A stretch of 64,000 bases of DNA from Mycolicibacterium anyangense (GTDB lineage Bacteria > Actinomycetota > Actinomycetes > Mycobacteriales > Mycobacteriaceae). This document shows positions 1 to 64,000 of this stretch, in pieces. Each line of letters opens with the position of its first letter. Position 1 is the first letter of the stretch. The notes beneath the pieces are model-generated. The model searched no databases. It worked only from the letters and a program-made list of their open reading frames with translations, and was not told the DNA's origin. Position numbers and translations under genes: made by a program. Location: contig NZ_AP022620.1 in assembly GCF_010731855.1 (NCBI RefSeq), positions 558,001 to 622,000 of the forward strand. Direction: 5' to 3'.

Positions 1-188
1 AGGCGCTCGACAAGACCTGCGCGATGGGCAGCACCGTCGAGTACTACCTGCAGCCCGACAAGGGCCATGGCGACATCGACGCCGCGGTGGCGTTCGACTG
101 GATTCATCAGCGATTCGACGGCGACACCCCGCTGAATGCGTGCCCACCACGCGCCACCGACCAGACGCCGGGACAGGCCCGCCAATGA
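1..188 (+). CDS. Secretory lipase family protein, C-terminal fragment
   Basis: The reading frame is open from base 3 and ends at TGA 186-188; the 5' part lies outside the window. The visible 61 residues include the stretch GHGDIDAA, which carries the His/Asp-containing C-terminal catalytic loop expected of fungal/actinobacterial LIP-type secretory lipases. The complete lipase at 1444 has the matching GHADVDAG near its own C terminus, so the two are probably paralogues. The stop codon overlaps the ATG of the acyltransferase gene (ATGA), which implies one transcript. Assignment rests on this short segment and the paralogue only. Confidence 0.7.
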   Translation, partial: ALDKTCAMGSTVEYYLQPDKGHGDIDAAVAFDWIHQRFDGDTPLNACPPRATDQTPGQARQ

Positions 189-1447
189 CATTGCAGGACA
201 AGCCCATCAGTGCCGAGGCCCCGGGCACCGCGCCGGCCGGTAAGCCGGCCCGGACCCGCATCGTCGGTCTGGACGGGCCACGCGGTCTGGCCTGCGCGGC
301 GGTGCTGGTGCTGCACGTCAACGCCCACTATTCACCGAAGGTGATGGACAGCTTCAAACTGCAACTGCTGGGCCAGGCACTGGTGTTCTTCTTCGCCCTG
401 AGCGGATTTCTGCTCTACCTGCCGTTCGTCCGTGCGATTCTCGCCGACCCCGGTACGGTCCGGCCACCCGACACCAGGGTCTTCGCGGTACACCGGGTCC
501 TGCGGGTGTTCCCGGCCTACCTGACCATCTTCCTGATCAGCAGCCTGGTGTTCGGGGCGGTCTATCTGGAGAACGTGGCCATCCAGCCACCGGGGACCGA
601 TGCCGGCACCGGGCGGATGACAGCTCCTGGCGCCATCGTCGCCAACCTCACCCTGCTGCAAAGCTATCTGCCGCAGTACTTTCAAACCGGCCTCAACCCG
701 TCCTGGTCACTGTCGCTGGAGTTGGTGTTCTACCTGTCGCTGCCGATCTTCGGGGCCCTCGCGCTGGCACTGCGCCGTCGCACCGGGCTGGCGCCGATCG
801 GTATCGCGCTGCTGGCCCCGCTGACCCTGGTCGTCATCGGCGCGGTGGGCAAGGCGCTGGCGCCGGCGGTGCAGCGGGAGGTCGGCGTCTTCGACCCCAA
901 TCTCGCCGAGTGGGGGCCGAACTGGCTTGCGGTCTACAACCGCAGCTTCGTCTCGCTTGCCGACAACTTCGCCTTCGGGATGGTCGCCGCGGTGCTGTTC
1001 GCCGCGATCGCCTCGGGGCTGCTCACCGGCCACGTCGTGCGCCGGCTGCGGTGGTATTGCGCACCGCTGCTGGCGGTATCGGCGGCGGCCAGCCTGGCGC
1101 TGATCGCGGTGCACTCCCACGTCTCGAGCACCGCGGTGGCACTGCTGTCCGGGCTGGTGATCCTGTTCATCGTCGCGCCGCTGGCCCGCGGCGAACAATC
1201 CCGATTCGCCGGCGGCCTGGATTGGGCCCCGGTGCGCTATGTCGGGGAGATCTCGTTGTCGGTGTACCTGTGGCACTTTCCGGTATTGCTGGTGCTCGGA
1301 AGGTGGGGTCTGATGGCCGGTGACACCCTGGCCGGCATGCTCCGCAATGTGGCTCTGGTGCTCACTGTCAGCCTCGCGCTGGCCGCACTGACCCACCGGT
1401 TCGTCGAGAAACCGGCGATGGCCCTGGCGAAGCGATACCGTCGATGA
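185..1447 (+). CDS. Acyltransferase family 3 (OafA/YrhL-like) membrane protein
   Basis: A 420-residue integral membrane protein. The start ATG at 185 overlaps the preceding lipase stop; an upstream in-frame ATG at 140 would run into that gene and is not preferred. The N-terminal signature LDGPRGLACAAVLVLHV matches the AT3 motif with conserved Arg and His in the first membrane helix, and the C-terminal LSVYLWHFPVL matches the family's last-helix motif. About ten hydrophobic segments follow. AT3 proteins move acyl groups from cytoplasmic donors onto sugars or lipids at the outer face of the membrane. Lying between two lipase-type hydrolases suggests a role in acylating and trimming a cell-envelope lipid or polysaccharide; the substrate cannot be read from sequence. 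Confidence 0.85.
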   Translation: MTLQDKPISAEAPGTAPAGKPARTRIVGLDGPRGLACAAVLVLHVNAHYSPKVMDSFKLQLLGQALVFFFALSGFLLYLPFVRAILADPGTVRPPDTRVFAVHRVLRVFPAYLTIFLISSLVFGAVYLENVAIQPPGTDAGTGRMTAPGAIVANLTLLQSYLPQYFQTGLNPSWSLSLELVFYLSLPIFGALALALRRRTGLAPIGIALLAPLTLVVIGAVGKALAPAVQREVGVFDPNLAEWGPNWLAVYNRSFVSLADNFAFGMVAAVLFAAIASGLLTGHVVRRLRWYCAPLLAVSAAASLALIAVHSHVSSTAVALLSGLVILFIVAPLARGEQSRFAGGLDWAPVRYVGEISLSVYLWHFPVLLVLGRWGLMAGDTLAGMLRNVALVLTVSLALAALTHRFVEKPAMALAKRYRR

Positions 1448-2667
1448 GGATCAGATCCGTGGCGGTGGTCCTGGCTGCCGTGGCCGCCACCCTCGTGCTG
1501 ACGGCGGCCGGCGTGGTGGCCTACCGCGCCGGCGCGAGCTGGCTGCGCGGCGGTGCCGGCGGTGCTCCGGCCGCGGTGAGTTCGGCCACGCTCGGCGGGT
1601 CCGGGCCCGGAACCTTGGTCAGTGCCATGACGATGCCGAATCTCACCGGCACACTGGCGTCCCTCGGGGTGCGCTCGGCCCGGGTGGTGTACCACTCGAC
1701 GGAGGGCGACACCGGGGATCCGACGATCGTGTCGGGGACGGTCTTCGTTCCGAAAGGAACTGCGCCGCAGGGTGGATGGCCGGTGATCGCGTTCGGCCAC
1801 GGCACCACCGGAATCCAGCAGCCCTGCGCCCCGTCGTTGTCGGACAACCTGCTGGGGCAGGCCCCGGTGGTGGCGGGATTCATCAAGCTCGGGTTCGCGG
1901 TCGCGTTCGCCGACTACCAAGGCCTCGGTGCGGCGGGTAACCATCCGTACCTGGATGCCAGGACGGCGGGACGCAACATCATCGACGCCGTGCGGGCGCT
2001 GCGGGCGACCTTTCCGGACGTGTCACGCCAGTTCGGTGCCTTCGGCGGTTCACAAGGTGGGGGTGCGGTGTGGGCCGCCGACGAACAGGTGGCCGAGTAC
2101 GCGCCGGACCTGACACTGGTTGGGGCGGTGGCGCTGTCGCCGGCCGCCGACATGGTGGGCCTGGTGGACAAGGCGCAGCGCGGAACCCTCACCACCGACC
2201 AGCGCCCGCTGATGCAATGGGTGTTGGCATCGCTGGGCAGACTTCATCCCGAGCTGAAGCTCGACGACTTCCGCCATGGCGTGGCCGCGGCGAACTGGGA
2301 TGCGTTGTCGGCGTGTGCAGGTGCCCTGGTGCACACCCGCGCCGAGGTCGCACCCGATATCGGTCCACTCGACTTCGCACCGGCCAGCCCGCGCGCCGCG
2401 GCCGCGCTCACCGGTCTGCTACGCGACTGGGCACTGCCGCAGCGACCGTTGTCCGCCCCGCTGTCTGTCGTGTACGGCACCGCCGACACCTACATCGACC
2501 CGGAGTGGACCACTCGAGCCATCGCCGAGGCGTGTGCCCGGGGTGGCACGCTGCTCTGGCGGCTGGAGGACGGTAAGGGCCATGCCGATGTCGACGCTGG
2601 CGATCAGATCGGGTGGCTCGTCGACCGGTTCCACCAGAAGCCAGTGGCAAACGGTTGCGTCAATTAA
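1444..2667 (+). CDS. Secretory lipase / alpha-beta hydrolase
   Basis: 407 residues, starting at an ATG that overlaps the acyltransferase stop. The N terminus has a basic residue pair and a hydrophobic stretch (about residues 5-27), consistent with a signal peptide or anchor. The nucleophile elbow is GGSQGGG (about residue 200), and the acid/base part includes GTADTYIDP and GHADVDAG near the C terminus. This matches the LIP family of secreted triacylglycerol lipases (M. tuberculosis LipY-unrelated, Candida LIP-like). It forms an operon with the preceding acyltransferase and lipase fragment. Natural substrate unknown. Confidence 0.85.
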   Translation: MRIRSVAVVLAAVAATLVLTAAGVVAYRAGASWLRGGAGGAPAAVSSATLGGSGPGTLVSAMTMPNLTGTLASLGVRSARVVYHSTEGDTGDPTIVSGTVFVPKGTAPQGGWPVIAFGHGTTGIQQPCAPSLSDNLLGQAPVVAGFIKLGFAVAFADYQGLGAAGNHPYLDARTAGRNIIDAVRALRATFPDVSRQFGAFGGSQGGGAVWAADEQVAEYAPDLTLVGAVALSPAADMVGLVDKAQRGTLTTDQRPLMQWVLASLGRLHPELKLDDFRHGVAAANWDALSACAGALVHTRAEVAPDIGPLDFAPASPRAAAALTGLLRDWALPQRPLSAPLSVVYGTADTYIDPEWTTRAIAEACARGGTLLWRLEDGKGHADVDAGDQIGWLVDRFHQKPVANGCVN

Positions 2668-2850
2668 GCCGCAGACCGATTGCGGAGGCCGTCTCGCTGA
2701 AACATGTTGTGGAACACACTGCGTGAATGCTGAGCATCTCTGGCAAGGCGGCCTCTATCGTGCACTCCGCAAATAAATGTGCGACAGTATTCATTGCAAC
2801 AATCGTCGCAAAGTGGCGTGTGCTGGTCGGGGAGATCGGACAGGCGTCGC

Positions 2851-4317
2851 ATGTCGATAGAGTCAACTGTCGTCGGCAGTGCCACGGCCCGTGTGCCGTG
2901 GCGGTTGGGGTATGTGTCCCGGCTGCGCAAGGTGGACGCAGCCTCGGTCATTGCCGCGGTCTGCACCGCGCAGTGGCTGCGTTTCGATGTGGTTGCCGGA
3001 TGGGGGAATTCGTTCAAGTCGATCGACTACACCGCTGTGTCGGTGGCGTTGGTGCTCACCTGGCTGGCGGCACTGACGATCTACCGGAGCCGGTCGGCGC
3101 GGATCATCGGCGAAGGTGCCGAAGAGTACCGCCTGGTGTTGTCGGCGACGCTGGCGCTGTTCGGCGCGATCGCCATCGTGTCGATGCTGCTCAAGTTGGA
3201 CATCGCCCGTGGGTACCTCGCCATCGCCTTCCCGCTGGGACTGGTCCTCCTGCTGAGCGGGCGCTGGGTGGTACGACGCTCCATCGCGCGGGGCAGAAGG
3301 AAATTCGGCCGCTATGCCACGCCGGTGGTCGCGATGGGTCAGCTGGACGCCGTGCGTGAACTCGCCGAGTCGATGGCCCGCCAACCCGATTCGGGGTACG
3401 TCGTCGTCGGTGTCTGTGTGCCCGACGTTCCAGCCACCGATGCGGTGGCCATCGGCTCGGTGGGAGTGGTTCCGGTCTACGCCGGGGCCGAACTGTTGCG
3501 GGCTGTACAACAGACCGGTGCGGATGCGGTGGCGGTTACGGCCACGGAGCGTCTGGGCGCCAACGGGATTCGCGACCTGTCTTGGCAGCTGGAGAAACAT
3601 GATGTCGACCTGCTGGTGTCGCCCGGCATGGCCGACGTGGCCAGCCCCCGCCTGCTCATGCGCCCCGTCGGTGGTCTGCCCCTGATCCACGTGGAGAAGC
3701 CGCGCTACAACGGTGCGAAAGGCTTCGAGAAGCGACTGTTCGACATCGTGTTCTCATCGGCGGTCCTGGTGCTGTCGCTGCCGCTGACCCTACTGGTGGC
3801 GGTGCTCGTCAAGGCCACCAGTGCCGGCCCGGTGTTCTACCGATCCGAACGAATCGGCTTGGATGGCAAACCCTTCCAGATGATCAAGTTCCGGACCATG
3901 GTCAGTGGTGCCGACCGGATGCTCGCCGACCTCAGTGCGCTGAACGAGAGCGAGGGTGGGGTGCTGTTCAAGATCCGCCGCGACCCGCGGGTCACACCGG
4001 TGGGCCGGGTCCTGCGCCGATACAGCGTCGACGAGATTCCCCAGTTCCTCAACGTCCTGCGCCGCGACATGAGTGTGGTGGGGCCGCGGCCGCCACTGCC
4101 CAGCGAGGTCGCCAGTTACGACGCACAGGTGCGGCGCCGGCTTCTGGTCCGACCCGGTATCACCGGTCTGTGGCAGGTCAGTGGTCGCTCGGACCTGCCG
4201 TGGGATGTGTCGGTGCGGCTCGACATCAGCTATGTCGAAAACTGGTCGCTGATGGCTGATCTCATGATCGTGGTCAAGACGGTGCGGGCCATGTTGCGCG
4301 GCACAGGAGCCTACTGA
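2851..4317 (+). CDS. Polyprenyl-phosphate sugar-1-phosphate transferase
   Basis: 488 residues from ATG 2851; an earlier ATG at 2779 would add 24 poorly hydrophobic residues and is less likely. The N-terminal half has four to five membrane helices and a CoA-binding-like Rossmann region. The C-terminal third is the bacterial sugar transferase domain, with KRLFDIVFS, the helix-break hairpin, GPVFYRSERIG, FQMIKFRTM and LPQF/GPRPPLPSEV motifs. Such enzymes (WbaP/ExoY/EpsL type) load the first sugar-phosphate on undecaprenyl or decaprenyl phosphate for extracellular polysaccharide assembly. No other polysaccharide genes are adjacent, so it seems to be a stand-alone initiating enzyme. Confidence 0.88.
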   Translation: MSIESTVVGSATARVPWRLGYVSRLRKVDAASVIAAVCTAQWLRFDVVAGWGNSFKSIDYTAVSVALVLTWLAALTIYRSRSARIIGEGAEEYRLVLSATLALFGAIAIVSMLLKLDIARGYLAIAFPLGLVLLLSGRWVVRRSIARGRRKFGRYATPVVAMGQLDAVRELAESMARQPDSGYVVVGVCVPDVPATDAVAIGSVGVVPVYAGAELLRAVQQTGADAVAVTATERLGANGIRDLSWQLEKHDVDLLVSPGMADVASPRLLMRPVGGLPLIHVEKPRYNGAKGFEKRLFDIVFSSAVLVLSLPLTLLVAVLVKATSAGPVFYRSERIGLDGKPFQMIKFRTMVSGADRMLADLSALNESEGGVLFKIRRDPRVTPVGRVLRRYSVDEIPQFLNVLRRDMSVVGPRPPLPSEVASYDAQVRRRLLVRPGITGLWQVSGRSDLPWDVSVRLDISYVENWSLMADLMIVVKTVRAMLRGTGAY

Positions 4318-4332
4318 CGGCCCGCAGCAGAA

Positions 4333-4379
4333 GGCCGGCTGCGGTGACGTGAAGGAGAAACACGCCGCCGCAGCCGGCC
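4333..4379. terminator. Hairpin between convergent genes
   Basis: Perfect 12-bp inverted repeat: GGCCGGCTGCGG at 4333-4344 and its complement at 4368-4379, with a 23-base loop. It sits between the convergent sugar transferase and fasciclin genes and has no T-run, as is common for mycobacterial intrinsic or rho-assisted terminators. Termination is inferred. Confidence 0.6.
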
Positions 4380-4397
4380 GGTCTGGTGGTACCGCCC

Positions 4398-4991
4398 CTA
4401 GTTGGCCGGCGGCAGCAGCACCGTGTCGATGAGGTACACCGTGGCGTTGGCGGTCTTGACGCCACCGCAGACCACATTGGCACCGTTGACGGTCAGGTGG
4501 TTGCCCGAACCGGCCACCGTGAGATCAGCACCCTGGACGGTCTTGTGAGTGCCGACCACCGCCGACGGAACGGCCTGACCCGCAACCACGTGGTAGGTCA
4601 GGATCGAGGTCAGCAGATCAGAGTTGGTCTTCAGCGTCTCGATGGTCGCCGGGTCGAGCTTGGCGAACGCCGCGTCGGTCGGGGCGAAGACGGTGAACTG
4701 TCCACCGTTGAGGGTGTCGACCAGGTTGACGTTCGGGTTCAGCTTGCCCGACACCGCAGCGGTCAGGGTGGTCAGCAGCGGATTGTTCGACGCCGCAACG
4801 GCAACCGGCGAGGCGGCCATGCCCGCGACCGAGCCCGGACCGGTGGGCACCTGCTCGGCGTAGGCCGCGCATCCCGGGCCGACCAGGTTGGCACCGGGAT
4901 CGTCGGCTGCGGCGCTCGGGGCGAGCGCGAGGGACAGCCCGAGGGCGGTGGCGGCCGTGAGACCCGCGAACGAGCCAATCTTGTTGTGCAC
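4398..4991 (-). CDS. Secreted fasciclin-domain protein (MPT70/MPB70-like)
   Basis: 197 residues. A Sec signal peptide (about 1-29, ending in an Ala-rich ALAPSAAAD region) is followed by a single FAS1 domain with the H1 box [14 protein letters not shown] and the H2 region LTYHVVAGQ. Two cysteines (VGPGCAAY and NVVCGGV) flank the domain as in MPT70, where they form a disulphide. There is no lipobox, so it should be a soluble secreted form. It is about 70% similar by eye to the next gene and clearly a duplicate. In M. tuberculosis the MPT70/MPT83 pair is SigK-controlled with dipZ between; dipZ is absent here. Confidence 0.92.
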
Positions 4992-5112
4992 CGTAGTGTT
5001 TCCTTTCGTGTTGTGTTGCGCTGGGAGAGGTTCAGCGCGATACCGGGGAGCCGGCGCGGGATCGCCGACATTGCCGGGGATCAGCGACCCCGCGGCCGGC
5101 TCATGTGGGTAG

Positions 5113-5763
5113 TTACTGGGCCGGCGGCATCAGCACCGTGTCGATGAGGTACACGGTGGCGTTGGCCGTCTGGACACCGCCGCAGACCACGTTGGCGTTG
5201 TTGACCTTCAACTCGTTGCCGGACCCGGTCACGCTGACCGTCCCGCCCTGCACCGTCTTGTGCTCGCCGACGACCTGAGCGGGGCTGGCCTGGGCCGGAA
5301 CCACGTGGTAGGTCAGGATGGAGGTCAGCAGGTCGGAGTCGGTCTTGAGCTTGTCGACGGTCGCCGGGTCGAGCTTGGCAAATGCGTCATCGGTCGGTGC
5401 GAAGACGGTGAACTGGCCGCTGTCGAGGGTCTGGACCAGGTTCACGTTCGGGTTGAGCTTGCCGGACAGGGCTGAGGTCAGTGTCTTGAGCAGCGGGTTG
5501 TTGCTCGCCGCCACCGTCACCGGGTCCTTGGCCATCCCGGCCACCGAACCGGGTCCGGTCGGCACCTGCTCGGCGTAGCTGGCGCAGCCCGGGCCGACCA
5601 GGGTGCCCGCCGGGGCGGCCGCGGCCGAGGTGGTGGTCGAGGTGGTGGCCGCCGTCGTGCTCGACGACTCCGCCGTGGTGGTGCTGCTCGACGAACATCC
5701 CGCGAAGAGGACGGCGGCTGCGGTGAGCCCGGCGGCGGTCAGTACGGTGCGGTGAAATCCCAT
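5113..5763 (-). CDS. Fasciclin-domain lipoprotein (MPT83-like)
   Basis: 216 residues from ATG 5763, preceded by a good ribosome site (AAGGGAG about 9 bases upstream). The signal peptide ends in a lipobox LFAGC (Cys about 22), followed by a long Ser/Thr tether and a C-terminal FAS1 domain with [14 protein letters not shown] and LTYHVVPAQ. This is the membrane-anchored partner of the downstream secreted paralogue; both end in a [15 protein letters not shown] tail. FAS1 proteins mediate adhesion in other organisms; in mycobacteria MPT83 is a surface-exposed glycolipoprotein. Lying 121 bp upstream of the MPT70-like gene, the two may be co-transcribed. Confidence 0.92.
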
Positions 5764-5911
5764 CAGTGACTCCCTTGTCATTTTGGTATCTGCTCGGACC
5801 GACCGCGTCTTGATCGGCTGTACGCAAGGCATTCGGCGCGCCGCCGGGCGCGGACGGGTCAAGATCGGGCGGGTCACAAACGCGTCATAGTTCTTGCGAC
5901 GCAGCAGGTGG

Positions 5912-8371
5912 CTACCGCCGCAGCAGAGCCGGTATCCGGGCGCGGCTGCGCACCAGCAGAACCGCCTGGCCGACGCCGATGCCCACCACAATGGCGGCGA
6001 GTACCCCGGCCAGTGTGCTGTCGAACAAGGCATAGACCTGGAAGTGTGTGAGGTAGATGAACAGCGACGATTCGGCCACGATCCCGGCCACCGACGTCAG
6101 CGCCGCGGGGACCGGGATGGCGGGCAGCCACACCAGCAGCAGCAACCCGGCCGCTACCAACAGCTCCCGGTGGCCGTTGCCGAAGTAGCCCGCGGTGGCC
6201 ACCGCGATGACGGTGCTGACCGCCACCCGTTGCACCGTCGTGGTCGCCTTGGCCGCCGCCCAGCCGATGGCGAAGAACCAGAACGCCAGCATGGTGAACC
6301 ACGCATCGCGGCCCAGCCCGAACCCCGGCAGGTCGTAACGCAGCGCCAGTCCCAGCGCCAGGAACGCCGCGGCGACCCCGAAGGGGTAGCGCCGCTCCAG
6401 CCGATCACTGATCGGCAGGCAGAACACCACCGTCAACGCCACCAAGGTCCATACCAGCACTTCGACGAACCACAACCGGCCCGCCGTCATACTGTCGTCC
6501 GGTCCCAGAACCTTTTGCAGCAGAAAAAGATTCGTCGCCGCATAATCATCAGTGAGCATCAGGGCGATCGCCACCCAGATCACCGAAGGGATGGCGATCC
6601 AGGCGATCGTGCTGGCCAGGTGGCGGACCCGCCGCCGTCGTGGCGGGTCGGCCAGACAGAACCGGGCGAAGTTGTAGCCCGCCACGCCCAGCAGGATGTG
6701 TGCCCCGCCCCACAGCTCGAAGAGCCCGGCATGAGAGCCGACGATGAGAACGATGGCCGCCGCGCGCAGGGCCACGCTGGTCTCCAGTGCGGCGGTCCAC
6801 CGCGAGCTGGTCGCCGGCGGGATCTGCTGCAACTCGGCGATCGAACGGTCCTGCCAGTTCGGTGGCAGCCGGCCCAGGATGCGCTCGAGCTGGATGGACA
6901 TTGCCACGTAGGACAGCGAATTGCCGCCCAGGCTCACAAAACTGCTCTGCGGTGTCACCGAGTCGGCCTCGACCTGCAGCACGTCGGCGAAGAGCAGCCG
7001 AAGGTCTGCCGGGCCCCCTGGGCCGGGATCGCGGACCATGTCGCGCAACGCCGGATAGTCGGGCTTCCCGGACGGCAGCACCGGAAGCTCGGGCAGTGGC
7101 ACCGCGCGCACTGCGGCCACCGGCAGGCCGGCCGCGTTCGCGGTGCGCCGTTGCAGGTCCGCGGCGTCGACCGGCCCGGCCGCCGCCACCACCAGCCGGC
7201 CGTCGGCCTCCGTGCACATGGTTGCGACACCGGGTACGTCGACGGCGGATTCGAGCCGCTGCAGGTCGATGCGCAGCCCGTACAACTTGACGAAACGGCT
7301 CAGCCGTCCGATGACCTGATAGATCCCGTCACCCAGATGGCGAGCCACATCGCCGGTGTGCAGCGCATCAAGGCCGGCGCCGGCCGCCAAATCGGCGGGA
7401 CCGTCCGCGTACCCCATCATCACATTGGGACCGTGGTAGACGAGTTCTCCGACATCCGGCTCGGTCCAGCCGTCCAGGGGTGCCAGGGTGAACGACCCGC
7501 CGGGTATCGGACGCCCGATGGCTTCGGGATGCGCGTCGGCCAGACTGGGCGGCAGGTAGGCCATTCGCGCCGTGGCTTCGGTGGCTCCGTACATCACGAT
7601 GAAGTCGAAGCCCCGGCGCCTGCCCAGTTCGGTGTAGCGGCGCACCGCATCCGGGTGCATGCGGCCGCCCGCCTGGGTGAGGTAGCGCAGGTGGGGAAGG
7701 TCCATCGCGGCGAATCCGACGCGGTCGAGCAGCTCGAAGGTGTAGGGCACCCCGGCGAAGCTGGTCGCGCGGTGGTCGCTGACCAGGTTCCAGAACCCGT
7801 CGTCGGTGACGGACTGCTCGGTGACGATCAGCGCCGCCCCTTGCCGCAGGTGGCTGTGGATGACCGAGAGCCCGTAGCAGTACGACATCGGCAAAGTAGT
7901 TGCCGCCCGGTCATTTTCGGTGATTCCGAGATAGTCCGCGATCGCCTCGGCGTTGGCGGTGAGGTTGGCCGCCGACAACCGCACCAGTTTCGGGGAGCCG
8001 GTGCTGCCGGACGTGCTCAACAGCAGGGCCAGGTCGGGGTGCAGCCGGTGGCGGCTGTGCCTGCGACGCCGGCGGATGGTGGCTTCGGCGTCGATGACGA
8101 CATCGGGGTCGTAGGTCTCCAACAGTTCGCGGTGGGTGCCGCCCGCTGAGACCGGAAGTGCCACATGGCCGCCCGCCAGTACGCCGAGGTAGGCGACGAG
8201 CGCGGGAACGGTATTGCGCACCTCGAGCATGACGAGCTTGCGTTCCGAGCCCAGCGCATCGGCCACCGCCGCGGTGCGGCGTGCCAGTTCGGTGTAGGTG
8301 AGCGTTTCGTCGGCGGTGGCGACCGCCAGACGGTCGGTGAAACCGGCCATCAGTTCGATGAGATCACGCAC
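5912..8371 (-). CDS. Adenylation domain - carrier protein - membrane acyltransferase fusion
   Basis: 819 residues in one frame. Residues 1 to about 440 form an AMP-forming adenylation domain: [15 protein letters not shown] phosphate loop, [36 protein letters not shown] and the catalytic-lysine motif [11 protein letters not shown]. Residues about 455-525 form a peptidyl/acyl carrier domain with phosphopantetheine site LGGNSLSY. The last roughly 285 residues are hydrophobic with about nine to ten helices; [14 protein letters not shown] and [12 protein letters not shown] resemble AT3 acyltransferase signatures. The arrangement suggests activation, thioester loading and transfer across the membrane in one protein, comparable in logic to DltA-DltC-DltB. 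Its start overlaps the ABC ATPase gene by 8 bases, so it is translationally coupled to iron import. Substrate unknown. Confidence 0.82.
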
Positions 8372-9413
8372 CGCAGCCCTTCAAGATCACCGGCCGGCCG
8401 ACGATATCGATGTTGACCTTGGCGTGCAGGTCCGGACAACCAAAGCTGTGCTGGCGCACGGTGAGCAGATCCGACCCGCCGCTGGGCTCGATGCTCAACA
8501 GCACATCGGGGCCGAGGAACTCGGTGGCCACGACGGTGCCTACCGCATCGGCCGACGTGTCGGACAGTGCACTGGCGTAGAGCTGCTCGGGCCGCAGCAT
8601 GATCGTCACCGGACCGTCCGAATACCCTTCGGCGCCAAGCTGTCCCAGTGTGCACTCCACGACACCGGCGCGAACGTTGCCCGGCAGGAACACGCAGTCG
8701 CCGAGGAATTCGGCGGTGAACCGGTCGGTCGGGTTCAGGTACAGCTCGCGTGGTGACCCCACCTGGGTGAAGCGGCCGCCCCGCAGCACGGCCACCTGGT
8801 CGGCTACCGACAACGCTTCCTCCTGGTCGTGGGTGACCAACAGGGTGGTCACGCCGGCGTCGGCCAGGGTGTGGGCCACCGCCTTGCGGGTGGCCGCCCG
8901 TAACCCGGTGTCCAGCGAGCTGAACGGTTCGTCGAGCAGCATGACCGCGGGCCGTCGTGCCAGTGCCCGGGCCAGCGCCACCCGCTGTTGCTGGCCACCG
9001 GACAATTCGCTGGGACGCCGGGAGAGCAGGTGCTCGTCGAGTGACACCATCGCCAGCAGGCGGGCGACCTGATCGCGGACTTCCGCACGACGCAGGCCCC
9101 CCTTGAGTCCGTAGGCGATGTTCTGACCGACGGTCAGATGCGGGAACAACGCACCGTCCTGCGCGACGTAGCCGACCGAGCGCTGGTGTGGCGGCATGCA
9201 ACCCCCTGGTCCCGCCACCTCACGGCCGGCGATGGACACCGTTCCCGAATCCGGCGTCTCGAATCCCGCGATGATCCGCAGCAGCGTGGTCTTGCCGCAG
9301 CCGGACGGTCCCACGACGGCGGTCAGGCTGCCCTCGGCGATGTCGAGATCCAGTCCATCCAGCACTGGATGATCGAAATTCTTTGTCAGCGAACGGATGT
9401 GGAGCTGGCTCAT
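8364..9413 (-). CDS. Ferric iron ABC transporter ATP-binding protein (FbpC-like)
   Basis: 349 residues. Walker A GPSGCGKTT, signature LSGGQQQRVALARAL, Walker B VMLLDEPFSSLD and switch His in LVTHDQEEAL. The C-terminal TOBE-like regulatory domain contains IMLRPEQLYAS, typical for CysA/FbpC/PotA-type importers. It overlaps the permease gene upstream by 4 bases (ATGA) and the fusion enzyme downstream by 8 bases. With the permease and binding protein it forms a complete FbpABC/AfuABC-type ferric ion importer; substrate is assigned from the binding protein. Confidence 0.9.
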   Translation of the reverse strand: MSQLHIRSLTKNFDHPVLDGLDLDIAEGSLTAVVGPSGCGKTTLLRIIAGFETPDSGTVSIAGREVAGPGGCMPPHQRSVGYVAQDGALFPHLTVGQNIAYGLKGGLRRAEVRDQVARLLAMVSLDEHLLSRRPSELSGGQQQRVALARALARRPAVMLLDEPFSSLDTGLRAATRKAVAHTLADAGVTTLLVTHDQEEALSVADQVAVLRGGRFTQVGSPRELYLNPTDRFTAEFLGDCVFLPGNVRAGVVECTLGQLGAEGYSDGPVTIMLRPEQLYASALSDTSADAVGTVVATEFLGPDVLLSIEPSGGSDLLTVRQHSFGCPDLHAKVNIDIVGRPVILKGCGA

Positions 9414-10981
9414 AGCGCCGCCACCTTCGAGGACTGTCGGACCAGCAACATGGTGACCGGCAGGGCCAGCAGGACCATGATGGCGGCGTACGGCGCGGCC
9501 GCGGCGAAGTCGAGTTCACTGGCCAGCGACCAGAACCGCATCGACAACGTACGTGTTCCGGTGGGGGCCAGCAGCAGGGTCGCGGTGAGTTCGGTGGCCA
9601 CGGCCACGAACACCATTGCCGCACCGGAGGCGGCGGCCGGCGCGGTCAGGCGCGCGGTGACGCGGGTGAACGTCACCGCCGGAGAGGTGCCCAGCGTCGC
9701 CGACGCCTCCTCGAGGCCGACCGGCACCTGGGCCAGCCCGGCCCGCACACTGACCAGCGCGCGCGGGATGAACATCAGCACATAGGCGCCCATCAGCAGC
9801 ACGATCGTCTGGTACAGCGGTGCAGCGACGCGGATCGCGACGGTCACCAACGCCAGCGCGGTGACGATGCCGGGCAGGGAACTGGTGATGAAGTTGGCGC
9901 CCTCGACGAACCGCGCCAGCGGGCCGCGGGTGCGTACCGCCACCCACGCGACCGGATAGGCCAGGATGGTCGCCGCCAGCGCGCCGGCCGTCGCCAGACC
10001 GATCGTCTGTCCCAGGGCCGCACCGATATCGGCGGCGTCCCAGACCTCGGCACCCCCGATCCGCAGCCAGCGCACGATGGTCCAGGTCGGTACACCGACC
10101 GAGAGCACCGCCACCAGGCTCAGCGATAGCACCGCCACGGGGCGCATCATTCCAAGGCGCACGGGTGCGGCCGGCCGTGGGGAACCCGAGCCGACCCGGG
10201 CGAACTGGGTGCGGCCCCGGGCGGCGGCTTCGGCGACGAGCAGTGCCAGGCACAACAGGACCAGGACACCGGCCAGCATCGAGCCCGCGGCGCCGTCGAA
10301 CGTGGCCTGGAACTGTTGGAAGATCGCCGTGGTGAAGGTGTCGAACCGCAGCATCGCGAAGGCCCCGTATTCGGCGAGCAGGTGCACCGAGATCAGCAGT
10401 CCGCCGCCGAGGATGGCCAACCGCAACTGCGGCACCACCACCCGCACGAACACCGCGGCCGACCCGGAGCCCAGCGAACGCGCGGACTCCTCGAGCGCGG
10501 GATCGAGTCGCTTGAGTGTGGCGGCGGCCGGCAGGTAGACGAACGGGAAGTAGGACAGTGTGGTCACCAGGACGGCGCCACCGAAACCGTGCAGTCCCGG
10601 TGCCACCCCCACCCAGGCGTAGGAGTTGACGAAAGCCGGGATGGCCAGCGGTGCCACCAGCAGCGGCCGCCACAGCGTGCGTCCGGCAACGTCGGTGCGC
10701 TCCACCAGCCAGGCGGCGCCGACACCGATCAGCACGCACAGCGGGACCGTCACGGCCACCAAACCGACTGTGCTGAGCAGCAATTCGGCGACCCTGGGTC
10801 GTAGGATCAGCTCGGCCGCCCTGGCCGGCCCGGTGCTGACGAATGCCCACGCCACGTAGCCGAGCGGGATGAACGTGACGGCCACCAGGCCCATGACGAC
10901 GGCGGCGATCAGCGGGCCGGGCCGACGTCGGGCTCCAGACCGGTCGACCGCCGGGATCGGTGGGGCTGGTGCGACGGTCAC
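9410..10981 (-). CDS. Ferric iron ABC transporter permease (FbpB/AfuB-like)
   Basis: 523 residues from GTG 10981, which directly follows the TAG of the binding-protein gene. About twelve membrane helices form two fused permease halves, each with an EAA-type loop (LEESARSLGSG and LEEASATLGTS), as in FbpB/SfuB single-chain iron permeases. Pairs with the ATPase at 8364 and substrate-binding protein at 10982. Confidence 0.9.
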   Translation of the reverse strand: MTVAPAPPIPAVDRSGARRRPGPLIAAVVMGLVAVTFIPLGYVAWAFVSTGPARAAELILRPRVAELLLSTVGLVAVTVPLCVLIGVGAAWLVERTDVAGRTLWRPLLVAPLAIPAFVNSYAWVGVAPGLHGFGGAVLVTTLSYFPFVYLPAAATLKRLDPALEESARSLGSGSAAVFVRVVVPQLRLAILGGGLLISVHLLAEYGAFAMLRFDTFTTAIFQQFQATFDGAAGSMLAGVLVLLCLALLVAEAAARGRTQFARVGSGSPRPAAPVRLGMMRPVAVLSLSLVAVLSVGVPTWTIVRWLRIGGAEVWDAADIGAALGQTIGLATAGALAATILAYPVAWVAVRTRGPLARFVEGANFITSSLPGIVTALALVTVAIRVAAPLYQTIVLLMGAYVLMFIPRALVSVRAGLAQVPVGLEEASATLGTSPAVTFTRVTARLTAPAAASGAAMVFVAVATELTATLLLAPTGTRTLSMRFWSLASELDFAAAAPYAAIMVLLALPVTMLLVRQSSKVAAL

Positions 10982-12007
10982 CTACAGCAGGCCCGCCTGT
11001 GTCATCAGGTCCGATACCTGCTTGGGTTCCAGCGCGGAGGGATCGACCGTGGGCGGGTCGAGTTGGTCGAGGGGTTTGAGTGCGGGGTTGGCCGGCACGC
11101 CGCTGGCCACCGGATACTCCATCGACGTCCCGTTCTCCAGAATCTCCTGGCCGGCTTTGCTCGTCAGGAACTCCAGGAAGCGCTGGGCCTTGTCCTGCTT
11201 CTTGCTGGATTTCAGCACGCCGGCACCGGACAGGCTGAGGAACGCTCCGGGATCCTGATTGCCGAAGTAGTGCAGCGCGGTGTTTCCGCTCATCTCCTTG
11301 GTCTTGGCCTGGTCCCGGTACCAGTAGTAGTGGTAGATGATTCCGCCGGCGACCTCGCCGCTGTTGACGGCGCGCAGGGTGGCGATGTTGTCGGAGTAGA
11401 GCACCGCGTTGGCCTTCATCCCCGCCAGCCACTGGCTGGTCACGGCCGGCCCCTTCAGCTCGAGCAGGGCCGCGACGATGGCCTGGAAGTCGGCTTTCGG
11501 CGGCGGGGCGCCCCAGCGGCCCTTCCACTCCGGCTTCGCCAAATCCAGCAGCGACGTGGGCAACTGGTCGGCAGGCAGCTTGGCCGGGTTGTAGACGAAG
11601 ACGGTGCTGCGCGCCGCCACCCCGGTCCATGCGCCGGAGGCGGGGCGGAACGGGGTGGGCACATTGGCGATCACCGCGGCATCGACCGGGGCGAACAGTC
11701 CGGCCCGCTCGACGGCGGCCATCGCGGGCGAATTCTCGGTGAGGAACACGTCGGCGGGGGAGTTGGCGCCTTCGGCGATCAGCTGGTTACCGAGTTCGGT
11801 ATCACCGCCCTGCCGGTAGGTGACCTTGATCCCGGTTTCCTTGGTGAACTCCTCGATCCACTCCTTGGTCAACGACTCGTGCTGGGCGTTGTAGACGAGT
11901 AGCTCGTCGCCCCCGGCGGAGGAGGAGCATGCGGTGCCTGTGGCGGCCAGGACCGCCGCGAGGATCAGCGCCGCGGCGACCCGGACGGAGTTCCAGCACC
12001 GGCGCAT
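10982..12007 (-). CDS. Ferric iron-binding lipoprotein (FbpA/FutA-like)
   Basis: 341 residues from ATG 12007. Signal peptide with lipobox ATGTAC (Cys about 28), so membrane-tethered. The mature part has the family's N-terminal [22 protein letters not shown] and the tyrosine cluster YHYYWYRD, which matches the iron-ligand tyrosines of class C ferric-binding proteins. First gene of the minus-strand operon binding protein-permease-ATPase-fusion enzyme. In the M. tuberculosis map this operon has no counterpart at the mpt83-dxr junction, where vapBC43 is found, so it looks like an accessory insertion. Iron regulation (IdeR box) was not recognised in the 157-bp upstream gap. Confidence 0.88.
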
Positions 12008-12071
12008 GTCAGTCCCTTCGGTTGTCCATAAGGTTTGGCTAACCATACAACTACGGCTCGGGTGCATCGCC

Positions 12072-12125
12072 AGCAGACGGAAAGTCGCACGATTGCCCGC
12101 TCATCGGTGCGAGTTCGCGTCTGCT
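12072..12125. repeat. Degenerate copy of a dispersed palindromic hairpin
   Basis: Arms of about 19 bp (around 12072-12090 and 12107-12125) pair with about 3 mismatches; both contain AGCAGACG / CGTCTGCT and TCGCAC / GTGCGA. The same words form the perfect hairpin at 53586-53647, so this is a diverged copy of one repeat family. It lies between the divergent iron-binding-protein and dxr genes. Confidence 0.65.
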
Positions 12126-12164
12126 CACGAAAGGAACCTCGGGCACAGACGGCACAATGGGACG

Positions 12165-13331
12165 GTGAACTCCGCCAACCGTCTCCGGGTCCTGATCCTG
12201 GGTAGTACCGGCTCGATCGGCACCCAGGCCCTGGAGGTCATCGCCGAGAACCCGGATCGCTTCGAGGTCGTGGGCCTGGCCGCCGGTGGCGGTAACCCCG
12301 ACCTACTGGCTCGCCAGCGCGCCGAGACGCAGGTGCGCGCCATCGCCGTCGCCAACCCCGAGGCCGCCGCGAAGGTCGGCGATGTCAGCTACACCGGACC
12401 TGACGCGGTCACCCGCCTGGTGCAGGACACCGAGGCTGACGTCGTGCTCAACGCCCTGGTCGGGGCGCTGGGGCTGGAACCGACACTGGCCGCGCTGGAG
12501 ACCGGTGCCCGCCTGGCGCTGGCCAACAAGGAGTCGCTGGTGGCCGGCGGCCCGCTGGTGCTGCGCGCCGCCAAGCCCGGCCAGATCGTGCCGGTGGACT
12601 CCGAGCACTCCGCGCTGGCGCAGTGCCTGCGCTCCGGGCGCCCCGAGGAGGTCGCCCGGCTGGTGCTGACGGCCTCCGGCGGCCCGTTCCGCGGTTGGGC
12701 CGCCGCCGACCTGGCGTCCGTCACGCCCGAGCAGGCCGGCGCCCATCCCACCTGGAACATGGGCCCGATGAACACGCTGAACTCGGCGTCCCTGGTCAAC
12801 AAGGGCCTGGAACTCATCGAAACCCACCTACTGTTCGGCATCCCGTATGACCGCATCGACGTGGTGGTCCACCCGCAGTCGATCGTGCACTCGATGGTGA
12901 CGTTCACCGACGGCTCCACCATCGCCCAGGCCAGCCCGCCGGATATGAAGCTGCCGATCTCGCTGGCCCTCGGCTGGCCCGACCGGGTGGCTGCAGCGGC
13001 CGCCGCCTGCGACTTCAGCACCGCCTCCAGGTGGGAATTCGAGCCGCTGGATACCGCTGTGTTCCCGGCCGTCGACCTGGCCAGGTATGCCGGTCAGACC
13101 GGCGGATGCATGACGGCGGTCTACAACGCCGCCAACGAGGAGGCTGCCGAGGCGTTCCTGGCCGGCAAGATCCGGTTCCCGGCGATTGTGCGAACAATCG
13201 CTGACGTCCTGCACGCCGCCGACCAGTGGGCCGCCGAACCGGCTACCGTGGAAGAAGTACTGGACGCGCAGCACTGGGCCCGGCAACGCGCCCGTGCCGC
13301 CGTCACACAGGAGGTTGCGTCAATCCGATGA
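12165..13331 (+). CDS. dxr: 1-deoxy-D-xylulose 5-phosphate reductoisomerase
   Basis: 388 residues from GTG 12165; -10-like CACAAT ends 6 bases before it, consistent with a leaderless or near-leaderless message. N-terminal NADPH fold [11 protein letters not shown]; substrate/metal region includes [17 protein letters not shown] and the flexible loop [19 protein letters not shown]. It catalyses the second (committed) MEP-pathway step, DXP to MEP. The stop overlaps the rip1 ATG, and ispG follows, so two MEP-pathway enzymes flank a membrane protease in one operon, as in M. tuberculosis. Confidence 0.97.
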
Positions 13332-14566
13332 TGTTCGCTCTCGGCATCGTGCTGTTCGCCCTCGCCATCCTCATCTCGGTGGCCCTGCATGAGTGCGGTC
13401 ACATGTGGGTGGCCCGCGCCACCGGTATGAAGGTGCGCCGCTACTTCGTGGGCTTCGGCCCCACCCTGTGGTCGACCTTTCGGCCCAACAAGATCGGCTA
13501 CACCGAGTACGGCCTCAAGGCCGTCCCGGCCGGCGGGTTCTGCGATATCGCGGGCATGACGTCGGTGGAAGAACTCGCCCCCGAGGACGAGCCGTACGCG
13601 ATGTACAAGCAGAAGACCTGGAAGCGGGTCGCGGTGCTGTTCGCCGGCCCAGGGATGAACTTCCTGATCGGCCTGGTCCTCATCTACGCGATCGCGGTGA
13701 TCTGGGGTCTGCCCAACCTGCACCCGCCGACCAAGGCCATCGTCGGCGAAACCGCTTGTGTGGCAGCCGAAGTCACCAAGGGCAAGCTCGAGCCGTGCAC
13801 CGGCCCCGGCCCGGCGGCGATGGCCGGCATCAAGCCCGGCGACGCCGTCGTCAAGGTCGGCGACACCACCGTGAAGAACTTCGACGAGATGGTCGCCGCG
13901 GTGCGCAAGGCCTCGGGCCCCACGCCGTTCGTGGTGCAGCGCACCCAGAACGGTGACGTCTACGAGTTCACCACCAACGTCGACGTCGTGCCCACCCAGC
14001 GCTGGACCACCAAGGACGGCAGCAAGGAGTCCGCCCCGTCCAACGTCGGCGCCGTCGGTATCGCCGCCGCCAATTTCGGCCCCACGCAGTACAACCCGCT
14101 GACCGCGGTACCGGCGACCTTCGCCTTCACCGGCGACCTGGCCGTCGAACTGGGCAAGTCGCTGGCTGCCATCCCGACCAAGGTGGGTGCGCTGGTGCAC
14201 GCCATCGGCGGCGGAGAACGCGACCCGGAGACCCCGATCAGCGTGGTCGGCGCCAGCATCATCGGCGGTGACACCGTCGATCACGGGTTGTGGGTGGCCT
14301 TCTGGTTCTTCCTGGCCCAGCTGAACTTCGTGCTGGGGGCGATCAACCTGGTGCCGCTGCTGCCCTTCGACGGCGGCCACATCGCGATCGCCTTCTTCGA
14401 GAAGATCCGCAACATGATCCGATCGGCGCGCGGCAAGGTCGCCGCGGCGCCGGTGAACTACCTCAAGCTGATGCCCGCCACCTACGTGATCCTGGTCGTG
14501 GTGGTCGGCTACATGCTGCTGACCGTGACCGCCGACCTGGTCAATCCGATCAGGTTGTTCCAGTAG
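13328..14566 (+). CDS. rip1: Site-2 intramembrane metalloprotease Rip1/RseP
   Basis: 412 residues from ATG 13328, overlapping the dxr stop. First helix contains the zinc motif H21-E-C-G-H25 (HExxH). A PDZ domain sits at about residues 145-230 ([13 protein letters not shown]), and the C-terminal membrane domain has the third ligand motif [11 protein letters not shown]. Rip1 cleaves membrane-embedded anti-sigma factors and other type-II proteins; known M. tuberculosis substrates include the anti-SigK/L/M factors. Any membrane anti-sigma partner in this window (see 49802 and 40740) would be a conceivable substrate, but that is inference. Confidence 0.95.
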
Positions 14567-14592
14567 TCGGCCCGAACCGTGGAGATGATGCA

Positions 14593-15753
14593 GTGACTTC
14601 GATAGGTCTGGGAATGCCCGCCCCGCCCGCTCCGGTGCTGTCGCCGCGGCGCACGACCCGCCAGCTCATGGTGCGCAACGTGGGCGTGGGCAGCGACCAC
14701 CCGATCTCGGTGCAGTCCATGTGCACCACCAAGACCCACGATGTCAACGCCACGCTGCAGCAGATCGCCGAGCTGACCGCGGCGGGCTGCGACATCGTCC
14801 GGGTGGCCTGTCCGCGTCAGGAGGACGCCGACGCGCTGCCGGCCATCGCCAAGAAGAGTCAGATCCCGGTGATCGCCGACATCCATTTCCAGCCGAAGTA
14901 CATCTTCGCCGCGATCGATGCCGGCTGCGCTGCCGTGCGCGTCAATCCCGGCAACATCAAGGAGTTCGACGGCCGGGTTGCCGAGGTGGCCAAAGCCGCC
15001 GGCGCCGCGGGTATCCCGATCCGGATCGGCGTCAACGCCGGCTCGCTGGACAAGCGCTTCCTGGAGAAGTACGGCAAGGCCACGCCGGAGGCGCTCGTCG
15101 AGTCCGCGATGTGGGAGGCCTCGCTGTTCGAGGAGCACGGCTTCGGCGACATCAAGATCAGCGTCAAGCACAACGACCCGGTCGTGATGGTCGCGGCCTA
15201 CCGGTTACTGGCCGAGAAGACCGACTACCCGCTGCATCTCGGGGTGACCGAGGCCGGACCCGCCTTCCAGGGCACGATCAAGTCCGCGGTCGCCTTCGGT
15301 GCACTGCTCTCCGACGGCATCGGCGACACCATCCGGGTGTCGCTGTCGGCGCCGCCGGTCGAAGAGGTCAAGGTCGGCACCCAGATCCTGGAATCGCTCA
15401 ACCTGCGCCCGCGCGGCCTGGAGATCGTGTCCTGCCCGTCCTGCGGACGCGCCCAGGTCGACGTCTACTCACTGGCCAACGAGGTGTCGGCCGGCCTGGA
15501 CGGCCTCGATGTGCCGCTGCGCGTGGCGGTGATGGGTTGCGTGGTCAACGGTCCGGGCGAGGCGCGTGAGGCTGACCTCGGGGTCGCGTCCGGCAACGGC
15601 AAGGGGCAGATCTTCGTCAAGGGTGAGGTCATCAAGACCGTCCCCGAGGCGCAGATCGTCGAGACCTTGATCGAAGAGGCGATGCGACTTGCCGAGCAAC
15701 AGCGCGGCACGGATGCATCTGCCAGCGGTTCTCCGGTGGTGACCGTAAGCTGA
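14593..15753 (+). CDS. ispG: 4-hydroxy-3-methylbut-2-en-1-yl diphosphate synthase (flavodoxin-type electron donor)
   Basis: 386 residues from GTG 14593, matching the family's length. The TIM-barrel part contains [23 protein letters not shown] and RVNPGNIK. The C-terminal [4Fe-4S] domain has SCPSCGR and [12 protein letters not shown], giving the three cysteine ligands plus downstream Glu region. It converts MEcPP to HMBPP, the penultimate MEP step. It lies 26 bp after rip1 and is probably co-transcribed with dxr-rip1. Confidence 0.97.
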
Positions 15754-15799
15754 GCGGGTAGCCCGCGCAGCGGCTTTCACCTCCGCAGAAAGTAAGCCC

Positions 15800-16654
15800 A
15801 TGTCGGCACCGCCACTGTTCCGCCTGGTCGATGAGCGACGGGTGTCGGTGGCACGTGATGCGGCGGCGGTAGACCGGGTGCTGGCCGACGATCCGGTGGG
15901 CTCCTGCATGGTGGCTGCCCGTGTCGCCGAGCACGGTGTCGACCCGCAGGCCATTGGTGGCGAACTCTGGACGCGCAGGCGCGCCGAGGAGTCGCTCTGC
16001 TACGCCGGGGCCAACCTGATCCCGCTACGCGGATCGCAGGCTGACCTTTTCGCATTCGCGGACAAGGCGATGAGCTCCGCGCGGCGCTGTTCCTCGTTGG
16101 TGGGCCGGGCCCAACTGGTGCTGCCCATGTGGGACCGGTTGCAGCACGCGTGGGGTCCGGCGCGCGACGTGCGCGACCGGCAGCCCTTGATGGCCCTTGG
16201 TGTGCGGCCCTCGTGCGCCCTCGATCCGGCGGTGCGCCGGGTGCGGATCGATGAACTCGACGCCTACCTGGTGGCCGCGATCGACATGTTCATCGGGGAG
16301 GTGGGGATCGACCCGCGGATCGGTGACGGCGGCCGGGGTTATCGCCGCCGCGTGGCCAGCCTGATCGCGGCGGGCCGGGCGTTCGCCCGCTTCGACCATG
16401 GCCAGGTGGTGTTCAAGGCCGAGGTCGGCTCGCAGTCCCCGGTGGTGGGCCAGATCCAGGGCGTCTGGGTGCATCCCGAGTACCGCGGCCGGGGACTGGG
16501 GACCGCCGGGACGGCGGCGGTGGCCGCATCGGTGGTGGACGGCGGCCGGGTCGCCAGCCTGTACGTCAACAACTTCAACACCGTGGCCCGGGCGGCGTAT
16601 GCGCGGGTGGGTTTCGCCGAAGTAGGGACGTTCGCGACCGTGCTGCTCGACTGA
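15800..16654 (+). CDS. GNAT acetyltransferase with DUF4081 domain (Rv2867c-like)
   Basis: 284 residues from ATG 15800. The N-terminal half is the actinobacterial DUF4081-type region (DDPVGSCMVAARV). The C-terminal half is a GNAT fold with acetyl-CoA loop VHPEYRGRGLGTAG and VNNFNTVARAAYARVGF. Follows ispG by 46 bp; position and content match Rv2867c. Substrate unknown. Confidence 0.88.
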   Translation: MSAPPLFRLVDERRVSVARDAAAVDRVLADDPVGSCMVAARVAEHGVDPQAIGGELWTRRRAEESLCYAGANLIPLRGSQADLFAFADKAMSSARRCSSLVGRAQLVLPMWDRLQHAWGPARDVRDRQPLMALGVRPSCALDPAVRRVRIDELDAYLVAAIDMFIGEVGIDPRIGDGGRGYRRRVASLIAAGRAFARFDHGQVVFKAEVGSQSPVVGQIQGVWVHPEYRGRGLGTAGTAAVAASVVDGGRVASLYVNNFNTVARAAYARVGFAEVGTFATVLLD

Positions 16655-16773
16655 CCGTCGGTCGGTTTGGGCGTTGGCGCCATAGCGGTTTCACGTGCCG
16701 CGCTGAGGTTGGTTGCCGTCGTTCCGGTGCGCCTCCGACCGGACGGGGTCACAGACTCATAACATCTGTCCCA

Positions 16774-18597
16774 ATGGCTACATGCACCTCACTAGCAACA
16801 CGAGTCACAGGCGCGCTGTCGGTGCTCTCGGTGGTGGTGGCGTCCGCAACGCTCTCGGCGTGCACGCCGCGCCCGGACGGCCCCGCCCCGACCGCCCAGC
16901 AGTTCCTCGCCGATCTGGCCAAGGGTGACACCTCGTCGGCGGCGCAGCTGTCCGACCGGCCGTCCGACGCCCAGGCCGCGCTCAACGAGGCGTGGGCCGG
17001 GCTGCAGGCCAAGCATTTGGACGCCCAGATCCTCAGCACGCGCTACGCCGAAGACACCGGCAGCATCAACTACCGCTTCACCTGGCAGCTGCCCAAGAAG
17101 CGCACCTGGACCTATGACGGTGTGCTGCAGATGATCCGGGACGAGGGCACCTGGCGAGTTCGCTGGCTGGCCAGCGACCTGCACCCCAAGCTCGGTGAGC
17201 ATCAGACCTTCGCGCTGCGGACCGACCCGCCACGGCGCGCATCGGTCAACGAGCTCGGCGGCACCGACGTGCTGGTGCCGGGCAACCTCTACCGCTACCA
17301 GCTCGACGCCGCCCGGGCCGGTGGTGACCTGATGTCTACCGCGCGGGTGGTCGCCGACCAGCTGCGCCAGTTCGACAACACCCTCGACGCGCAGCGCCTG
17401 GCCGAGCAGTCCAGCTCGTCGAGCAAGGCGCTGGACCTGATCACCTTGCGGCCGGCCGACCATGACAAGGTCGCCGGGGCGCTCGACGCGTTGCCCGGTG
17501 TGGTCGTCACCCCGCAGGCCGACCTGTTGCCCACCGACGACACGTTCGCTCCCGCGATCGTCAACGAGGTCAAGAAGTCCGTCGTCGACGAGCTCGACGG
17601 CGAGGCCGGCTGGCGGGTGGTCAGCGTCAACCAGAATGGCAATGACGTCGACGTCCTCAACGAGGTGGCCGCCCAGCCGGCGCCCTCGGTCTCGATCACC
17701 CTGGACCGCTCGGTGCAGAACGCCGCCCAGCACGCCGTCAACATGCAGGGCCGCAAGGCGATGATCGTGGTGATCAAGCCGTCCACCGGCGAGATCCTGG
17801 CGGTGGCGCAGAACGCGGCGGCCGACGCCGACGGTCCGGCCGCCACCACCGGCCTCTACCCGCCGGGCTCGACCTTCAAGATCATCACCGCCGGCGCGGC
17901 CATCGACCGCAACATGGCGACCCCGAACACTCTGCTGGGCTGCCCGGGCCAGATCGACATCGGCAACCGCACCATCCCGAACTACAACAAGTTCGACCTG
18001 GGCACGGTGCCGATGGCCAAGGCGTTCGCCAACTCGTGCAACACCACGTTCGCCGAACTGGCCAGCCGGATGCCGCCGACCGCACTCACCGTGGCCGCCT
18101 CGCAGTACGGCATCGGCCCCGACTACACCATCGACGGGCTGACCACCGTCACCGGCACCGTGCCGCCCACGGTGAACCTCGCCGAACGCACCGAGGACGG
18201 TTTCGGGCAGGGCAAGGTCCTGGTCACGCCGTTCGGGATGGCTCTGGCCGCGGCCACCGTCGCGGCGGGGAAGACGCCCACACCGCACCTCATCGTCGGC
18301 AAGCAGACCACCGAGACGGGCGATCATCCGCAGATCAGCCCGGCGATGCTCGACGGTCTGCGCGACATGATGCGCCTGGTGGTCACCAACGGCACCGCCA
18401 AGGACATCCTGGGCTCCGGCGATGTCCGCGGCAAGACCGGTGAGGCCGAGTTCGCCGGCGGCTCGCATGCCTGGTTCACCGGCTACCGCGGCGATATGGC
18501 GTTCGCATCCCTGATCGTCGGCGGCGGCAGTTCGGAGTATGCCGTGCGGATGGTCAAGATGATGCTCGACGAACTGCCCGCGGACTATCTGGCCTGA
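16774..18597 (+). CDS. Penicillin-binding lipoprotein, class B-like transpeptidase (Rv2864c-type)
   Basis: 607 residues. Signal peptide with lipobox TLSAC (Cys about 30). An N-terminal MecA-N/NTF2-like domain (about 35-155) and a dimerisation region precede the transpeptidase domain with active-site S366-T-F-K, the SCN motif (NSCNTTF) and KTGEAEF as the third KTG box. The N-terminal layout resembles PBP2a-type low-affinity enzymes. It cross-links peptidoglycan at the outer face of the membrane. The last 13 bases overlap the convergent TetR gene. Confidence 0.93.
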   Translation: MATCTSLATRVTGALSVLSVVVASATLSACTPRPDGPAPTAQQFLADLAKGDTSSAAQLSDRPSDAQAALNEAWAGLQAKHLDAQILSTRYAEDTGSINYRFTWQLPKKRTWTYDGVLQMIRDEGTWRVRWLASDLHPKLGEHQTFALRTDPPRRASVNELGGTDVLVPGNLYRYQLDAARAGGDLMSTARVVADQLRQFDNTLDAQRLAEQSSSSSKALDLITLRPADHDKVAGALDALPGVVVTPQADLLPTDDTFAPAIVNEVKKSVVDELDGEAGWRVVSVNQNGNDVDVLNEVAAQPAPSVSITLDRSVQNAAQHAVNMQGRKAMIVVIKPSTGEILAVAQNAAADADGPAATTGLYPPGSTFKIITAGAAIDRNMATPNTLLGCPGQIDIGNRTIPNYNKFDLGTVPMAKAFANSCNTTFAELASRMPPTALTVAASQYGIGPDYTIDGLTTVTGTVPPTVNLAERTEDGFGQGKVLVTPFGMALAAATVAAGKTPTPHLIVGKQTTETGDHPQISPAMLDGLRDMMRLVVTNGTAKDILGSGDVRGKTGEAEFAGGSHAWFTGYRGDMAFASLIVGGGSSEYAVRMVKMMLDELPADYLA

Positions 18598-19238
18598 TCG
18601 GCTGCCACCAGGTAGAGCTGCGAGATCCGGCTGACGTACTCGCGGAAGTAGGGCAGCGACTCGGCGCCGACGATGCCGCGCAGCACGACCCGCCACACTT
18701 CGGCCAGGTAGGTGAACACGGTGCGGTCGGTGATCGCGACGATGCCGGAGATGCCGACGATCGCGGCGCGGATCGTATCGGCAACCTCGACAGCATCGAC
18801 ATCCTCGAGGACGTCCCCTTGCCGCTTGGCCGCTTCCACTGCGTCGACGAACAGCGCCCTGCGCGAGACGAATCCCGCCGTGTCGACCGCCTTGCCGACC
18901 GGCATCGTCAGGCGCAGATGATGTCCGGCCTGGACGAGCTCGTCTGTCCGCAGGCACTCGGCTACCGCAAACGACGATCGGATCAGGTTTTCCAGCGCGG
19001 ATGATTCCGAGTCGAGCAGGATGGCCGCCACGATGTCACGGATCCGCTCGGACCCCTGCGCGACGATCGCCGACGCGACGGACTCCCTCGTGGAGAAGTG
19101 ATAGTAGAACGCACCCTTGGTGACCCCCGCCTTGGCGAGGATGTCCACGATTCCGGTGTCGCCGTAGCCCACGCCGTTGACGAGTTCGACGGCCGCTCCG
19201 ATGATCGCGTCGCGGGTTGCCTGAGCCCGTGCCTGCAT
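18585..19238 (-). CDS. TetR/AcrR family transcriptional regulator
   Basis: 217 residues. N-terminal helix-turn-helix ATRDAIIGAAVELV...VTKGAFYYHFSTRES is a textbook TetR DNA-binding domain. The ligand-binding domain is not diagnostic. It is divergent from another TetR gene with a 68-bp gap containing a short palindrome (19271-19284), so auto- or cross-regulation is plausible. Confidence 0.9.
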   Translation of the reverse strand: MQARAQATRDAIIGAAVELVNGVGYGDTGIVDILAKAGVTKGAFYYHFSTRESVASAIVAQGSERIRDIVAAILLDSESSALENLIRSSFAVAECLRTDELVQAGHHLRLTMPVGKAVDTAGFVSRRALFVDAVEAAKRQGDVLEDVDAVEVADTIRAAIVGISGIVAITDRTVFTYLAEVWRVVLRGIVGAESLPYFREYVSRISQLYLVAADQAR

Positions 19239-19270
19239 GTCGTGCCTCTGATCGGGTCGGTAGCTGTCGT

Positions 19271-19284
19271 TGACGATACCGTCA
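19271..19284. promoter_or_regulatory. Candidate TetR operator between divergent regulators
   Basis: Perfect inverted repeat TGACG-ATAC-CGTCA in the 68-bp gap between the two TetR genes. It lies about 11 bases upstream of a -10-like TTAAAT (19295-19300) that ends 6 bases before the ATG of the plus-strand gene. Function inferred from position only. Confidence 0.4.
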
Positions 19285-19306
19285 GAGGTGTGAGTTAAAT
19301 GGCGTC

Positions 19307-19873
19307 ATGGACAACGCGGCACCGCTCGACAAGCAGGCCGTGCTCGACGCCGCGCTGGCCGAGATCATCACCGTCGGGATCGACAACTTCACCGTCGAGC
19401 GCGTCGCCAAGCGGCTCGGCGTCGACACCGAGGTGATCACCAGGATCTGGGGTGACCGCCGGGTGTTGCTTCTGGACGCCCAGCTCAGCAGCTCAGCGCG
19501 GCGGGTGCCGATTCCCGACACCGGCACACTGCGCGGTGACCTGTTGGCGCTGGTGCAATCCCAGATCGAACTGTCCGAGACCGTCGGCGGCCGGCGGGCA
19601 CTTCATCGGTTCCTCGCCGCCGCCGGCGATGCGGACCTGTCGGAGGTCCGCGCGGACTTCTGGCGGGTCCGGCTCGGCGAGCTCACCGTGGTGCTGCGCC
19701 GGGCCGCCGAGCGCGGCGAGCTGCGCGACGACGTCGACGTCCTGGAGGCGATGAAAGTCTTCTCCGGCGCCTCGCTGTTCGACGTGGTGTTCGTCGATGC
19801 CCCGATCAGGCCCGAATTCGTGACACAACTGCTGGACATCTTCATCCGGGGGATCAGCAAGACGCCGGTCTGA
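19307..19873 (+). CDS. TetR/AcrR family transcriptional regulator
   Basis: 188 residues from ATG 19307. The N-terminal HTH (DAALAEIITVGIDNFTVERV and RLGVDTEVITRIWGDRR) fits TetR, although the usual YYHF-type recognition-helix end is replaced by IWGDRR. The C-terminal part resembles TetR_C-type domains of mycobacterial regulators. Likely leaderless. Targets unknown. Confidence 0.85.
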   Translation: MDNAAPLDKQAVLDAALAEIITVGIDNFTVERVAKRLGVDTEVITRIWGDRRVLLLDAQLSSSARRVPIPDTGTLRGDLLALVQSQIELSETVGGRRALHRFLAAAGDADLSEVRADFWRVRLGELTVVLRRAAERGELRDDVDVLEAMKVFSGASLFDVVFVDAPIRPEFVTQLLDIFIRGISKTPV

Positions 19874-19876
19874 GCC

Positions 19877-20263
19877 TCACTCGGCGACGATCAGTCCACC
19901 CTTGACGGCCACCTTCACCGGTGTCAGGGGCGCCATCGCGGGCCCGCGCAGCACCGCACCGAACAGATCGAATCGGCTTCCGTGACATGGGCAGTCGATG
20001 GTGTCGCCGCTGACCGACGGCAGTACGCACCCGGCATGGGTGCAGCGGGCGATGAAGGCGTCGAACTGCCCGGCGGTGGGCTGGGTGACGATGGTGTCGC
20101 CGACCACCTTGCCCGACCCGACCGGGATGTCGGTGGTGGACGACAGCGCCTGGCCCGGCACCGGCGGCGTGGCCGGGCGGATCTTGTCATTGGCGCCACC
20201 GCAAGCCGCCAGCGGTACGGCGGCCCCGGCGATCAGCACGGTGCGCCGGCTCAGTTCAGTCAT
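19877..20263 (-). CDS. Tat-exported Rieske [2Fe-2S] lipoprotein
   Basis: 128 residues. The N terminus SRRTVLIAG is a twin-arginine signal followed by lipobox PLAAC (Cys about 21), so the protein should be folded with its cluster, exported by Tat and lipid-anchored. The Rieske boxes are CTHAGC and CPCHGS, giving the two Cys and two His ligands. These small Rieske proteins likely act as single-electron carriers outside the membrane; partner unknown. Convergent with the TetR gene, 3 bp apart. Confidence 0.9.
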   Translation of the reverse strand: MTELSRRTVLIAGAAVPLAACGGANDKIRPATPPVPGQALSSTTDIPVGSGKVVGDTIVTQPTAGQFDAFIARCTHAGCVLPSVSGDTIDCPCHGSRFDLFGAVLRGPAMAPLTPVKVAVKGGLIVAE

Positions 20264-20324
20264 CGCACGTCAGGTTAGTGCAGCACCACCAGGCGCAGCC
20301 GCACGCAGGTACCGTGGACAGGTC

Positions 20325-20900
20325 ATGACCGGAATCGAGAACACGCCCGCGCTGCGGGTATCCGACGCCGACCGCAACGGGACCCTGCGGCGGCTACACA
20401 ACGCCGTCGCCCTCGGGCTGATCGACATCGGCGAGTTCGAGGAGCGTTCCGCGCAGGTCTCCTCGGCCCGCATGCGTACCGAACTCGATGTCCTGGTCGA
20501 CGACCTGCCCGGGCCCGGGGCGATCGTCACCTCGGCAGCCGACCGCGTCGAACTGCGCGGTTGGCTGGGCTCGCTCAAGCGGCAGGGGGAGTGGACGGTG
20601 CCGACCCGGCTGGCCCTGGTTCGCCGGGTCGGGTCGGTCGAACTCGACCTGACCAGCGCCCGGTTCGCCGGACCCGTCGTGGTGATCGAACTGGACCTGG
20701 TGCGGGGCTCGCTTGACCTGCGGTTGCCCGACGGGGCCAGCGCCTCCATCGACGACGTGACCGTCTACGGCGGCAGCGCGCGGGACCGTCGCAAGGATGC
20801 CCCCGCCGAAGGCACCCCGCATGTGGTGCTCACCGGCCGGGTCGTGATGGGCATGGTCAACGTGCGCGGCCCCAAGCGGCCACTGTTGCGTCGCCGCTAG
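20325..20900 (+). CDS. DUF1707 domain protein
   Basis: 191 residues from ATG 20325. The N-terminal ALRVSDADRNGTLRRLHNAV...GLIDIGEFEERS is the actinobacterial DUF1707 (SHOCT-like helical) signature. The rest is a beta-rich region with a repeated hydrophobic/charged pattern resembling LiaF/YvqF-type C-terminal beta-helix domains. No membrane helix seen. Such proteins are often envelope-stress associated; function here not known. Confidence 0.82.
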   Translation: MTGIENTPALRVSDADRNGTLRRLHNAVALGLIDIGEFEERSAQVSSARMRTELDVLVDDLPGPGAIVTSAADRVELRGWLGSLKRQGEWTVPTRLALVRRVGSVELDLTSARFAGPVVVIELDLVRGSLDLRLPDGASASIDDVTVYGGSARDRRKDAPAEGTPHVVLTGRVVMGMVNVRGPKRPLLRRR

Positions 20901-20903
20901 GCT
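20898..20903 (+). promoter_or_regulatory. -10 element, leaderless mapB promoter
   Basis: TAGGCT fits the mycobacterial TANNNT -10 and ends 6 bases before the mapB ATG at 20910, so transcription should start at or within a base or two of the A of the ATG. It overlaps the stop codon (TAG) of the DUF1707 gene. Confidence 0.6.
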
Positions 20904-20909
20904 TTGATC

Positions 20910-21770
20910 ATGACCGTACGCAGCGCTCTTCGTGCCGGAGTGGTTTCGCCGACCCTGCCGGTTCCCAAGTCGATCGAGCGCCCGGAGTACGTCTGGAAGC
21001 CAACGGTCCAGGAGGGCTCCGAGCCGTGGGTGCAGACCCCCGAGGTGATCGAGAAGATGCGGGTGGCCGGCCGGATCGCCGCCGCGGCGCTCGCCGAGGC
21101 CGGTAAGGCCGTCGCCCCCGGCGTCACCACTGACGAGCTGGACCGCATCGCCCACGAGTACATGGTCGACCACGGGGCCTACCCGTCCACACTGGGTTAC
21201 AAGGGCTTCCCGAAATCGTGCTGCACCTCGCTCAACGAGATCATCTGCCACGGCATCCCCGACTCGACCGTCATCGAGGACGGTGACATCGTCAACATCG
21301 ACGTCACCGCCTACATCGACGGTGTGCACGGCGACACCAACGCCACCTTCCTGGCCGGTGACGTCGCCGAGGAGCATCGCCTGCTGGTCGAACGCACCCA
21401 CGAGGCCACCATGCGGGCCATCAAGGCCGTCAAACCGGGCCGCGCGCTCTCGGCGGTCGGGCGTGTCATCGAGTCGTATGCAAACCGCTTCGGCTACAAC
21501 GTGGTTCGCGATTTCACCGGACACGGCATCGGCACCACATTCCACAACGGTCTGGTGGTGTTGCACTATGACCAGCCCGAGGTGGAGACCATCCTGGAGC
21601 CCGGCATGACGTTCACCATCGAGCCGATGATCAACCTCGGTGCACTGGACTACGAGATCTGGGACGACGGCTGGACGGTGGCCACCAAGGACCGCAAATG
21701 GACCGCCCAGTTCGAGCACACCCTGGTGGTCACCGACGACGGCGCCGAGATCCTGACCCTGGCCCCGTAG
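20910..21770 (+). CDS. map: Type I methionine aminopeptidase
   Basis: 286 residues from ATG 20910; the size and the N-terminal extension with PxxP-like RPEYVWKP segment match MapB (Rv2861c) of M. tuberculosis. The pita-bread metal ligands are visible: [16 protein letters not shown] (two Asp), GHGIGTTFH (His), FTIEPMIN (Glu) and QFEHT (Glu). It removes the initiator Met from nascent proteins and is normally essential. Confidence 0.96.
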
Positions 21771-21843
21771 TCGTGGCGGGTGTGCGTTTCCGTACGCCGG
21801 CGCCGGCGTGTCGCGTACGACACCGCACACTCGGTGTGGCGAC

Positions 21844-23349
21844 GTGAGCGGCGGCGCGCTGCTGATCGCCGGTACCACCTCCGATGCCGGCAAGTCGATG
21901 GTGGTTGCCGGGCTGTGCCGGTTGCTGGCGCGCAAGGGAATTCGGGTGGCGCCGTTCAAGGCGCAGAACATGAGCAACAACTCGGTGGTCACCGTGGACG
22001 GTGGGGAGATCGGCCGGGCGCAGGGGATGCAGGCGCGTGCCGCCGGCCTGGCGCCCAGTACCCGGTTCAACCCCGTCCTGCTCAAACCGGGCAGTGACCG
22101 CACCTCCCAGCTGGTGGTGCGGGGCCGTGCCGTCGGCCAGGTCAGCGCGGTCGACTACATCGAGCACCGCGATCAGCTGGCCGGGGTGGTCGCCGACGAA
22201 CTGGCCGGTTTGCGAGCCGAATTCGACGTCGTGCTGTGTGAAGGCGCCGGCTCGCCAGCCGAAATCAACTTGCGGGCAACGGATCTGGCGAACATGGGGC
22301 TGGCCCGAGCGGCCGGTCTGCCGGTGGTGGTGGTCGGCGACATCGACCGCGGCGGCCTGTTGGCTCACCTGTTCGGCACGGTGGCGGTCCTCGATCCCGA
22401 GGACCAGGCACTCATCGCGGGCTTCATCGTCAACAAGTTCCGCGGCGACCCGGCGCTGCTGGCCCCCGGGCTCCATCAGCTGCAGGCGCTGTCCGGGCGG
22501 CCCACCTACGGCGTGGTGCCGTACTGCGACGACCTCTGGCTGGACGCCGAGGACTCGGTGTCGGTGGTGGCCCGCGAGCTCGTCGGCGCCCCCGCCCCGC
22601 CGCGTGGCCGGGACTGGCTGCGGGTAGCCGCGATCCGCTTGCCGCGGATCTCCAACTCCACCGACGTCGAGGCGCTGGCGTGCGAGCCGGGAGTGCTGGT
22701 GCGTTGGGCCAGCGACCCCGCCGAGGTGGCCGACGCCGACGTGGTGGTGATCCCCGGCAGCAAGGCCACCGTGGCCGACCTGAACTGGCTGCGCGAGCGG
22801 GGGCTGGCCGACGCCGTCGCCGCACACGCCCGCGCCGGACGTGCGGTGTTGGGCATCTGCGGCGGATTCCAGATGTTGTGCCGGCGGATCGACGATCCGG
22901 TCGAGACCCGCACCGGCCAGACGCCGGGTCTGGGCCTGCTCGACGCCGAGATCGTGTTCGCCCCCGACAAGGTGTTGTGCCGTTGGGAGACAACGCTGTC
23001 GGGGTACGAGATCCATCACGGCCGACTCGCTCGCTGCGCAGAAGACACCTGGTTCGACATCGACGGCACCGCGCACGGCTACCGGCGCGGTTCGGTCTAC
23101 GGCACCCACTGGCACGGCCTGTTGGACAACGACGAGCTGCGCCGCCGATGGCTGGCCGAGGCGGCCGCGGCTGCTGGACGGCACGGGTTCGTGGTCGCCG
23201 ACGACGTCAGCGTGCCCGCCCGCCGCGACGCCCAGCTGGACGTGATGGCCGATCTGCTGGCCGACCACCTGGACATCGACGCGGTGCTGGCACTGATGGA
23301 CGGTGGCGCCCCGGTGCGCCCCACCGTCACCACCGCGCTGCGTCGGTAG
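21844..23349 (+). CDS. cobQ: Cobyric acid synthase
   Basis: 501 residues from GTG 21844. The N-terminal dethiobiotin-synthetase-like ATP site ([18 protein letters not shown]) is followed by a C-terminal class I glutamine amidotransferase domain with nucleophile motif GICGGFQML and closing HGLLDN region. It amidates the b, d, e and g side chains of adenosylcobyrinic diamide. In M. tuberculosis the orthologue (cobQ1) is far from this locus, near cobU, so this copy joins an accessory segment inserted between mapB and the glnA4 cluster. It gives the window five cobalamin-pathway genes together with those at 58-63 kb. Confidence 0.94.
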
Positions 23350-23352
23350 CCT
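23347..23352 (+). promoter_or_regulatory. -10 element, leaderless lipoprotein promoter
   Basis: TAGCCT (TANNNT) ends 6 bases before the ATG at 23359, the same geometry as at 20898 and 24079. It overlaps the cobQ stop codon. Confidence 0.55.
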
Positions 23353-23358
23353 GGTGCC

Positions 23359-24030
23359 ATGGTGGGTCGACGGGCGATGGTGGCCACGATGGCGGCGGTC
23401 GTTCTCGCGACCGCCGGATGCGGGTCGACGGTGGCCGGCACGGCTACCTGGCCGGGCGCAACTCTGGCCAGGGTCGCCCTGACCGCCGCCGACGTCCCGG
23501 CCGGGGTCCAGTTCGCCCGGATCCCCGAGAATCCGGGCAAGCCCGACGGCGCCGGCGGGCCGCCGTCGATGCTGTCGCGGCCGGAGGGTTGCGCCAACGC
23601 GCTGACCAACGTGATTGCGCAGTCCGCCGAGCGTGGGCCCGGCAGCGCGCTGAAGTACGTGGTGGGCTACAACGGGGCGCGCATCCTGATGACGGTCGTC
23701 TCGTGGCCGTTGGACATGGACAAGCTGCGGGCAGCCGCGCAGCGGTGCGCACAATTCGAGGCGTTGTTCGACCGCGCGGGTCCGGGCATTCCGATCACCA
23801 CGACCGAACTGCCCGGAGCGCCCGATGGTGTACTGGCGTATCAGCAGACGATGAAACTCGGCGGCGCCTCGAGCAGCGTTTACATGGCATTCGAAAATGT
23901 CGGCAAGCTTGCGGTGTTCGGAACTGCTTTTCCCACACCGAATCCCGGCATTCCGGTCAAAGCGTCACTGCCACAGACCTTCTTGGATCTGTTCGCCAAG
24001 CAAAGCGCCAAGATGCGGGTACCTGAGTAG
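23359..24030 (+). CDS. Mycobacterial hypothetical lipoprotein
   Basis: 223 residues from ATG 23359. Signal peptide with lipobox LATAGC (Cys about 20), then a roughly 200-residue domain of alternating strands and helices with two conserved-looking cysteines (PEGCANAL and AQRCAQFE). The frame LTAADVPAGVQF resembles LpqN/LpqT and DUF5642-type mycobacterial lipoproteins. I cannot assign a function. Likely transcribed from its own leaderless promoter. Confidence 0.75.
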   Translation: MVGRRAMVATMAAVVLATAGCGSTVAGTATWPGATLARVALTAADVPAGVQFARIPENPGKPDGAGGPPSMLSRPEGCANALTNVIAQSAERGPGSALKYVVGYNGARILMTVVSWPLDMDKLRAAAQRCAQFEALFDRAGPGIPITTTELPGAPDGVLAYQQTMKLGGASSSVYMAFENVGKLAVFGTAFPTPNPGIPVKASLPQTFLDLFAKQSAKMRVPE

Positions 24031-24078
24031 TGGCTGAGGAAGCTTCGTGAAACGGCTCGCCGCCCCCGGATTTCGGAG

Positions 24079-24084
24079 TAGCGT
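24079..24084 (+). promoter_or_regulatory. -10 element, leaderless hydrolase promoter
   Basis: TAGCGT ends 6 bases before the ATG at 24091. There is no Shine-Dalgarno sequence in the remaining space, which fits a leaderless start. Confidence 0.55.
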
Positions 24085-24090
24085 GTCGAA

Positions 24091-24654
24091 ATGCCTTCGA
24101 CAATGGTGACGGTCGACGGGTTCCCCGTGCAGGTCAGCGTGACCGGCCCGGAGAAGGGTCCCTACGTGGTCGTGCTGGGTGCCGCCCAGCACGCGCCCGC
24201 GGCCTACGACGCCGTCTGCCAACGGCTGCACACGGCATCAGTCCGCACCGTCGTCATCGGCCACGACCCTCAATTGCATCCCAAGGCTGTGGTCGGTCTG
24301 TTGGACACGCTCGACGTGCGCTGGGGTGTGCTCGTCGGGGACCGCGCGGGAGCCGACATCGCCTGGGAACTGGCCGCCACCCGGTTGGACCGGTTCACCG
24401 GACTGGTCGTCGTCGATCGCGGTCATCCCCGGGTACCCGATCAGAACGGTGTGATCCGCGACGAGGACTGTCCGCCGGTCGAGATCAACACCACCGCCTT
24501 GGTCAGCAGCCCGGCTGCCCGTGCCCTGGCCAAGGCCAGCCAGCGCTACGTCTACAGCGACTATCGCGTCGTCGAGTTCACCGGCCGGCGCAATGCCGCC
24601 GAGTCCACCGCTCAGCTGGCCGCCGAGATCGTGCTGCGCACCAGCACCTGGTGA
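24091..24654 (+). CDS. Small alpha/beta hydrolase-like protein
   Basis: 187 residues. It has the alpha/beta hydrolase opening GPYVVVLGAAQHAPAAYD and an elbow-like GDRAGADIAWE, in which the catalytic Ser position is occupied by Arg (GDRAG instead of GxSxG). The C-terminal His expected for a triad is not obvious and the protein is about 80 residues shorter than ordinary members. It is probably catalytically inactive or uses a different chemistry. It converges on the osmolyte genes with a 2-bp gap. Confidence 0.7.
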   Translation: MPSTMVTVDGFPVQVSVTGPEKGPYVVVLGAAQHAPAAYDAVCQRLHTASVRTVVIGHDPQLHPKAVVGLLDTLDVRWGVLVGDRAGADIAWELAATRLDRFTGLVVVDRGHPRVPDQNGVIRDEDCPPVEINTTALVSSPAARALAKASQRYVYSDYRVVEFTGRRNAAESTAQLAAEIVLRTSTW

Positions 24655-24656
24655 GC

Positions 24657-26396
24657 TCACGCCCCGTCGGGCGTCCAGGCCTGCGGAATTCCCGGATTGC
24701 CGGGGAACAGGAAGTCGACGAACGCCGCCGCGGTGGGCTGCGGCTCGTGGTTGGCCAGGCCGGGGCGCTCGTTGGCCTCGATGAACACGTACTCCTCCCG
24801 GGTCACGTCGGGCACCAGCAGGTCGATGCCGGTGACCGGGATGCCGATGGCCGCCGCGGCGACCACCGCCACCCGGCGCAATTCCGGGTGGACCTGCGCG
24901 GTCACATCGTGAATGGTGCCGCCCTGGTGCAGGTTGGCCGCCCGGCGCACCCGTAACCGTTGTCCTTCCGGCAGCGCGTCGTCCAAGCTCCAGCCTGCCT
25001 CGGCGACGGTGGCCTCGGTGACGGCGTCGAGCGGAATACTGGACTCACCGCCGGTGGCGGCGGCCCGGCGCCGGCTCTGGGTCTCGATGAGCTCGCCGAT
25101 GGTGTGGCGCCCGGTGCCCACCACCTCTGCGGGCTTGCGGATCGCCGCAGCAACGACTTTCCCGTCGATGACCACCAGGCGCAGGTCGTCGCCCTGGGCG
25201 CGCTGCTCGATCAGCACCTCCGGGTGCTGTTCGCGAGCCCGGGCCAATGCGGCGTCAAGGGCCTCTGGGCCGTCGACCCCGACGGTGATGCCCTTGCCCT
25301 GCTCACCGCGGGTCGGTTTCACCACCACGTCACCGACCTCGGTGAGGAAGGCGTGATCCTCGGCATCGAAGGTGGCCAGCCTGCCCCTGGGCACGGTGAT
25401 CCCGGCTTCGGCGACGATGCGCCGGGTCAGCCGCTTGTCGTCGCAGCGGCTCATCGCCACCGCAGAGGTGTACTCGCTCAACGACTCCCGCGTCACCACG
25501 CTGCGGCCACCGTGGGACAGCCGCATCTCACCGGTCTCGGCGTCGAGCACCTCGATGTGGATACCGCGGCGCATCGCCTCGTCGGCGATGATCCGCGCGT
25601 ACGGGTTCAGGTCGTCCACGGTCTCCGACGCCGGGGTGAACAGCGGCTCGTTGATCGCGTTCTTGCGCTTGACCGCCAGCACCGGAACCCGCTGGAATCC
25701 CAGTTTTTCGTAGAGACCGATGGCGGCATCGTTGTCGTAGGCCACCGACAGGTCCAGGTAGGCGCGGCCCCGTCCGCGGAAGAGGACAGCCAGTGACTGG
25801 GTCAGCGCGGCTCCGATTCCCGGCAGACTGGCAGTCGGGTCGACAGCCAGTGTCCACAGGCTGGCGCCGTCCTCGGGATCATGGAACAACCGCCGGTGGT
25901 CGACCCCGGTGACGGTGCCCACCACTGAACCGTCGTCGTCGCGCACGGCCACCAGGTATTCCACGGCCTCGGCGTGCAGGTGGTTGTCCCAGATCAGGTC
26001 GGTAGGTGCGGGCACCATGCCGCACCGCACGTATACCCGGTTCATCGCGTCGGCCTCGGCCTTGTCGTGCAGGGGCCGCACGGTGAAGCCGATCGGCCGC
26101 GGCGCGGGGGAGTCCTCGGTGAAGCGCATGCGGTAGGTGTGGCTGGGGTCGATGAACAGCTCGGCCGGCGACTTGGCCACCAGGACGTGCGATTCGCGGG
26201 CGTAGATGCAGATGTCGCGGCGGCCCTGCTCCTCCTGCTGCAGCACACCGGCCAGCGTATCGGCGTCACTGAAGGTCTGGCCGAAGATCAAACGACCCCA
26301 ACCCAATTCGAGCACCACATCGTTGTCCATCGCATCGACGAGCTCAGGCGGAGACGCGTCGTGCAGGCGGAGCGTGATGGCCTCAGTGTGAGTCAT
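24657..26396 (-). CDS. N-acetylglutaminylglutamine synthetase (GNAT + ATP-grasp)
   Basis: 579 residues from ATG 26396, which overlaps the stop of the upstream amidotransferase gene (ATGA). The N-terminal half (to about 270) has a GNAT acetyltransferase fold (TASLPGIGAALTQSLAVLFRGRGRAYLDL); the C-terminal half is an ATP-grasp ligase (VVVKPTRGEQGKGITVG, and FIEANERPGLANHE as the metal-binding end). This is the two-domain architecture of the enzyme that acetylates Gln and joins two Gln residues to make the osmolyte precursor NAGGN. Function assigned from family plus partner gene. Confidence 0.88.
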   Translation of the reverse strand: MTHTEAITLRLHDASPPELVDAMDNDVVLELGWGRLIFGQTFSDADTLAGVLQQEEQGRRDICIYARESHVLVAKSPAELFIDPSHTYRMRFTEDSPAPRPIGFTVRPLHDKAEADAMNRVYVRCGMVPAPTDLIWDNHLHAEAVEYLVAVRDDDGSVVGTVTGVDHRRLFHDPEDGASLWTLAVDPTASLPGIGAALTQSLAVLFRGRGRAYLDLSVAYDNDAAIGLYEKLGFQRVPVLAVKRKNAINEPLFTPASETVDDLNPYARIIADEAMRRGIHIEVLDAETGEMRLSHGGRSVVTRESLSEYTSAVAMSRCDDKRLTRRIVAEAGITVPRGRLATFDAEDHAFLTEVGDVVVKPTRGEQGKGITVGVDGPEALDAALARAREQHPEVLIEQRAQGDDLRLVVIDGKVVAAAIRKPAEVVGTGRHTIGELIETQSRRRAAATGGESSIPLDAVTEATVAEAGWSLDDALPEGQRLRVRRAANLHQGGTIHDVTAQVHPELRRVAVVAAAAIGIPVTGIDLLVPDVTREEYVFIEANERPGLANHEPQPTAAAFVDFLFPGNPGIPQAWTPDGA

Positions 26397-28192
26397 ACCG
26401 CCGCCCCGGTGATGCCGTGCTGTTGCAACCACAGTTCCAGCAGACCCAACTGCCACAGCTCGTTGCCGCGCAGCGGGGTCAGCGTCGCGTTGGGGTCGGC
26501 GAGCAGCCGGTCGACGGCGTCCGGGCGAAACAGGCCGCGTTCCTTGGCTTGTGGCGCGTACAGCGCGTCGCGGACCAGGTCCAGGTACGGCCCCTCCAGG
26601 TGGGTCAGCGCCGGGACCGGGAAGTAGCCCTTCGGCCGATCGATCACCTCTGCCGGAATGACCTGGCGGGCAGCCTCTTTGAGGACACCTTTGCCGCCGT
26701 GGGCGGTCTTGAGTTCCGGCGGGCAGCTGGCGGCGAGTTCGACGAGCTCGTGGTCCAAGAATGGCACGCGGCCTTCCAGTCCCCACGCCATCGTCATGTT
26801 GTCCACCCGCTTGACCGGATCGTCGACCAACATGACCGTGGTGTCCAGCCGCAGCGCGCGGTCCACCCCGGTGTGGGCGCCGGGCCGGGCGAAGTGGTCG
26901 GTGACGAAGGCCAGGCTGGCGTCGGTGGCCAGCTCCTCGGACAGCAGTGCATTGAGTCCGGCGTGGTCGCGGTCGAAGAACGCCCCGCGGTAGCGGCGCA
27001 CCGAACCGTCCAGGGCGGCCGCATCCGGCTCACCCATCGGGGGATACCAGTGGTAGCCGGCGAACACCTCGTCGGCGCCCTGACCGGACTGCACCACCTT
27101 GACGTGGCGTGAAACCTCTTGGCTCAGAAGGTAGAACGCCACGCAATCGTGGCTCACCATGGGCTCACTCATCGCCCCGATCGCGCCGTCGAGGGCGGGC
27201 AGCATCCGGGCGGTGTCGATGCGGATCTGGTGGTGGTCGGTGCCGAACCGCTGGGCGACGATATCGGAGTAGACGAACTCGTCGCCCTTGACCCCGCCCA
27301 CCGATTCGAATCCGATCGAGAACGTCGACAGCCCGTGCTGACCCGCCTCGGCCAGAAGTCCGACGATCAGGCTGGAGTCCACCCCACCGGACAGCAGGCA
27401 GCCGACCGGGACGTCGGCGACCAGCCGCCGCTTGACCGCGGTGCGCAGCGCCTCGAGAACGGCGTCCTGCCAATCCCGTTCGGTCCAGTCCGACCGGTCG
27501 GCGCGACGGGTGAAGTCGGGCTGCCAGTAGGTGCGCTCGGTCCGGGTGCCGTCGGGTTCGATGACCAGCAGCGTGGCCGGGGCCAGCTTACGCACGCCGC
27601 GCAGGATCGTGAGCGGCGCGGGGACCACCGAGTGGAAGCTCAGATAGTGGTGTAGGGCAACCGGATCGATCCGGGTGTCCACGCCGCCGCCGGCCAGCAG
27701 GGCCGGCAGTGTCGAGGCGAACCGGATCCGGTGCGCGTCGCTGCTGAGGTAGAGCGGCTTGATACCGAGCCGGTCGCGACCCAGCACCACGCGGCCGCTG
27801 TCCCGCTCGGCGATCGCGAAGGCGAACATCCCGTGCAGGCGTTCGACGAATGCGTCCCCCCAGTGGTGGTAGGCCTTCAGCAGCACCTCGGTGTCGCTGT
27901 GCGAGAAGAAGCGGTAGCCCTGGCCGGTCAGCTCTGCGCGCAGTGCCTCGTAGTTGTAGATGCAGCCGTTCCAGCAGATGGTCAGGCCCAGTTCGGGATC
28001 GGTCATCGGCTGGGCGCCCGCCTCGGACAGGTCGATGATCTTCAGCCGCCGGTGGCCCAGCGCCACCCGCCCCGCCGACCACACCCCGGAACCATCCGGG
28101 CCGCGTCGGGACATCGTCTGCGCCATCGCCGCCACTGCTGCCACGTCTGGCGTCTGGCCGTCGAGCCGGACTTCGCCGGTCGCTCCACACAT
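26393..28192 (-). CDS. N-acetylglutaminylglutamine amidotransferase (asparagine-synthase-like)
   Basis: 599 residues from the ATG at 28192, chosen because the next residue is the catalytic Cys2 (MCGATGE), which must become N-terminal; a start at 28204 would bury it. Class II glutaminase domain with RRGPDGSGVW and NGCIYNYEALR, then an Asn-synthetase domain with PP-loop LSGGVDSSL. It amidates the dipeptide to NAGGN, an osmoprotectant known from Sinorhizobium and Pseudomonas. The third member usually found in the trio, an M42-family hydrolase, is not in this window. Confidence 0.88.
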   Translation of the reverse strand: MCGATGEVRLDGQTPDVAAVAAMAQTMSRRGPDGSGVWSAGRVALGHRRLKIIDLSEAGAQPMTDPELGLTICWNGCIYNYEALRAELTGQGYRFFSHSDTEVLLKAYHHWGDAFVERLHGMFAFAIAERDSGRVVLGRDRLGIKPLYLSSDAHRIRFASTLPALLAGGGVDTRIDPVALHHYLSFHSVVPAPLTILRGVRKLAPATLLVIEPDGTRTERTYWQPDFTRRADRSDWTERDWQDAVLEALRTAVKRRLVADVPVGCLLSGGVDSSLIVGLLAEAGQHGLSTFSIGFESVGGVKGDEFVYSDIVAQRFGTDHHQIRIDTARMLPALDGAIGAMSEPMVSHDCVAFYLLSQEVSRHVKVVQSGQGADEVFAGYHWYPPMGEPDAAALDGSVRRYRGAFFDRDHAGLNALLSEELATDASLAFVTDHFARPGAHTGVDRALRLDTTVMLVDDPVKRVDNMTMAWGLEGRVPFLDHELVELAASCPPELKTAHGGKGVLKEAARQVIPAEVIDRPKGYFPVPALTHLEGPYLDLVRDALYAPQAKERGLFRPDAVDRLLADPNATLTPLRGNELWQLGLLELWLQQHGITGAAV

Positions 28193-28430
28193 CGTTGCGG
28201 TCATCCCGTCTGTCGCTTGTGTGCCGCTGGTATTTACCCGCGGGACGGATTTCTCAATCAGCGCCGAGACGGTCCTCACACTCGCGCCGGTGGGGCGGCT
28301 GGCGTTGTGCTCAGCGTGAGCAATATCGGCGCACCCCTTTTGTCCTGGTCTTCTGGGTCGCCGCGGCGGTCTAAACCGCACTGTGACCACCCGGCGTGCG
28401 CCGGTTGCGGTGTTAGCGTTCGCGGCACGC
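28193..28430. other. Divergent intergenic region between osmolyte and thiamine operons
   Basis: No gene is seen. It contains a short palindrome GCGGT-CTAA-ACCGC (28366-28379) of unknown role and a -10-like TAGCGT at 28414-28419 placed about 12-17 bases before the riboswitch, a plausible promoter for the thiamine operon. The osmolyte promoter on the other strand could not be pinpointed. Confidence 0.5.
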
Positions 28431-28541
28431 AGGACCCACGGGGTGCACCGCTGAGAGAGCAGGCCATCGACGGCCTCGCTGACCCGTAGAACCTGGATGA
28501 GCCGAGACTCGCCTACGAGCCGCTCGTCGAAGGGATGGGAC
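28431..28541 (+). promoter_or_regulatory. TPP (thi-box) riboswitch
   Basis: Conserved blocks occur in order and spacing: GGGGTGC (28440-28446), GCTGAGAG (28450-28457), a variable P3 stem, ACCCGTAGAACCTG (28482-28495), and 3' CGAAGGGA (28528-28535). The CCCA near 28434 can pair with TGGG near 28536 to close P1. The riboswitch lies 146 bp upstream of ykoE-type thiamine-precursor transporter genes. TPP binding is expected to lower expression; whether by terminator or translation control is not clear from sequence. Confidence 0.9.
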
Positions 28542-28686
28542 CACCACTTCACTGGAGGTCTGATGCCGCTGTGTTGCCTGGCTTGACACGTTCGTCGTGC
28601 AACGCCGTTCCCCGTTCGAGTGAATAATCAGGCCGACCCGCGTTGGGCCTGGCCGTCCCCGATCCCAGGTCGAAAGGAAATTCGTC

Positions 28687-29295
28687 ATGTCTTCGGACAC
28701 CTCTGCATCCACCGCATCCACGCCGACATGGCGGGTGGTCGACATCGTCGTCGCCAGCGTCATCGGAGTTGCTTTCGGCGTCGTCTATTGGGCGTGGGGC
28801 ATCGCCTACAACGGGCTGAGCACGCCCCTGCAAGTGCTGCCCGGCCTGTCCTCGATCCTTGGCGGTGTCTGGCTCATCGCCGGCGTCACCGGCGGTCTGG
28901 TCATCCGCAAGCCGGGTGCGGCCATCTACACCGAGCTGCTCGCCGCGGTGGTGTCGGCCGTCGTCGGCACCCAGTGGGGCTTTCTCACCCTGGTGTCCGG
29001 CGCGGTTCAGGGGCTGGGCGCCGAGCTGGTGTTCGCCGCGTTCCTGTACCGCCGATTCGGCGTGCGGGTGGCGGCCCTGGCCGGTGCCGCCGCCGGTCTG
29101 GCGCTGGCCATCAACGACCTTGTGCTGTGGTACCCGGGCGTCACCGGGACGTTCCGGGTGGTCTACGTGGTGGGCTCGCTGATCTCGGGCGCACTGATCG
29201 CCGGAGTGCTGGGCTTCTATCTGGTCGCGGCGCTGGCCCGCGCCGGTGTCCTGAGCCGCTTTGCGGCCGGGCGGGACGTCACCCGGGAGGTCTGA
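28687..29295 (+). CDS. ykoE: Thiamine-precursor ECF transporter S component (YkoE)
   Basis: 202 residues with about six membrane helices. Sequence features WRVVDIVVASVIGVAFGVVYWAW and NDLVLWYPG match the YkoE/HMP-thiamine permease family. It gives substrate specificity (hydroxymethylpyrimidine or thiamine) to the ECF module encoded by the next two genes. An AAGGAAATTCGTC ribosome site precedes ATG 28687. The TPP riboswitch upstream supports the substrate call. Confidence 0.92.
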   Translation: MSSDTSASTASTPTWRVVDIVVASVIGVAFGVVYWAWGIAYNGLSTPLQVLPGLSSILGGVWLIAGVTGGLVIRKPGAAIYTELLAAVVSAVVGTQWGFLTLVSGAVQGLGAELVFAAFLYRRFGVRVAALAGAAAGLALAINDLVLWYPGVTGTFRVVYVVGSLISGALIAGVLGFYLVAALARAGVLSRFAAGRDVTREV

Positions 29296-29297
29296 CC

Positions 29298-30764
29298 GTG
29301 CCCACCGGCGGAGTTCGGGTCGAGGCGCGCGGATGGGGCTGGCGCCATGCCGGACGCAAGGCCCGCGCGCTCTGCGAGGTCACCCTCACGATCGAGCCCG
29401 GCGAACGGGTGCTGTTGCTGGGCCGCTCGGGAGCGGGGAAGTCGACGTTCCTGCACGCCCTGGCCGGAGTCCTCGGCGGGGCGGAGGAGGGTGAGCAGCA
29501 CGGCGAGCTACTGATCGACGGGACCGCACCGCAGTCCCGGCGCGGATCGGTGGGTCTGCTGATGCAGGACCCGGATTCCCAGGTCGTGCTGTCCCGGGTC
29601 GGGGACGACGTGGCGTTCGGGCCGGAGAACCTGGGCGTCCCTCGGCCGCAGATCTGGCAGCGGGTCCGCCAGTGCCTGGACGCGGTCGGGCTGGACGTCG
29701 GGTTGGACTCCTCGACCGCGGCACTGTCGGGCGGGCAGAAGCAACGCCTGGCGCTGGCCGGAATCCTGGCGCTGCGGCCCGGACTGCTGCTGCTCGATGA
29801 GCCGACCGCCAACCTCGACCCGGCCGGCGTGGTCGAGGTGCGCGACGCGGTCGCCCGGATTCTCGACGACACCACCTCGACGCTGGTGGTCGTCGAGCAC
29901 CGGGTGCAGGTGTGGCTCGACGTGATCACCCGGGTCATCGTGGTCGACGCCGCTTCGGGCGTGGTGGCCGACGGGCCACCGGAGCAGGTGCTGAGCGCGC
30001 AGGCCGACGATCTGGCCGCCGCCGGTGTCTGGGTCCCGGGCCGGCACAGCGTGCCGCCGCGCCGTGACCGCACGCCGGGGTCCGAGGTGCTGCTGTCCGC
30101 GGCGGGGCTCGGTGTCGAGCGGTCCCGGCGCGAGCCGCTGGGGCATTCGCTGGACTTCCAGGTCCGGGCCGGTCGGGCACTTGCCGTCACCGGGCCGAAC
30201 GGGGCCGGAAAGTCCACGCTCGCACTGACTTTGGCGGGTCTGCTGCGCCCGGCCTCCGGCGCGCTGGATGCTGCGGACGGTCTTGCCGGTGGGCTGGGCC
30301 CGCACCCCATCCGGTGGCGGGCCCGCGATCTGCTCACCAGGATCGGCACCGTCTTCCAGGAACCGGAGCATCAGTTCCTGAGCACCACCGTGCGCGCCGA
30401 ACTCGAGGTGGGTCCGCGTGCGTTGGGGCTTTCCGAGGACGAGATCCGGGGCCGCACCGACGATCTGCTCGAGCGGCTTCGTCTGACCGCGCTGGCGCAG
30501 GCCAATCCCTTCACGCTGTCCGGTGGGGAGAAACGCCGGCTGTCGGTGGCGACCGTGCTGGCCAGCAGACCCCGGGTGATCATCCTGGACGAGCCCACGT
30601 TCGGGCAGGACGCGCGGACCTGGCGCGAGCTGGTCGATCTGTTGGGGTCGCTGCTGGCCGACGGACATGCGGTGGTCGCGGTCACCCACGATGACGACTT
30701 CGTGGGCACGGTGGCCGACGACATCGTCGAACTGGCCGCCTACCCCCGCACCTCGGCGGCGTGA
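29298..30764 (+). CDS. ykoD: ECF transporter duplicated ATPase (YkoD)
   Basis: 488 residues from GTG 29298, two bases after the ykoE stop. Two ABC ATPase halves are fused: first Walker A GRSGAGKSTF with LSGGQKQRLALA and LLLLDEPTANLD; second GPNGAGKSTL with LSGGEKRRLSVA and IILDEPTFGQD. Fused A1A2 ATPases are typical for the YkoEDC transporter. It overlaps the next gene at TGATG. Confidence 0.93.
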   Translation: MPTGGVRVEARGWGWRHAGRKARALCEVTLTIEPGERVLLLGRSGAGKSTFLHALAGVLGGAEEGEQHGELLIDGTAPQSRRGSVGLLMQDPDSQVVLSRVGDDVAFGPENLGVPRPQIWQRVRQCLDAVGLDVGLDSSTAALSGGQKQRLALAGILALRPGLLLLDEPTANLDPAGVVEVRDAVARILDDTTSTLVVVEHRVQVWLDVITRVIVVDAASGVVADGPPEQVLSAQADDLAAAGVWVPGRHSVPPRRDRTPGSEVLLSAAGLGVERSRREPLGHSLDFQVRAGRALAVTGPNGAGKSTLALTLAGLLRPASGALDAADGLAGGLGPHPIRWRARDLLTRIGTVFQEPEHQFLSTTVRAELEVGPRALGLSEDEIRGRTDDLLERLRLTALAQANPFTLSGGEKRRLSVATVLASRPRVIILDEPTFGQDARTWRELVDLLGSLLADGHAVVAVTHDDDFVGTVADDIVELAAYPRTSAA

Positions 30765-31582
30765 TGACTGACACCGGTGAAACCGTGGCTTCCTACTCCG
30801 AGGCTCACGCCGTGCCCGCACGGCCGGCGGGATTCTGGATCAACCCCGCGGCGAAACTCGTTGCGGTGCTGATCGTCACGGTCGTGCTGTTGCTCTCGAT
30901 CGACTGGGTGTCGGCTGCGGTGGCACTGGCGTGCGAGGCGCTGTGGCTGGGCTGGGTCGCCAGGGGCAACCCGCGCTGGCTGGTGATGACCTGGCCGGTC
31001 TGGCTCAGTGCGGTGATGGCGGCTGTCACCACCGTGTTGTACGGGCAGGTCAGCGGGGCGGTGCACTTCTCCTGGGGCCCGGTCACCGTCTCTGACGGGT
31101 CGGTACGGCTGGCCGTCGCCACCGCGCTGCGGATCCTGGCCATCGGACTTCCCGGGGTGGTGTTGTTCACCACCACCGACCCGACCGATCTGGCCGACGC
31201 GCTGGCCCAGCGGTTGCGGCTGCCGGCGCGGTTCGTCCTCGGCGGCCTGGCCGGGTTGCGCCTGGTCGGATTGTTCGTCGAGGACTGGCGTTACCTGTCG
31301 CTGGCCCGCCGGGCGCGTGGTGTCGACGACGGATGGAACCTGGTGACGCGGATCCGCCGCACCGCCGCGCAGGCCTTCACCCTGCTGATCCTGGCGATCC
31401 GCCGCGGCAGCAAGCTTGCGACGGCCATGGAGGCCAAGGGTTTCGGGGCTGCTGCCAAGCGGACGTGGGCGCGGCCGTCGCCGCTGTCCTGGGCTGATGC
31501 GGTGCTTGTCGCAGTCGCGGTACTGACCGCGGTGGCCGCGGTCGGGGTGTCGGTGTACGCAGGCACCTGGCGGACGGTGTGA
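30764..31582 (+). CDS. ykoC: ECF transporter transmembrane component (YkoC)
   Basis: 272 residues from ATG 30764 (a GTG at 30761 is also possible). EcfT family: about five helices and the two Arg-containing coupling helices, with LARRARGVDDG and AMEAKGFGAAAKRT matching the Ala-Arg-Gly-type signatures that contact the ATPases. Completes the thiamine-precursor transporter. Confidence 0.91.
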   Translation: MTDTGETVASYSEAHAVPARPAGFWINPAAKLVAVLIVTVVLLLSIDWVSAAVALACEALWLGWVARGNPRWLVMTWPVWLSAVMAAVTTVLYGQVSGAVHFSWGPVTVSDGSVRLAVATALRILAIGLPGVVLFTTTDPTDLADALAQRLRLPARFVLGGLAGLRLVGLFVEDWRYLSLARRARGVDDGWNLVTRIRRTAAQAFTLLILAIRRGSKLATAMEAKGFGAAAKRTWARPSPLSWADAVLVAVAVLTAVAAVGVSVYAGTWRTV

Positions 31583-32136
31583 GCGCGCCGCAGCATTGGG
31601 TCGAAGCGGTGCTGCCGCACGTCCTGGCGCCCGACGCGATCGTGCTGATCGACGGCAGATCCGGATCCGGGAAGTCGACACTGGCTCAGCAGGTCGTCGA
31701 ACATGCTGCGCGGCAGGGTGTTTCGGTGCAGCTGATCCACATGGAGGACATCTACCCGGGCTGGGACGGGCTGGACGAGGCCATTCGAATCCTCGCCGCG
31801 GACATCATCGGCCCGCTGGCCGCCGGGCGCGCCGCACGGTGGCCGACCTACGACTGGCATCGCGATGCGCCGGGTCCGCAGCAGACCGCGCAGCCGGGCC
31901 GCCCGGTGCTGATCGAGGGCGTCGGTGCGCTGTCGGCGGACAGCGCACCGCAGGCCAGCTGGCGGGTGTGGCTGGAGGCTCCCGCTGATCTGCGCCGGCG
32001 CCGGGCGCTGGCCAGGGACGGCGAGCTCTACCACCCGCACTGGGGCCGGTGGGCGCAGGCCGAGGACGCGTTCATCGATCGGCACCGGCCCGCCGAACGT
32101 GCCGACATCATCATCGAGGTGGGGGAAAAGCGTTGA
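31579..32136 (+). CDS. Uridine-kinase-like P-loop kinase
   Basis: 185 residues from GTG 31579, overlapping the ykoC stop. Walker A DGRSGSGKSTLAQQ, a lid/arginine segment LRRRRALARDGE, and a (D/E)-rich MEDIYPGWDG after strand 2, as in uridine kinase/pantothenate kinase-like phosphotransferases. In a TPP-controlled operon it could phosphorylate a thiamine precursor (HMP or thiazole alcohol) on entry, but no family signature proves this. Confidence 0.75.
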   Translation: MSAPQHWVEAVLPHVLAPDAIVLIDGRSGSGKSTLAQQVVEHAARQGVSVQLIHMEDIYPGWDGLDEAIRILAADIIGPLAAGRAARWPTYDWHRDAPGPQQTAQPGRPVLIEGVGALSADSAPQASWRVWLEAPADLRRRRALARDGELYHPHWGRWAQAEDAFIDRHRPAERADIIIEVGEKR

Positions 32137-33041
32137 GTATCAGAAGGATCCGCGTCGTCAACGAATATTTCCACCCCTGGCCCAACTCGGCGGGCTTCTA
32201 TCTGGCCCGCGCGGCCGGCTGGTACGCCGAGGCGGGGATCGACCTGGAGTTCCTGCAGCCCGATCCCGGCGTTGGTGACGGCCTGCACTACCTGCTGCGC
32301 GGTGATGCCGAGGCGGCCGTCGTCCCGCTCAACCGGCTGCTGCAGCGGCGCAGCGCGGGGCAGCCCGTGGTGGCCGTCGCGGCGGTCAACCAGCGTGCCC
32401 TGGACACCGTGCGCACCGTCGCCGCGACCGGCATCACCCGGCTGGCCGACCTCAGCGGCCGCCGGGTCGGACTCAACCCGACACCGCGCGGGCTGGCGGT
32501 GATCCGCACCCTCGTCGAGCGCGACGGGGGAGACCCGGACAGTATCGAGGTCGTCGACCTGGGCAGCCGGGAGCTGACGCTCGACGAGATCGCCGACGGC
32601 CACGTCGATGCCACCTTCGGCTCGTACTGGGTGTGGGACAACCTCCGTGACGAGGCCACCGACTCGCTGGTGTGGCACGTCGACGAACACCTCGGCGTGA
32701 GCTACCACAACTATGTCCTGGCGGTCCGCCATGACACCGCGGTGGACGACGCGGCCACGGTCCAGGCCCTGGTGGCGGCCACCGCACGCGGCTACCGGGC
32801 TGCAGCCGAGGATCCGGATTCGGCCGCGCAGCTCTACGAGACGATCACCCCGTATTTCTCCCGGCGGCTTCTGCTCGCCTCGGCGCGGGCGGTGTCGACC
32901 ACGTGGCTGGTGGACGGGCGCTGGGGGACGCTGCGCGGCGAGCTCATCGGCCCCTACGCGCAATGGCTTGCGCGACAACGGATCATCCCCGACGCCGCGG
33001 TGTGGCCTTCGGTTGTGGCGACCTTCCAAGCGGCGGTGTGA
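32133..33041 (+). CDS. NMT1/ThiY-like substrate-binding domain protein lacking a signal peptide
   Basis: 302 residues from TTG 32133 (TTGA overlap with the kinase stop). The fold is that of NMT1/THI5-like and SsuA/ThiY-type binding proteins: NEYFHPWPNSAGFYLARAAG, LRGDAEAAVVPLNRLL, GRRVGLNPTPRGL. The first residues are charged and hydrophilic, with no signal peptide or lipobox, so it appears cytoplasmic. The yeast Thi5 CCCFC motif and its catalytic His are not present, so an HMP-phosphate synthase role is not supported. Possible roles are a cytoplasmic binding/sensor protein or a novel enzyme of thiamine salvage. Confidence 0.78.
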   Translation: MSIRRIRVVNEYFHPWPNSAGFYLARAAGWYAEAGIDLEFLQPDPGVGDGLHYLLRGDAEAAVVPLNRLLQRRSAGQPVVAVAAVNQRALDTVRTVAATGITRLADLSGRRVGLNPTPRGLAVIRTLVERDGGDPDSIEVVDLGSRELTLDEIADGHVDATFGSYWVWDNLRDEATDSLVWHVDEHLGVSYHNYVLAVRHDTAVDDAATVQALVAATARGYRAAAEDPDSAAQLYETITPYFSRRLLLASARAVSTTWLVDGRWGTLRGELIGPYAQWLARQRIIPDAAVWPSVVATFQAAV

Positions 33042-33901
33042 CCGAGATGGCCGACCTGATCTCGGTGGCAGAGCTGGCGGCGCTACGCCGGCACGGGGAC
33101 GCGGACGTGGTGGTGGCAGACGCCTCGGTGGACCTGCCGAGTCCACGTTTCGACGGCGACCACCAGGCACATTCCGGACGCCCGCTGTGGGCCCAGACCC
33201 ACATTCCCGGCTCGATCCACCTGGACCTGGTCGCCGAACTCCACGACCGCACCGCCGACTACCACTTCGCCGTACCCGAGCCGGCCGAGCTGGCCGCCCG
33301 GCTGGCCCGGCGGGGCATCGGCCGGAACACCACGGTGGTGGCCTACGACCGCGGCGACATGCTGTGGGCCGCCCGGTTGTGGTGGACCCTGCGCTGGATC
33401 GGCATCGACGTGCGGGTGCTCGACGGCGGCCTGCCGGCCTGGCTGTCGCAGTATCCGGTGGCATCCCGCAGCGGGCCACAGCGTGAGCCGGCCGACCCGT
33501 GGACCCCGGAGCGGGCCCTCGACGTCTGGGCCGATCAGGCGGAGGTCGCCGCGATCGCGGCGGGCCGCGCACCGGGGACCCTGGTGTGCGGGCTGGCCGC
33601 CGAGGCGTTCGCGGGTACGGTCGCGTCCCGCTACCGACGGCGCGGCCACATTCCCGGAAGTGTCAACGTCCCGGCGCGGGCCCATGTCGGCCCGGACGGG
33701 CTGTTGCTGCCCGCCGAGGCGCTGCGCAGGGCCTATGCGGGAATCTCGTCGTACCCGGTGGTCCTCTACTGCGGTGGCGGTATCTCGGCGAGCCTCAATG
33801 CGCTGGCCCTGACGGTGGCCGGCATCGCCGACATCCGCATCTACGACGGGTCGCTCGAGCAGTGGGCCGCTGATCCCGACACCGCCCTGACGGTGGCCTA
33901 G
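33038..33901 (+). CDS. Two-domain sulfurtransferase (rhodanese/TST)
   Basis: 287 residues from GTG 33038 (GTGA overlap); an ATG at 33047 is a close alternative. Two rhodanese domains: the first lacks the Cys (VVAYDRGDMLWA); the second has the active loop YCGGGISAS with Cys about 245. The CGGGIS loop is closer to thiosulfate sulfurtransferases than to 3-mercaptopyruvate types. As last gene of the riboswitch operon it may supply sulfur for the thiazole of thiamine; inference from context. Confidence 0.88.
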   Translation: MTEMADLISVAELAALRRHGDADVVVADASVDLPSPRFDGDHQAHSGRPLWAQTHIPGSIHLDLVAELHDRTADYHFAVPEPAELAARLARRGIGRNTTVVAYDRGDMLWAARLWWTLRWIGIDVRVLDGGLPAWLSQYPVASRSGPQREPADPWTPERALDVWADQAEVAAIAAGRAPGTLVCGLAAEAFAGTVASRYRRRGHIPGSVNVPARAHVGPDGLLLPAEALRRAYAGISSYPVVLYCGGGISASLNALALTVAGIADIRIYDGSLEQWAADPDTALTVA

Positions 33902-33907
33902 ATAAAC

Positions 33908-33940
33908 CGCGCCCCTCGGCCGAAAGGCACGAGGGGCGCG
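33908..33940. terminator. Hairpin terminator between convergent operons
   Basis: Perfect 11-bp arms CGCGCCCCTCG (33908-33918) and CGAGGGGCGCG (33930-33940) with an 11-base loop. It begins 7 bases after the sulfurtransferase stop and lies between it and the convergent permease gene. No T-run; it could serve both strands. Confidence 0.75.
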
Positions 33941-33981
33941 GGGCCCGCCTCACGGCGGGCCTGGAAATGACGTCTCCTTGG

Positions 33982-35553
33982 CTAGGAAACCCCCTCCAGT
34001 TCTTCACCGGTGACATCCACCTGCTTGATCGGGCCAGTGAACCACTTCTTGACCGAAGCGTGCCAGTAGATCCACAACAGGATCAGCACACCGCCCACCA
34101 CCAGCGGGGTGTAGTTGACGAACTTCCATTCGAAGCTGGCATCCCACGGCGCACCGCTGATGGACGTCGGGAACATGGCGATGATCGAGGTGACGATGAT
34201 CTCGACCAGCGCCAGCGGGGCCATCCACTTGTGGTGACCGCGCAGGTTCCACTTGCCCAGCGGGAACGAATCGCCGGCCTTCCAGCGGAAATAGATCGGG
34301 ACGGCGAAGCACAGGTACAGACCGACCACGCCGATCGAGACCACCGCGAAGAAGGCGATCGGCACCGGAGCGCCGTTGATGTCGACCTCGACCAGGGCGG
34401 GCAGCGTCAGGATGGCGGCGATGCCGGCGGTGATCATCACCGCGTTGGCCGGCACCTTGTTGGCGTTGACCTTCGACCACAGCTGATGGCCGGGCACCGC
34501 GCGGTCGCGGCTGAAGGCGAACAGCATGCGCGAGGCGCTGGTCTGGCAGGCGGTGGTGCAGAACAGCTGACCGGCCGTCGAGATGAAGAGCACGATCGCC
34601 ACCCACTTGGAGTCCATCGCCTGGGCGAAGATGGTGGCCACCGCGCCGCCACCCTTGGTGACGCCATCGACGTCCTGGACGGCGAACAGGAAGGTCAGCA
34701 GCAGGATCCAGCCGCCGATCGCCGAGTAGAAGATCGAGCGCCAGATACCCTTGGCAGCGCCGTCGGCGGCGCTCTTGGTCTCCTCGGAGAGGTGCGCCGA
34801 GGCGTCGTACCCGGTGATCGTGTACTGGGTCAGGATCGCCGACATCGGCAGCACGAAGATCAGGAACCCGATCCCGGAGGTCGAGCCGCCGAAGAACCCG
34901 GTGTTGTTGACCGTGGTGGCGAACACCGTCGAGAAGCTGGCGTGCTGCGCAGGGATGGCCCACAGGATGACGATCACGGCGGCAGCGCCGATGACGTGCC
35001 ACCACACCGAGATGTTGTTGATGACCGCCAGCAGGTGGCTGGAGAAGATGTTGATGACCGCGACGATCACCAGGATCACCAGGAAGATGATGAAGGTGCG
35101 GGTCAGGCTGTAGCCGGCCAGCCAGCTCTCGCTGAACGTGCCCAGTGTCAGGTCCAGGAACGTCGCAGAGCCGTAGGCCACCGACGCCAGGATGGCGATC
35201 AGGCCAACCAGATTGAGCCAGCCGGTGTAGTACCCGGCCTTGGGGCCGCCGAGTTTGGCTGCCCACCAATAGATTCCGCCGGACGTCGGGTACGCCGACA
35301 CCAGCTCGGACATACACAACCCGATGAACAGGATGAAGACCGACAGGATGGGCCAGCCCCAGGCGATGGCGGCCGGACCGCCGTTGTTCCAGCCGAGGCC
35401 GAACGAGGTGAAGCAACCCGCCAGGATCGAGATGATCGAGAACGAGATGGCGAAGTTGGAAAAACTGGACCAGGACCGATGTAGTTCCTGGGAGTAACCG
35501 AGGCTCGCGAGGTGTCGTTCGTCCTCGTCGAGTATTTCGTGGCCCTCTGGCAC
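33982..35553 (-). CDS. APC-family amino acid/amine permease
   Basis: 523 residues with about twelve membrane helices; N-terminal LGYSQELHRSWSSFSNFAISFSI and SGGIYWWAAKLGGP are typical of the GABA/choline/ethanolamine branch of the APC superfamily. It is divergent (159-bp gap) from the gamma-glutamylation operon and probably imports its substrate (ethanolamine or a related amine). Confidence 0.88.
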   Translation of the reverse strand: MPEGHEILDEDERHLASLGYSQELHRSWSSFSNFAISFSIISILAGCFTSFGLGWNNGGPAAIAWGWPILSVFILFIGLCMSELVSAYPTSGGIYWWAAKLGGPKAGYYTGWLNLVGLIAILASVAYGSATFLDLTLGTFSESWLAGYSLTRTFIIFLVILVIVAVINIFSSHLLAVINNISVWWHVIGAAAVIVILWAIPAQHASFSTVFATTVNNTGFFGGSTSGIGFLIFVLPMSAILTQYTITGYDASAHLSEETKSAADGAAKGIWRSIFYSAIGGWILLLTFLFAVQDVDGVTKGGGAVATIFAQAMDSKWVAIVLFISTAGQLFCTTACQTSASRMLFAFSRDRAVPGHQLWSKVNANKVPANAVMITAGIAAILTLPALVEVDINGAPVPIAFFAVVSIGVVGLYLCFAVPIYFRWKAGDSFPLGKWNLRGHHKWMAPLALVEIIVTSIIAMFPTSISGAPWDASFEWKFVNYTPLVVGGVLILLWIYWHASVKKWFTGPIKQVDVTGEELEGVS

Positions 35554-35712
35554 AGCGATTCTCCTTCTGATCCGTTCTGGGCGTTGCTGGCAGGGAGGCG
35601 TCGACCGGCGCCCTCTGGGTAGGGACTTTAGAGTGCTATTGGTCTGGTGTCCTACCTTTGGAGTGACGTTTATGTAAATCTGGTGGCAGGGCGCACCGGT
35701 GGATGAGCCCTA

Positions 35713-37137
35713 ATGGTTGACTTTCCGAAACATTCATCGTCGAAGGGGACGCGCGTGACGCCTGCTGGTGGTGCCCGTCGGTCCGGGCTGCTGACTCAGG
35801 TCGACCTGGAGGCCCTGGTGGCCGCCGGGGAGATCGACACCGTGATTGTCGCCTTCGCCGACATGCAGGGCCGGCTGACCGGCAAGCGGGTCGCAGCCCG
35901 GCTGTTCGTCGAGGAGGTCGCCGCGCACGGCGCCGAGTGCTGCAACTATCTGTTGGCCGTCGATGTCGACATGAACACCGTCGACGGTTACGCCATGTCG
36001 AGCTGGGAGTCCGGCTATGGCGACATGGTGATGACCCCGGACTTCTCGACGCTGCGGTTGCTGCCCTGGCTGCCCGGCACCGCTCTGGTGATGGCCGACC
36101 TGTCGTTCGTCGACGGCGGCCCGGTGCCCGCGGCGCCGCGCAGCATCCTGCGCGCCCAGCTCGACCGGCTGGCCCAGCGTGGCCTGGAGGCCTTCGTCGG
36201 CACCGAGCTGGAATTCATGGTGTTCGACAACACCTTCCGTGAGGCGTGGGCGGCAGGCTACCGCGGCCTGACGAAATCCACCGACTACAACGTCGACTAC
36301 GCCATCCACGCCTCGACCAGGATGGAGCCACTGCTGCGCGACATCCGGCTGGGTATGGACGGCGCGGGGATGTACTGCGAAGGCGTCAAGGGCGAGTGCA
36401 ACTTCGGCCAGCAGGAGATCGCGTTCCGCTACGACAGTGCCCTGGTCACCTGTGACAACCACACCATCTACAAGAACGGCGCCAAGGAGATCGCCGACCA
36501 GCACGGCAAGAGCCTGACGTTCATGGCGAAATTCGATGAGCGCGAAGGCAACAGCTGTCACATCCACATCTCGCTGCGCGGCACCGACGGTAGCCCGGTG
36601 TTCGCCGACGCCGACGAGCCGCTCGGCATGTCACCGATGTTCCGCAGCTTCATCGCCGGACAGCTGGCCACGCTGCGCGAGCTGACCCTGTTCTACGCGC
36701 CGAACATCAACTCCTACAAGCGATTTGTCGAAGGCAGCTTTGCGCCCACCGCGATCGCGTGGGGGCTGGACAACCGCACCTGCGCGCTGCGGGTGGTGGG
36801 CCACGGACACTCGATGCGGATGGAATGCCGCGCCCCCGGCGGGGACGTCAACCAGTATCTGGCCGTGGCCGCCCTGGTGGCCGGTGGTCTGCACGGTATC
36901 GACCAGGGTCTGGAGCTCCCGGACGCGTTCGCCGGCAACGCCTACACCAGTGGCGCCGAGAAGCTTCCGACCACGCTGGCCGAGGCGGCCGCACTCTTCG
37001 AATCCTCCGCGGTGGCGCGGGAGGCGTTCGGCGACGAGGTCGTCGAGCACTACCTCAACAATGCCCGCGTGGAACTGGCGGCGTTCAACTCCGCGGTGAC
37101 CGACTGGGAGAGGGTACGTGGTTTTGAACGCCTCTGA
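35713..37137 (+). CDS. GlnA4-type glutamine synthetase-like ligase (gamma-glutamyl-amine synthetase)
   Basis: 474 residues from ATG 35713 (a GTG at 35755 would remove a non-conserved 14 residues). GS fold with NSCHIHISL, NINSYKRF and the shortened RVVGHGHSMRMECRAPGGD catalytic region typical of the GlnA3/GlnA4 and PuuA branch rather than true GlnA; the tyrosine adenylylation site of GlnA is not evident. Position matches Rv2860c (glnA4). It should ligate glutamate to an amine at the cost of ATP; in Streptomyces the GlnA4 enzyme uses ethanolamine. Confidence 0.88.
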   Translation: MVDFPKHSSSKGTRVTPAGGARRSGLLTQVDLEALVAAGEIDTVIVAFADMQGRLTGKRVAARLFVEEVAAHGAECCNYLLAVDVDMNTVDGYAMSSWESGYGDMVMTPDFSTLRLLPWLPGTALVMADLSFVDGGPVPAAPRSILRAQLDRLAQRGLEAFVGTELEFMVFDNTFREAWAAGYRGLTKSTDYNVDYAIHASTRMEPLLRDIRLGMDGAGMYCEGVKGECNFGQQEIAFRYDSALVTCDNHTIYKNGAKEIADQHGKSLTFMAKFDEREGNSCHIHISLRGTDGSPVFADADEPLGMSPMFRSFIAGQLATLRELTLFYAPNINSYKRFVEGSFAPTAIAWGLDNRTCALRVVGHGHSMRMECRAPGGDVNQYLAVAALVAGGLHGIDQGLELPDAFAGNAYTSGAEKLPTTLAEAAALFESSAVAREAFGDEVVEHYLNNARVELAAFNSAVTDWERVRGFERL

Positions 37138-37882
37138 TTCCGCTGTGACCGGGCTACGTCCGGTGATCGGCCTGACCACCTATCTGCAACAGGCGAAGTC
37201 GGGTATCTGGGACAAGCGGGCCGCCTTCCTGCCGGGCATCTACCTCGAGGGGGTGACGCTGGCCGGCGGCATCCCCGCACTGCTGCCGCCGCAACCGGTG
37301 GACGCCGACATCGCCGACCGCATCCTCGACAGGATCGACGGCCTGATCGTCACCGGCGGTAGGGACGTCGACCCGTCGTCCTACGGGCACGATCCGCACC
37401 CGACCACCGACGAGCCGGATTGCGGCCGCGATGTCTGGGAGTTCGCCCTGATCGGCGCCGCGCTGCGCAGGCGCCTGCCGGTGCTCGGCATCTGCCGCGG
37501 CGCGCAGGTACTCAACGTCGCCTTGGGCGGCACGCTGCATCAGCACCTGCCCGATATCGTCGGGCACGCCCGTCATCAGCAGGGCAACGCCGTGTTCGGT
37601 ACGTCCTCGATCCGCGCCGTGGCCGGCAGCAGGCTGGCCGGACTGATCGGCGCGGACACGACTGCGCAGTGCTACCACCACCAGGCCATCGACCGCCTTG
37701 GGGACGGACTGGTGGTCAGCGCCCGAGACACCGACGGCGTGATCGAAGCCGTCGAGATGCCCGGCGACGACTTCGTGCTCGCCGTGCAGTGGCATCCCGA
37801 GGAAACCCTGGACGACCTGCGGGTGTTCGCCGGACTGGTGGACGCCGCGCGGGCATACACGACGGAGAGAGTTGACCTGTGA
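37118..37882 (+). CDS. Gamma-glutamyl-gamma-aminobutyrate hydrolase-like amidase (PuuD/class I GATase)
   Basis: 254 residues from GTG 37118, overlapping the ligase gene by 20 bases; TTG 37124 and GTG 37145 are alternatives. Class I amidotransferase fold with IVTGGRDVDPSSYG, nucleophile elbow GICRGAQ and His/Glu motif QWHPEE. PuuD-family enzymes hydrolyse the gamma-glutamyl bond of the finished product, releasing glutamate. Confidence 0.9.
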   Translation: MVLNASDSAVTGLRPVIGLTTYLQQAKSGIWDKRAAFLPGIYLEGVTLAGGIPALLPPQPVDADIADRILDRIDGLIVTGGRDVDPSSYGHDPHPTTDEPDCGRDVWEFALIGAALRRRLPVLGICRGAQVLNVALGGTLHQHLPDIVGHARHQQGNAVFGTSSIRAVAGSRLAGLIGADTTAQCYHHQAIDRLGDGLVVSARDTDGVIEAVEMPGDDFVLAVQWHPEETLDDLRVFAGLVDAARAYTTERVDL

Positions 37883-39243
37883 CCGCTACTGAGCTGATCA
37901 ATCCCGCCACCGAGCAGGTGTTGCGCAGCGTCGAGTTGACCGACGTCGCCGGTGTCGACGACGCGATCGCGCGGGCCAAGGTGGCCCAGAAAGCCTGGGC
38001 CGCACAGGCACCCGCCGAACGGGCCGCCGCGCTGCGGGCCTTCGCAGCGATCGTCGACACCCACGTCGGTGAACTGGCTGCCCTCGAGGTGGCGAACTCC
38101 GGGCATCCGATCGGGGCCGCGGAATGGGAGGCCGGACACGTCCGAGACGTTCTGCAGTTCTATTCGGCATCCCCGGAGCGGTTGTCCGGCAAGCAGATTC
38201 CGGTGGCCGGCGGCCTCGACGTCACGTTCAACGAGCCGATGGGCGTGATCGGGGTGATCACCCCGTGGAACTTCCCGATGCCGATCGCGGTGTGGGGGTT
38301 CGCCCCGGCGTTGGCGGCCGGCAATGCGGTGGTGCTCAAGCCCGCCGAATGGACGCCGCTCACCTCGATCCGGCTTGGCGAGTTGGCGCTGGAGGCGGGC
38401 CTGCCCGCCAACCTGTTCCAGGTGCTGCCGGGCCGGGGATCGGTGGTGGGGGAGCGCTTCATCAGCCACCCCGACATCCGCAAGATCGTGTTCACCGGTT
38501 CCACCGAGGTCGGCACGAAGGTGATGGCCGGGGCCGCCGCCCAGGTCAAGCGGGTGACCCTGGAACTCGGCGGCAAGAGCGCCAATATCGTGTTCGACGA
38601 CTGCGACCTGGCGAAGGCCGCCGCCACGGCGCCGTACGGGGTGTTCGACAACGCCGGGCAGGACTGCTGTGCCCGCAGCCGGATCCTGGTGCAGCGCAGC
38701 GTGTTCGACAAGTTCATGGAGATGCTCGAACCCGCGGTGAAGGGGCTGGTCGTCGGTGACCCGGCCGCCCGGGATACCGAGATGGGTCCGTTGGTGTCGC
38801 GCAAGCACTTCGACTCGGTGGCCGCCTACGTCCCCGACGACGCCCCGGTGGCCTTCCGTGGCTCGGCGCCCGAGGGGCCCGGGTACTGGTTCCCCCCGAC
38901 GGTGCTGACCCCGTCGCGCACCGACCGCACCGTGACCGAGGAGATCTTCGGACCCGTGGTCACCGTGCTGCCCTTCGAGGACGAGGCCGACGCCATCGCG
39001 CTGGCCAACGACACCGAATACGGTCTGTCCGGTTCGATCTGGACCGACAACCTGTCTCGTGCCCTGCGGGTCTCGCGCGCGGTGGAGGCGGGTAACCTCA
39101 GCGTGAACTCGCACTCGTCGGTGCGGTACAACACCCCGTTCGGGGGGTTCAAGCAGTCCGGGCTCGGCCGTGAACTCGGTCCCGACGCCCCGCTGCACTT
39201 CACGGAAACCAAGAACGTCTTTTTCGCGATCGGAGAAGCATGA
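37879..39243 (+). CDS. NAD(P)-dependent aldehyde dehydrogenase
   Basis: 454 residues from GTG 37879 (GTGA overlap). Catalytic Glu in LELGGKSANIVF, catalytic Cys in NAGQDCCARSRI, NAD motif FTGSTEVGTKV. Matches Rv2858c (aldC) by position. Within this operon it should oxidise a gamma-glutamyl aminoaldehyde to the acid. Confidence 0.93.
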   Translation: MTATELINPATEQVLRSVELTDVAGVDDAIARAKVAQKAWAAQAPAERAAALRAFAAIVDTHVGELAALEVANSGHPIGAAEWEAGHVRDVLQFYSASPERLSGKQIPVAGGLDVTFNEPMGVIGVITPWNFPMPIAVWGFAPALAAGNAVVLKPAEWTPLTSIRLGELALEAGLPANLFQVLPGRGSVVGERFISHPDIRKIVFTGSTEVGTKVMAGAAAQVKRVTLELGGKSANIVFDDCDLAKAAATAPYGVFDNAGQDCCARSRILVQRSVFDKFMEMLEPAVKGLVVGDPAARDTEMGPLVSRKHFDSVAAYVPDDAPVAFRGSAPEGPGYWFPPTVLTPSRTDRTVTEEIFGPVVTVLPFEDEADAIALANDTEYGLSGSIWTDNLSRALRVSRAVEAGNLSVNSHSSVRYNTPFGGFKQSGLGRELGPDAPLHFTETKNVFFAIGEA

Positions 39244-40025
39244 CCTCGAAAGTCGATCTGACCCAACGGCTGTCCGGCAAGGTCGCCGTCATCACCGGTG
39301 CCGCCAGCGGTATCGGGCTGGCCACCGCCCGGCGGTTGCACGCCGAGGGCGCCACCATCGTGGTCGGCGACATCGATCCCACCACCGGTAAGGATGTCGC
39401 CGACGAACTGGGCGGAACCTTTGTCCAGGTCGATGTTTCGGACGAGGATGCCGTCAACAACCTCTTCGACACCGCCGCGGCCACCCACGGCTCGGTGGAC
39501 ATCGCGTTCAACAACGCCGGCATCTCGCCGCCGGATGACGACCTGATCGAGAACACCGAACTGCCGGCCTGGCAGAAGGTGCAGGACATCAATCTCAAGA
39601 GCGTCTACCTGTGCTGCCGGGCGGCGCTGCGGCACATGGTGCCCGCGAAGAAGGGATCGATCATCAACACCGCTTCGTTCGTCGCGGTGATGGGGTCGGC
39701 CACCTCGCAGATCTCCTACACCGCTTCCAAGGGTGGCGTGCTGGCGATGTCGCGCGAGCTCGGTGTGCAGTTCGCCCGGCAGGGCATCCGGGTGAACGCG
39801 CTGTGCCCCGGACCGGTCAACACCCCGCTGTTGCAGGAACTGTTCGCCAAAGATCCCGAGCGGGCGGCGCGGCGGCTGGTGCACATCCCGTTGGGGCGCT
39901 TCGCCGAGCCCGAGGAACTGGCCGCGGCGGTGGCGTTCCTGGCCAGTGACGACTCCTCGTTCATCACCGGGTCGACGTTCCTGGTCGACGGTGGCATCAG
40001 CTCGGCCTACGTGACACCGCTGTAG
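39240..40025 (+). CDS. Short-chain dehydrogenase/reductase
   Basis: 261 residues from ATG 39240 (ATGA overlap). Rossmann motif TGAASGIG, NNAG, active-site Ser and YTASKGG (YxxxK). Asp-containing VGDIDP after strand 2 favours NAD over NADP. It matches Rv2857c by position. In place of the PuuB amine oxidase of putrescine pathways, this alcohol-type dehydrogenase suits oxidation of gamma-glutamyl-ethanolamide to its aldehyde. Confidence 0.93.
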   Translation: MTSKVDLTQRLSGKVAVITGAASGIGLATARRLHAEGATIVVGDIDPTTGKDVADELGGTFVQVDVSDEDAVNNLFDTAAATHGSVDIAFNNAGISPPDDDLIENTELPAWQKVQDINLKSVYLCCRAALRHMVPAKKGSIINTASFVAVMGSATSQISYTASKGGVLAMSRELGVQFARQGIRVNALCPGPVNTPLLQELFAKDPERAARRLVHIPLGRFAEPEELAAAVAFLASDDSSFITGSTFLVDGGISSAYVTPL

Positions 40026-40036
40026 GGGATGACACC

Positions 40037-40795
40037 GTGACCGCGGCGGGCAGGAGCGAAGCGACTCCGGAGTTGGTCGGAGCACCGGAACCGCAGCAGG
40101 CCTCTGAGGCGCTGCTGCGTCCGGTGCGGCCCGGTAACGCCTTCGAGGACACTGTGAGCCGGCTGTTGCAGACCATCCGGCTCGGTGTGCTCGCTCCGGG
40201 GGACTCGCTGCCGCCAGAGCGGGAACTGGCCGCCCGGCTCGGCGTCAGCCGCGACACCGTGCGTGAGGCCATCAAGTCGCTGGCCGACGCCGGCTACCTG
40301 GTGTCGCGGCGCGGCCGCTACGGCGGAACCTTCCTGGCCGAGGAACTGCCCGCCCCGAGCGACGAAGCGGTCCGGGTCAATCGGGCCGACCTCGACGACG
40401 CGCTGCTGCTGCGCGAGATCCTCGAAGTCGGTGCCGCCCGGATGGCCGCCAGCCGCACCCTGACCGCGGCCGAGCGGGAAGGCCTGTGGTCGCGGCTGGC
40501 CGATGTGCGAGCCGCCGCCCCCGACGACTACCGGCGGCTGGATTCGCGGTTGCATCTGGCGATCGCCGAAGCCGCCGGCTCACCGTCGCTGGTGCCCCTG
40601 GTCGCCGAGAACCGGATGCGGCTCAATGCGCTGCTGGATCAGATTCCGTTGTTGCGGCGCAACATCACTCACTCCGACGAGCAGCACGAAGCGATCGTTA
40701 TCGCGATCCTCGCCGGTGACGTCGCGGCGGCCGAGTCGGCTATGCGGGCCCACGTCGCGGGGTCTGCCGCGCTGCTGCACGGCTTCCTGGACTGA
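40037..40795 (+). CDS. GntR-family regulator with FCD domain
   Basis: 252 residues from GTG 40037. Winged helix LAPGDSLPPERELAARLGVSRDTVREA is a GntR signature; the all-helical C-terminal FCD domain shows metal-binding-type residues (D/R...H...H pattern, e.g. LDSRLHLAIAEAAGS and HEAIVIAILAGD). It probably controls the gamma-glutamylation operon. Its 3' end overlaps the convergent membrane-protein gene by 56 bases. Confidence 0.9.
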   Translation: MTAAGRSEATPELVGAPEPQQASEALLRPVRPGNAFEDTVSRLLQTIRLGVLAPGDSLPPERELAARLGVSRDTVREAIKSLADAGYLVSRRGRYGGTFLAEELPAPSDEAVRVNRADLDDALLLREILEVGAARMAASRTLTAAEREGLWSRLADVRAAAPDDYRRLDSRLHLAIAEAAGSPSLVPLVAENRMRLNALLDQIPLLRRNITHSDEQHEAIVIAILAGDVAAAESAMRAHVAGSAALLHGFLD

Positions 40796-41276
40796 GTCGC
40801 AGATCGGGCTGTGACCGGTCCAGCGGTGTGAGGACGGCCCGCAGCCACAGCAGGGTGAGCGCTGCGCAGGACAGCACGCCGGCCACCATCCACGGACCCG
40901 GGCCCGGGCACTGGGTAGACGGTGTGGTCTGGTGCCACCACACCACGCCCAGGCCGGCCGCGGTGCCCAGCCCGCCACTGTAGGCGGCCCCGGTGCACCA
41001 GCGAAATTGCCTGCGCAGCAGGGCGATCGAGGACAGCACGGCTGTCGCGCTGAACAGTGTCAGCGCCACCGAACAGATCGCGATGCCCGGCGTTGCGCGC
41101 ATGGCGCGGGTGTGCACATCTGACCAGCCCAACAGCGCCGCCACCGTCAGGACCGCAACCGCCACGCCGGTGGCGCGGGCGCGGCGCCGACTGATCCAGA
41201 TGTCGTCGAGCACCTGGCGCTCGATACGCCGGAACATTGCGTCCAGGTGGCCGTGGCTGCGGGTGGGCACGTTCAC
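40740..41276 (-). CDS. Hypothetical four-helix membrane protein downstream of sigC
   Basis: 178 residues from GTG 41276, 32 bp after sigC on the same strand. A hydrophilic, His-containing N-terminal segment of about 35 residues (RSHGHLDAMFRRIERQV) is followed by four hydrophobic helices and a basic C terminus. I do not recognise the family. Co-transcription with an ECF sigma factor and a cytosolic N-terminal tail make an anti-sigma or accessory sensor role possible, but no ZAS or other anti-sigma motif is present. Confidence 0.65.
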   Translation of the reverse strand: MNVPTRSHGHLDAMFRRIERQVLDDIWISRRRARATGVAVAVLTVAALLGWSDVHTRAMRATPGIAICSVALTLFSATAVLSSIALLRRQFRWCTGAAYSGGLGTAAGLGVVWWHQTTPSTQCPGPGPWMVAGVLSCAALTLLWLRAVLTPLDRSQPDLRLSPGSRAAARQTPRRGPA

Positions 41277-41308
41277 TGGTCGGATCCCGAGGCGTCGGGG
41301 TTCCCGGC

Positions 41309-41863
41309 TCAGCCCACCTGGTCGTCGCGGTTGGCGGCGACCATCAGCTCATCGCGGGCCCGGGCCACCCGAGAGCGGATGGTGCCCACCGGGCACCCGC
41401 AGACCTCGGCGGCTTCGGCATAGGACAGCCCGAGCACCTGGGTGAGCATGAGCGCCTGCCGGCGATCCTCGTCCAGGCCGTCGAGCAGCAGCCGGATCTC
41501 GATGATGTCCTCGAAGCGGGCCGCGCTGCGGCGGGTGTCGAGTACCTGATCGAGGTCGACGGTGTAGCCCGCGTTGCGGGGGCGGGCCTGGTTGCGCCGG
41601 ATCTGGTCGACCACCACGCGTCGCGCGATGGATAGCAGCCAGGTGCGGGCCGAGGAGCGCCCGGAGAACCGGGGCAGCGAACCCAGCGCCCGCAGGTAGG
41701 TCTCCTGGGTCAGGTCGTCGGCGTTGCCCGGGTCGCCGAGGAAGGCGACGGTGCGCCACACATCGCGCTCGGTGGCCCGGATGAACGAGTCGAGAGCGGC
41801 GTTGTCACCGCGTCCGGCGGCCAGCGCCCATGAGGTCACCTGGTCGTCGTCGCGTTCAGCCAC
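41309..41863 (-). CDS. sigC: ECF RNA polymerase sigma factor SigC
   Basis: 184 residues from GTG 41863, giving the same length as M. tuberculosis SigC (about 185). Region 2 contains DDLTQETYLRALG and RTWLLSIARRVVVDQIR; region 4 contains LTQVLGLSYAEAAEVCGCPVGTIRSRVARARD, nearly identical to SigC as I recall it. A -10-like TAGTCT (minus strand, 41876-41871) ends 7 bases before the GTG, suggesting a leaderless message. SigC of M. tuberculosis has been linked to copper acquisition and ctpB/nrp expression; here the gene is physically divergent from a CtpB-like ATPase. Longer frames reading from 42064 lack conservation and were not used. Confidence 0.92.
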   Translation of the reverse strand: MAERDDDQVTSWALAAGRGDNAALDSFIRATERDVWRTVAFLGDPGNADDLTQETYLRALGSLPRFSGRSSARTWLLSIARRVVVDQIRRNQARPRNAGYTVDLDQVLDTRRSAARFEDIIEIRLLLDGLDEDRRQALMLTQVLGLSYAEAAEVCGCPVGTIRSRVARARDELMVAANRDDQVG

Positions 41864-42054
41864 GACAAGCAGACTAGGGGATCGCCGCCGGGCCCACACA
41901 GCCAGGCCCGTCGCACCGGACGCGGCACCCCCGGGAGTACTTTGGAGGGGGTCGTACCGCCCGGCACCAGGGATTTCTTTTTCCCGGGAACCGAACGCCG
42001 TCGGCATCCGACCAATCGACTCGAGCCGAACACTGTCGATCGACGAGGAGGACG
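41864..42054. promoter_or_regulatory. Divergent sigC / ctpB promoter region
   Basis: 191 bp without a gene. It contains the 10-bp palindrome TTCCCGGGAA at 41981-41990, which puts the ECF -35-like word GGGAA on both strands. On the plus strand GGGAAC (41986-41991) lies 63 bases before the ATPase ATG. I could not place a convincing matching -10, so SigC dependence is a hypothesis. A ribosome site GAGGAGGA precedes ATG 42055. Confidence 0.45.
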
Positions 42055-44304
42055 ATGACGGCATCCGTCGTCGGCGGCGTCGCCGACACCGACGTCCGCC
42101 GGGTCCAACTCGACGTCTCGGGAATGTCCTGTGCGGCCTGCGCTGCCCGCGTCGAGACCAAGCTCAACAAGGTCGACGGCGTGCACGCCACCGTGAACTA
42201 CGCCACCCGGGTGGCCACCATCGACGCCGCCGATTCGGTGGCCACCGACGACCTGTGTGAGGTGGTGCGCAGGGCCGGCTACGACGCCGCGCCGCGCAGC
42301 GCGACGCCTGTCGAGATGGCCGACCCCGACGAGCAGACCGCGCGCAGCCTGCTGCGCCGCCTGGCGATCGCTGCGGTGCTGTTCGTGCCGTTGGCCGATC
42401 TGTCGGTGATGTTCGCCGTGGTCCCCAGCACCCGATTTACCGGATGGGCCTGGGTATTGACCGCGCTGGCGCTGCCGATCGTCACCTGGGCGGCCTGGCC
42501 GTTCCACCGCGTCGCGCTGCGCAATGCCCGACACGGCACCGCGTCGATGGAGACGCTGATCTCGGTCGGCGTCACCGCGGCGACGCTGTGGTCGCTGGCC
42601 ACGATCTTCGGCGGCCACGGTCAGCGCCAGACCCACGGGATCTGGGACGCCCTGCTCGGCAGTGACGCGATCTACCTTGAAGTCGCCGCCGGTGTCACGG
42701 TGTTCATCCTGGCCGGCCGCTATTTCGAGGCCAAGGCCAAGTCGCGGGCCGGCAGCGCCCTGCGCGCGTTGGCGGCGCTGAGCGCCAAGAACGTCACGGT
42801 TCTGCTCGCCGACGGCACCGAGATGGTGATTCCGGCCGACGAACTCAAAGAACAGCAGCGCTTCGTGGTGCGCCCCGGCGAGACCATCGCCGCCGACGGC
42901 CTGGTGGTCGAGGGCAGCGCGGCGATCGATGTGAGCGCGATGACCGGCGAATCAACACCGGCCCGAGCCCATCCCGGTGGTCAGGTGATCGGTGGCACCG
43001 TGGTGCTCGACGGCCGGTTGATCGTCGAGGCCGCCGCAGTGGGCGCCGACACCCAGTTCGCCGGCATGGTGCGTCTGGTCGAGGAGGCCCAGGCGCAGAA
43101 GGCCGACGCGCAGCGGCTGGCCGACAAGGTCGCCGCGGTGTTCGTGCCCACGGTGTTCGTGATCGCCGCGGTGACGGCCGCAGGCTGGCTGCTGTCCGGG
43201 GCCGGTGCCGATCGCGCATTCTCGGCGGCGCTGGCGGTGCTGGTGATCGCCTGCCCCTGCGCCCTGGGCCTGGCGACTCCGACGGCGATGATGGTGGCCT
43301 CGGGGCGGGGCGCCCAGCTCGGCATCTTCCTCAAGGGCTACCGCGCGCTGGAGGCCATTCGCGCCGTGGACACCGTGGTGTTCGACAAGACCGGCACCCT
43401 GACCACCGGACACCTCACGGTCACCGGCATCAGCGCCGCACCGGGCTGGGTCGCCGACGAGGTGCTCGCCATGGCGGCGGCCGTCGAGGCGGCCTCCGAA
43501 CACGCTGTCGCCGTGGCCATCGCCGGTGCGGTGACCGACCACCGCGACGTTGCAGACTTCCGCTCCTCTGCCGGACGAGGCGTCACCGGTCACGTCTCGG
43601 GAAGCCATGTCACGGTCGGCCGCCCGTCGTGGGTGCGCGGTGACTCGGCATTGGGTGCCGAGCTCGAGGGGTTCTGGCGGGCGGGCGAAGCACGCGGGGA
43701 GACAGTCGTTTTCGTCGCGGTGGACGGCGAGGTGTGCGGTGCGGTCGCGGTGGCCGACGCGGTCAAGGAGTCGGCGGCCCAAGCGGTGGCGGACCTGCAC
43801 AGCAGGGGATTGCGCACGGTGCTGCTCACCGGCGACAACGCCTCGGCGGCGGCTGCGGTAGCCGCCCAGGTCGGTATCGACGAGGTGATCGCCGAGGTGC
43901 TGCCCGACGGCAAGGTCGACGTCATCGAGCAACTGCGCGACGGTGGCCAGGTGGTCGCGATGGTCGGGGACGGGATCAACGACGGCCCCGCCCTGGCGTC
44001 GGCGGATCTGGGCCTGGCGATCGGGCGCGGCACCGACGTCGCGATCGGGGCGGCCGACATCATCCTGGTGCGCGACGATCTCGACATCGTCCCGCAGGCA
44101 CTCGATCTGGCCCGCGCCACGATGCGCACCATCCGGGTCAACCTGTTCTGGGCCTTCGGCTACAACGTGGCGGCCATCCCGATCGCCGCGGCAGGCCTGC
44201 TCAACCCGCTCATCGCCGGTGCGGCGATGGCGTTCTCCTCGTTCTTCGTCGTCTCGAACAGCTTGCGGCTGCGCACCTTCGGGACTCCCGGTCGGAAAGG
44301 CTGA
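42055..44304 (+). CDS. ctpB: Copper-translocating P1B-type ATPase (CtpB-like)
   Basis: 749 residues. One N-terminal HMA domain with metal motif GMSCAAC (C26, C29), then eight predicted helices including the transmembrane metal site C400-P-C402 ([12 protein letters not shown]), phosphorylation motif D444-KTGTLT, TGE actuator loop (MTGES) and the hinge [10 protein letters not shown]. The CPC site plus CxxC HMA marks Cu(I) transport. The N terminus and neighbourhood resemble M. tuberculosis CtpB (Rv0103c), so the symbol is tentative between CtpA, CtpB and CtpV. Directly followed by an HMA-domain chaperone gene. Confidence 0.88.
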
Positions 44305-44520
44305 ATGGTGTCGGAGCAGACGTTCAAGGTCGAAGGACTGCACTGCCAGAGCTGCGTGCGGGTGGTGAGCGCCGCGCTGGAGGCGCTGCCCGCCGTCAGC
44401 GGCGTCGCGGTGGACCTCGGCGAGCCGTCGATCGTGCGGGTACAGGCCGACTCCGACCTGTCCGTCGCGCAGGTCCAGGCCGCCCTCGACGAAGAGGGCG
44501 AATACTCCGTCGTCGCCTGA
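44305..44520 (+). CDS. HMA-domain copper chaperone
   Basis: 71 residues starting on the base after the ctpB stop. A single ferredoxin-like HMA domain with metal motif LHCQSC and the usual betaalphabeta-betaalphabeta length. CopZ-type proteins hand Cu(I) to the partner ATPase; here the motif lacks the preceding Met of MxCxxC (Leu-His instead), which may alter affinity. Confidence 0.88.
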   Translation: MVSEQTFKVEGLHCQSCVRVVSAALEALPAVSGVAVDLGEPSIVRVQADSDLSVAQVQAALDEEGEYSVVA

Positions 44521-44559
44521 CCGGGAACTGAATCCCGTTGCCCCACGACCAGATAGAGC

Positions 44560-44868
44560 GTGAGGCGACAACGATTTCCGCGTCCGTCGGCCGACGAATG
44601 GGACTGGCAGCGCCGCGGGGTGTGCCGCGCCGCCGACTCGTCGGTGTTCTTCGGACCTGACCACGAGCCGCGAGCCGCGCGTATCCGCCGCGAACAGATC
44701 GCCAAGAACCTCTGCCACGGCTGCCCCGTGCTGGCCAAATGCCGGAGCCATGCCCTCAACGCGTGCGAGCCCTACGGCATCTGGGGTGGTCTCTCGGCAT
44801 CGGAGCGCGCGCAGCTGTCGCGGCCTGCGCGCCGCGACGTGGACAGCTCCTGCAGCATCGCGTTGTAA
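44560..44868 (+). CDS. WhiB-family iron-sulfur regulator
   Basis: 102 residues from GTG 44560. The four cluster cysteines are C22 (GVCR) and CHGCPVLAKC (C52, C55, C61), followed by the beta-turn motif GIWGG. Actinobacterial WhiB proteins bind [4Fe-4S] and RNA polymerase sigma to tune transcription in response to redox signals. The last residues (SSCSIAL) are encoded by sequence copied from the 3' end of the copD-like gene (see repeat 44840-44867). Position in a copper/SOD locus suggests redox-metal control. Confidence 0.88.
   Translation: MRRQRFPRPSADEWDWQRRGVCRAADSSVFFGPDHEPRAARIRREQIAKNLCHGCPVLAKCRSHALNACEPYGIWGGLSASERAQLSRPARRDVDSSCSIAL
44840..44867 (+). repeat. 28-bp exact direct repeat, copy 1
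   Basis: Identical to 45920-45947, exactly 1080 bp downstream; similarity continues upstream to about 44829 (GCGCCGCG in both) with 3 mismatches. Copy 1 encodes the C terminus and stop region of WhiB. Confidence 0.92.
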
Positions 44869-44896
44869 GTCCACGGACTGATCCAGCATCGATCAC

Positions 44897-44924
44897 TTCA
44901 TCTGTTCAGATAAACAGGTATTGT
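44897..44924 (+). promoter_or_regulatory. Candidate ArsR-type operator and -10 of the SOD promoter
   Basis: TTCATCTG (44897-44904), nine bases, then ACAGGT (44914-44919); internal CTGTT/AACAG inverted repeat. TATTGT at 44919-44924 is a TANNNT -10 and the motif lies between it and the -35 position, so a bound repressor would block transcription. The same TTCATCTG-N9-ACAG-R-T arrangement is found at 50925 upstream of the cobalt/nickel transporter. Confidence 0.55.
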
Positions 44925-44995
44925 GGCAGTCGGGCGCTGATCACCACTTCAGCCAGCGATCCCAACGGTGACCACATGCTGATGAGAGGGTGTTC

Positions 44996-45607
44996 ATGGC
45001 CGAGTACGTCCTACCCGAGCTTGATTACGACTACGGCGCGCTGGAGCCCCACATCTCCGGCGAGATCAACGAGATTCACCACAGCAAGCACCACGCGGCC
45101 TATATCAAGGGCCTCAACGACACGCTGGCCACACTCGAGGAGGCGCGCGCCAAGGAGGATCATGGCGCGATCTTCCTCAATGAGAAGAACCTGGCCTTCC
45201 ATCTCGGCGGTCATGTCAACCACTCGATCTGGTGGAAGAACCTCTCGCCGGACGGCGGTGACAAACCTACCGGGGACCTGGCCGCCGCCCTCGACGATGG
45301 CTTCGGATCTTTCGATGCCTTCCGGACTCAATTCAGTGCGGCCGCCAACGGTTTGCAGGGATCCGGCTGGGCGGTGCTGGGATACGAGAGTGCCAGCGCC
45401 CGGCTGCTGACATTTCAGCTCTACGACCAGCAAGCCAATGTGCCGCCCGGGATCACACCGCTGCTGCAGGTGGACATGTGGGAGCACGCCTATTACCTGC
45501 AGTACAAGAACGTCAAGGCCGACTACGTGACGGCATTCTGGAACGTGGTGAACTGGGCTGATGTGCAGGAACGGTTCACCGCGGCAACCATGCGCCATGG
45601 TGTGTAA
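44996..45607 (+). CDS. Superoxide dismutase, Mn-type of the Fe/Mn family
   Basis: 203 residues from ATG 44996, with GAGAGGG about 5 bases upstream; a GTG at 44990 would add two residues. Metal ligands H28, H76, D160 and H164 are present (INEIHH, HVNH, VDMWEH). Gln145 (LYDQQAN) replaces the His145 of the M. tuberculosis iron enzyme, which is the known mark of manganese-type mycobacterial SODs. No signal peptide. Seemingly a second SOD gene placed inside a metal island; flanked by the 28-bp duplication. Confidence 0.93.
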
Positions 45608-45634
45608 GGCGTTGTCCGGCAGAGCTTTCTGATC

Positions 45635-45898
45635 ATGGCCGACGACGAGAAGACCCGCTGGGCCATCGACGTGATGACGGCCTGGGCGCACGCTGAGCGC
45701 GACGACTTCATGCATGACCGTATCGACGAGTATCTCAGCGAACCTGGCGGGGCGCCGGGGCTGATCACCGGTTTGGTTAATCTGTCCAGCTTGCTGCTCA
45801 TGGGATTGGAGGCCACTACCGGCAAGGCCACCCCCGAGATACTGCAGGCGATCGCATCAACGCTGTCGCGGCACGAACACACACCGGGCGACTCCTAG
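45635..45898 (+). CDS. Conserved-type hypothetical protein
   Basis: 87 residues, 27 bp after the SOD gene. Soluble and mostly helical; rich in acidic residues with HAERDDFMHDRIDEYL at the start. I do not recognise the family. Probably co-transcribed with SOD and part of the segment bounded by the 28-bp repeats. Confidence 0.65.
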   Translation: MADDEKTRWAIDVMTAWAHAERDDFMHDRIDEYLSEPGGAPGLITGLVNLSSLLLMGLEATTGKATPEILQAIASTLSRHEHTPGDS

Positions 45899-45905
45899 GC
45901 CGTCC

Positions 45906-47849
45906 TCAGCGCCGCGTCTTGGACAGCTCCTGCAGCATCGCGTTGTAGGCGTCCAGATCGTCGTCGTAGTGTGCGTCGGCGTGCCGGTCGGTACGGGTGG
46001 CGAGCTTGCGGTCCTGGCGCGTCCACTGCACCACCAGCGCGATCACCACCACGATGATCGGCAATTCGCTGGAACCCCAAGCGATTGCGCCGCCAAGATG
46101 CTGATCGTCGAGCAGGCTGGACAGCCAAGGCAAGTCGAGCTGGCCGTAGAAGTTCTCGCCGATGATCGAGGTCATGGTCATGGTGGCGACGCCGAAGAAC
46201 GCGTGAAACGGCATGACTGCGAACAACAGCGCGAGCCGGCCGATGAACGGCAACCGGCGCGGTCCGGGGTCGATGCCGATGATGCCCCAGAAGAACAGGT
46301 AGCCGGTGATCAGGAAGTGCACGCTCATGAACTCGTGGCCCCAGTGGTAGCGCACCAGGGTGTCGAACAGCGGGGTGAAGTACACCGCATACAGCGACCC
46401 GACGAACAGGATGAACGCCGTGGCCGGATGGGACAGGAACTTCGACACCGGTGAGTGCACCAGCCACAGCAGCCATTCCCGCGGGCCGGGCGGTTGGTCG
46501 GCGGCCGCGGCGGGCAGCGTCCGCAGGGCCAGGGTGATCGGGGCGCCGAGAACCAGGAAGACCGGGATGAACATGTTGAGCGCCATGTGCTCGGACATGT
46601 GCACGCTGAACATCGCCGAGCCATAGGCCCGAACCCCGGAACTGGTCGCCAACAGCAGGGCCAGGCAGCCGAACAGCCACGCGACCGTTCGGCCCGGCGG
46701 CCAGGCGTCGCCGCGGCGGCGCAGCCGGACCACCGCCACCACGTACAGCGCGGCCAGCACCACCGCGCCGAGACCGAGCAGGACATCGAAGCGCCACATC
46801 GTCAGCAGCCGAACCACATTCGGGGGCTGCGGCAGCTCGTAACCGAGGAAGACATCCCACGCGGTGAACCTGTGGGACAGCAGGCGCGGCGCCGTCTGCA
46901 CCGCCATCGCCGCCACCGCGGCGAAGAACACGATCATCGCCACCGCGCCGACCGGACCGCGCCGCGTCTCGGCCCGCGTCCGCAGCCTGGTGACGTCGAC
47001 CAGCCAGGTGATCAGCAGCACCGCTGCAGCCAGCAGGCCCAACCGCCCGTAGTCCGAGTGCAGCAGCGAGCCGGGATCGGTCAGCAGCAACAGCAGCAGC
47101 CCGCCGTACACCAGCCCCACCGCGCCGGCCATCACCTCGACCAGGAGCACCCGGCGCCGCAGGTCGTCGCGGGGCGGGGCGATCACGGCGCTGATCTTCA
47201 TCCCGGCCAGCACCGCGGCCGCGAGCGCGAAGACGATGACGGCACTGGTCGCGTAGTCGTGGTCCGGACCCTGGCCGGCGTTGCCGGTGACCGCGATCGC
47301 GATCACCGCGATAAGGCCGGGCACCAGGAGCACCACATGCCAGATCCATCGCACCGTCAGCCGCAGCACCGCCGCCACCACCGCGGCGAAGATCGCCACC
47401 GCGACCCAGCCGCGGGCCAGCTCCGATGCGCCCACCGCGGTGCCGATCGCGCCGCTGCTCACCAGGCGGGATACCGGGATGCCGGAATCGGCGGCCGCCT
47501 GCACTACCACCATCGCCGCGGCGGTCAGCACCCACAGCCCGGCGATGCGTTCGGCGAGCAGATGAACCCGGAAGGAGTCCGCGTCGAGCAGGCCCCGCTC
47601 GTCGGGGCGTGCGGTGATCACGATGAACACCAGCCCGCCCAGGCACCCGGCACCGGCCAGGGTCGCGGTGAAGTGACCCACGAGTTCACCGATGCTGGTC
47701 GGCAGGCCGGGGAACGAGTCACCGGTCTCCCGGAATCGGGCGGCTCCGGACGCCACCGCATAACCCGCCAGCGCTGCGGCCATGGCGAGGTATCCGCCGA
47801 CCAGGACCCATCTGCCGGCCGGTCGGCTGCCCGTGCGGCTCGACTTCAT
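45906..47849 (-). CDS. CopD/CtaG-family copper-related membrane protein (Rv0102-like)
   Basis: 647 residues from ATG 47849. About fourteen membrane helices in two parts: an N-terminal CopD-like copper resistance domain and a C-terminal cytochrome-oxidase-assembly (CtaG/caa3) domain with [19 protein letters not shown] and MPFHAFFG, whose His and Met residues could bind copper. The architecture matches Rv0102, which in M. tuberculosis sits beside ctpB. Likely imports or holds copper for oxidase assembly. Its -10-like TAGACT overlaps the palindrome at 47860-47878 and ends 7 bases before ATG, implying a leaderless, repressible promoter. Confidence 0.88.
45920..45947 (+). repeat. 28-bp exact direct repeat, copy 2
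   Basis: Same sequence and orientation as 44840-44867. Here it is antisense to the last codons of the CopD-like gene, whose C terminus ([13 protein letters not shown]) looks like the original use of the sequence. Confidence 0.92.
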
Positions 47850-47856
47850 CGCCGCT

Positions 47857-47878
47857 AGTCTACGACTCTTCGTCGTAG
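47857..47878 (-). promoter_or_regulatory. BlaI/CopY-like operator overlapping the CopD-like gene promoter
   Basis: Perfect 7-bp arms CTACGAC (47860-47866) and GTCGTAG (47872-47878) with a 5-base centre. On the minus strand the second arm runs into TAGACT (47862-47857), the presumed -10. A CTACKAC...GTMGTAG pattern also occurs at 49617-49641. Confidence 0.6.
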
Positions 47879-47959
47879 TCAATCCCGTGCGGTGGGAACT
47901 TCGGGCCGCCGCGGCTCGACCAATTCCAGACACGTTCCCGAGACGAAAGTGGATGCCCG

Positions 47960-48619
47960 GTGATCCAGGATCTGACGTTGCGTTGGATCGTCACGCTGTT
48001 GTTCGTCCTGAGCGCCGCCGAGTGCGTCTTCGCGATCGCCGTCGGGCATCGGCGGTGGCCCAGCGTCATCAGCTACTCCCTACACGCGATCATGGCGGTG
48101 GCGATGGCGGTGATGGCGTGGCCGCGCGGTGCCGCCCTGCCGACGATCCCGCCGATGGTGTTCTTTGCGCTCGCGACGGTCTGGTTCATCGTGATCGCCG
48201 CTACCGCCGCGGGGTCCGGCCATCGGATCGCGACGATCTACCACGCGCTGATGATGCTCGCGATGGCCTGGATGTACGCGGTGATGAACGGCCGGCTGCT
48301 ACCCGCCGGGTCCGCGCCGTCCGCGGCCGCCGGCGGCCATCACGGCGGGCACGCCAGCATGCCGGGCATGGACATGGGGGACATGCCGGGCATGGACATG
48401 GGGGACTCGACCGCCGCCGCCACCGGGCATCCCGGCTGGATCGCCGCGCTGAACTGGGTGTGCACCATCGGCTTCGCCGTTGCGGCCGTGGTCTGGCTGA
48501 TCCGCTATCTTGCTGCGCGCCAATCGCGTTCGGACGGTGACGCGGTGCATCAACTCGGGCTGCTCAGCCAGGCGATGATGGCGATCGGCATGGCCGTCAT
48601 GTTCGGCGTGATGCTGTAG
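47960..48619 (+). CDS. DUF5134 membrane protein with Met/His-rich loop
   Basis: 219 residues from GTG 47960. Five to six helices in two groups separated by a loop of [20 protein letters not shown] type, rich in Met, His and Asp, a classic extracytoplasmic copper-binding composition. DUF5134 proteins are frequent beside CopD-like genes in actinobacteria. It is divergent from the CopD-like gene and could share the palindrome-based control (arms end 82 bases before this start). Confidence 0.8.
48359..48406 (+). repeat. Two perfect 24-bp tandem repeats in coding sequence
   Basis: 48359-48382 and 48383-48406 are identical; each encodes MPGMDMGD. The in-frame unit enlarges the Met/Asp-rich metal loop and could vary in copy number between strains. 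Confidence 0.95.
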
Positions 48620-48639
48620 GCACTCGTGATCCGGTAGGC

Positions 48640-48670
48640 GCTGCGGCCCGGTCGCCGACCGGGCCGCAGC
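48640..48670. terminator. Hairpin terminator between convergent genes
   Basis: 14-bp perfect arms GCTGCGGCCCGGTC (48640-48653) and its complement (48657-48670) with a 3-base loop, between the DUF5134 gene and the convergent secreted-protein gene. Very stable; no T-run. Confidence 0.8.
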
Positions 48671-48679
48671 TGCGTCGTC

Positions 48680-49282
48680 CTAGCAGGAACCCTGCGCCCG
48701 CAGGGTGGTTTTCGCCGCCTTGACGGTGCATGCCTTGGACTTGCCGGCTGCTGCTGCCGGCGTGACCGCGGTCGTGCGGTGCGGGGTGGTGCTGGCCGAC
48801 ACTCCGGACAACGCCCTGATCAAGGTCGCGTCCAGATCTGCTTCGTCGGGCAGTCGCACCCCCTGTGCCTGCAGGCTGTCGTAGGCGGTCTTGATCAGGC
48901 CGCCGTTGAGCAGGCTGACGAACGTCCCGTTGGATCCGTGGGTGGGGTGGTCGTAATTCGGTGTGCCGAAGGCGGTGTGGTAACCCACGCCGAGCGCTGA
49001 GTCGTCGAGAGCCTTGTTGAACGGCGTGCTCTGGTTGAACACCCGGTCACCGAGTGCCTGCACGATGCGGACACCGGGAGCCGGGTTGCCCGGCGCGCTC
49101 TCGCTGCCGAAGCCCGGGCGCCCGACGGCATCGCCCGACGGAGTGCTGTAGCCGTGGGCCGACGCGGTGCCTGCGCCCGGGGCGACCACTGTGAGAGCGG
49201 TGGCCAGCGCGGTGGCGCCCAGGACGGATCCGACGAGGAAGCGATGCGAGGTGCGGTGCTGGGCGATGGTCGCGGTAGTCAT
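48680..49282 (-). CDS. Secreted protein of unknown function
   Basis: 200 residues from ATG 49282 (AAAGG ribosome site about 11 bases upstream). Cleavable signal peptide ending in AGTASAHG, so the mature protein begins near HGYSTPSGD with an N-terminal His. Contains several His (YHTAFG, YDHPTHGSNG) and two C-terminal Cys (KACTVK, QGSC). It resembles ABM/DUF2599-free secreted actinobacterial proteins only vaguely; function unknown. Second gene of an operon behind the 49617 palindrome, 28 bp after the small His-rich protein. Confidence 0.75.
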   Translation of the reverse strand: MTTATIAQHRTSHRFLVGSVLGATALATALTVVAPGAGTASAHGYSTPSGDAVGRPGFGSESAPGNPAPGVRIVQALGDRVFNQSTPFNKALDDSALGVGYHTAFGTPNYDHPTHGSNGTFVSLLNGGLIKTAYDSLQAQGVRLPDEADLDATLIRALSGVSASTTPHRTTAVTPAAAAGKSKACTVKAAKTTLRAQGSC

Positions 49283-49310
49283 GGATTCGATGCCTTTCGT
49301 TGAGGTGGGA

Positions 49311-49598
49311 TCAGCGGGCCGCGGAGTCGCAGGGAGTGCTGGCGGAGCGGGTGGTGCCGTCGGCGCACACCGACTTCGAGCCGTTGCCGCTGTTGCCGGA
49401 GCTGCTGGTCTTGCCGCCGCCTGCCTTCGCGCTGCCCCCGCTACCGCCACCGCTGTTGCTGTCGCTGCCTGAGTCGGATCCGTGGTCGTGGCCGGGATGG
49501 GCCGTCGCCGGCCCGGCGGGCGCGGTCAGGGTCAGCGCTCCTGCGCTGAGCGCCGCCGCGAGCAGGCGTGTGATGTGACGACTTCGTCTGTGCTGCAT
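49311..49598 (-). CDS. Small secreted Ser/Gly-rich protein with His-rich mature N terminus
   Basis: 95 residues from ATG 49598 with AGGAG 6-7 bases upstream. Signal peptide to about residue 33 (PAGPATA), then HPGHDHGSDSGS and a Ser/Gly/Asn-rich low-complexity tract, ending with two Cys (SVCADG, TPCDSA). The His-Xaa-Xaa-His-Asp-His start is a plausible Cu(II)/Zn site after signal removal. First gene behind the BlaI/CopY-like operator. Confidence 0.75.
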   Translation of the reverse strand: MQHRRSRHITRLLAAALSAGALTLTAPAGPATAHPGHDHGSDSGSDSNSGGGSGGSAKAGGGKTSSSGNSGNGSKSVCADGTTRSASTPCDSAAR

Positions 49599-49616
49599 GG
49601 ATGCTCCTGAGGTCGA

Positions 49617-49641
49617 GAACTACTACCGTGTGTAGTAGTTC
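49617..49641 (-). promoter_or_regulatory. BlaI/CopY-like operator
   Basis: Perfect 9-bp arms GAACTACTA (49617-49625) and TAGTAGTTC (49633-49641) around a 7-base centre; the core TACTAC...GTAGTA matches the TACTACA/TGTAGTA consensus of CopY/BlaI repressors. Located 19-43 bases upstream of the small secreted protein gene on the minus strand. No BlaI-family gene is in the window. Confidence 0.7.
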
Positions 49642-49801
49642 AGGGTGTAGCGGTCCCGCGATCGGGTGTGCGGAGTGGCTAGCTACTCATTCGGTATGCG
49701 GCTGTGGCGCGTGCCCACAGGCAACTCCCAGCATCCGCACAGACAATCAGTCGTGCCGTAGGGCGAAAAGTTCCTCGCCGCCGTGGGGCAGGCCGCCGAG
49801 A

Positions 49802-50524
49802 TCAGGCGGCCGAGCCGTCGGTGGGGTAGAGGTGGCCGCGGCGGCGTCCACGAACGGCGTTGTCGGGCAGTACCAGATCTGCGGCCTCGGCACTGCCCTG
49901 GGGCCCGGGGGTGCGGGTATCGCGCCACACCAGCAGTGCCAGCAGGGTGCCGAGCAGGACGGGAAGGTGGCTCAGGATCCGGTCCACGGTGACCGCTCCG
50001 GCGATCGCATCGTTGACGACGTAAACGGTGAGGACCGCGGTGAACACGGTCAGCACTCCGGCCAGTCCGGCGGCGGCCGTCGGCCGCAGTGCGGCGATCA
50101 CCATCACCGCGCCGAGCGCCGCCGACCATGCGGTCGACTCGTTGAGGAGGTGACCGCTCATCATGGCGTGGTGACCGGCCGAGGTGCCGACGTTGGCGCC
50201 GAAGCCCTGCGCGGCGGCCAGGGCGAGCTGGATGCCACCGACGATTCCGAGCGCCCAGCGTCGCCAGATCACCGCCGTGCCCAGGGGGAGCGTCCGTCGG
50301 GCCGGGACGGCGGGTGCGGCGACGGCCTGCACCTGGGAGCGGCCGGCCAGTCGGCGCAGTAGCTGGGTCTGGTCGACGGCACGGGTGTACCAGTCCCGGC
50401 AGGCGTCACAGGTGGCGACGTGCTCGTCGACACGGGGGCCCGGCACGGGCTCGCGTTCCCCGTCGATCCGAGCCGACAGCGCCTCTCTGGCGACCTCGCA
50501 GTCCACGATCCAATAGTCGCGCAC
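49802..50524 (-). CDS. Zinc-finger (zf-HC2) anti-sigma-like membrane protein (Rv0093c-like)
   Basis: 240 residues from GTG 50524; a GTG at 50503 (VDCEVAREAL) is a likely alternative start. The N-terminal cytosolic part has Cys (VDCEV), then H-x3-C-x2-C (DEHVATCDAC), the ZAS zinc finger of anti-sigma factors. About five helices follow, with a His/Met-rich extracytoplasmic loop AGHHAMMSGH that could sense copper. Architecture and sequence recall M. tuberculosis Rv0093c. No cognate sigma factor is adjacent, making the nearby sigC (8 kb away) the obvious candidate partner. Confidence 0.8.
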   Translation of the reverse strand: MRDYWIVDCEVAREALSARIDGEREPVPGPRVDEHVATCDACRDWYTRAVDQTQLLRRLAGRSQVQAVAAPAVPARRTLPLGTAVIWRRWALGIVGGIQLALAAAQGFGANVGTSAGHHAMMSGHLLNESTAWSAALGAVMVIAALRPTAAAGLAGVLTVFTAVLTVYVVNDAIAGAVTVDRILSHLPVLLGTLLALLVWRDTRTPGPQGSAEAADLVLPDNAVRGRRRGHLYPTDGSAA

Positions 50525-50584
50525 GACGGCCCGATTGTTCCAGCTGATCAGAATTGGCCCGGTGCTCGACTAGATTCCTTAGCT

Positions 50585-50917
50585 ATGCACGGGCCAGGCG
50601 ACGAGGTGACGGTGGAACGCGCCTCCTCGGCGCTGGCCGACGTCGACATCCACGGCTGGACTCAGCGCTTCGACCTGCTCAGTGATCCACATCGGCTGGA
50701 GATCCTGCTCTGCCTGCACCGTGCTCCCGGCATCTGCGTCGGCGACCTGGCCTCGGCGCTGGGCCGGTCGGAGAACGCCGTCTCGCAGGCCCTTCGGGTA
50801 CTGCGTCAGCAGGGCTGGGTGACCTCGACCCGGGTCGGCCGGCTGGTCAGCTACCGGCTGGAGGACCACACCGTCCACGATCTGCTGCACTGGATCGGCG
50901 CGGCACACAACGAGTAA
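50585..50917 (+). CDS. ArsR/SmtB-family metalloregulator
   Basis: 110 residues from ATG 50585; TAGATT (50571-50576) ends 8 bases earlier. Winged HTH FDLLSDPHRLEILLCL and ALGRSENAVSQALRVLRQQGWV. The helix-5 metal region reads EDHTVHDLLHWIGAAHNE: His and Asp residues are present but the usual DxHx10HxxE spacing is altered, so the sensor site is not identical to NmtR, KmtR or SmtB. Directly upstream of the cobalt/nickel ECF operon with a palindrome between them, so it probably regulates it. Confidence 0.9.
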   Translation: MHGPGDEVTVERASSALADVDIHGWTQRFDLLSDPHRLEILLCLHRAPGICVGDLASALGRSENAVSQALRVLRQQGWVTSTRVGRLVSYRLEDHTVHDLLHWIGAAHNE

Positions 50918-50924
50918 CCGACAG

Positions 50925-50968
50925 TTCATCTGAACATGTAGACAGATGACTGCCGGCGGCGCTAGGTT
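50925..50968 (+). promoter_or_regulatory. Operator and promoter of the cobalt/nickel ECF operon
   Basis: TCATCTG (50926-50932) and CAGATGA (50943-50949) form a perfect 7-bp inverted repeat with a 10-base centre containing ACATGT. -35-like TAGACA (50939-50944) and -10 TAGGTT (50963-50968) are 18 bases apart, so the palindrome covers the -35. Shares TTCATCTG-N9-ACAG-R-T with the SOD promoter. Confidence 0.6.
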
Positions 50969-51033
50969 GGATGCGGGCGCCGGACGGGTGCCTGCGAGCC
51001 GAGGAGCCCGGGTTGAGCGTCCAGATCACCGCT

Positions 51034-51720
51034 ATGCACATGAGTGACGGTCTGGTGAACGCTCCCACCTCGGTGCTCTTCGCGGCGCTGGCGATCGCGG
51101 CGGTGGGTTTGTGCGCCTGGCGGGCGCGCACCGAACTCGACGAGCGGGCCGTTCCGCTGGCCGGTCTGGTCGCGGCTTTCATCTTCGCGGTGCAGATGAT
51201 CAACTTCCCGATCCTGCCCGGCGTCAGCGGCCATCTGCTGGGCGGCGCGCTGGCCGCGATCCTGGTCGGCCCGTTCACCGGCGTGCTGTGTATCGCGATC
51301 GTCTTGGTGGTCCAGTCGCTGCTGTTCGCCGACGGCGGTGTGAGCGCGCTCGGGATGAACATCACCAACATGGCCCTGATCGGGGTGGCGGCCGGCTACT
51401 CGACCGCGGTGCTGCTGTTCGCCGTCGTCCGCCGGCGCGGCAATGGCCGATCGGTGCCGGCGCTCGGAGTCGTCGCCTTCCTGTCTGCTGTCATCGGAAC
51501 AGTCTGTGCAGCAATGGGTTTCGTCATCGAATATGCGATCGGTGGTGCCGCGCCGGTGTCGTTGACGACGGTGGCCACCTACATGCTGGGCACGCACGTG
51601 CTGATCGGCATCGGTGAAGGCGTGATCACCGCGGTCACCGTCATGGCGGTGGCCCGGGCCCGGCCGGACCTGGTGTACCTGCTGCGGCGCACCCGTACCG
51701 AGACGGTGGTCCCGGCGTGA
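51034..51720 (+). CDS. cbiM: Cobalt/nickel ECF transporter S component (CbiM/NikM)
   Basis: 228 residues. Start set at ATG 51034 because the family needs Met-His-(Met/Ile) as the true N terminus (MHMSDGL), where the free amino group and His2 bind the metal; ATG 50971 and TTG 51013 would extend it, and 50971 lies too close to the -10. Seven helices with GLVNAPTS, the HLLGG turn and ALGMNITNMALIG are diagnostic. It imports Co2+ or Ni2+. Cobalamin genes elsewhere in the window favour cobalt as one use. Confidence 0.93.
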   Translation: MHMSDGLVNAPTSVLFAALAIAAVGLCAWRARTELDERAVPLAGLVAAFIFAVQMINFPILPGVSGHLLGGALAAILVGPFTGVLCIAIVLVVQSLLFADGGVSALGMNITNMALIGVAAGYSTAVLLFAVVRRRGNGRSVPALGVVAFLSAVIGTVCAAMGFVIEYAIGGAAPVSLTTVATYMLGTHVLIGIGEGVITAVTVMAVARARPDLVYLLRRTRTETVVPA

Positions 51721-52058
51721 GGCGGCATTGGCGGTTCTGGGCGGGGTTCGCCGCGGCCATCGTGCTGATCGCCGGGGTGGTGTCCTACTTCGCCAGCTCC
51801 AGCCCCGATGGGCTGGACTCGGCCACCCTGCAGGGCTGCCAGGTGGTGGCGACCGACCACGGTGAGCAGCTGACCGGACAGTGCATCGCCCAGCACGCCA
51901 CCGAACACCCCCTGTCGGTGTCTCCGCTGGCCGACTACACGGTGTTCGGGCACGCCGGCAGCGTGGGCGCCGCCGGGATCATCGGCGCCGTGGTGGTGCT
52001 CGCGCTGGCCGGCGGTGCGTTCTGGCTGCTGGCCCGCAGCCGCCGCTCCGGGAGCTGA
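51717..52058 (+). CDS. PDGLE-domain subunit of cobalt/nickel transporter (CbiN/NikN-like)
   Basis: 113 residues from GTG 51717, overlapping the cbiM stop. Two helices flank an extracytoplasmic segment containing SPDGLDSAT, the PDGLE motif with Asp for Glu, and several His and a pair of Cys. This small protein assists metal loading of CbiM/NikM. Confidence 0.88.
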   Translation: MRRHWRFWAGFAAAIVLIAGVVSYFASSSPDGLDSATLQGCQVVATDHGEQLTGQCIAQHATEHPLSVSPLADYTVFGHAGSVGAAGIIGAVVVLALAGGAFWLLARSRRSGS

Positions 52059-52063
52059 CGCTG

Positions 52064-52840
52064 ATGGGTGCGGGCCATTCCCATCCGCTGTACCGCGACG
52101 GGCACTCGGTGGTGCACCACGCGCCCGCCGAGGTCAAGATCGCCGGGCTTGTTGCGTTCGTGCTGGCGGTGGTCGCCACGCCACGGGAGATGATCTGGCC
52201 CTTCGCGCTGTACGCGGTGATCGTGCTCGTCGTGTGGCGGGTGGCGCGGATTCCCTTGCGCTGGATCCTGCCCCGCATGCTCATCGAAGCACCGTTCCTG
52301 GTGCTGGCGGTGCTGCTGCCGTTCGCCGAGGGCGGCCAGCGGGTTCATGTCGCCGGACTGCAGCTGTCGGTGGCCGGGCTGTGGGCGGCCTGGGGCATCG
52401 TCGTCAAGGGAACCCTGGGCGTCGCCGCGTCGCTGACCGTGGCCGCGACCACGTCGGCGCGGGAACTGCCGCTGGCGCTGAGCAGGCTCGGGGTGCCCGG
52501 ACTGATCACCTCCATGCTCGTCCTGATGATCCGCTACATCGACCTGCTCTCGGCCGAGATCAGCCGGATGCGGATGGCGCGGATCTCCCGGGGTGACTCG
52601 CCGCGTGCCCTGCACCAGGCCGGTGCCATTGCCAAAGGTGTTGGTGCCCTGTTCCTTCGGTCCTATGAGCGCGGTGAGCGGGTGTACCTGGCAATGACCT
52701 CGCGTGGTTTCGACGGCCGGGTGCCGGAGCTGGCCATCGTCGGTGCCCGGCCGCGGGCGACCTCGGTGCAGTGGATAGGTGCGTTGACGCCCGCCGCGGC
52801 CGCGATCACGGTGGCGGGTGCGGCATGGATCCTGCGATGA
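52064..52840 (+). CDS. cbiQ: Cobalt/nickel ECF transporter transmembrane component (CbiQ)
   Basis: 258 residues from ATG 52064. EcfT family with RMRMARISRGDSP and AMTSRGFDGRVPE, the two coupling motifs (A-R-G/S type). N terminus AGHSHPLYRDGHSVVHH is His-rich, unusual for the family and possibly metal-handling. Confidence 0.92.
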   Translation: MGAGHSHPLYRDGHSVVHHAPAEVKIAGLVAFVLAVVATPREMIWPFALYAVIVLVVWRVARIPLRWILPRMLIEAPFLVLAVLLPFAEGGQRVHVAGLQLSVAGLWAAWGIVVKGTLGVAASLTVAATTSARELPLALSRLGVPGLITSMLVLMIRYIDLLSAEISRMRMARISRGDSPRALHQAGAIAKGVGALFLRSYERGERVYLAMTSRGFDGRVPELAIVGARPRATSVQWIGALTPAAAAITVAGAAWILR

Positions 52841-53577
52841 GCACCCCGGCGATCCGGGTGCAGGGCCTGCGCCACCGTTATCCGGACGGCCGGGTCGCGC
52901 TCGACGGTGTCGACCTGACCGTCGCCCCCGGTGAGCGGGTGGCCATCCTCGGACCCAACGGGGCGGGCAAGACCACCCTGATGCTGCATCTCAACGGTGT
53001 CCTCACCGCCACCTCGGGAACCGTCGAGATCAGCGGAATCACGTTGGACCGCAAGACTATTCGCGATATTCGCCGCCGTGTCGGGCTGGTGTTCCAGGAC
53101 CCCGACGACCAGCTGTTCATGCCGACCGTCGCCCAGGACGTCGCCTTCGGCCCGGCCAACTTCGGGGTCACCGGAGAGCAACTCGCCGCCCGCGTGCACG
53201 CCGCACTGCAGACCGTGTCGATGACCGAGCACGCCGAACGCAGCCCGGCGCACCTGTCGGTGGGCCAGCGCAGGCGCGCGGCCCTGGCCACGGTGCTGGC
53301 GTGTGAACCAGAGATCCTGGTGCTCGACGAGCCGTCGGCCAACCTCGACCCGGTGGCCCGCCGGGAGTTGGCGCAGACGCTGGCCACGCTGCCGGCGACC
53401 ATGCTGATCGTCACCCACGACCTGCCCTATGCCGCGCAGCTGTGCGAGCGCGCCATCGTGCTGGACCGCGGTACGGTGGTCGCCGACGACACCGTCACCG
53501 CGGTGCTGTCCAACACCGAACTGCTGGCCGCCCACCGGCTGGAGTTGCCCTGGGGTTTCGTGGTTCCCACGCACTGA
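52837..53577 (+). CDS. cbiO: Cobalt/nickel ECF transporter ATPase (CbiO)
   Basis: 246 residues from ATG 52837 (ATGA overlap; ATG 52825 possible). Walker A GPNGAGKTTL, Q-loop VFQDPDDQLFMPTV typical for ECF ATPases, signature LSVGQRRRAAL (LSxGQ with Val for Gly), Walker B ILVLDEPSANLD. Single ATPase, so it would act as a homodimer. Last gene of the operon. Confidence 0.93.
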   Translation: MSTPAIRVQGLRHRYPDGRVALDGVDLTVAPGERVAILGPNGAGKTTLMLHLNGVLTATSGTVEISGITLDRKTIRDIRRRVGLVFQDPDDQLFMPTVAQDVAFGPANFGVTGEQLAARVHAALQTVSMTEHAERSPAHLSVGQRRRAALATVLACEPEILVLDEPSANLDPVARRELAQTLATLPATMLIVTHDLPYAAQLCERAIVLDRGTVVADDTVTAVLSNTELLAAHRLELPWGFVVPTH

Positions 53578-53585
53578 CATCTCTT

Positions 53586-53647
53586 CGCGAGCAGACGCAA
53601 AATCGCACGATTCGAGGGCTGTTCGTGCGATTTTGCGTCTGCTCGCG
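53586..53647. terminator. Perfect 25-bp-arm palindromic repeat, probable bidirectional terminator
   Basis: Arms 53586-53610 and 53623-53647 are exact reverse complements, with a 12-base loop. Each arm contains GAGCAGACGCAAAATCGCAC. It starts 9 bp after the cbiO stop and ends 9 bp before the stop of the convergent mtr gene. A degenerate relative lies at 12072-12125. Confidence 0.85.
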
Positions 53648-53655
53648 GCCGGGGA

Positions 53656-55065
53656 CTAGTGCCGTTTGGCCGGCGGCCAGGGCGGCTCGCCGCACAGCGC
53701 CAGCAGTGCGTTCTCGATGACCTCCGGCAGCGCCGGATGGATCCAGTACTGGCCACGGGCCATGTCCTGGCCGGCCAGCCCGAAGCTCATCGCCTGGATC
53801 AACGGCTGGATCAACGACGAGGCCTGATGGCCCATGATGTGCGCGCCCAGAATCGTGCCGGTGCCGGCTTCCACGATCACCTTGGCGAAGCCGGTGGTGT
53901 CCTCCATGGCCCAGCCGTAGGCCACGTCACCGAAATCCTGGATCTTGGTCCGGATGTCGTACCCCGCTGCGCGCGCCTCGTTCTCGGTCAACCCCACACT
54001 GGCGATCTGCGGATCGGTGAACACCGCGGACGGCACGAACCGGTGATTCGACGGCATCAGGGCCGCGGTGTCGTCCCAGTCGGCCAGCAGGTTGTTCTTG
54101 ACCACCCTGGCCTCGTGGTTGGCGACGTGCTTGAGCTGATACGGCGAGCTGACGTCGCCGAGTGCGAAAATGCCGCGGGCCGTTGTTCTTTGGTAGTCGT
54201 CGACCAGCACCCGGCCGTCTTCGACCTCGACGCCGACCGACTCGAGGTTGAGCAGGTCGGCATTCGGGATCCGGCCGGTGGCCACCAGCACCGCATCCGC
54301 CGTCACCTGTGAGCCGTCATCGAGTTCGATCACCGTCTGCGAGCCGTCGGTACGCGCACCGATCATGTTGCGATGGCTGCGGATCTCCCACTTCTTGCCC
54401 GCGATGTCGGTGAACCGTTCGCAGATGGTGTCGTCGCAGTGCGACAGCATGGTGCCGCCGCGGATCACGATCGTGACCCGTGATCCCAGCGAGGAGAAGA
54501 CGTGCGCGAACTCGGCCGCCACGAATCCGCCGCCGATGATCACCAGATGCTCGGGCAGCTCGGCCATCCGCATGATGGTGTCGCTGGTGTGGACGTCCAC
54601 CCCGCAACCGGCGATCGCGTCCGGGACCATCGCCCGCGCCCCGGCCGCGATCACCACCTGCGCGGCGGTGAACTCCTCGCCACCCGCGGTGCGCAGCCGA
54701 TAGCCGGCGTCGGTCCGGCCGTCGAACGTCGTATGGGTGTCGTAGACGGTCACATTGGGGGAGGAGCGCCGGTAGTGCTCACCGCCGGACGCCAGTGGGT
54801 CGATACGCCCGAAGACCCGCGAGACGATGTCGGACCAGCGCACACCGTCGATGTGGGCGTCGACCCCGTAGCGGGTGGCGTCGCGGACCGTCGCGGCCAC
54901 CTCGGCGGCGTAGACGAACATCTTCGTCGGGATGCAGCCCACGTTCAGGCAGGTGCCACCGAACACGCCCTCCTCGCAGATCGCGATCTTCTTGTCGGCG
55001 TAGCGCTCGTCGAGAACGCTGTTGCCCGAACCGGTTCCGATGATCGCGATGTCGAAGTGCTCCAC
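53656..55065 (-). CDS. mtr: Mycothione reductase
   Basis: 469 residues from ATG 55065. FAD motif GTGSGN, redox-active disulphide C39-LNVG-C44 in GGTCLNVGC, NADPH motif GGGFVAAEFAHVF, FAD-binding ATGRIPN and GDVS, and the C-terminal His-Glu pair in HPALPEVIE. It reduces mycothiol disulphide with NADPH and is specific to mycothiol-producing actinobacteria, supporting the taxonomic placement. Matches Rv2855. Downstream of the lysophospholipase gene direction: both read leftwards, lipase upstream by position 56099. Confidence 0.96.
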   Translation of the reverse strand: MEHFDIAIIGTGSGNSVLDERYADKKIAICEEGVFGGTCLNVGCIPTKMFVYAAEVAATVRDATRYGVDAHIDGVRWSDIVSRVFGRIDPLASGGEHYRRSSPNVTVYDTHTTFDGRTDAGYRLRTAGGEEFTAAQVVIAAGARAMVPDAIAGCGVDVHTSDTIMRMAELPEHLVIIGGGFVAAEFAHVFSSLGSRVTIVIRGGTMLSHCDDTICERFTDIAGKKWEIRSHRNMIGARTDGSQTVIELDDGSQVTADAVLVATGRIPNADLLNLESVGVEVEDGRVLVDDYQRTTARGIFALGDVSSPYQLKHVANHEARVVKNNLLADWDDTAALMPSNHRFVPSAVFTDPQIASVGLTENEARAAGYDIRTKIQDFGDVAYGWAMEDTTGFAKVIVEAGTGTILGAHIMGHQASSLIQPLIQAMSFGLAGQDMARGQYWIHPALPEVIENALLALCGEPPWPPAKRH

Positions 55066-55073
55066 AAGATCCC

Positions 55074-56099
55074 CTAATCCCGGCCGGCGGCCGATGCTGT
55101 CTGGGCGCAGTGCGCGAGGTAGGAGTCCAGCCAGCCGGCCAGCTCACGGTAGGCCGCGGCCCGCGGCTGCGCCAACGACAGAAACACGTCGTGCTTGGCG
55201 TCGACCACCGGCACCACTGAGCTCCGGTTGCCGATGCACCCGGCCCAGCGGGCGATCTGGCTCACGTCGAGCACTGCATCGCCGCGCTGCATCGTCTCCG
55301 GCACGGTGGTTTCCCGGACGCTGTGATCGGAGCGCAGGATCAGGTTGGGTACTCCGACGTCCAGTCCGCGGTGCAACGTGGCGTGGCCGCGGCGAATGGC
55401 GTGGATCCAGCCGACGGTCACCGGGAAGCCACCGAGCGGCTTCCACTGCAGGTTGTAGTCGAACTCGCCGTGATACTCGCGGTGCAGGGTCAGCCCGTAG
55501 CCGCCGTTGCCGGTGCCCCGGATCACCGAGGTCTTGCGCACCCGGGACAGGGCGCCGATCGCGGTCGAGGTCAGCCGGGTCCGCAGGATGGCCGGGCCGT
55601 GCAGATCCAGCCACGGGCTGTTGAGCACCAGCCCGCCGATGCCCAGCTGCTGCGTCGCGCCGCGCCGCCGCACCCGGTCCAGCCACAGCGAGACGATCAA
55701 GCCGCCGGCCGAATGGCCGTAGACCAGCACCCGGGCGCCCGGATTCTCGGCGGTGATGATGGCCAGGGCCCGCTCCAGCTCGCGGTCGTAGCGGGCCAGG
55801 TCGGTGGTGAAGTGCGGGGTTTGCCCGCTGCGCCAGGACCGGCCGCACTTGTGCTGGTCGAGGGCGTAGAACCGGAACCCGCGAGCGGTGAAGTGGTGTG
55901 CGAGCTCGGTGTTGAAGAAGTAGTCGGTGAAGCCGTGGACCGCGAGCACACAGTGCGCAGCCGGTTCGGCGTCGCCGCCGCGGCGCACCAGGGTGGCGAA
56001 CAGGTCGCCCTCACCGTCCGGGTCGGGTCCCAGCGCCAGGGTGGTCTGCTGGAAGCCCACCAGCTCGTCGTCAGACCATTCGGCGTGCGCAGCCGTCAC
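55074..56099 (-). CDS. Alpha/beta hydrolase, lysophospholipase-type (Rv2854-like)
   Basis: 341 residues from GTG 56099. Oxyanion strand LAVHGFTDYFFN, nucleophile elbow YGHSAGG, acid region LRSDHSVRE and catalytic His in VVDAKHDVFLS. Serine aminopeptidase/monoacylglycerol-lipase type. No signal peptide. First of a two-gene minus-strand unit with mtr (8-bp gap); divergent from mqo. Confidence 0.88.
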   Translation of the reverse strand: MTAAHAEWSDDELVGFQQTTLALGPDPDGEGDLFATLVRRGGDAEPAAHCVLAVHGFTDYFFNTELAHHFTARGFRFYALDQHKCGRSWRSGQTPHFTTDLARYDRELERALAIITAENPGARVLVYGHSAGGLIVSLWLDRVRRRGATQQLGIGGLVLNSPWLDLHGPAILRTRLTSTAIGALSRVRKTSVIRGTGNGGYGLTLHREYHGEFDYNLQWKPLGGFPVTVGWIHAIRRGHATLHRGLDVGVPNLILRSDHSVRETTVPETMQRGDAVLDVSQIARWAGCIGNRSSVVPVVDAKHDVFLSLAQPRAAAYRELAGWLDSYLAHCAQTASAAGRD

Positions 56100-56220
56100 G
56101 AGGCCTACCTTAGTGACCTTCGCACGGCGGCGGTGTGGTGCTGGCGACTCGGCCGAATAGTTCGGGGTGGCACGGGATAACCTGGCAGTAGTACAGCCGT
56201 CACGAGACAAGGACGAACTG

Positions 56221-57783
56221 GTGTCTGAATCCACCAAAACGGATGTGGTGCTGGTCGGCGCCGGGATCATGAGCGCCACCCTGGGAGCGCTGCTGCGACT
56301 GGTCCAGCCGGACTGGTCGATCACGCTGGTGGAGCGCCTCGACGCGGCCGCCGCCGAGAGCAGCGACCCGTGGAACAACGCAGGAACCGGGCACTCGGCG
56401 CTGTGTGAGCTCAACTACACCCCGCAGAAGGCCGACGGCAGCATCGAGATCGCCAAGGCCGTCACCGTCAACGAGCAGTTCCAGGTCACTCGTCAGTTCT
56501 GGACCTACGCGGTTCAGAACGGCATCCTGCCCGACGTCCGCAACTTCCTGAATCCCGTTCCGCACGTCAGCTTCGTGCACGGCGCCGAGAACATCGACTA
56601 CCTGCGGCGCCGCCGCGACACCCTGGTGCGCAACCCGCTGTTCGCCACGATGGAGTTCATCGACGGCGCCGACGAGTTCGCCCGCCGGCTGCCGCTGATG
56701 GCCAAGGGCCGCGATTTCACCGAGCCGGTGGCGCTGAACTGGACCACCGACGGCACCGACGTGGACTTCGGGTCGCTGACCCGCCAGCTGCTCGGGTTCG
56801 GTACCCAGCGCGGCATGACCACCCTGTTCGGCCACGATGTGCGCGATCTGGACCGTCAGTCCGACGGCAGCTGGACGGTCAAGGTGGTCAACCGGCGCAC
56901 CGGCCAGAAGCGCTCGCTGTCGGCCAAGTTCGTCTTCGTCGGCGCCGGCGGCGGTGCGCTGCCGCTGCTGCAGAAGGCGGGCATCTCCGAGGCCAAGGGC
57001 TTCGGCGGGTTCCCGGTGAGCGGGCAGTGGCTGCGCACCGGCGACGCCGATCTGGCCGCCGCCCATCAGGCCAAGGTGTACGGCATGCCCCCGCTGGGCG
57101 CCCCGCCGATGTCGGTCCCGCACCTGGACGCCCGCGTCATCAACGGCCGGTCCTGGCTGCTGTTCGGCCCGTTCGCCGGGTGGTCGCCGAAGTTCCTCAA
57201 GGAGGGCAAGGTCACCGACCTGCCGCTGTCGGTCAAACCCAACAACCTGGCATCGATGGTCGGGGTGGGCCTGACCGAGTTCGGCCTGCTGAAGTACCTG
57301 ATCGGACAGCTTGCGCTGAGCGAGGCAGACCGGGTCGACACGCTACGTGAATTCGCGCCCACCGCAAAGGATTCCGATTGGGAGCTGGACATCGCCGGCC
57401 AGCGTGTTCAGGTGATCCGCCGCGACTCCAAGAAGCTCGGCGTACTGGAGTTCGGTACCACCGTGCTGGCCGCGGGCGACGGCTCGATCGCCGGCCTGCT
57501 GGGCGCATCGCCGGGTGCCTCCACCGCGGTGCCCGCCATGATCGAGGTGCTGCACCGCTGCTTCCCCGACCGCTACCAGAGCTGGGAGCCCAAGCTCAAG
57601 GAGATGGTGCCCTCGCTGGGCGTCAAGCTCTCGGAGAACCCGCAGCTGTTCGACGAGGTGTGGTCCTACGGCACCAAGGTGCTCGGCCTGGGCAGCGGCA
57701 CCGACGCCGGCGCTGCCGGTGCGGCGGTCGGCCCGGATTCCACCCCGGCCGCCGGTGATCCGGAGCCGGCAGGGGTGGTGTGA
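56221..57783 (+). CDS. mqo: Malate:quinone oxidoreductase
   Basis: 520 residues from GTG 56221 with AAGGA 9 bases upstream. FAD motif [16 protein letters not shown], the family blocks [31 protein letters not shown] and [15 protein letters not shown]. It oxidises malate to oxaloacetate at the membrane and feeds the quinone pool. About 25 residues of Ala/Gly/Pro-rich tail beyond the conserved end make it longer than Rv2852c. Overlaps the next gene. Confidence 0.95.
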
Positions 57784-58250
57784 CGGTCGCCCTGCGCCGC
57801 TCCTGGGCCAAGGACCTTGATGCGGCCACCCTCTACGAGCTGCTCAAATTGCGCGTCGAGGTGTTCGTGGTCGAGCAGGCCTGCCCGTATCCCGAGCTCG
57901 ACGGCCGTGACCTGCTGGCCGAGACGCGGCACTTCTGGCTGGAGCGGCCCGATGGTGCGGTGATCTCCACACTGCGCCTGATGGAGGAGCACGCCGGCGG
58001 TGAGAAGACCTTCCGCATCGGGCGCGTCTGCACCCGCCGCTCCGAGCGCGGCCAGGGCCATACCGCCCGGCTGATGGCGGCGGCGCTGGCCGACGTCGGT
58101 GATCACCCGTGCCGGATCAACGCCCAGACCTACCTCGCCGAGATGTACGCCCGGCACGGTTTCGTCGTCGACGGCGACGAGTTCGTCGAGGACGGCATCC
58201 CGCATGTGCCGATGGTGCGCCGCACCACACTCGAAGCCGGGCAGCAGTGA
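57780..58250 (+). CDS. ElaA-like GNAT acetyltransferase (Rv2851c-like)
   Basis: 156 residues from GTG 57780 (GTGA overlap with mqo). ElaA signature [24 protein letters not shown]; acetyl-CoA region [18 protein letters not shown]-terminal [23 protein letters not shown]. Substrate unknown; conserved position between mqo and the chelatase-like gene. Confidence 0.92.
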
Positions 58251-60070
58251 GCACACCCGCTTACCCGCTCAGCGCCATCGTCGGGCATGACCGGTTGCGC
58301 CTGGCCCTGGTGCTGTGTGCCGTGCGCCCCGAGATCGGCGGCGTGCTGATCCGCGGTGAGAAGGGGACGGCGAAGTCGACAGCCGTGCGGGCGCTGGCCG
58401 CCGTGCTGGCCCAGGTCGACGCCGGCTCGCGGCTGGTGGAGTTGCCGATCGGTGCCACCGAGGACCGGGTGGTCGGTTCGCTGGATCTGCAGAAGGTACT
58501 GCGCGACGGGGAGCACGCCTTCTCGCCCGGCCTGCTGGCCCGCGCCCACGGCGGCGTGCTCTATGTCGACGAGGTCAACCTGCTGCACGACCATCTGGTC
58601 GACATCATGCTCGACGCCGCCGCGATGGGCCGGGTCCACATCGAACGCGACGGGGTGTCGCATTCGCACGAATCTCGGTTCGTGCTGATCGGCACGATGA
58701 ATCCCGAAGAGGGCGAACTGCGTCCGCAGTTGCTCGACCGGTTCGGCCTGACCGTCGACGTGCAGGCCTCCCGCGATGTGGCGGTCCGCAGCGAGGTGAT
58801 CCGCCAGCGGCTGGCCTACGAGGCCGACCCGTCCGGGTTTGCCGCCCGCTACGCCGAGCAGGACCGTGAACTGGCGGTGCGGATCGCCGCCGCCCGGGCC
58901 CGCGTCAGCCAGGTGGAACTGCCCGATGCCGAGCTGACCCGGATCGCCGCGCTGTGCGCGGCATTCGACGTCGACGGGATGCGGGCCGACCTGGTGGTGG
59001 CCCGTACCGCTGTGGCGCATGCCGCCTGGCGTGGCGCGGCGCGCGTTGCCGAGGAAGACATCCGGGTGGCTGCCGAGCTCGCGCTGCCACACCGTCGCCG
59101 CCGTGACCCGTTCGACGACCCTGGCCTGGATCCGGATCAGCTCGACGAGGCGCTGGCCGCCGGCGCGGAGGCCGGCCCGGATCCCGAGCCGGAGCCCGAC
59201 CCGCCCGGCGGCGGCCAGTCGGCCGGCGGCGACACCGGACAAGCTGTCCCACAACAGAATTCGTCATCATCGACCACGCGTCCGTCCGCACCGCCCGCGG
59301 CGACGTTTCGGGCCAGGGCGCTGCGGGTGCCCGGTGTCGGGGAGGGCAACCCGGGCCGACGGTCGCGGGCCCGTAACCGCTCCGGTGCGGTGATCACCGC
59401 AACTGACCAGCCGCAGACCGGCCACGGTCTGCACCTGTTCGCGACGGTGCTGAGCGCGGCCGGGCAGGGCCGTCGCCGCCCCGAACCCGACGACATCCGC
59501 CGGGCGGTGCGCGTCGGGCGGGAGGGCAACCTGGTCATCTTCGTGGTGGATGCTTCCGGCTCGATGGCCGCACGCGACCGGATGTCCGCTGTCACCGGTG
59601 CGGCGCTGTCGCTGCTGCGCGACGCCTATCAGCGTCGGGACAAGGTTGCGGTCATCACCTTCCGCGGCGACGACGCCCGGGTGGTGCTGCCCCCCACGAC
59701 ATCGGCCTACATCGCCTCCCGGCGGCTGACCCGCTTCGACACCGGCGGCACCACGCCGCTGGCCAAGGGATTACTGGCCGCCCGCGACGTGGTGCTGCGC
59801 GAACGCGCCCGTGACCGCACCCGCCGGCCGCTGGTGGTCGTGCTCACCGACGGCCGCGCCACCGGCGGTCCGGATCCGCTGGGCCGCAGCCGCAGTGCCG
59901 CAGCGCTTTTGGTGGCCGAGAACGTGGCTTCGGTGGTGGTGGACTGCGAAACTTCGTATGTGCGGCTGGGTCTGGCCGGTGAGCTGGCCGATCAACTGGC
60001 GGCCCCGGTGCTTCGGCTCGAGCAGTTGCGCGCGGACTATCTGGCGCACGCCGTGCGCCACGCCGCCTGA
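58247..60070 (+). CDS. Magnesium-chelatase-like AAA+/VWA protein (ChlI-ChlD fusion, Rv2850c-like)
   Basis: 607 residues from GTG 58247 (GTGA overlap). N-terminal AAA+ domain: Walker [12 protein letters not shown], Walker [13 protein letters not shown], sensor [19 protein letters not shown]. Then an acidic/Pro-rich linker ([11 protein letters not shown]) and a C-terminal von Willebrand A domain with [17 protein letters not shown]. It joins ChlI and ChlD functions. Being next to cobO-cobB-cysG in a genus without chlorophyll, it likely serves cobalt insertion (with a CobN-type subunit encoded elsewhere). Confidence 0.9.
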
Positions 60071-60089
60071 GTCTGGAAGGGGACAGCCG

Positions 60090-60704
60090 ATGCCGCAGGG
60101 GCAACCGCTCGTCGTACCCGCAGACGGCCTGACCACCCGTGCCCGGCGTAACACGCCGGTACTGGCCGTGCACACCGGCCCGGGTAAGGGAAAGTCCACC
60201 GCGGCGTTCGGAATGGCGTTGCGGGCGTGGAACGCCGGGATGAGCATCGCGGTGTTCCAGTTCGTCAAGAGCGCCAAGTGGAGGGTCGGCGAGGAGTCGG
60301 CGTTCGCCGCGCTGGGCCGGCTCAACACCGAGCAGGGTGTCGGTGGCGCGGTGGAGTGGCACAAGATGGGCTCCGGCTGGTCCTGGTCACGCAAGTCCGG
60401 CACCGATGACGACCACGCCGCGACCGCCGCCGACGGCTGGGCCGAGATCGCCCGCAGGCTCAGCGAACAACGTCATGACTTCTACGTCCTCGACGAGTTC
60501 ACCTATCCGCTGAAATGGGGCTGGGTCGACGTCGACGAGGTGGTCGATGTCCTGCTTGGCCGCCCCGGCGGTCAGCACGTGGTGATCACCGGGCGGGACG
60601 CCCCGCAGCGCCTGCTCGATGCCGCCGATCTGGTCACCGAGATGACCAAGGTCAGGCACCCGATGGACGCCGGCCGTAAGGGCCAGCGCGGAATCGAATG
60701 GTGA
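60090..60704 (+). CDS. cobO: Cob(I)yrinic acid a,c-diamide adenosyltransferase
   Basis: 204 residues from ATG 60090 with AAGGGGA upstream. CobA/CobO P-loop HTGPGKGKSTAAFG, VFQFVKSAKWRVGEESAF, LDEFTYPLKWGWVD. Attaches the 5'-deoxyadenosyl ligand to the corrin cobalt. Followed immediately by cobB. Confidence 0.96.
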   Translation: MPQGQPLVVPADGLTTRARRNTPVLAVHTGPGKGKSTAAFGMALRAWNAGMSIAVFQFVKSAKWRVGEESAFAALGRLNTEQGVGGAVEWHKMGSGWSWSRKSGTDDDHAATAADGWAEIARRLSEQRHDFYVLDEFTYPLKWGWVDVDEVVDVLLGRPGGQHVVITGRDAPQRLLDAADLVTEMTKVRHPMDAGRKGQRGIEW

Positions 60705-62074
60705 GCACGCCGGGCGTCGTCATCGCCGCGCCCTCGTCGGGAAGTGGAAAGACCACTGTCGCAACGGGTTTGATCGGTGCTCTTCGGCAAGCCGGTCACC
60801 GGGTCGCACCGTTCAAGGTGGGACCCGATTTCATCGACCCCGGCTACCACGCGCTGGCGGCGGGCCGGCCGGGCCGCAACCTGGACCCGGTGCTGGTCGG
60901 TGAGGACTTGATCGGCCCGCTGTACCGGCACGGAACGGCTGATGCCGACATCGCCGTGGTCGAAGGTGTCATGGGCTTGTTCGACGGCCGCATCGACGAG
61001 CGGGCGGTGATCCCGGCGCGCGGTTCCACCGCGGCCGTTGCCGAGGCGCTGGGTGCCCCCGTGCTGCTGGTGGTCGACGCCCGCGGCCAGAGCCAGAGCA
61101 TCGGCGCTGTGCTGCATGGCTTTTCGAGCTTCCATCACGGGGTGCGAGTGGCCGGGGTGATCCTCAACCGGGTCGGGTCGGCGCGCCACGAACAGGTGCT
61201 GCGCCAGGCCTGCGAGGCCACGGGTGTGCCGGTGCTGGGCGCGATCCCGCGCCACGACGAACTCTCGGTACCCTCGCGGCACCTGGGTCTGGTCACCGCC
61301 GTCGAACACGGTGAGCAGGCCCATGCGGCGGTGGCTGCGATGACGGCACTGGTGGCCCGCCATGTCGATCTGTCCGCGGTGGTCGCACTGGCCGCCTCGG
61401 GGGTGGCCAGTCCGGCCTGGTCGCCGCATGACGTGATCGGCGAGCCCGCCGATGTTGCTCCGGTGGTGGCGGTGGCCGCCGGACGGGCGTTCAGCTTCGG
61501 CTACACCGAACACGCCGAGCTGCTGGCCGCCGCAGGCGCGCAGGTGGTCCCGTTCGATCCGCTCGGTGACGGCCTGCCGGCGGGCACCGCGGCGCTGGTG
61601 CTGCCGGGTGGGTTCCCCGAGCAGTACCTGCCGGAATTGTCGGCCAACGCCGGCCTGCACGCCCAGATCCGTGAGCTGGCCGGGTATGCGCCCATCCATG
61701 CCGAATGCGGGGGACTGGCCTACCTGATGAGCGAACTCGACGGCCACCCGATGTGTGATGTGCTCGACGGCGCCGCCCGGTTCACCCCGCGGCTGACGCT
61801 GGGCTATCGCGATGCGGTGGCGGTGGCCGACTCGCCACTGCATCCGGCCGGGCAGCGGGTGGTCGGGCACGAATTCCACCGCACCGCAGTCGAATTCACC
61901 ACCGCTGAGCAACCCGCGTGGGTGTTCCGCGGCTCCGACGGCACCCCGGTCTCCGACGGTGCGATCCGGGGCGGGGTGCACGCGTCGTATCTGCACACCC
62001 ACGCCGCCGCCCAGCCCGGCGCGGTCGCGCGGTTTGTCAGCACCGCCGCCTCACTTACTAAGCTCGCCGGGTGA
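60698..62074 (+). CDS. cobB: Cobyrinate / hydrogenobyrinate a,c-diamide synthase
   Basis: 458 residues from ATG 60698 (7-base overlap); GTG 60701 is equally possible. ATP site APSSGSGKTTVATGL, substrate region FKVGPDFIDPGYH, and C-terminal amidotransferase domain with LPGGFPEQYL and nucleophile Cys in HAECGGLAYL. Amidates side chains a and c. Confidence 0.96.
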   Translation: MVSTPGVVIAAPSSGSGKTTVATGLIGALRQAGHRVAPFKVGPDFIDPGYHALAAGRPGRNLDPVLVGEDLIGPLYRHGTADADIAVVEGVMGLFDGRIDERAVIPARGSTAAVAEALGAPVLLVVDARGQSQSIGAVLHGFSSFHHGVRVAGVILNRVGSARHEQVLRQACEATGVPVLGAIPRHDELSVPSRHLGLVTAVEHGEQAHAAVAAMTALVARHVDLSAVVALAASGVASPAWSPHDVIGEPADVAPVVAVAAGRAFSFGYTEHAELLAAAGAQVVPFDPLGDGLPAGTAALVLPGGFPEQYLPELSANAGLHAQIRELAGYAPIHAECGGLAYLMSELDGHPMCDVLDGAARFTPRLTLGYRDAVAVADSPLHPAGQRVVGHEFHRTAVEFTTAEQPAWVFRGSDGTPVSDGAIRGGVHASYLHTHAAAQPGAVARFVSTAASLTKLAG

Positions 62075-63279
62075 CCGAGAACGCCTACCTCGTCGGCCTG
62101 CGGCTGACCGGCAAGAAGGTCGTCGTGGTCGGCGGCGGAACCGTCGCGCGGCGGCGGGTCCCGGTGCTGATCGGCGCCGGCGCCGACGTGCACGTGATCG
62201 CCAGGGCCGCCACCCCAGCCGTGGAGGCACTCGCCGAGCAGAAGCCCGGGATCACCCTGCAACTGCGCGACTACCGCGACGGCGACCTCGAGGGTGCCTG
62301 GTACGCGATCGCTGCCACCGACGATCCGGTGGTCAACGCCGCCGTCGTCGCCGAGGCCGAGAGCCGGCAGATCTTCTGCGTGCGGGCCGACGTGGCCCGC
62401 GAGGGCACCGCCGTGACGCCGGCGTCCTTCGACTACGACGGGTTGCTGGTGGGCGTGCTGGCCGGCGGCGAGCACCGCCGCTCGGCGGCCATCCGCTCGG
62501 CCATCCGGGAGGCTTTCCAGCAGGGTGTCATCAACCCGGACACTTCCGATGTGATGCGCGGCGGGGTGGCCCTGGTCGGCGGTGGCCCCGGCGATCCGGA
62601 ACTGATCACCGTGCGCGGTCGCCGGCTCCTGGCCCGCGCCGACGTCGTCGTCGCCGACCGGCTGGCACCGCCGGAACTGCTGGCCGAACTGGGTGCGCAC
62701 GTCGAGGTGATCGACGCCGCGAAGATCCCGTACGGGCGGGCGATGGCTCAGGATGCGATCAACGACGTGCTGGTGGAACGGGCCCGCGCCGGCCAGTTCG
62801 TGGTGCGGCTCAAGGGTGGTGATCCGTTCGTCTTCGCCCGTGGTTATGAGGAAGTTCTCGCCTGTGCCGAGGCTGGGATTCCGGTCACAGTCGTCCCCGG
62901 TGTGACCAGTGCCATCGCGGTGCCGGCAATGGCCGGAGTTCCGGTCACGCATCGCGGGGTCAATCACGAGTTCGTCGTGGTCAGCGGTCATTTAGCACCG
63001 GATCATCCGGAATCGTTAGTGAATTGGAATGCGCTGGCGCAATTGTCGGGGACGTTAGTTCTGCTGATGGCCGTCGAGCGCATTGAATTGTTTGCCGACG
63101 CGCTGATATCAGGCGGTAGACCAGCGGAAACGCCGGTTCTTGTGGTCCAGCACGGCACAACGGCCGCAGAGCGGATCCTGACGACTACGCTCGGGGATGC
63201 GCCGATGAGAATTCGAACCGACGGTATTCGGCCGCCGGCAATCGTCGTGATCGGCCCGGTGGCGGGCTTCGCCACTTAA
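62071..63279 (+). CDS. cysG: Multifunctional uroporphyrinogen-III methyltransferase / siroheme synthase
   Basis: 402 residues from GTG 62071 (GTGA overlap). N-terminal precorrin-2 dehydrogenase Rossmann motif VVVVGGGTVARRRV; C-terminal SUMT domain with VALVGGGPGDPELITVRG and RLKGGDPFVFARG. Provides precorrin-2 for both cobalamin and siroheme. The last 300 bases have AT-richer codon use, including three TTA leucine codons (62992, 63016, 63055). Confidence 0.95.
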   Translation: MTENAYLVGLRLTGKKVVVVGGGTVARRRVPVLIGAGADVHVIARAATPAVEALAEQKPGITLQLRDYRDGDLEGAWYAIAATDDPVVNAAVVAEAESRQIFCVRADVAREGTAVTPASFDYDGLLVGVLAGGEHRRSAAIRSAIREAFQQGVINPDTSDVMRGGVALVGGGPGDPELITVRGRRLLARADVVVADRLAPPELLAELGAHVEVIDAAKIPYGRAMAQDAINDVLVERARAGQFVVRLKGGDPFVFARGYEEVLACAEAGIPVTVVPGVTSAIAVPAMAGVPVTHRGVNHEFVVVSGHLAPDHPESLVNWNALAQLSGTLVLLMAVERIELFADALISGGRPAETPVLVVQHGTTAAERILTTTLGDAPMRIRTDGIRPPAIVVIGPVAGFAT

Positions 63280-63304
63280 AGTCCTCTTAAAATTACTGTA
63301 GGGT
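63276..63304 (+). promoter_or_regulatory. Promoter of efpA, leaderless
   Basis: -35-like TTAAAG (63276-63281), 17-base spacer, -10 TAGGGT (63299-63304), with the efpA ATG 8 bases further at 63313. The predicted start of transcription coincides with the start codon. The stretch is markedly AT-rich for this genome. Confidence 0.65.
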
Positions 63305-63312
63305 AGCCAATT

Positions 63313-64000
63313 ATGACGGCTCTCAACGATGCGGAGCGAGCGATGAATCGCCACGCCGACAGTTCAGAGCGCGCCCTCCCGATGCGCCTCGAGCCCAAGG
63401 CTCTGACCAAGACCAGCAAGTTCTACCCGGACTGGCTGCCATCCTGGCGCTTCATCGCCGCTGTCATCGCCATCGGCGGTATGCAGTTGTTGGCCACCAT
63501 GGACAGCACGGTGGCGATCGTGGCGTTGCCGAAGATCCAGGACGAACTCAGCCTGTCCGATGCGGGCCGCAGCTGGGTGATCACCGCCTACGTGCTGACG
63601 TTCGGCGGTCTGATGCTGCTCGGTGGCCGCCTTGGCGACACCATCGGACGCAAGCGGACCTTCATCGTCGGTGTCGCGCTGTTCACCATCGCCTCGGTGC
63701 TCTGCGGGATCGCGTGGGACGAGGTGACGCTGGTCATCGCGCGTTTGCTGCAGGGTGTCGGGGCGGCGATCGCCTCGCCGACCGGCCTGGCGCTGATCGC
63801 CACCACTTTCCCCAAGGGGCCGGCCCGCAATGCCGCTACGGCGATCTTCGCCGCGATGACCGGTATCGGCTCGGTCATGGGTCTGGTCGTCGGCGGCGCT
63901 CTGGTGGAGGTGTCCTGGCGGCTGGCGTTCCTGGTGAATGTGCCGATCGGTCTACTGATGATCTACCTGGCGCGCACCACGCTGCGGGAAACCCAACGCG
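63313..64000 (+). CDS. efpA: MFS efflux pump EfpA, N-terminal part
   Basis: 229 codons visible, cut by the window end (full protein about 530 residues). The N terminus MTALNDAERA matches EfpA; the first helix IAAVIAIGGMQLLATMDSTVAIVALP, with D in the QacA-family motif D1, and GGRLGDTIGRKRTF (motif A) mark the 14-helix DHA2 drug:H+ antiporter family. In M. tuberculosis EfpA is essential, isoniazid-inducible and linked to lipid and drug transport. Start at 63313 preferred over ATG 63343 because of the promoter spacing and the conserved N terminus. Confidence 0.95.
   Translation, partial: MTALNDAERAMNRHADSSERALPMRLEPKALTKTSKFYPDWLPSWRFIAAVIAIGGMQLLATMDSTVAIVALPKIQDELSLSDAGRSWVITAYVLTFGGLMLLGGRLGDTIGRKRTFIVGVALFTIASVLCGIAWDEVTLVIARLLQGVGAAIASPTGLALIATTFPKGPARNAATAIFAAMTGIGSVMGLVVGGALVEVSWRLAFLVNVPIGLLMIYLARTTLRETQR

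What the first reader, a model, noticed from the sequence alone, without database searches (positions are those of the whole stretch)
40740..50524. SigC placed inside a copper locus, with two unassigned anti-sigma candidates
Seen: sigC is divergent from a CtpB-like Cu(I) ATPase plus chaperone, and within 9 kb lie a Rv0102-like CopD/CtaG protein and a Rv0093c-like zf-HC2 membrane protein. From memory, in M. tuberculosis sigC is elsewhere (Rv2069) while Rv0093c, Rv0102 and ctpB cluster together, and SigC has been tied to copper acquisition and ctpB. Here regulator and targets are linked. No anti-sigma factor is established for SigC. The zf-HC2 protein (H-x3-C-x2-C, plus a His/Met-rich outer loop) and the four-helix protein co-directional with sigC are natural candidates, suggesting a copper-sensing membrane switch.
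Basis: partly seen in the sequence, partly recalled or inferred. Interest (0 to 1): 0.82.

Follow-up and report, generated by a model that had tools for sequence, protein, structure and literature searches.

The report
SigC and its membrane anti-sigma partner
In this mycobacterium a gene switch for copper shortage (SigC) sits beside the copper genes it most likely turns on and beside the membrane protein that most likely holds it in check, and comparison of many genomes shows that the switch and this membrane protein belong together.

Summary
In detail: sigC, a Cu(I)-ATPase/chaperone pair, a CtaG protein, a DUF5134 protein and a zf-HC2 membrane protein lie within 10 kb. The two anti-sigma candidates part ways. 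The zf-HC2 protein is very probably SigC's partner. In 98 same-genus genomes it occurs in 61 of 61 with SigC and 2 of 37 without. In the order it lies within 300 bp of sigC in 53 of 61 visible cases, in four orientations and 10 families. In 26 of the 98 genomes both share one open frame. The 40740 protein fails the co-occurrence test (17 of 61 versus 5 of 37) and looks like a SigC target. New here: a promoter motif, GGGAAC-N17-CGAC[CT]A, precedes ctpB, DUF5134, the 40740 gene, a whiB-like gene and, looser, the zf-HC2 gene (likely feedback). Its two best strict sites outside precede a DUF1775-CopC gene run and a PepSY_TM gene. Prior art limits novelty: a putative anti-SigC ("rscA") near sigC, and fusion of sigC to Rv0093c in the M. 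avium complex, are in print. Binding, copper sensing by invariant histidines, and release on copper starvation are inferred.

The parts
41309..41863 (-). sigC, ECF sigma factor (regions 2 and 4)
   Evidence: NCBIfam SigC equivalog 241 bits > 219; Pfam Sigma70_r2 and r4_2; best PDB matches 2o7g/2o8x, deposited as 'Probable RNA polymerase sigma-C factor'
49802..50524 (-). rscA candidate: zf-HC2 anti-sigma domain plus membrane domain (about four helices) and a basic tail; possible start near 50506 (GTG)
   Evidence: Pfam zf-HC2; profile matches anti-sigma RsiW 5wuq, E 5e-4; co-occurrence and linkage; fusions
50396..50500 (-). zinc-binding anti-sigma domain; ligands C9, H35, C39, C42
   Evidence: H35, C39, C42 in 252 of 252 distinct relatives, C9 in 250 with 2 gaps
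50135..50188 (-). His/Met-rich loop, inferred extracytoplasmic, ending in invariant H125 and near-invariant E129
   Evidence: H125 in 252 of 252, E129 in 251 of 252; the loop's other His/Met vary; topology inferred from hydropathy
49967..50011 (-). second loop with D172 and H186, inferred extracytoplasmic
   Evidence: H186 in 252 of 252, D172 in 251 of 252
42055..44304 (+). CtpB-like Cu(I) P1B ATPase, predicted SigC target
   Evidence: Pfam/NCBIfam; motif upstream in 25 of 26 loci
44305..44520 (+). HMA copper chaperone, runs on from ctpB
   Evidence: Pfam HMA 47 bits
47960..48619 (+). DUF5134 membrane protein with His/Met-rich stretch, predicted SigC target
   Evidence: Pfam DUF5134 122 bits; motif in 12 of 17 loci
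45906..47849 (-). CtaG-family membrane protein, part of the locus; motif not general (4 of 20 loci)
   Evidence: Pfam Caa3_CtaG 306 bits
40740..41276 (-). 178-aa membrane protein; predicted SigC target, not the anti-sigma
   Evidence: motif upstream in 11 of 13 loci; below the cut-off of the Rv2732c family, 48.2 < 60 bits
44560..44868 (+). WhiB-like protein, predicted SigC target
   Evidence: Pfam Whib 78 bits; motif in 2 of 2 loci
41277..41305 (-). SigC-type promoter GGGAAC-N17-CGACCA, 40740 gene
   Evidence: PWM 15.5
41986..42014 (+). SigC-type promoter, ctpB
   Evidence: PWM 25.3; part of the training set
44523..44551 (+). SigC-type promoter, whiB-like gene
   Evidence: PWM 11.1
47894..47922 (+). 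SigC-type promoter, DUF5134 gene
   Evidence: PWM 22.0
50514..50542 (-). SigC-type promoter (GGAAC-N17-CGACTA) at the zf-HC2 gene, 7 nt before the possible leaderless GTG
   Evidence: PWM 16.8

Best explanation
The locus is a self-contained SigC copper-supply regulon. The zf-HC2 protein (RscA-like) is SigC's dedicated anti-sigma factor: its cytosolic zinc domain holds SigC at the membrane. Its membrane domain, with invariant histidines H125 and H186 placed by inference near the outer face, senses copper or a copper-dependent state. When copper is short SigC is freed and transcribes ctpB and its chaperone, DUF5134, the 40740 membrane protein and a whiB-like gene, and elsewhere a DUF1775-CopC gene run and a PepSY_TM gene, from GGGAAC-N17-CGAC[CT]A promoters. 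It also transcribes its own anti-sigma gene, closing a negative feedback. Shown here: pairing by genomes, domain content, residue conservation, promoter motif. Inferred: binding, inhibition, topology, that SigC is what reads the motif, copper as the signal, and the direction of the signal (taken from M. tuberculosis work, PMC7924339).
For: Co-occurrence 61/61 versus 2/37. Linkage within 20 kb for 60 of 66 SigC rows in the genus. Within 300 bp for 53 of 61 visible rows in the order: 33 divergent, 9 convergent, 6 tandem upstream, 5 tandem downstream, in 10 families. One-ORF fusions in 10 of 20 fetched loci and 43 of 47 named loci of the fused clade. Zinc ligands and H125/H186 fixed. RsiW match, E 5e-4. 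Motif trained on ctpB promoters only, at or above the 99% null level: zf-HC2 11/25 (12 with a misplaced one), DUF5134 12/17, 40740 family 11/13, WhiB 2/2, against 0 of 7, 6, 6, 5, 5, 3 and 2 for SDR, GntR, ArsR, CbiM, p48680, SOD, p49311. Strict motif: 10 sites in 5.70 Mb, 4 in this locus. The two best strict sites outside precede DUF1775-CopC and PepSY_TM genes.
Against: No binding, expression or metal data for this organism. Genome-wide the motif is no commoner than its reversed control (10 against 12; second pattern 14 against 18); only place and score set the true-looking sites apart, and seven sites of the second pattern were not examined. The motif is missing before 14 of 25 zf-HC2 genes, so feedback is not universal. 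sigC itself has it in 1 of 32. SDR upstream scores are shifted up (p 1.4e-3) though none reaches the 95% level. One relative has no His/Met in the loop; only H125 there is fixed. In M. tuberculosis, ctpB was not SigC-dependent in copper-poor medium (PMC7924339). The Fisher p value ignores shared descent. The zf-HC2 gene occurs without SigC in G074 and G091 of the genus and G129, G172, G181 of the order; SigC-like matches without it occur in at least G117 and G220.
Confidence: 0.78

Rival explanations
1. The 40740 membrane protein, co-directional with sigC, is the anti-sigma factor and the zf-HC2 protein only a neighbour.
For: It lies 32 bp downstream of sigC in the window and beside sigC or ctpB in part of the rapid-grower loci; gene order sigma then anti-sigma is common (recalled).
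Against: Present in 17 of 61 SigC genomes and 5 of 37 without; none of the 47 fused-clade loci L087-L133 shows it within the flanks held; has its own SigC-type promoter in 11 of 13 loci; no anti-sigma domain found.
Confidence: 0.03
2. The zf-HC2 protein pairs with SigC but acts as tether, chaperone or activator, or senses zinc, heme or respiratory state rather than copper.
For: In fusions the sigma factor is covalently tied to the membrane domain. Dual anti-sigma/activator behaviour is reported for RskA (PMC7509140, title and start of abstract seen). Two invariant histidines could equally hold heme (inference).
Against: The domain type is that of inhibitory anti-sigma factors such as RsiW; several predicted targets are copper genes.
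Confidence: 0.14
3. SigC needs no anti-sigma factor: it is kept inactive by its own two domains, as proposed for M. tuberculosis SigC, and the zf-HC2 gene is just a SigC target.
For: Proposal described in PMC8999054 (passage read); the zf-HC2 gene carries a SigC-type promoter in 11 of 25 loci.
Against: Does not explain near-perfect co-occurrence, adjacency in four orientations, or fusion.
Confidence: 0.05

Closest known systems
Putative anti-SigC factor RscA in the Mycobacterium mucogenicum clade (PMC6917791, passages read)
   Same: Anti-sigma candidate four or five genes from sigC; both absent together in the M. neoaurum clade; elsewhere on the chromosome in M. tuberculosis.
   Different: The passages read give no copper genes, no promoter motif and no order-wide test; the paper does not name Rv0093c, so that rscA is the same gene is my inference.
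Fused SigC of the M. avium complex / ECF36 with N-terminal DUF2275 (PMC7563442; PMC8999054; passages read)
   Same: Same zf-HC2/membrane domain, same sigma factor; described as fused to the anti-sigma factor.
   Different: In the window the two are separate genes 7.9 kb apart inside a copper locus; the fused gene examined (L100) lies beside cobK and cobM.
RsiW-SigW and other zinc-domain membrane anti-sigma systems
   Same: Zinc anti-sigma domain followed by a membrane part (RsiW match); works-like resemblance.
   Different: Multi-helix membrane domain with invariant histidines instead of a single helix (RsiW topology recalled).
M. tuberculosis SigC copper-starvation response (PMC7924339, passages read)
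   Same: SigC controls ctpB and prevents copper starvation.
   Different: There sigC stands alone, its likely direct targets are ctpB and ppe1-nrp, and no anti-SigC was known to the authors.

Membership tests
SigC (NCBIfam NF007231) | Score above the curated equivalog cut-off | tested here: met
   241 > 219 bits
SigC (ECF36) | Match to the ECF36 group model | not testable with these tools
   Group models not at hand; the 2021 classification paper is not held
Zinc-domain (zf-HC2) membrane anti-sigma factor | Four zinc ligands, C/H-x25-H-x3-C-x2-C (motif form recalled) | tested here: met
   H35, C39, C42 252/252; C9 250 plus 2 gaps
Zinc-domain (zf-HC2) membrane anti-sigma factor | Sequence kinship to a structurally proven anti-sigma domain | tested here: met
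   RsiW 5wuq E 5e-4, modest
Zinc-domain (zf-HC2) membrane anti-sigma factor | Membrane segments after the zinc domain | tested here: met
   Hydropathy, window and fusion; helix number not certain
Zinc-domain (zf-HC2) membrane anti-sigma factor | Gene linked to its sigma factor gene | tested here: met
   60 of 66 rows within 20 kb in the genus; 53 of 61 visible rows within 300 bp in the order
Zinc-domain (zf-HC2) membrane anti-sigma factor | Binds and inhibits the sigma factor | not testable with these tools
   No bench data; structure prediction switched off
DUF2275 (PF10039) | Pfam match | tested here: inconclusive
   Fusion L067 186 bits; window protein no match at 1e-3, though some of its close relatives carry PF10039
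Rv2732c family (NF050115), for the 40740 protein | Score above the curated cut-off | tested here: not met
   48.2 < 60 bits
Copper P1B ATPase | Copper-translocating subfamily model above cut-off | tested here: met
   TIGR01511 509 > 397 bits; substrate not tested

The most novel reading that the evidence does not exclude
Partner exchange: two SigC systems once coexisted, a fused one at the cob locus and a two-gene one in the copper locus. In the lineage of G075 (M. leprae-like by size), and by inference in M. tuberculosis, the fused SigC lost its own anti-sigma half and the copper locus lost its own SigC, so that SigC is now governed in trans by the other system's anti-sigma protein (Rv0093c). 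Evidence: in G075 SigC falls inside the fused clade (15 rows, support 100/99) and its frame still matches the fusion linker, while its zf-HC2 protein falls in the copper-locus clade (8 rows, 100/99). G057 keeps both systems; G015 and G076 keep the fusion plus a copper-locus zf-HC2 gene without a second SigC. One genome carries the exchange so far; M. tuberculosis itself was not in the samples I could recognise.
Probability: 0.4. Interest if true: 0.72.

Novelty: new member of a known kind. Interest (0 to 1): 0.56.

Why it matters
How mycobacteria sense copper shortage, and what restrains SigC, are stated as open questions (PMC7924339). A dedicated membrane anti-sigma factor with a fixed histidine pair, a feedback promoter and a copper-gene regulon would make that question directly testable in harmless laboratory species, and the predicted promoter gives a target list. 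It would also replace the view that SigC works without an anti-sigma factor.

Tried and rejected
The 40740 protein as anti-sigma: rejected on co-occurrence and promoter. The first motif null, drawn from the same loci, was inflated by real sites and was replaced by a null from the window outside the locus. Structure prediction of the fusion, meant to read the anti-sigma/sigma interface, was switched off. The idea that the divergent gene beside fused sigC is the chalkophore operon was dropped: in L100 it is a PPE-family gene, with cobalamin genes nearby. Three of the ten strict motif sites score under 4, two of them inside genes, and a fourth (15.8) lies inside a gene; they are not claimed as promoters. 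One of the 12 zf-HC2 motif hits (L150) has an impossible position and is dropped in the counts of 11. My first residue count of 259 relatives held 7 duplicates; the numbers given are for 252 distinct ones. Rv0093c in PMC10468300 appears only as a table row.
Full report
What is there. The window is G000:C1:558001-622000 of a 5.70-Mb mycobacterial genome; among the loci in my trees the nearest is Mycobacterium sp. M26 (L159). Gene order: 178-aa membrane protein (-), sigC (-), ctpB (+), HMA chaperone (+), whiB-like (+), superoxide dismutase-like (+), CtaG (-), DUF5134 (+), two small unassigned proteins (-), zf-HC2 protein (-), ArsR (+), CbiM-like (+).

Is the zf-HC2 protein SigC's partner? In 98 genomes of the genus, SigC (E <= 1e-30) is in 61 and the zf-HC2/membrane family (E <= 1e-12) in 63. 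All 61 SigC genomes have it, and 2 of 37 without SigC do, G074 and G091 (Fisher 1.4e-24, not corrected for descent). The family is specific: the window's genome has six zf-HC2 Pfam hits but one hit of this profile. Of 66 SigC rows, 30 have it within 100 bp, 2 within 300 bp, 3 at 1.5 kb, 25 at 2.3-18.9 kb, 1 is 1 Mb away (G075) and 5 have none on the same contig. In 150 genomes of the order the family is in 90, of which 87 also have SigC-like matches (E <= 1e-40); three do not (G129, G172, G181), and G117 and G220 have such a match without the family. Of 61 visible SigC rows from the 90 genomes, 53 have it within 300 bp, 1 at 502 bp, 5 within 20 kb and 2 not on the contig. The close pairs come in four relative orientations and ten families, so simple retention of gene order is not the reason.

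Fusion. In 26 of 98 genomes the sigC and zf-HC2 matches report the same open frame (lengths, my count). Of 20 fetched loci, 10 have one ORF; those are all 10 fetched from the 26. Of 47 named loci of the fused clade (L087-L133), 43 are fused; M. shimoidei (L116) and Mycolicibacillus trivialis (L122) have split genes, M. lepraemurium (L107) a broken one, and L092 no zf-HC2 ORF. A protein search with one fusion gave 373 relatives, 120 listed. In M. colombiense (L100) the fused gene stands beside cobK and cobM; PMC7924339 gives cobK as the gene downstream of M. tuberculosis sigC. The fusion is known: PMC7563442 (passage read, citing Manganelli 2014, not seen) and PMC8999054 (passage read).

Anatomy. 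Among 252 distinct relatives H35, C39, C42, W45, Q99, Q106, G109, H125 and H186 never vary; C9 has two gaps, E129 and D172 one exception each. In the fusions both the zinc domain and SigC must be cytosolic, which demands an even number of helices; four fits hydropathy. The profile matches RsiW at E 5e-4.

Promoters. GGAAC-N17-CGAC lies upstream of ctpB in 25 of 26 loci; the exception, Nocardia L163, has it before the zf-HC2 gene. A weight matrix from those 25 sites was tried on other genes of the same loci, against 5,000 pieces of the window outside the locus. At or above the 99% level: zf-HC2 12 of 25 (11 without L150, whose position is impossible), DUF5134 12 of 17, 40740 family 11 of 13, WhiB 2 of 2, CtaG 4 of 20, HMA 1 of 10, SigC 1 of 32, and none of SDR 7, GntR 6, ArsR 6, CbiM 5, p48680 5, SOD 3, p49311 2; SDR scores are shifted up as a set (p 1.4e-3) without reaching the 95% level. 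At the zf-HC2 genes CGACTA stands about 7 nt before GTG or ATG, which suggests a leaderless message. In the window's genome the strict pattern occurs 10 times (reversed control 12), four of them in this locus, each before and along a gene (chance of three or more besides ctpB about 6e-7 if sites fell at random). Of the other six, three score under 4, one (15.8) is inside a gene, and the two best (19.2 and 17.9) stand before a PepSY_TM gene and before a DUF1775-CopC-NicO gene run. A second pattern gave 14 sites (reversed control 18), the same four in the locus and seven not examined. CopC is a copper protein; for DUF1775 (YcnI) that is recalled. In fused-clade loci 40 of 46 have the motif pointing away from the fusion. 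In 6 of 10 looked at the next ORF begins alike, in L100 a PPE-family protein by Pfam; in 4 no ORF met my start limits. One Amycolatopsis (L155) and one Nocardia (L163) locus show the motif before the zf-HC2 gene and before genes for a periplasmic-binding/FecCD transporter; a second Amycolatopsis (L164) only before the zf-HC2 gene.

The 40740 protein. It is in 22 of 98 genomes, 17 of 61 with SigC and 5 of 37 without. It stands beside sigC or ctpB in part of the rapid-grower loci and has a SigC-type promoter in 11 of 13. I read it as an effector of the regulon, function unknown beyond membrane location.

Evolution. Trees of 41 SigC and 43 zf-HC2 domains both set a fused clade of 15 rows apart from the copper-locus groups. 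G057 has both systems. G075 (3.27 Mb in one contig; size suggests M. leprae, an inference) has a SigC of the fused clade whose frame still matches fusion residues 236-457, that is linker plus sigma factor, with no significant match to the zinc/membrane part in the 12 kb searched, and a zf-HC2 protein of the copper-locus clade beside a CtpB-like ATPase gene. Conversely G074 has a zf-HC2 protein of the fused clade and no SigC at my threshold. The exchange of partners is the simplest reading of G075.

Copper. That SigC answers copper shortage rests on M. tuberculosis work (PMC7924339, passages). PMC10449499 (passages) reports that a rip1 mutant's profile is enriched for the sigC gene set, among others, which would fit cleavage of this anti-sigma factor, but it also calls Rip1-linked chalkophore expression sigma factor-independent.

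Prior art. PMC6917791 (passages read) names a putative anti-SigC, rscA, near sigC in the M. mucogenicum clade and reports joint absence in the M. neoaurum clade. Searches: Rv0093c with SigC (2 papers), SigC/copper/anti-sigma (7), C. glutamicum sigC/copper (1), ECF36 (1), fused anti-sigma terms (20), Rv0093c (3), DUF2275 (2), chalkophore/SigC (3), anti-SigC (3), sigC/ctpB/fusion (1). In the passages I read I saw no SigC-type promoter before the anti-sigma gene, no order-wide pairing test and no partner exchange; most listed papers were not opened, and the classification paper of 2021 is not held.

Verdict. Real and well supported; mostly a known, putative pairing confirmed and extended rather than a new kind of system.

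Noticed in passing
G000:C1:2230622-2230650 (L182:1623): SigC-type site before a DUF1775-CopC-NicO gene run: a likely second copper locus of the regulon.
   Followed up: partly
G000:C1:2108522-2108550 (L181:1523): SigC-type site ending 7 nt before the GTG of a PepSY_TM membrane protein gene.
   Followed up: partly
L080:6203-8731 (genome G083): Two mirrored pairs, each a SigC paralogue with a short zf-HC2 ORF (91 and 188 aa) that matches only the first part of the family profile.
   Followed up: no
L087-L133 (fused-clade loci): A SigC-type site points away from the fused gene in 40 of 46 loci; in L100 the divergent gene is of the PPE family.
   Followed up: partly
L155:10563 and L163:13839: In an Amycolatopsis and a Nocardia locus a SigC-type site precedes periplasmic-binding/FecCD ABC transporter genes.
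   Followed up: partly
window 44840-44867 and 45920-45947: A 28-base direct repeat, read by eye, joins the 3' end of the whiB-like ORF and the 3' end of the CtaG gene.
   Followed up: no
window 50585-52840: ArsR regulator and CbiM-like transport genes divergent from the zf-HC2 gene; no SigC motif before ArsR or CbiM (0 of 6 and 0 of 5 loci).
   Followed up: partly
L107:8194-11325: In M. lepraemurium the zf-HC2-SigC fusion ORF is broken while the SigC part stays open.
   Followed up: no
L083:6013-7032 (genome G074): A zf-HC2 protein of the fused clade in a genome with no SigC at E <= 1e-30.
   Followed up: no
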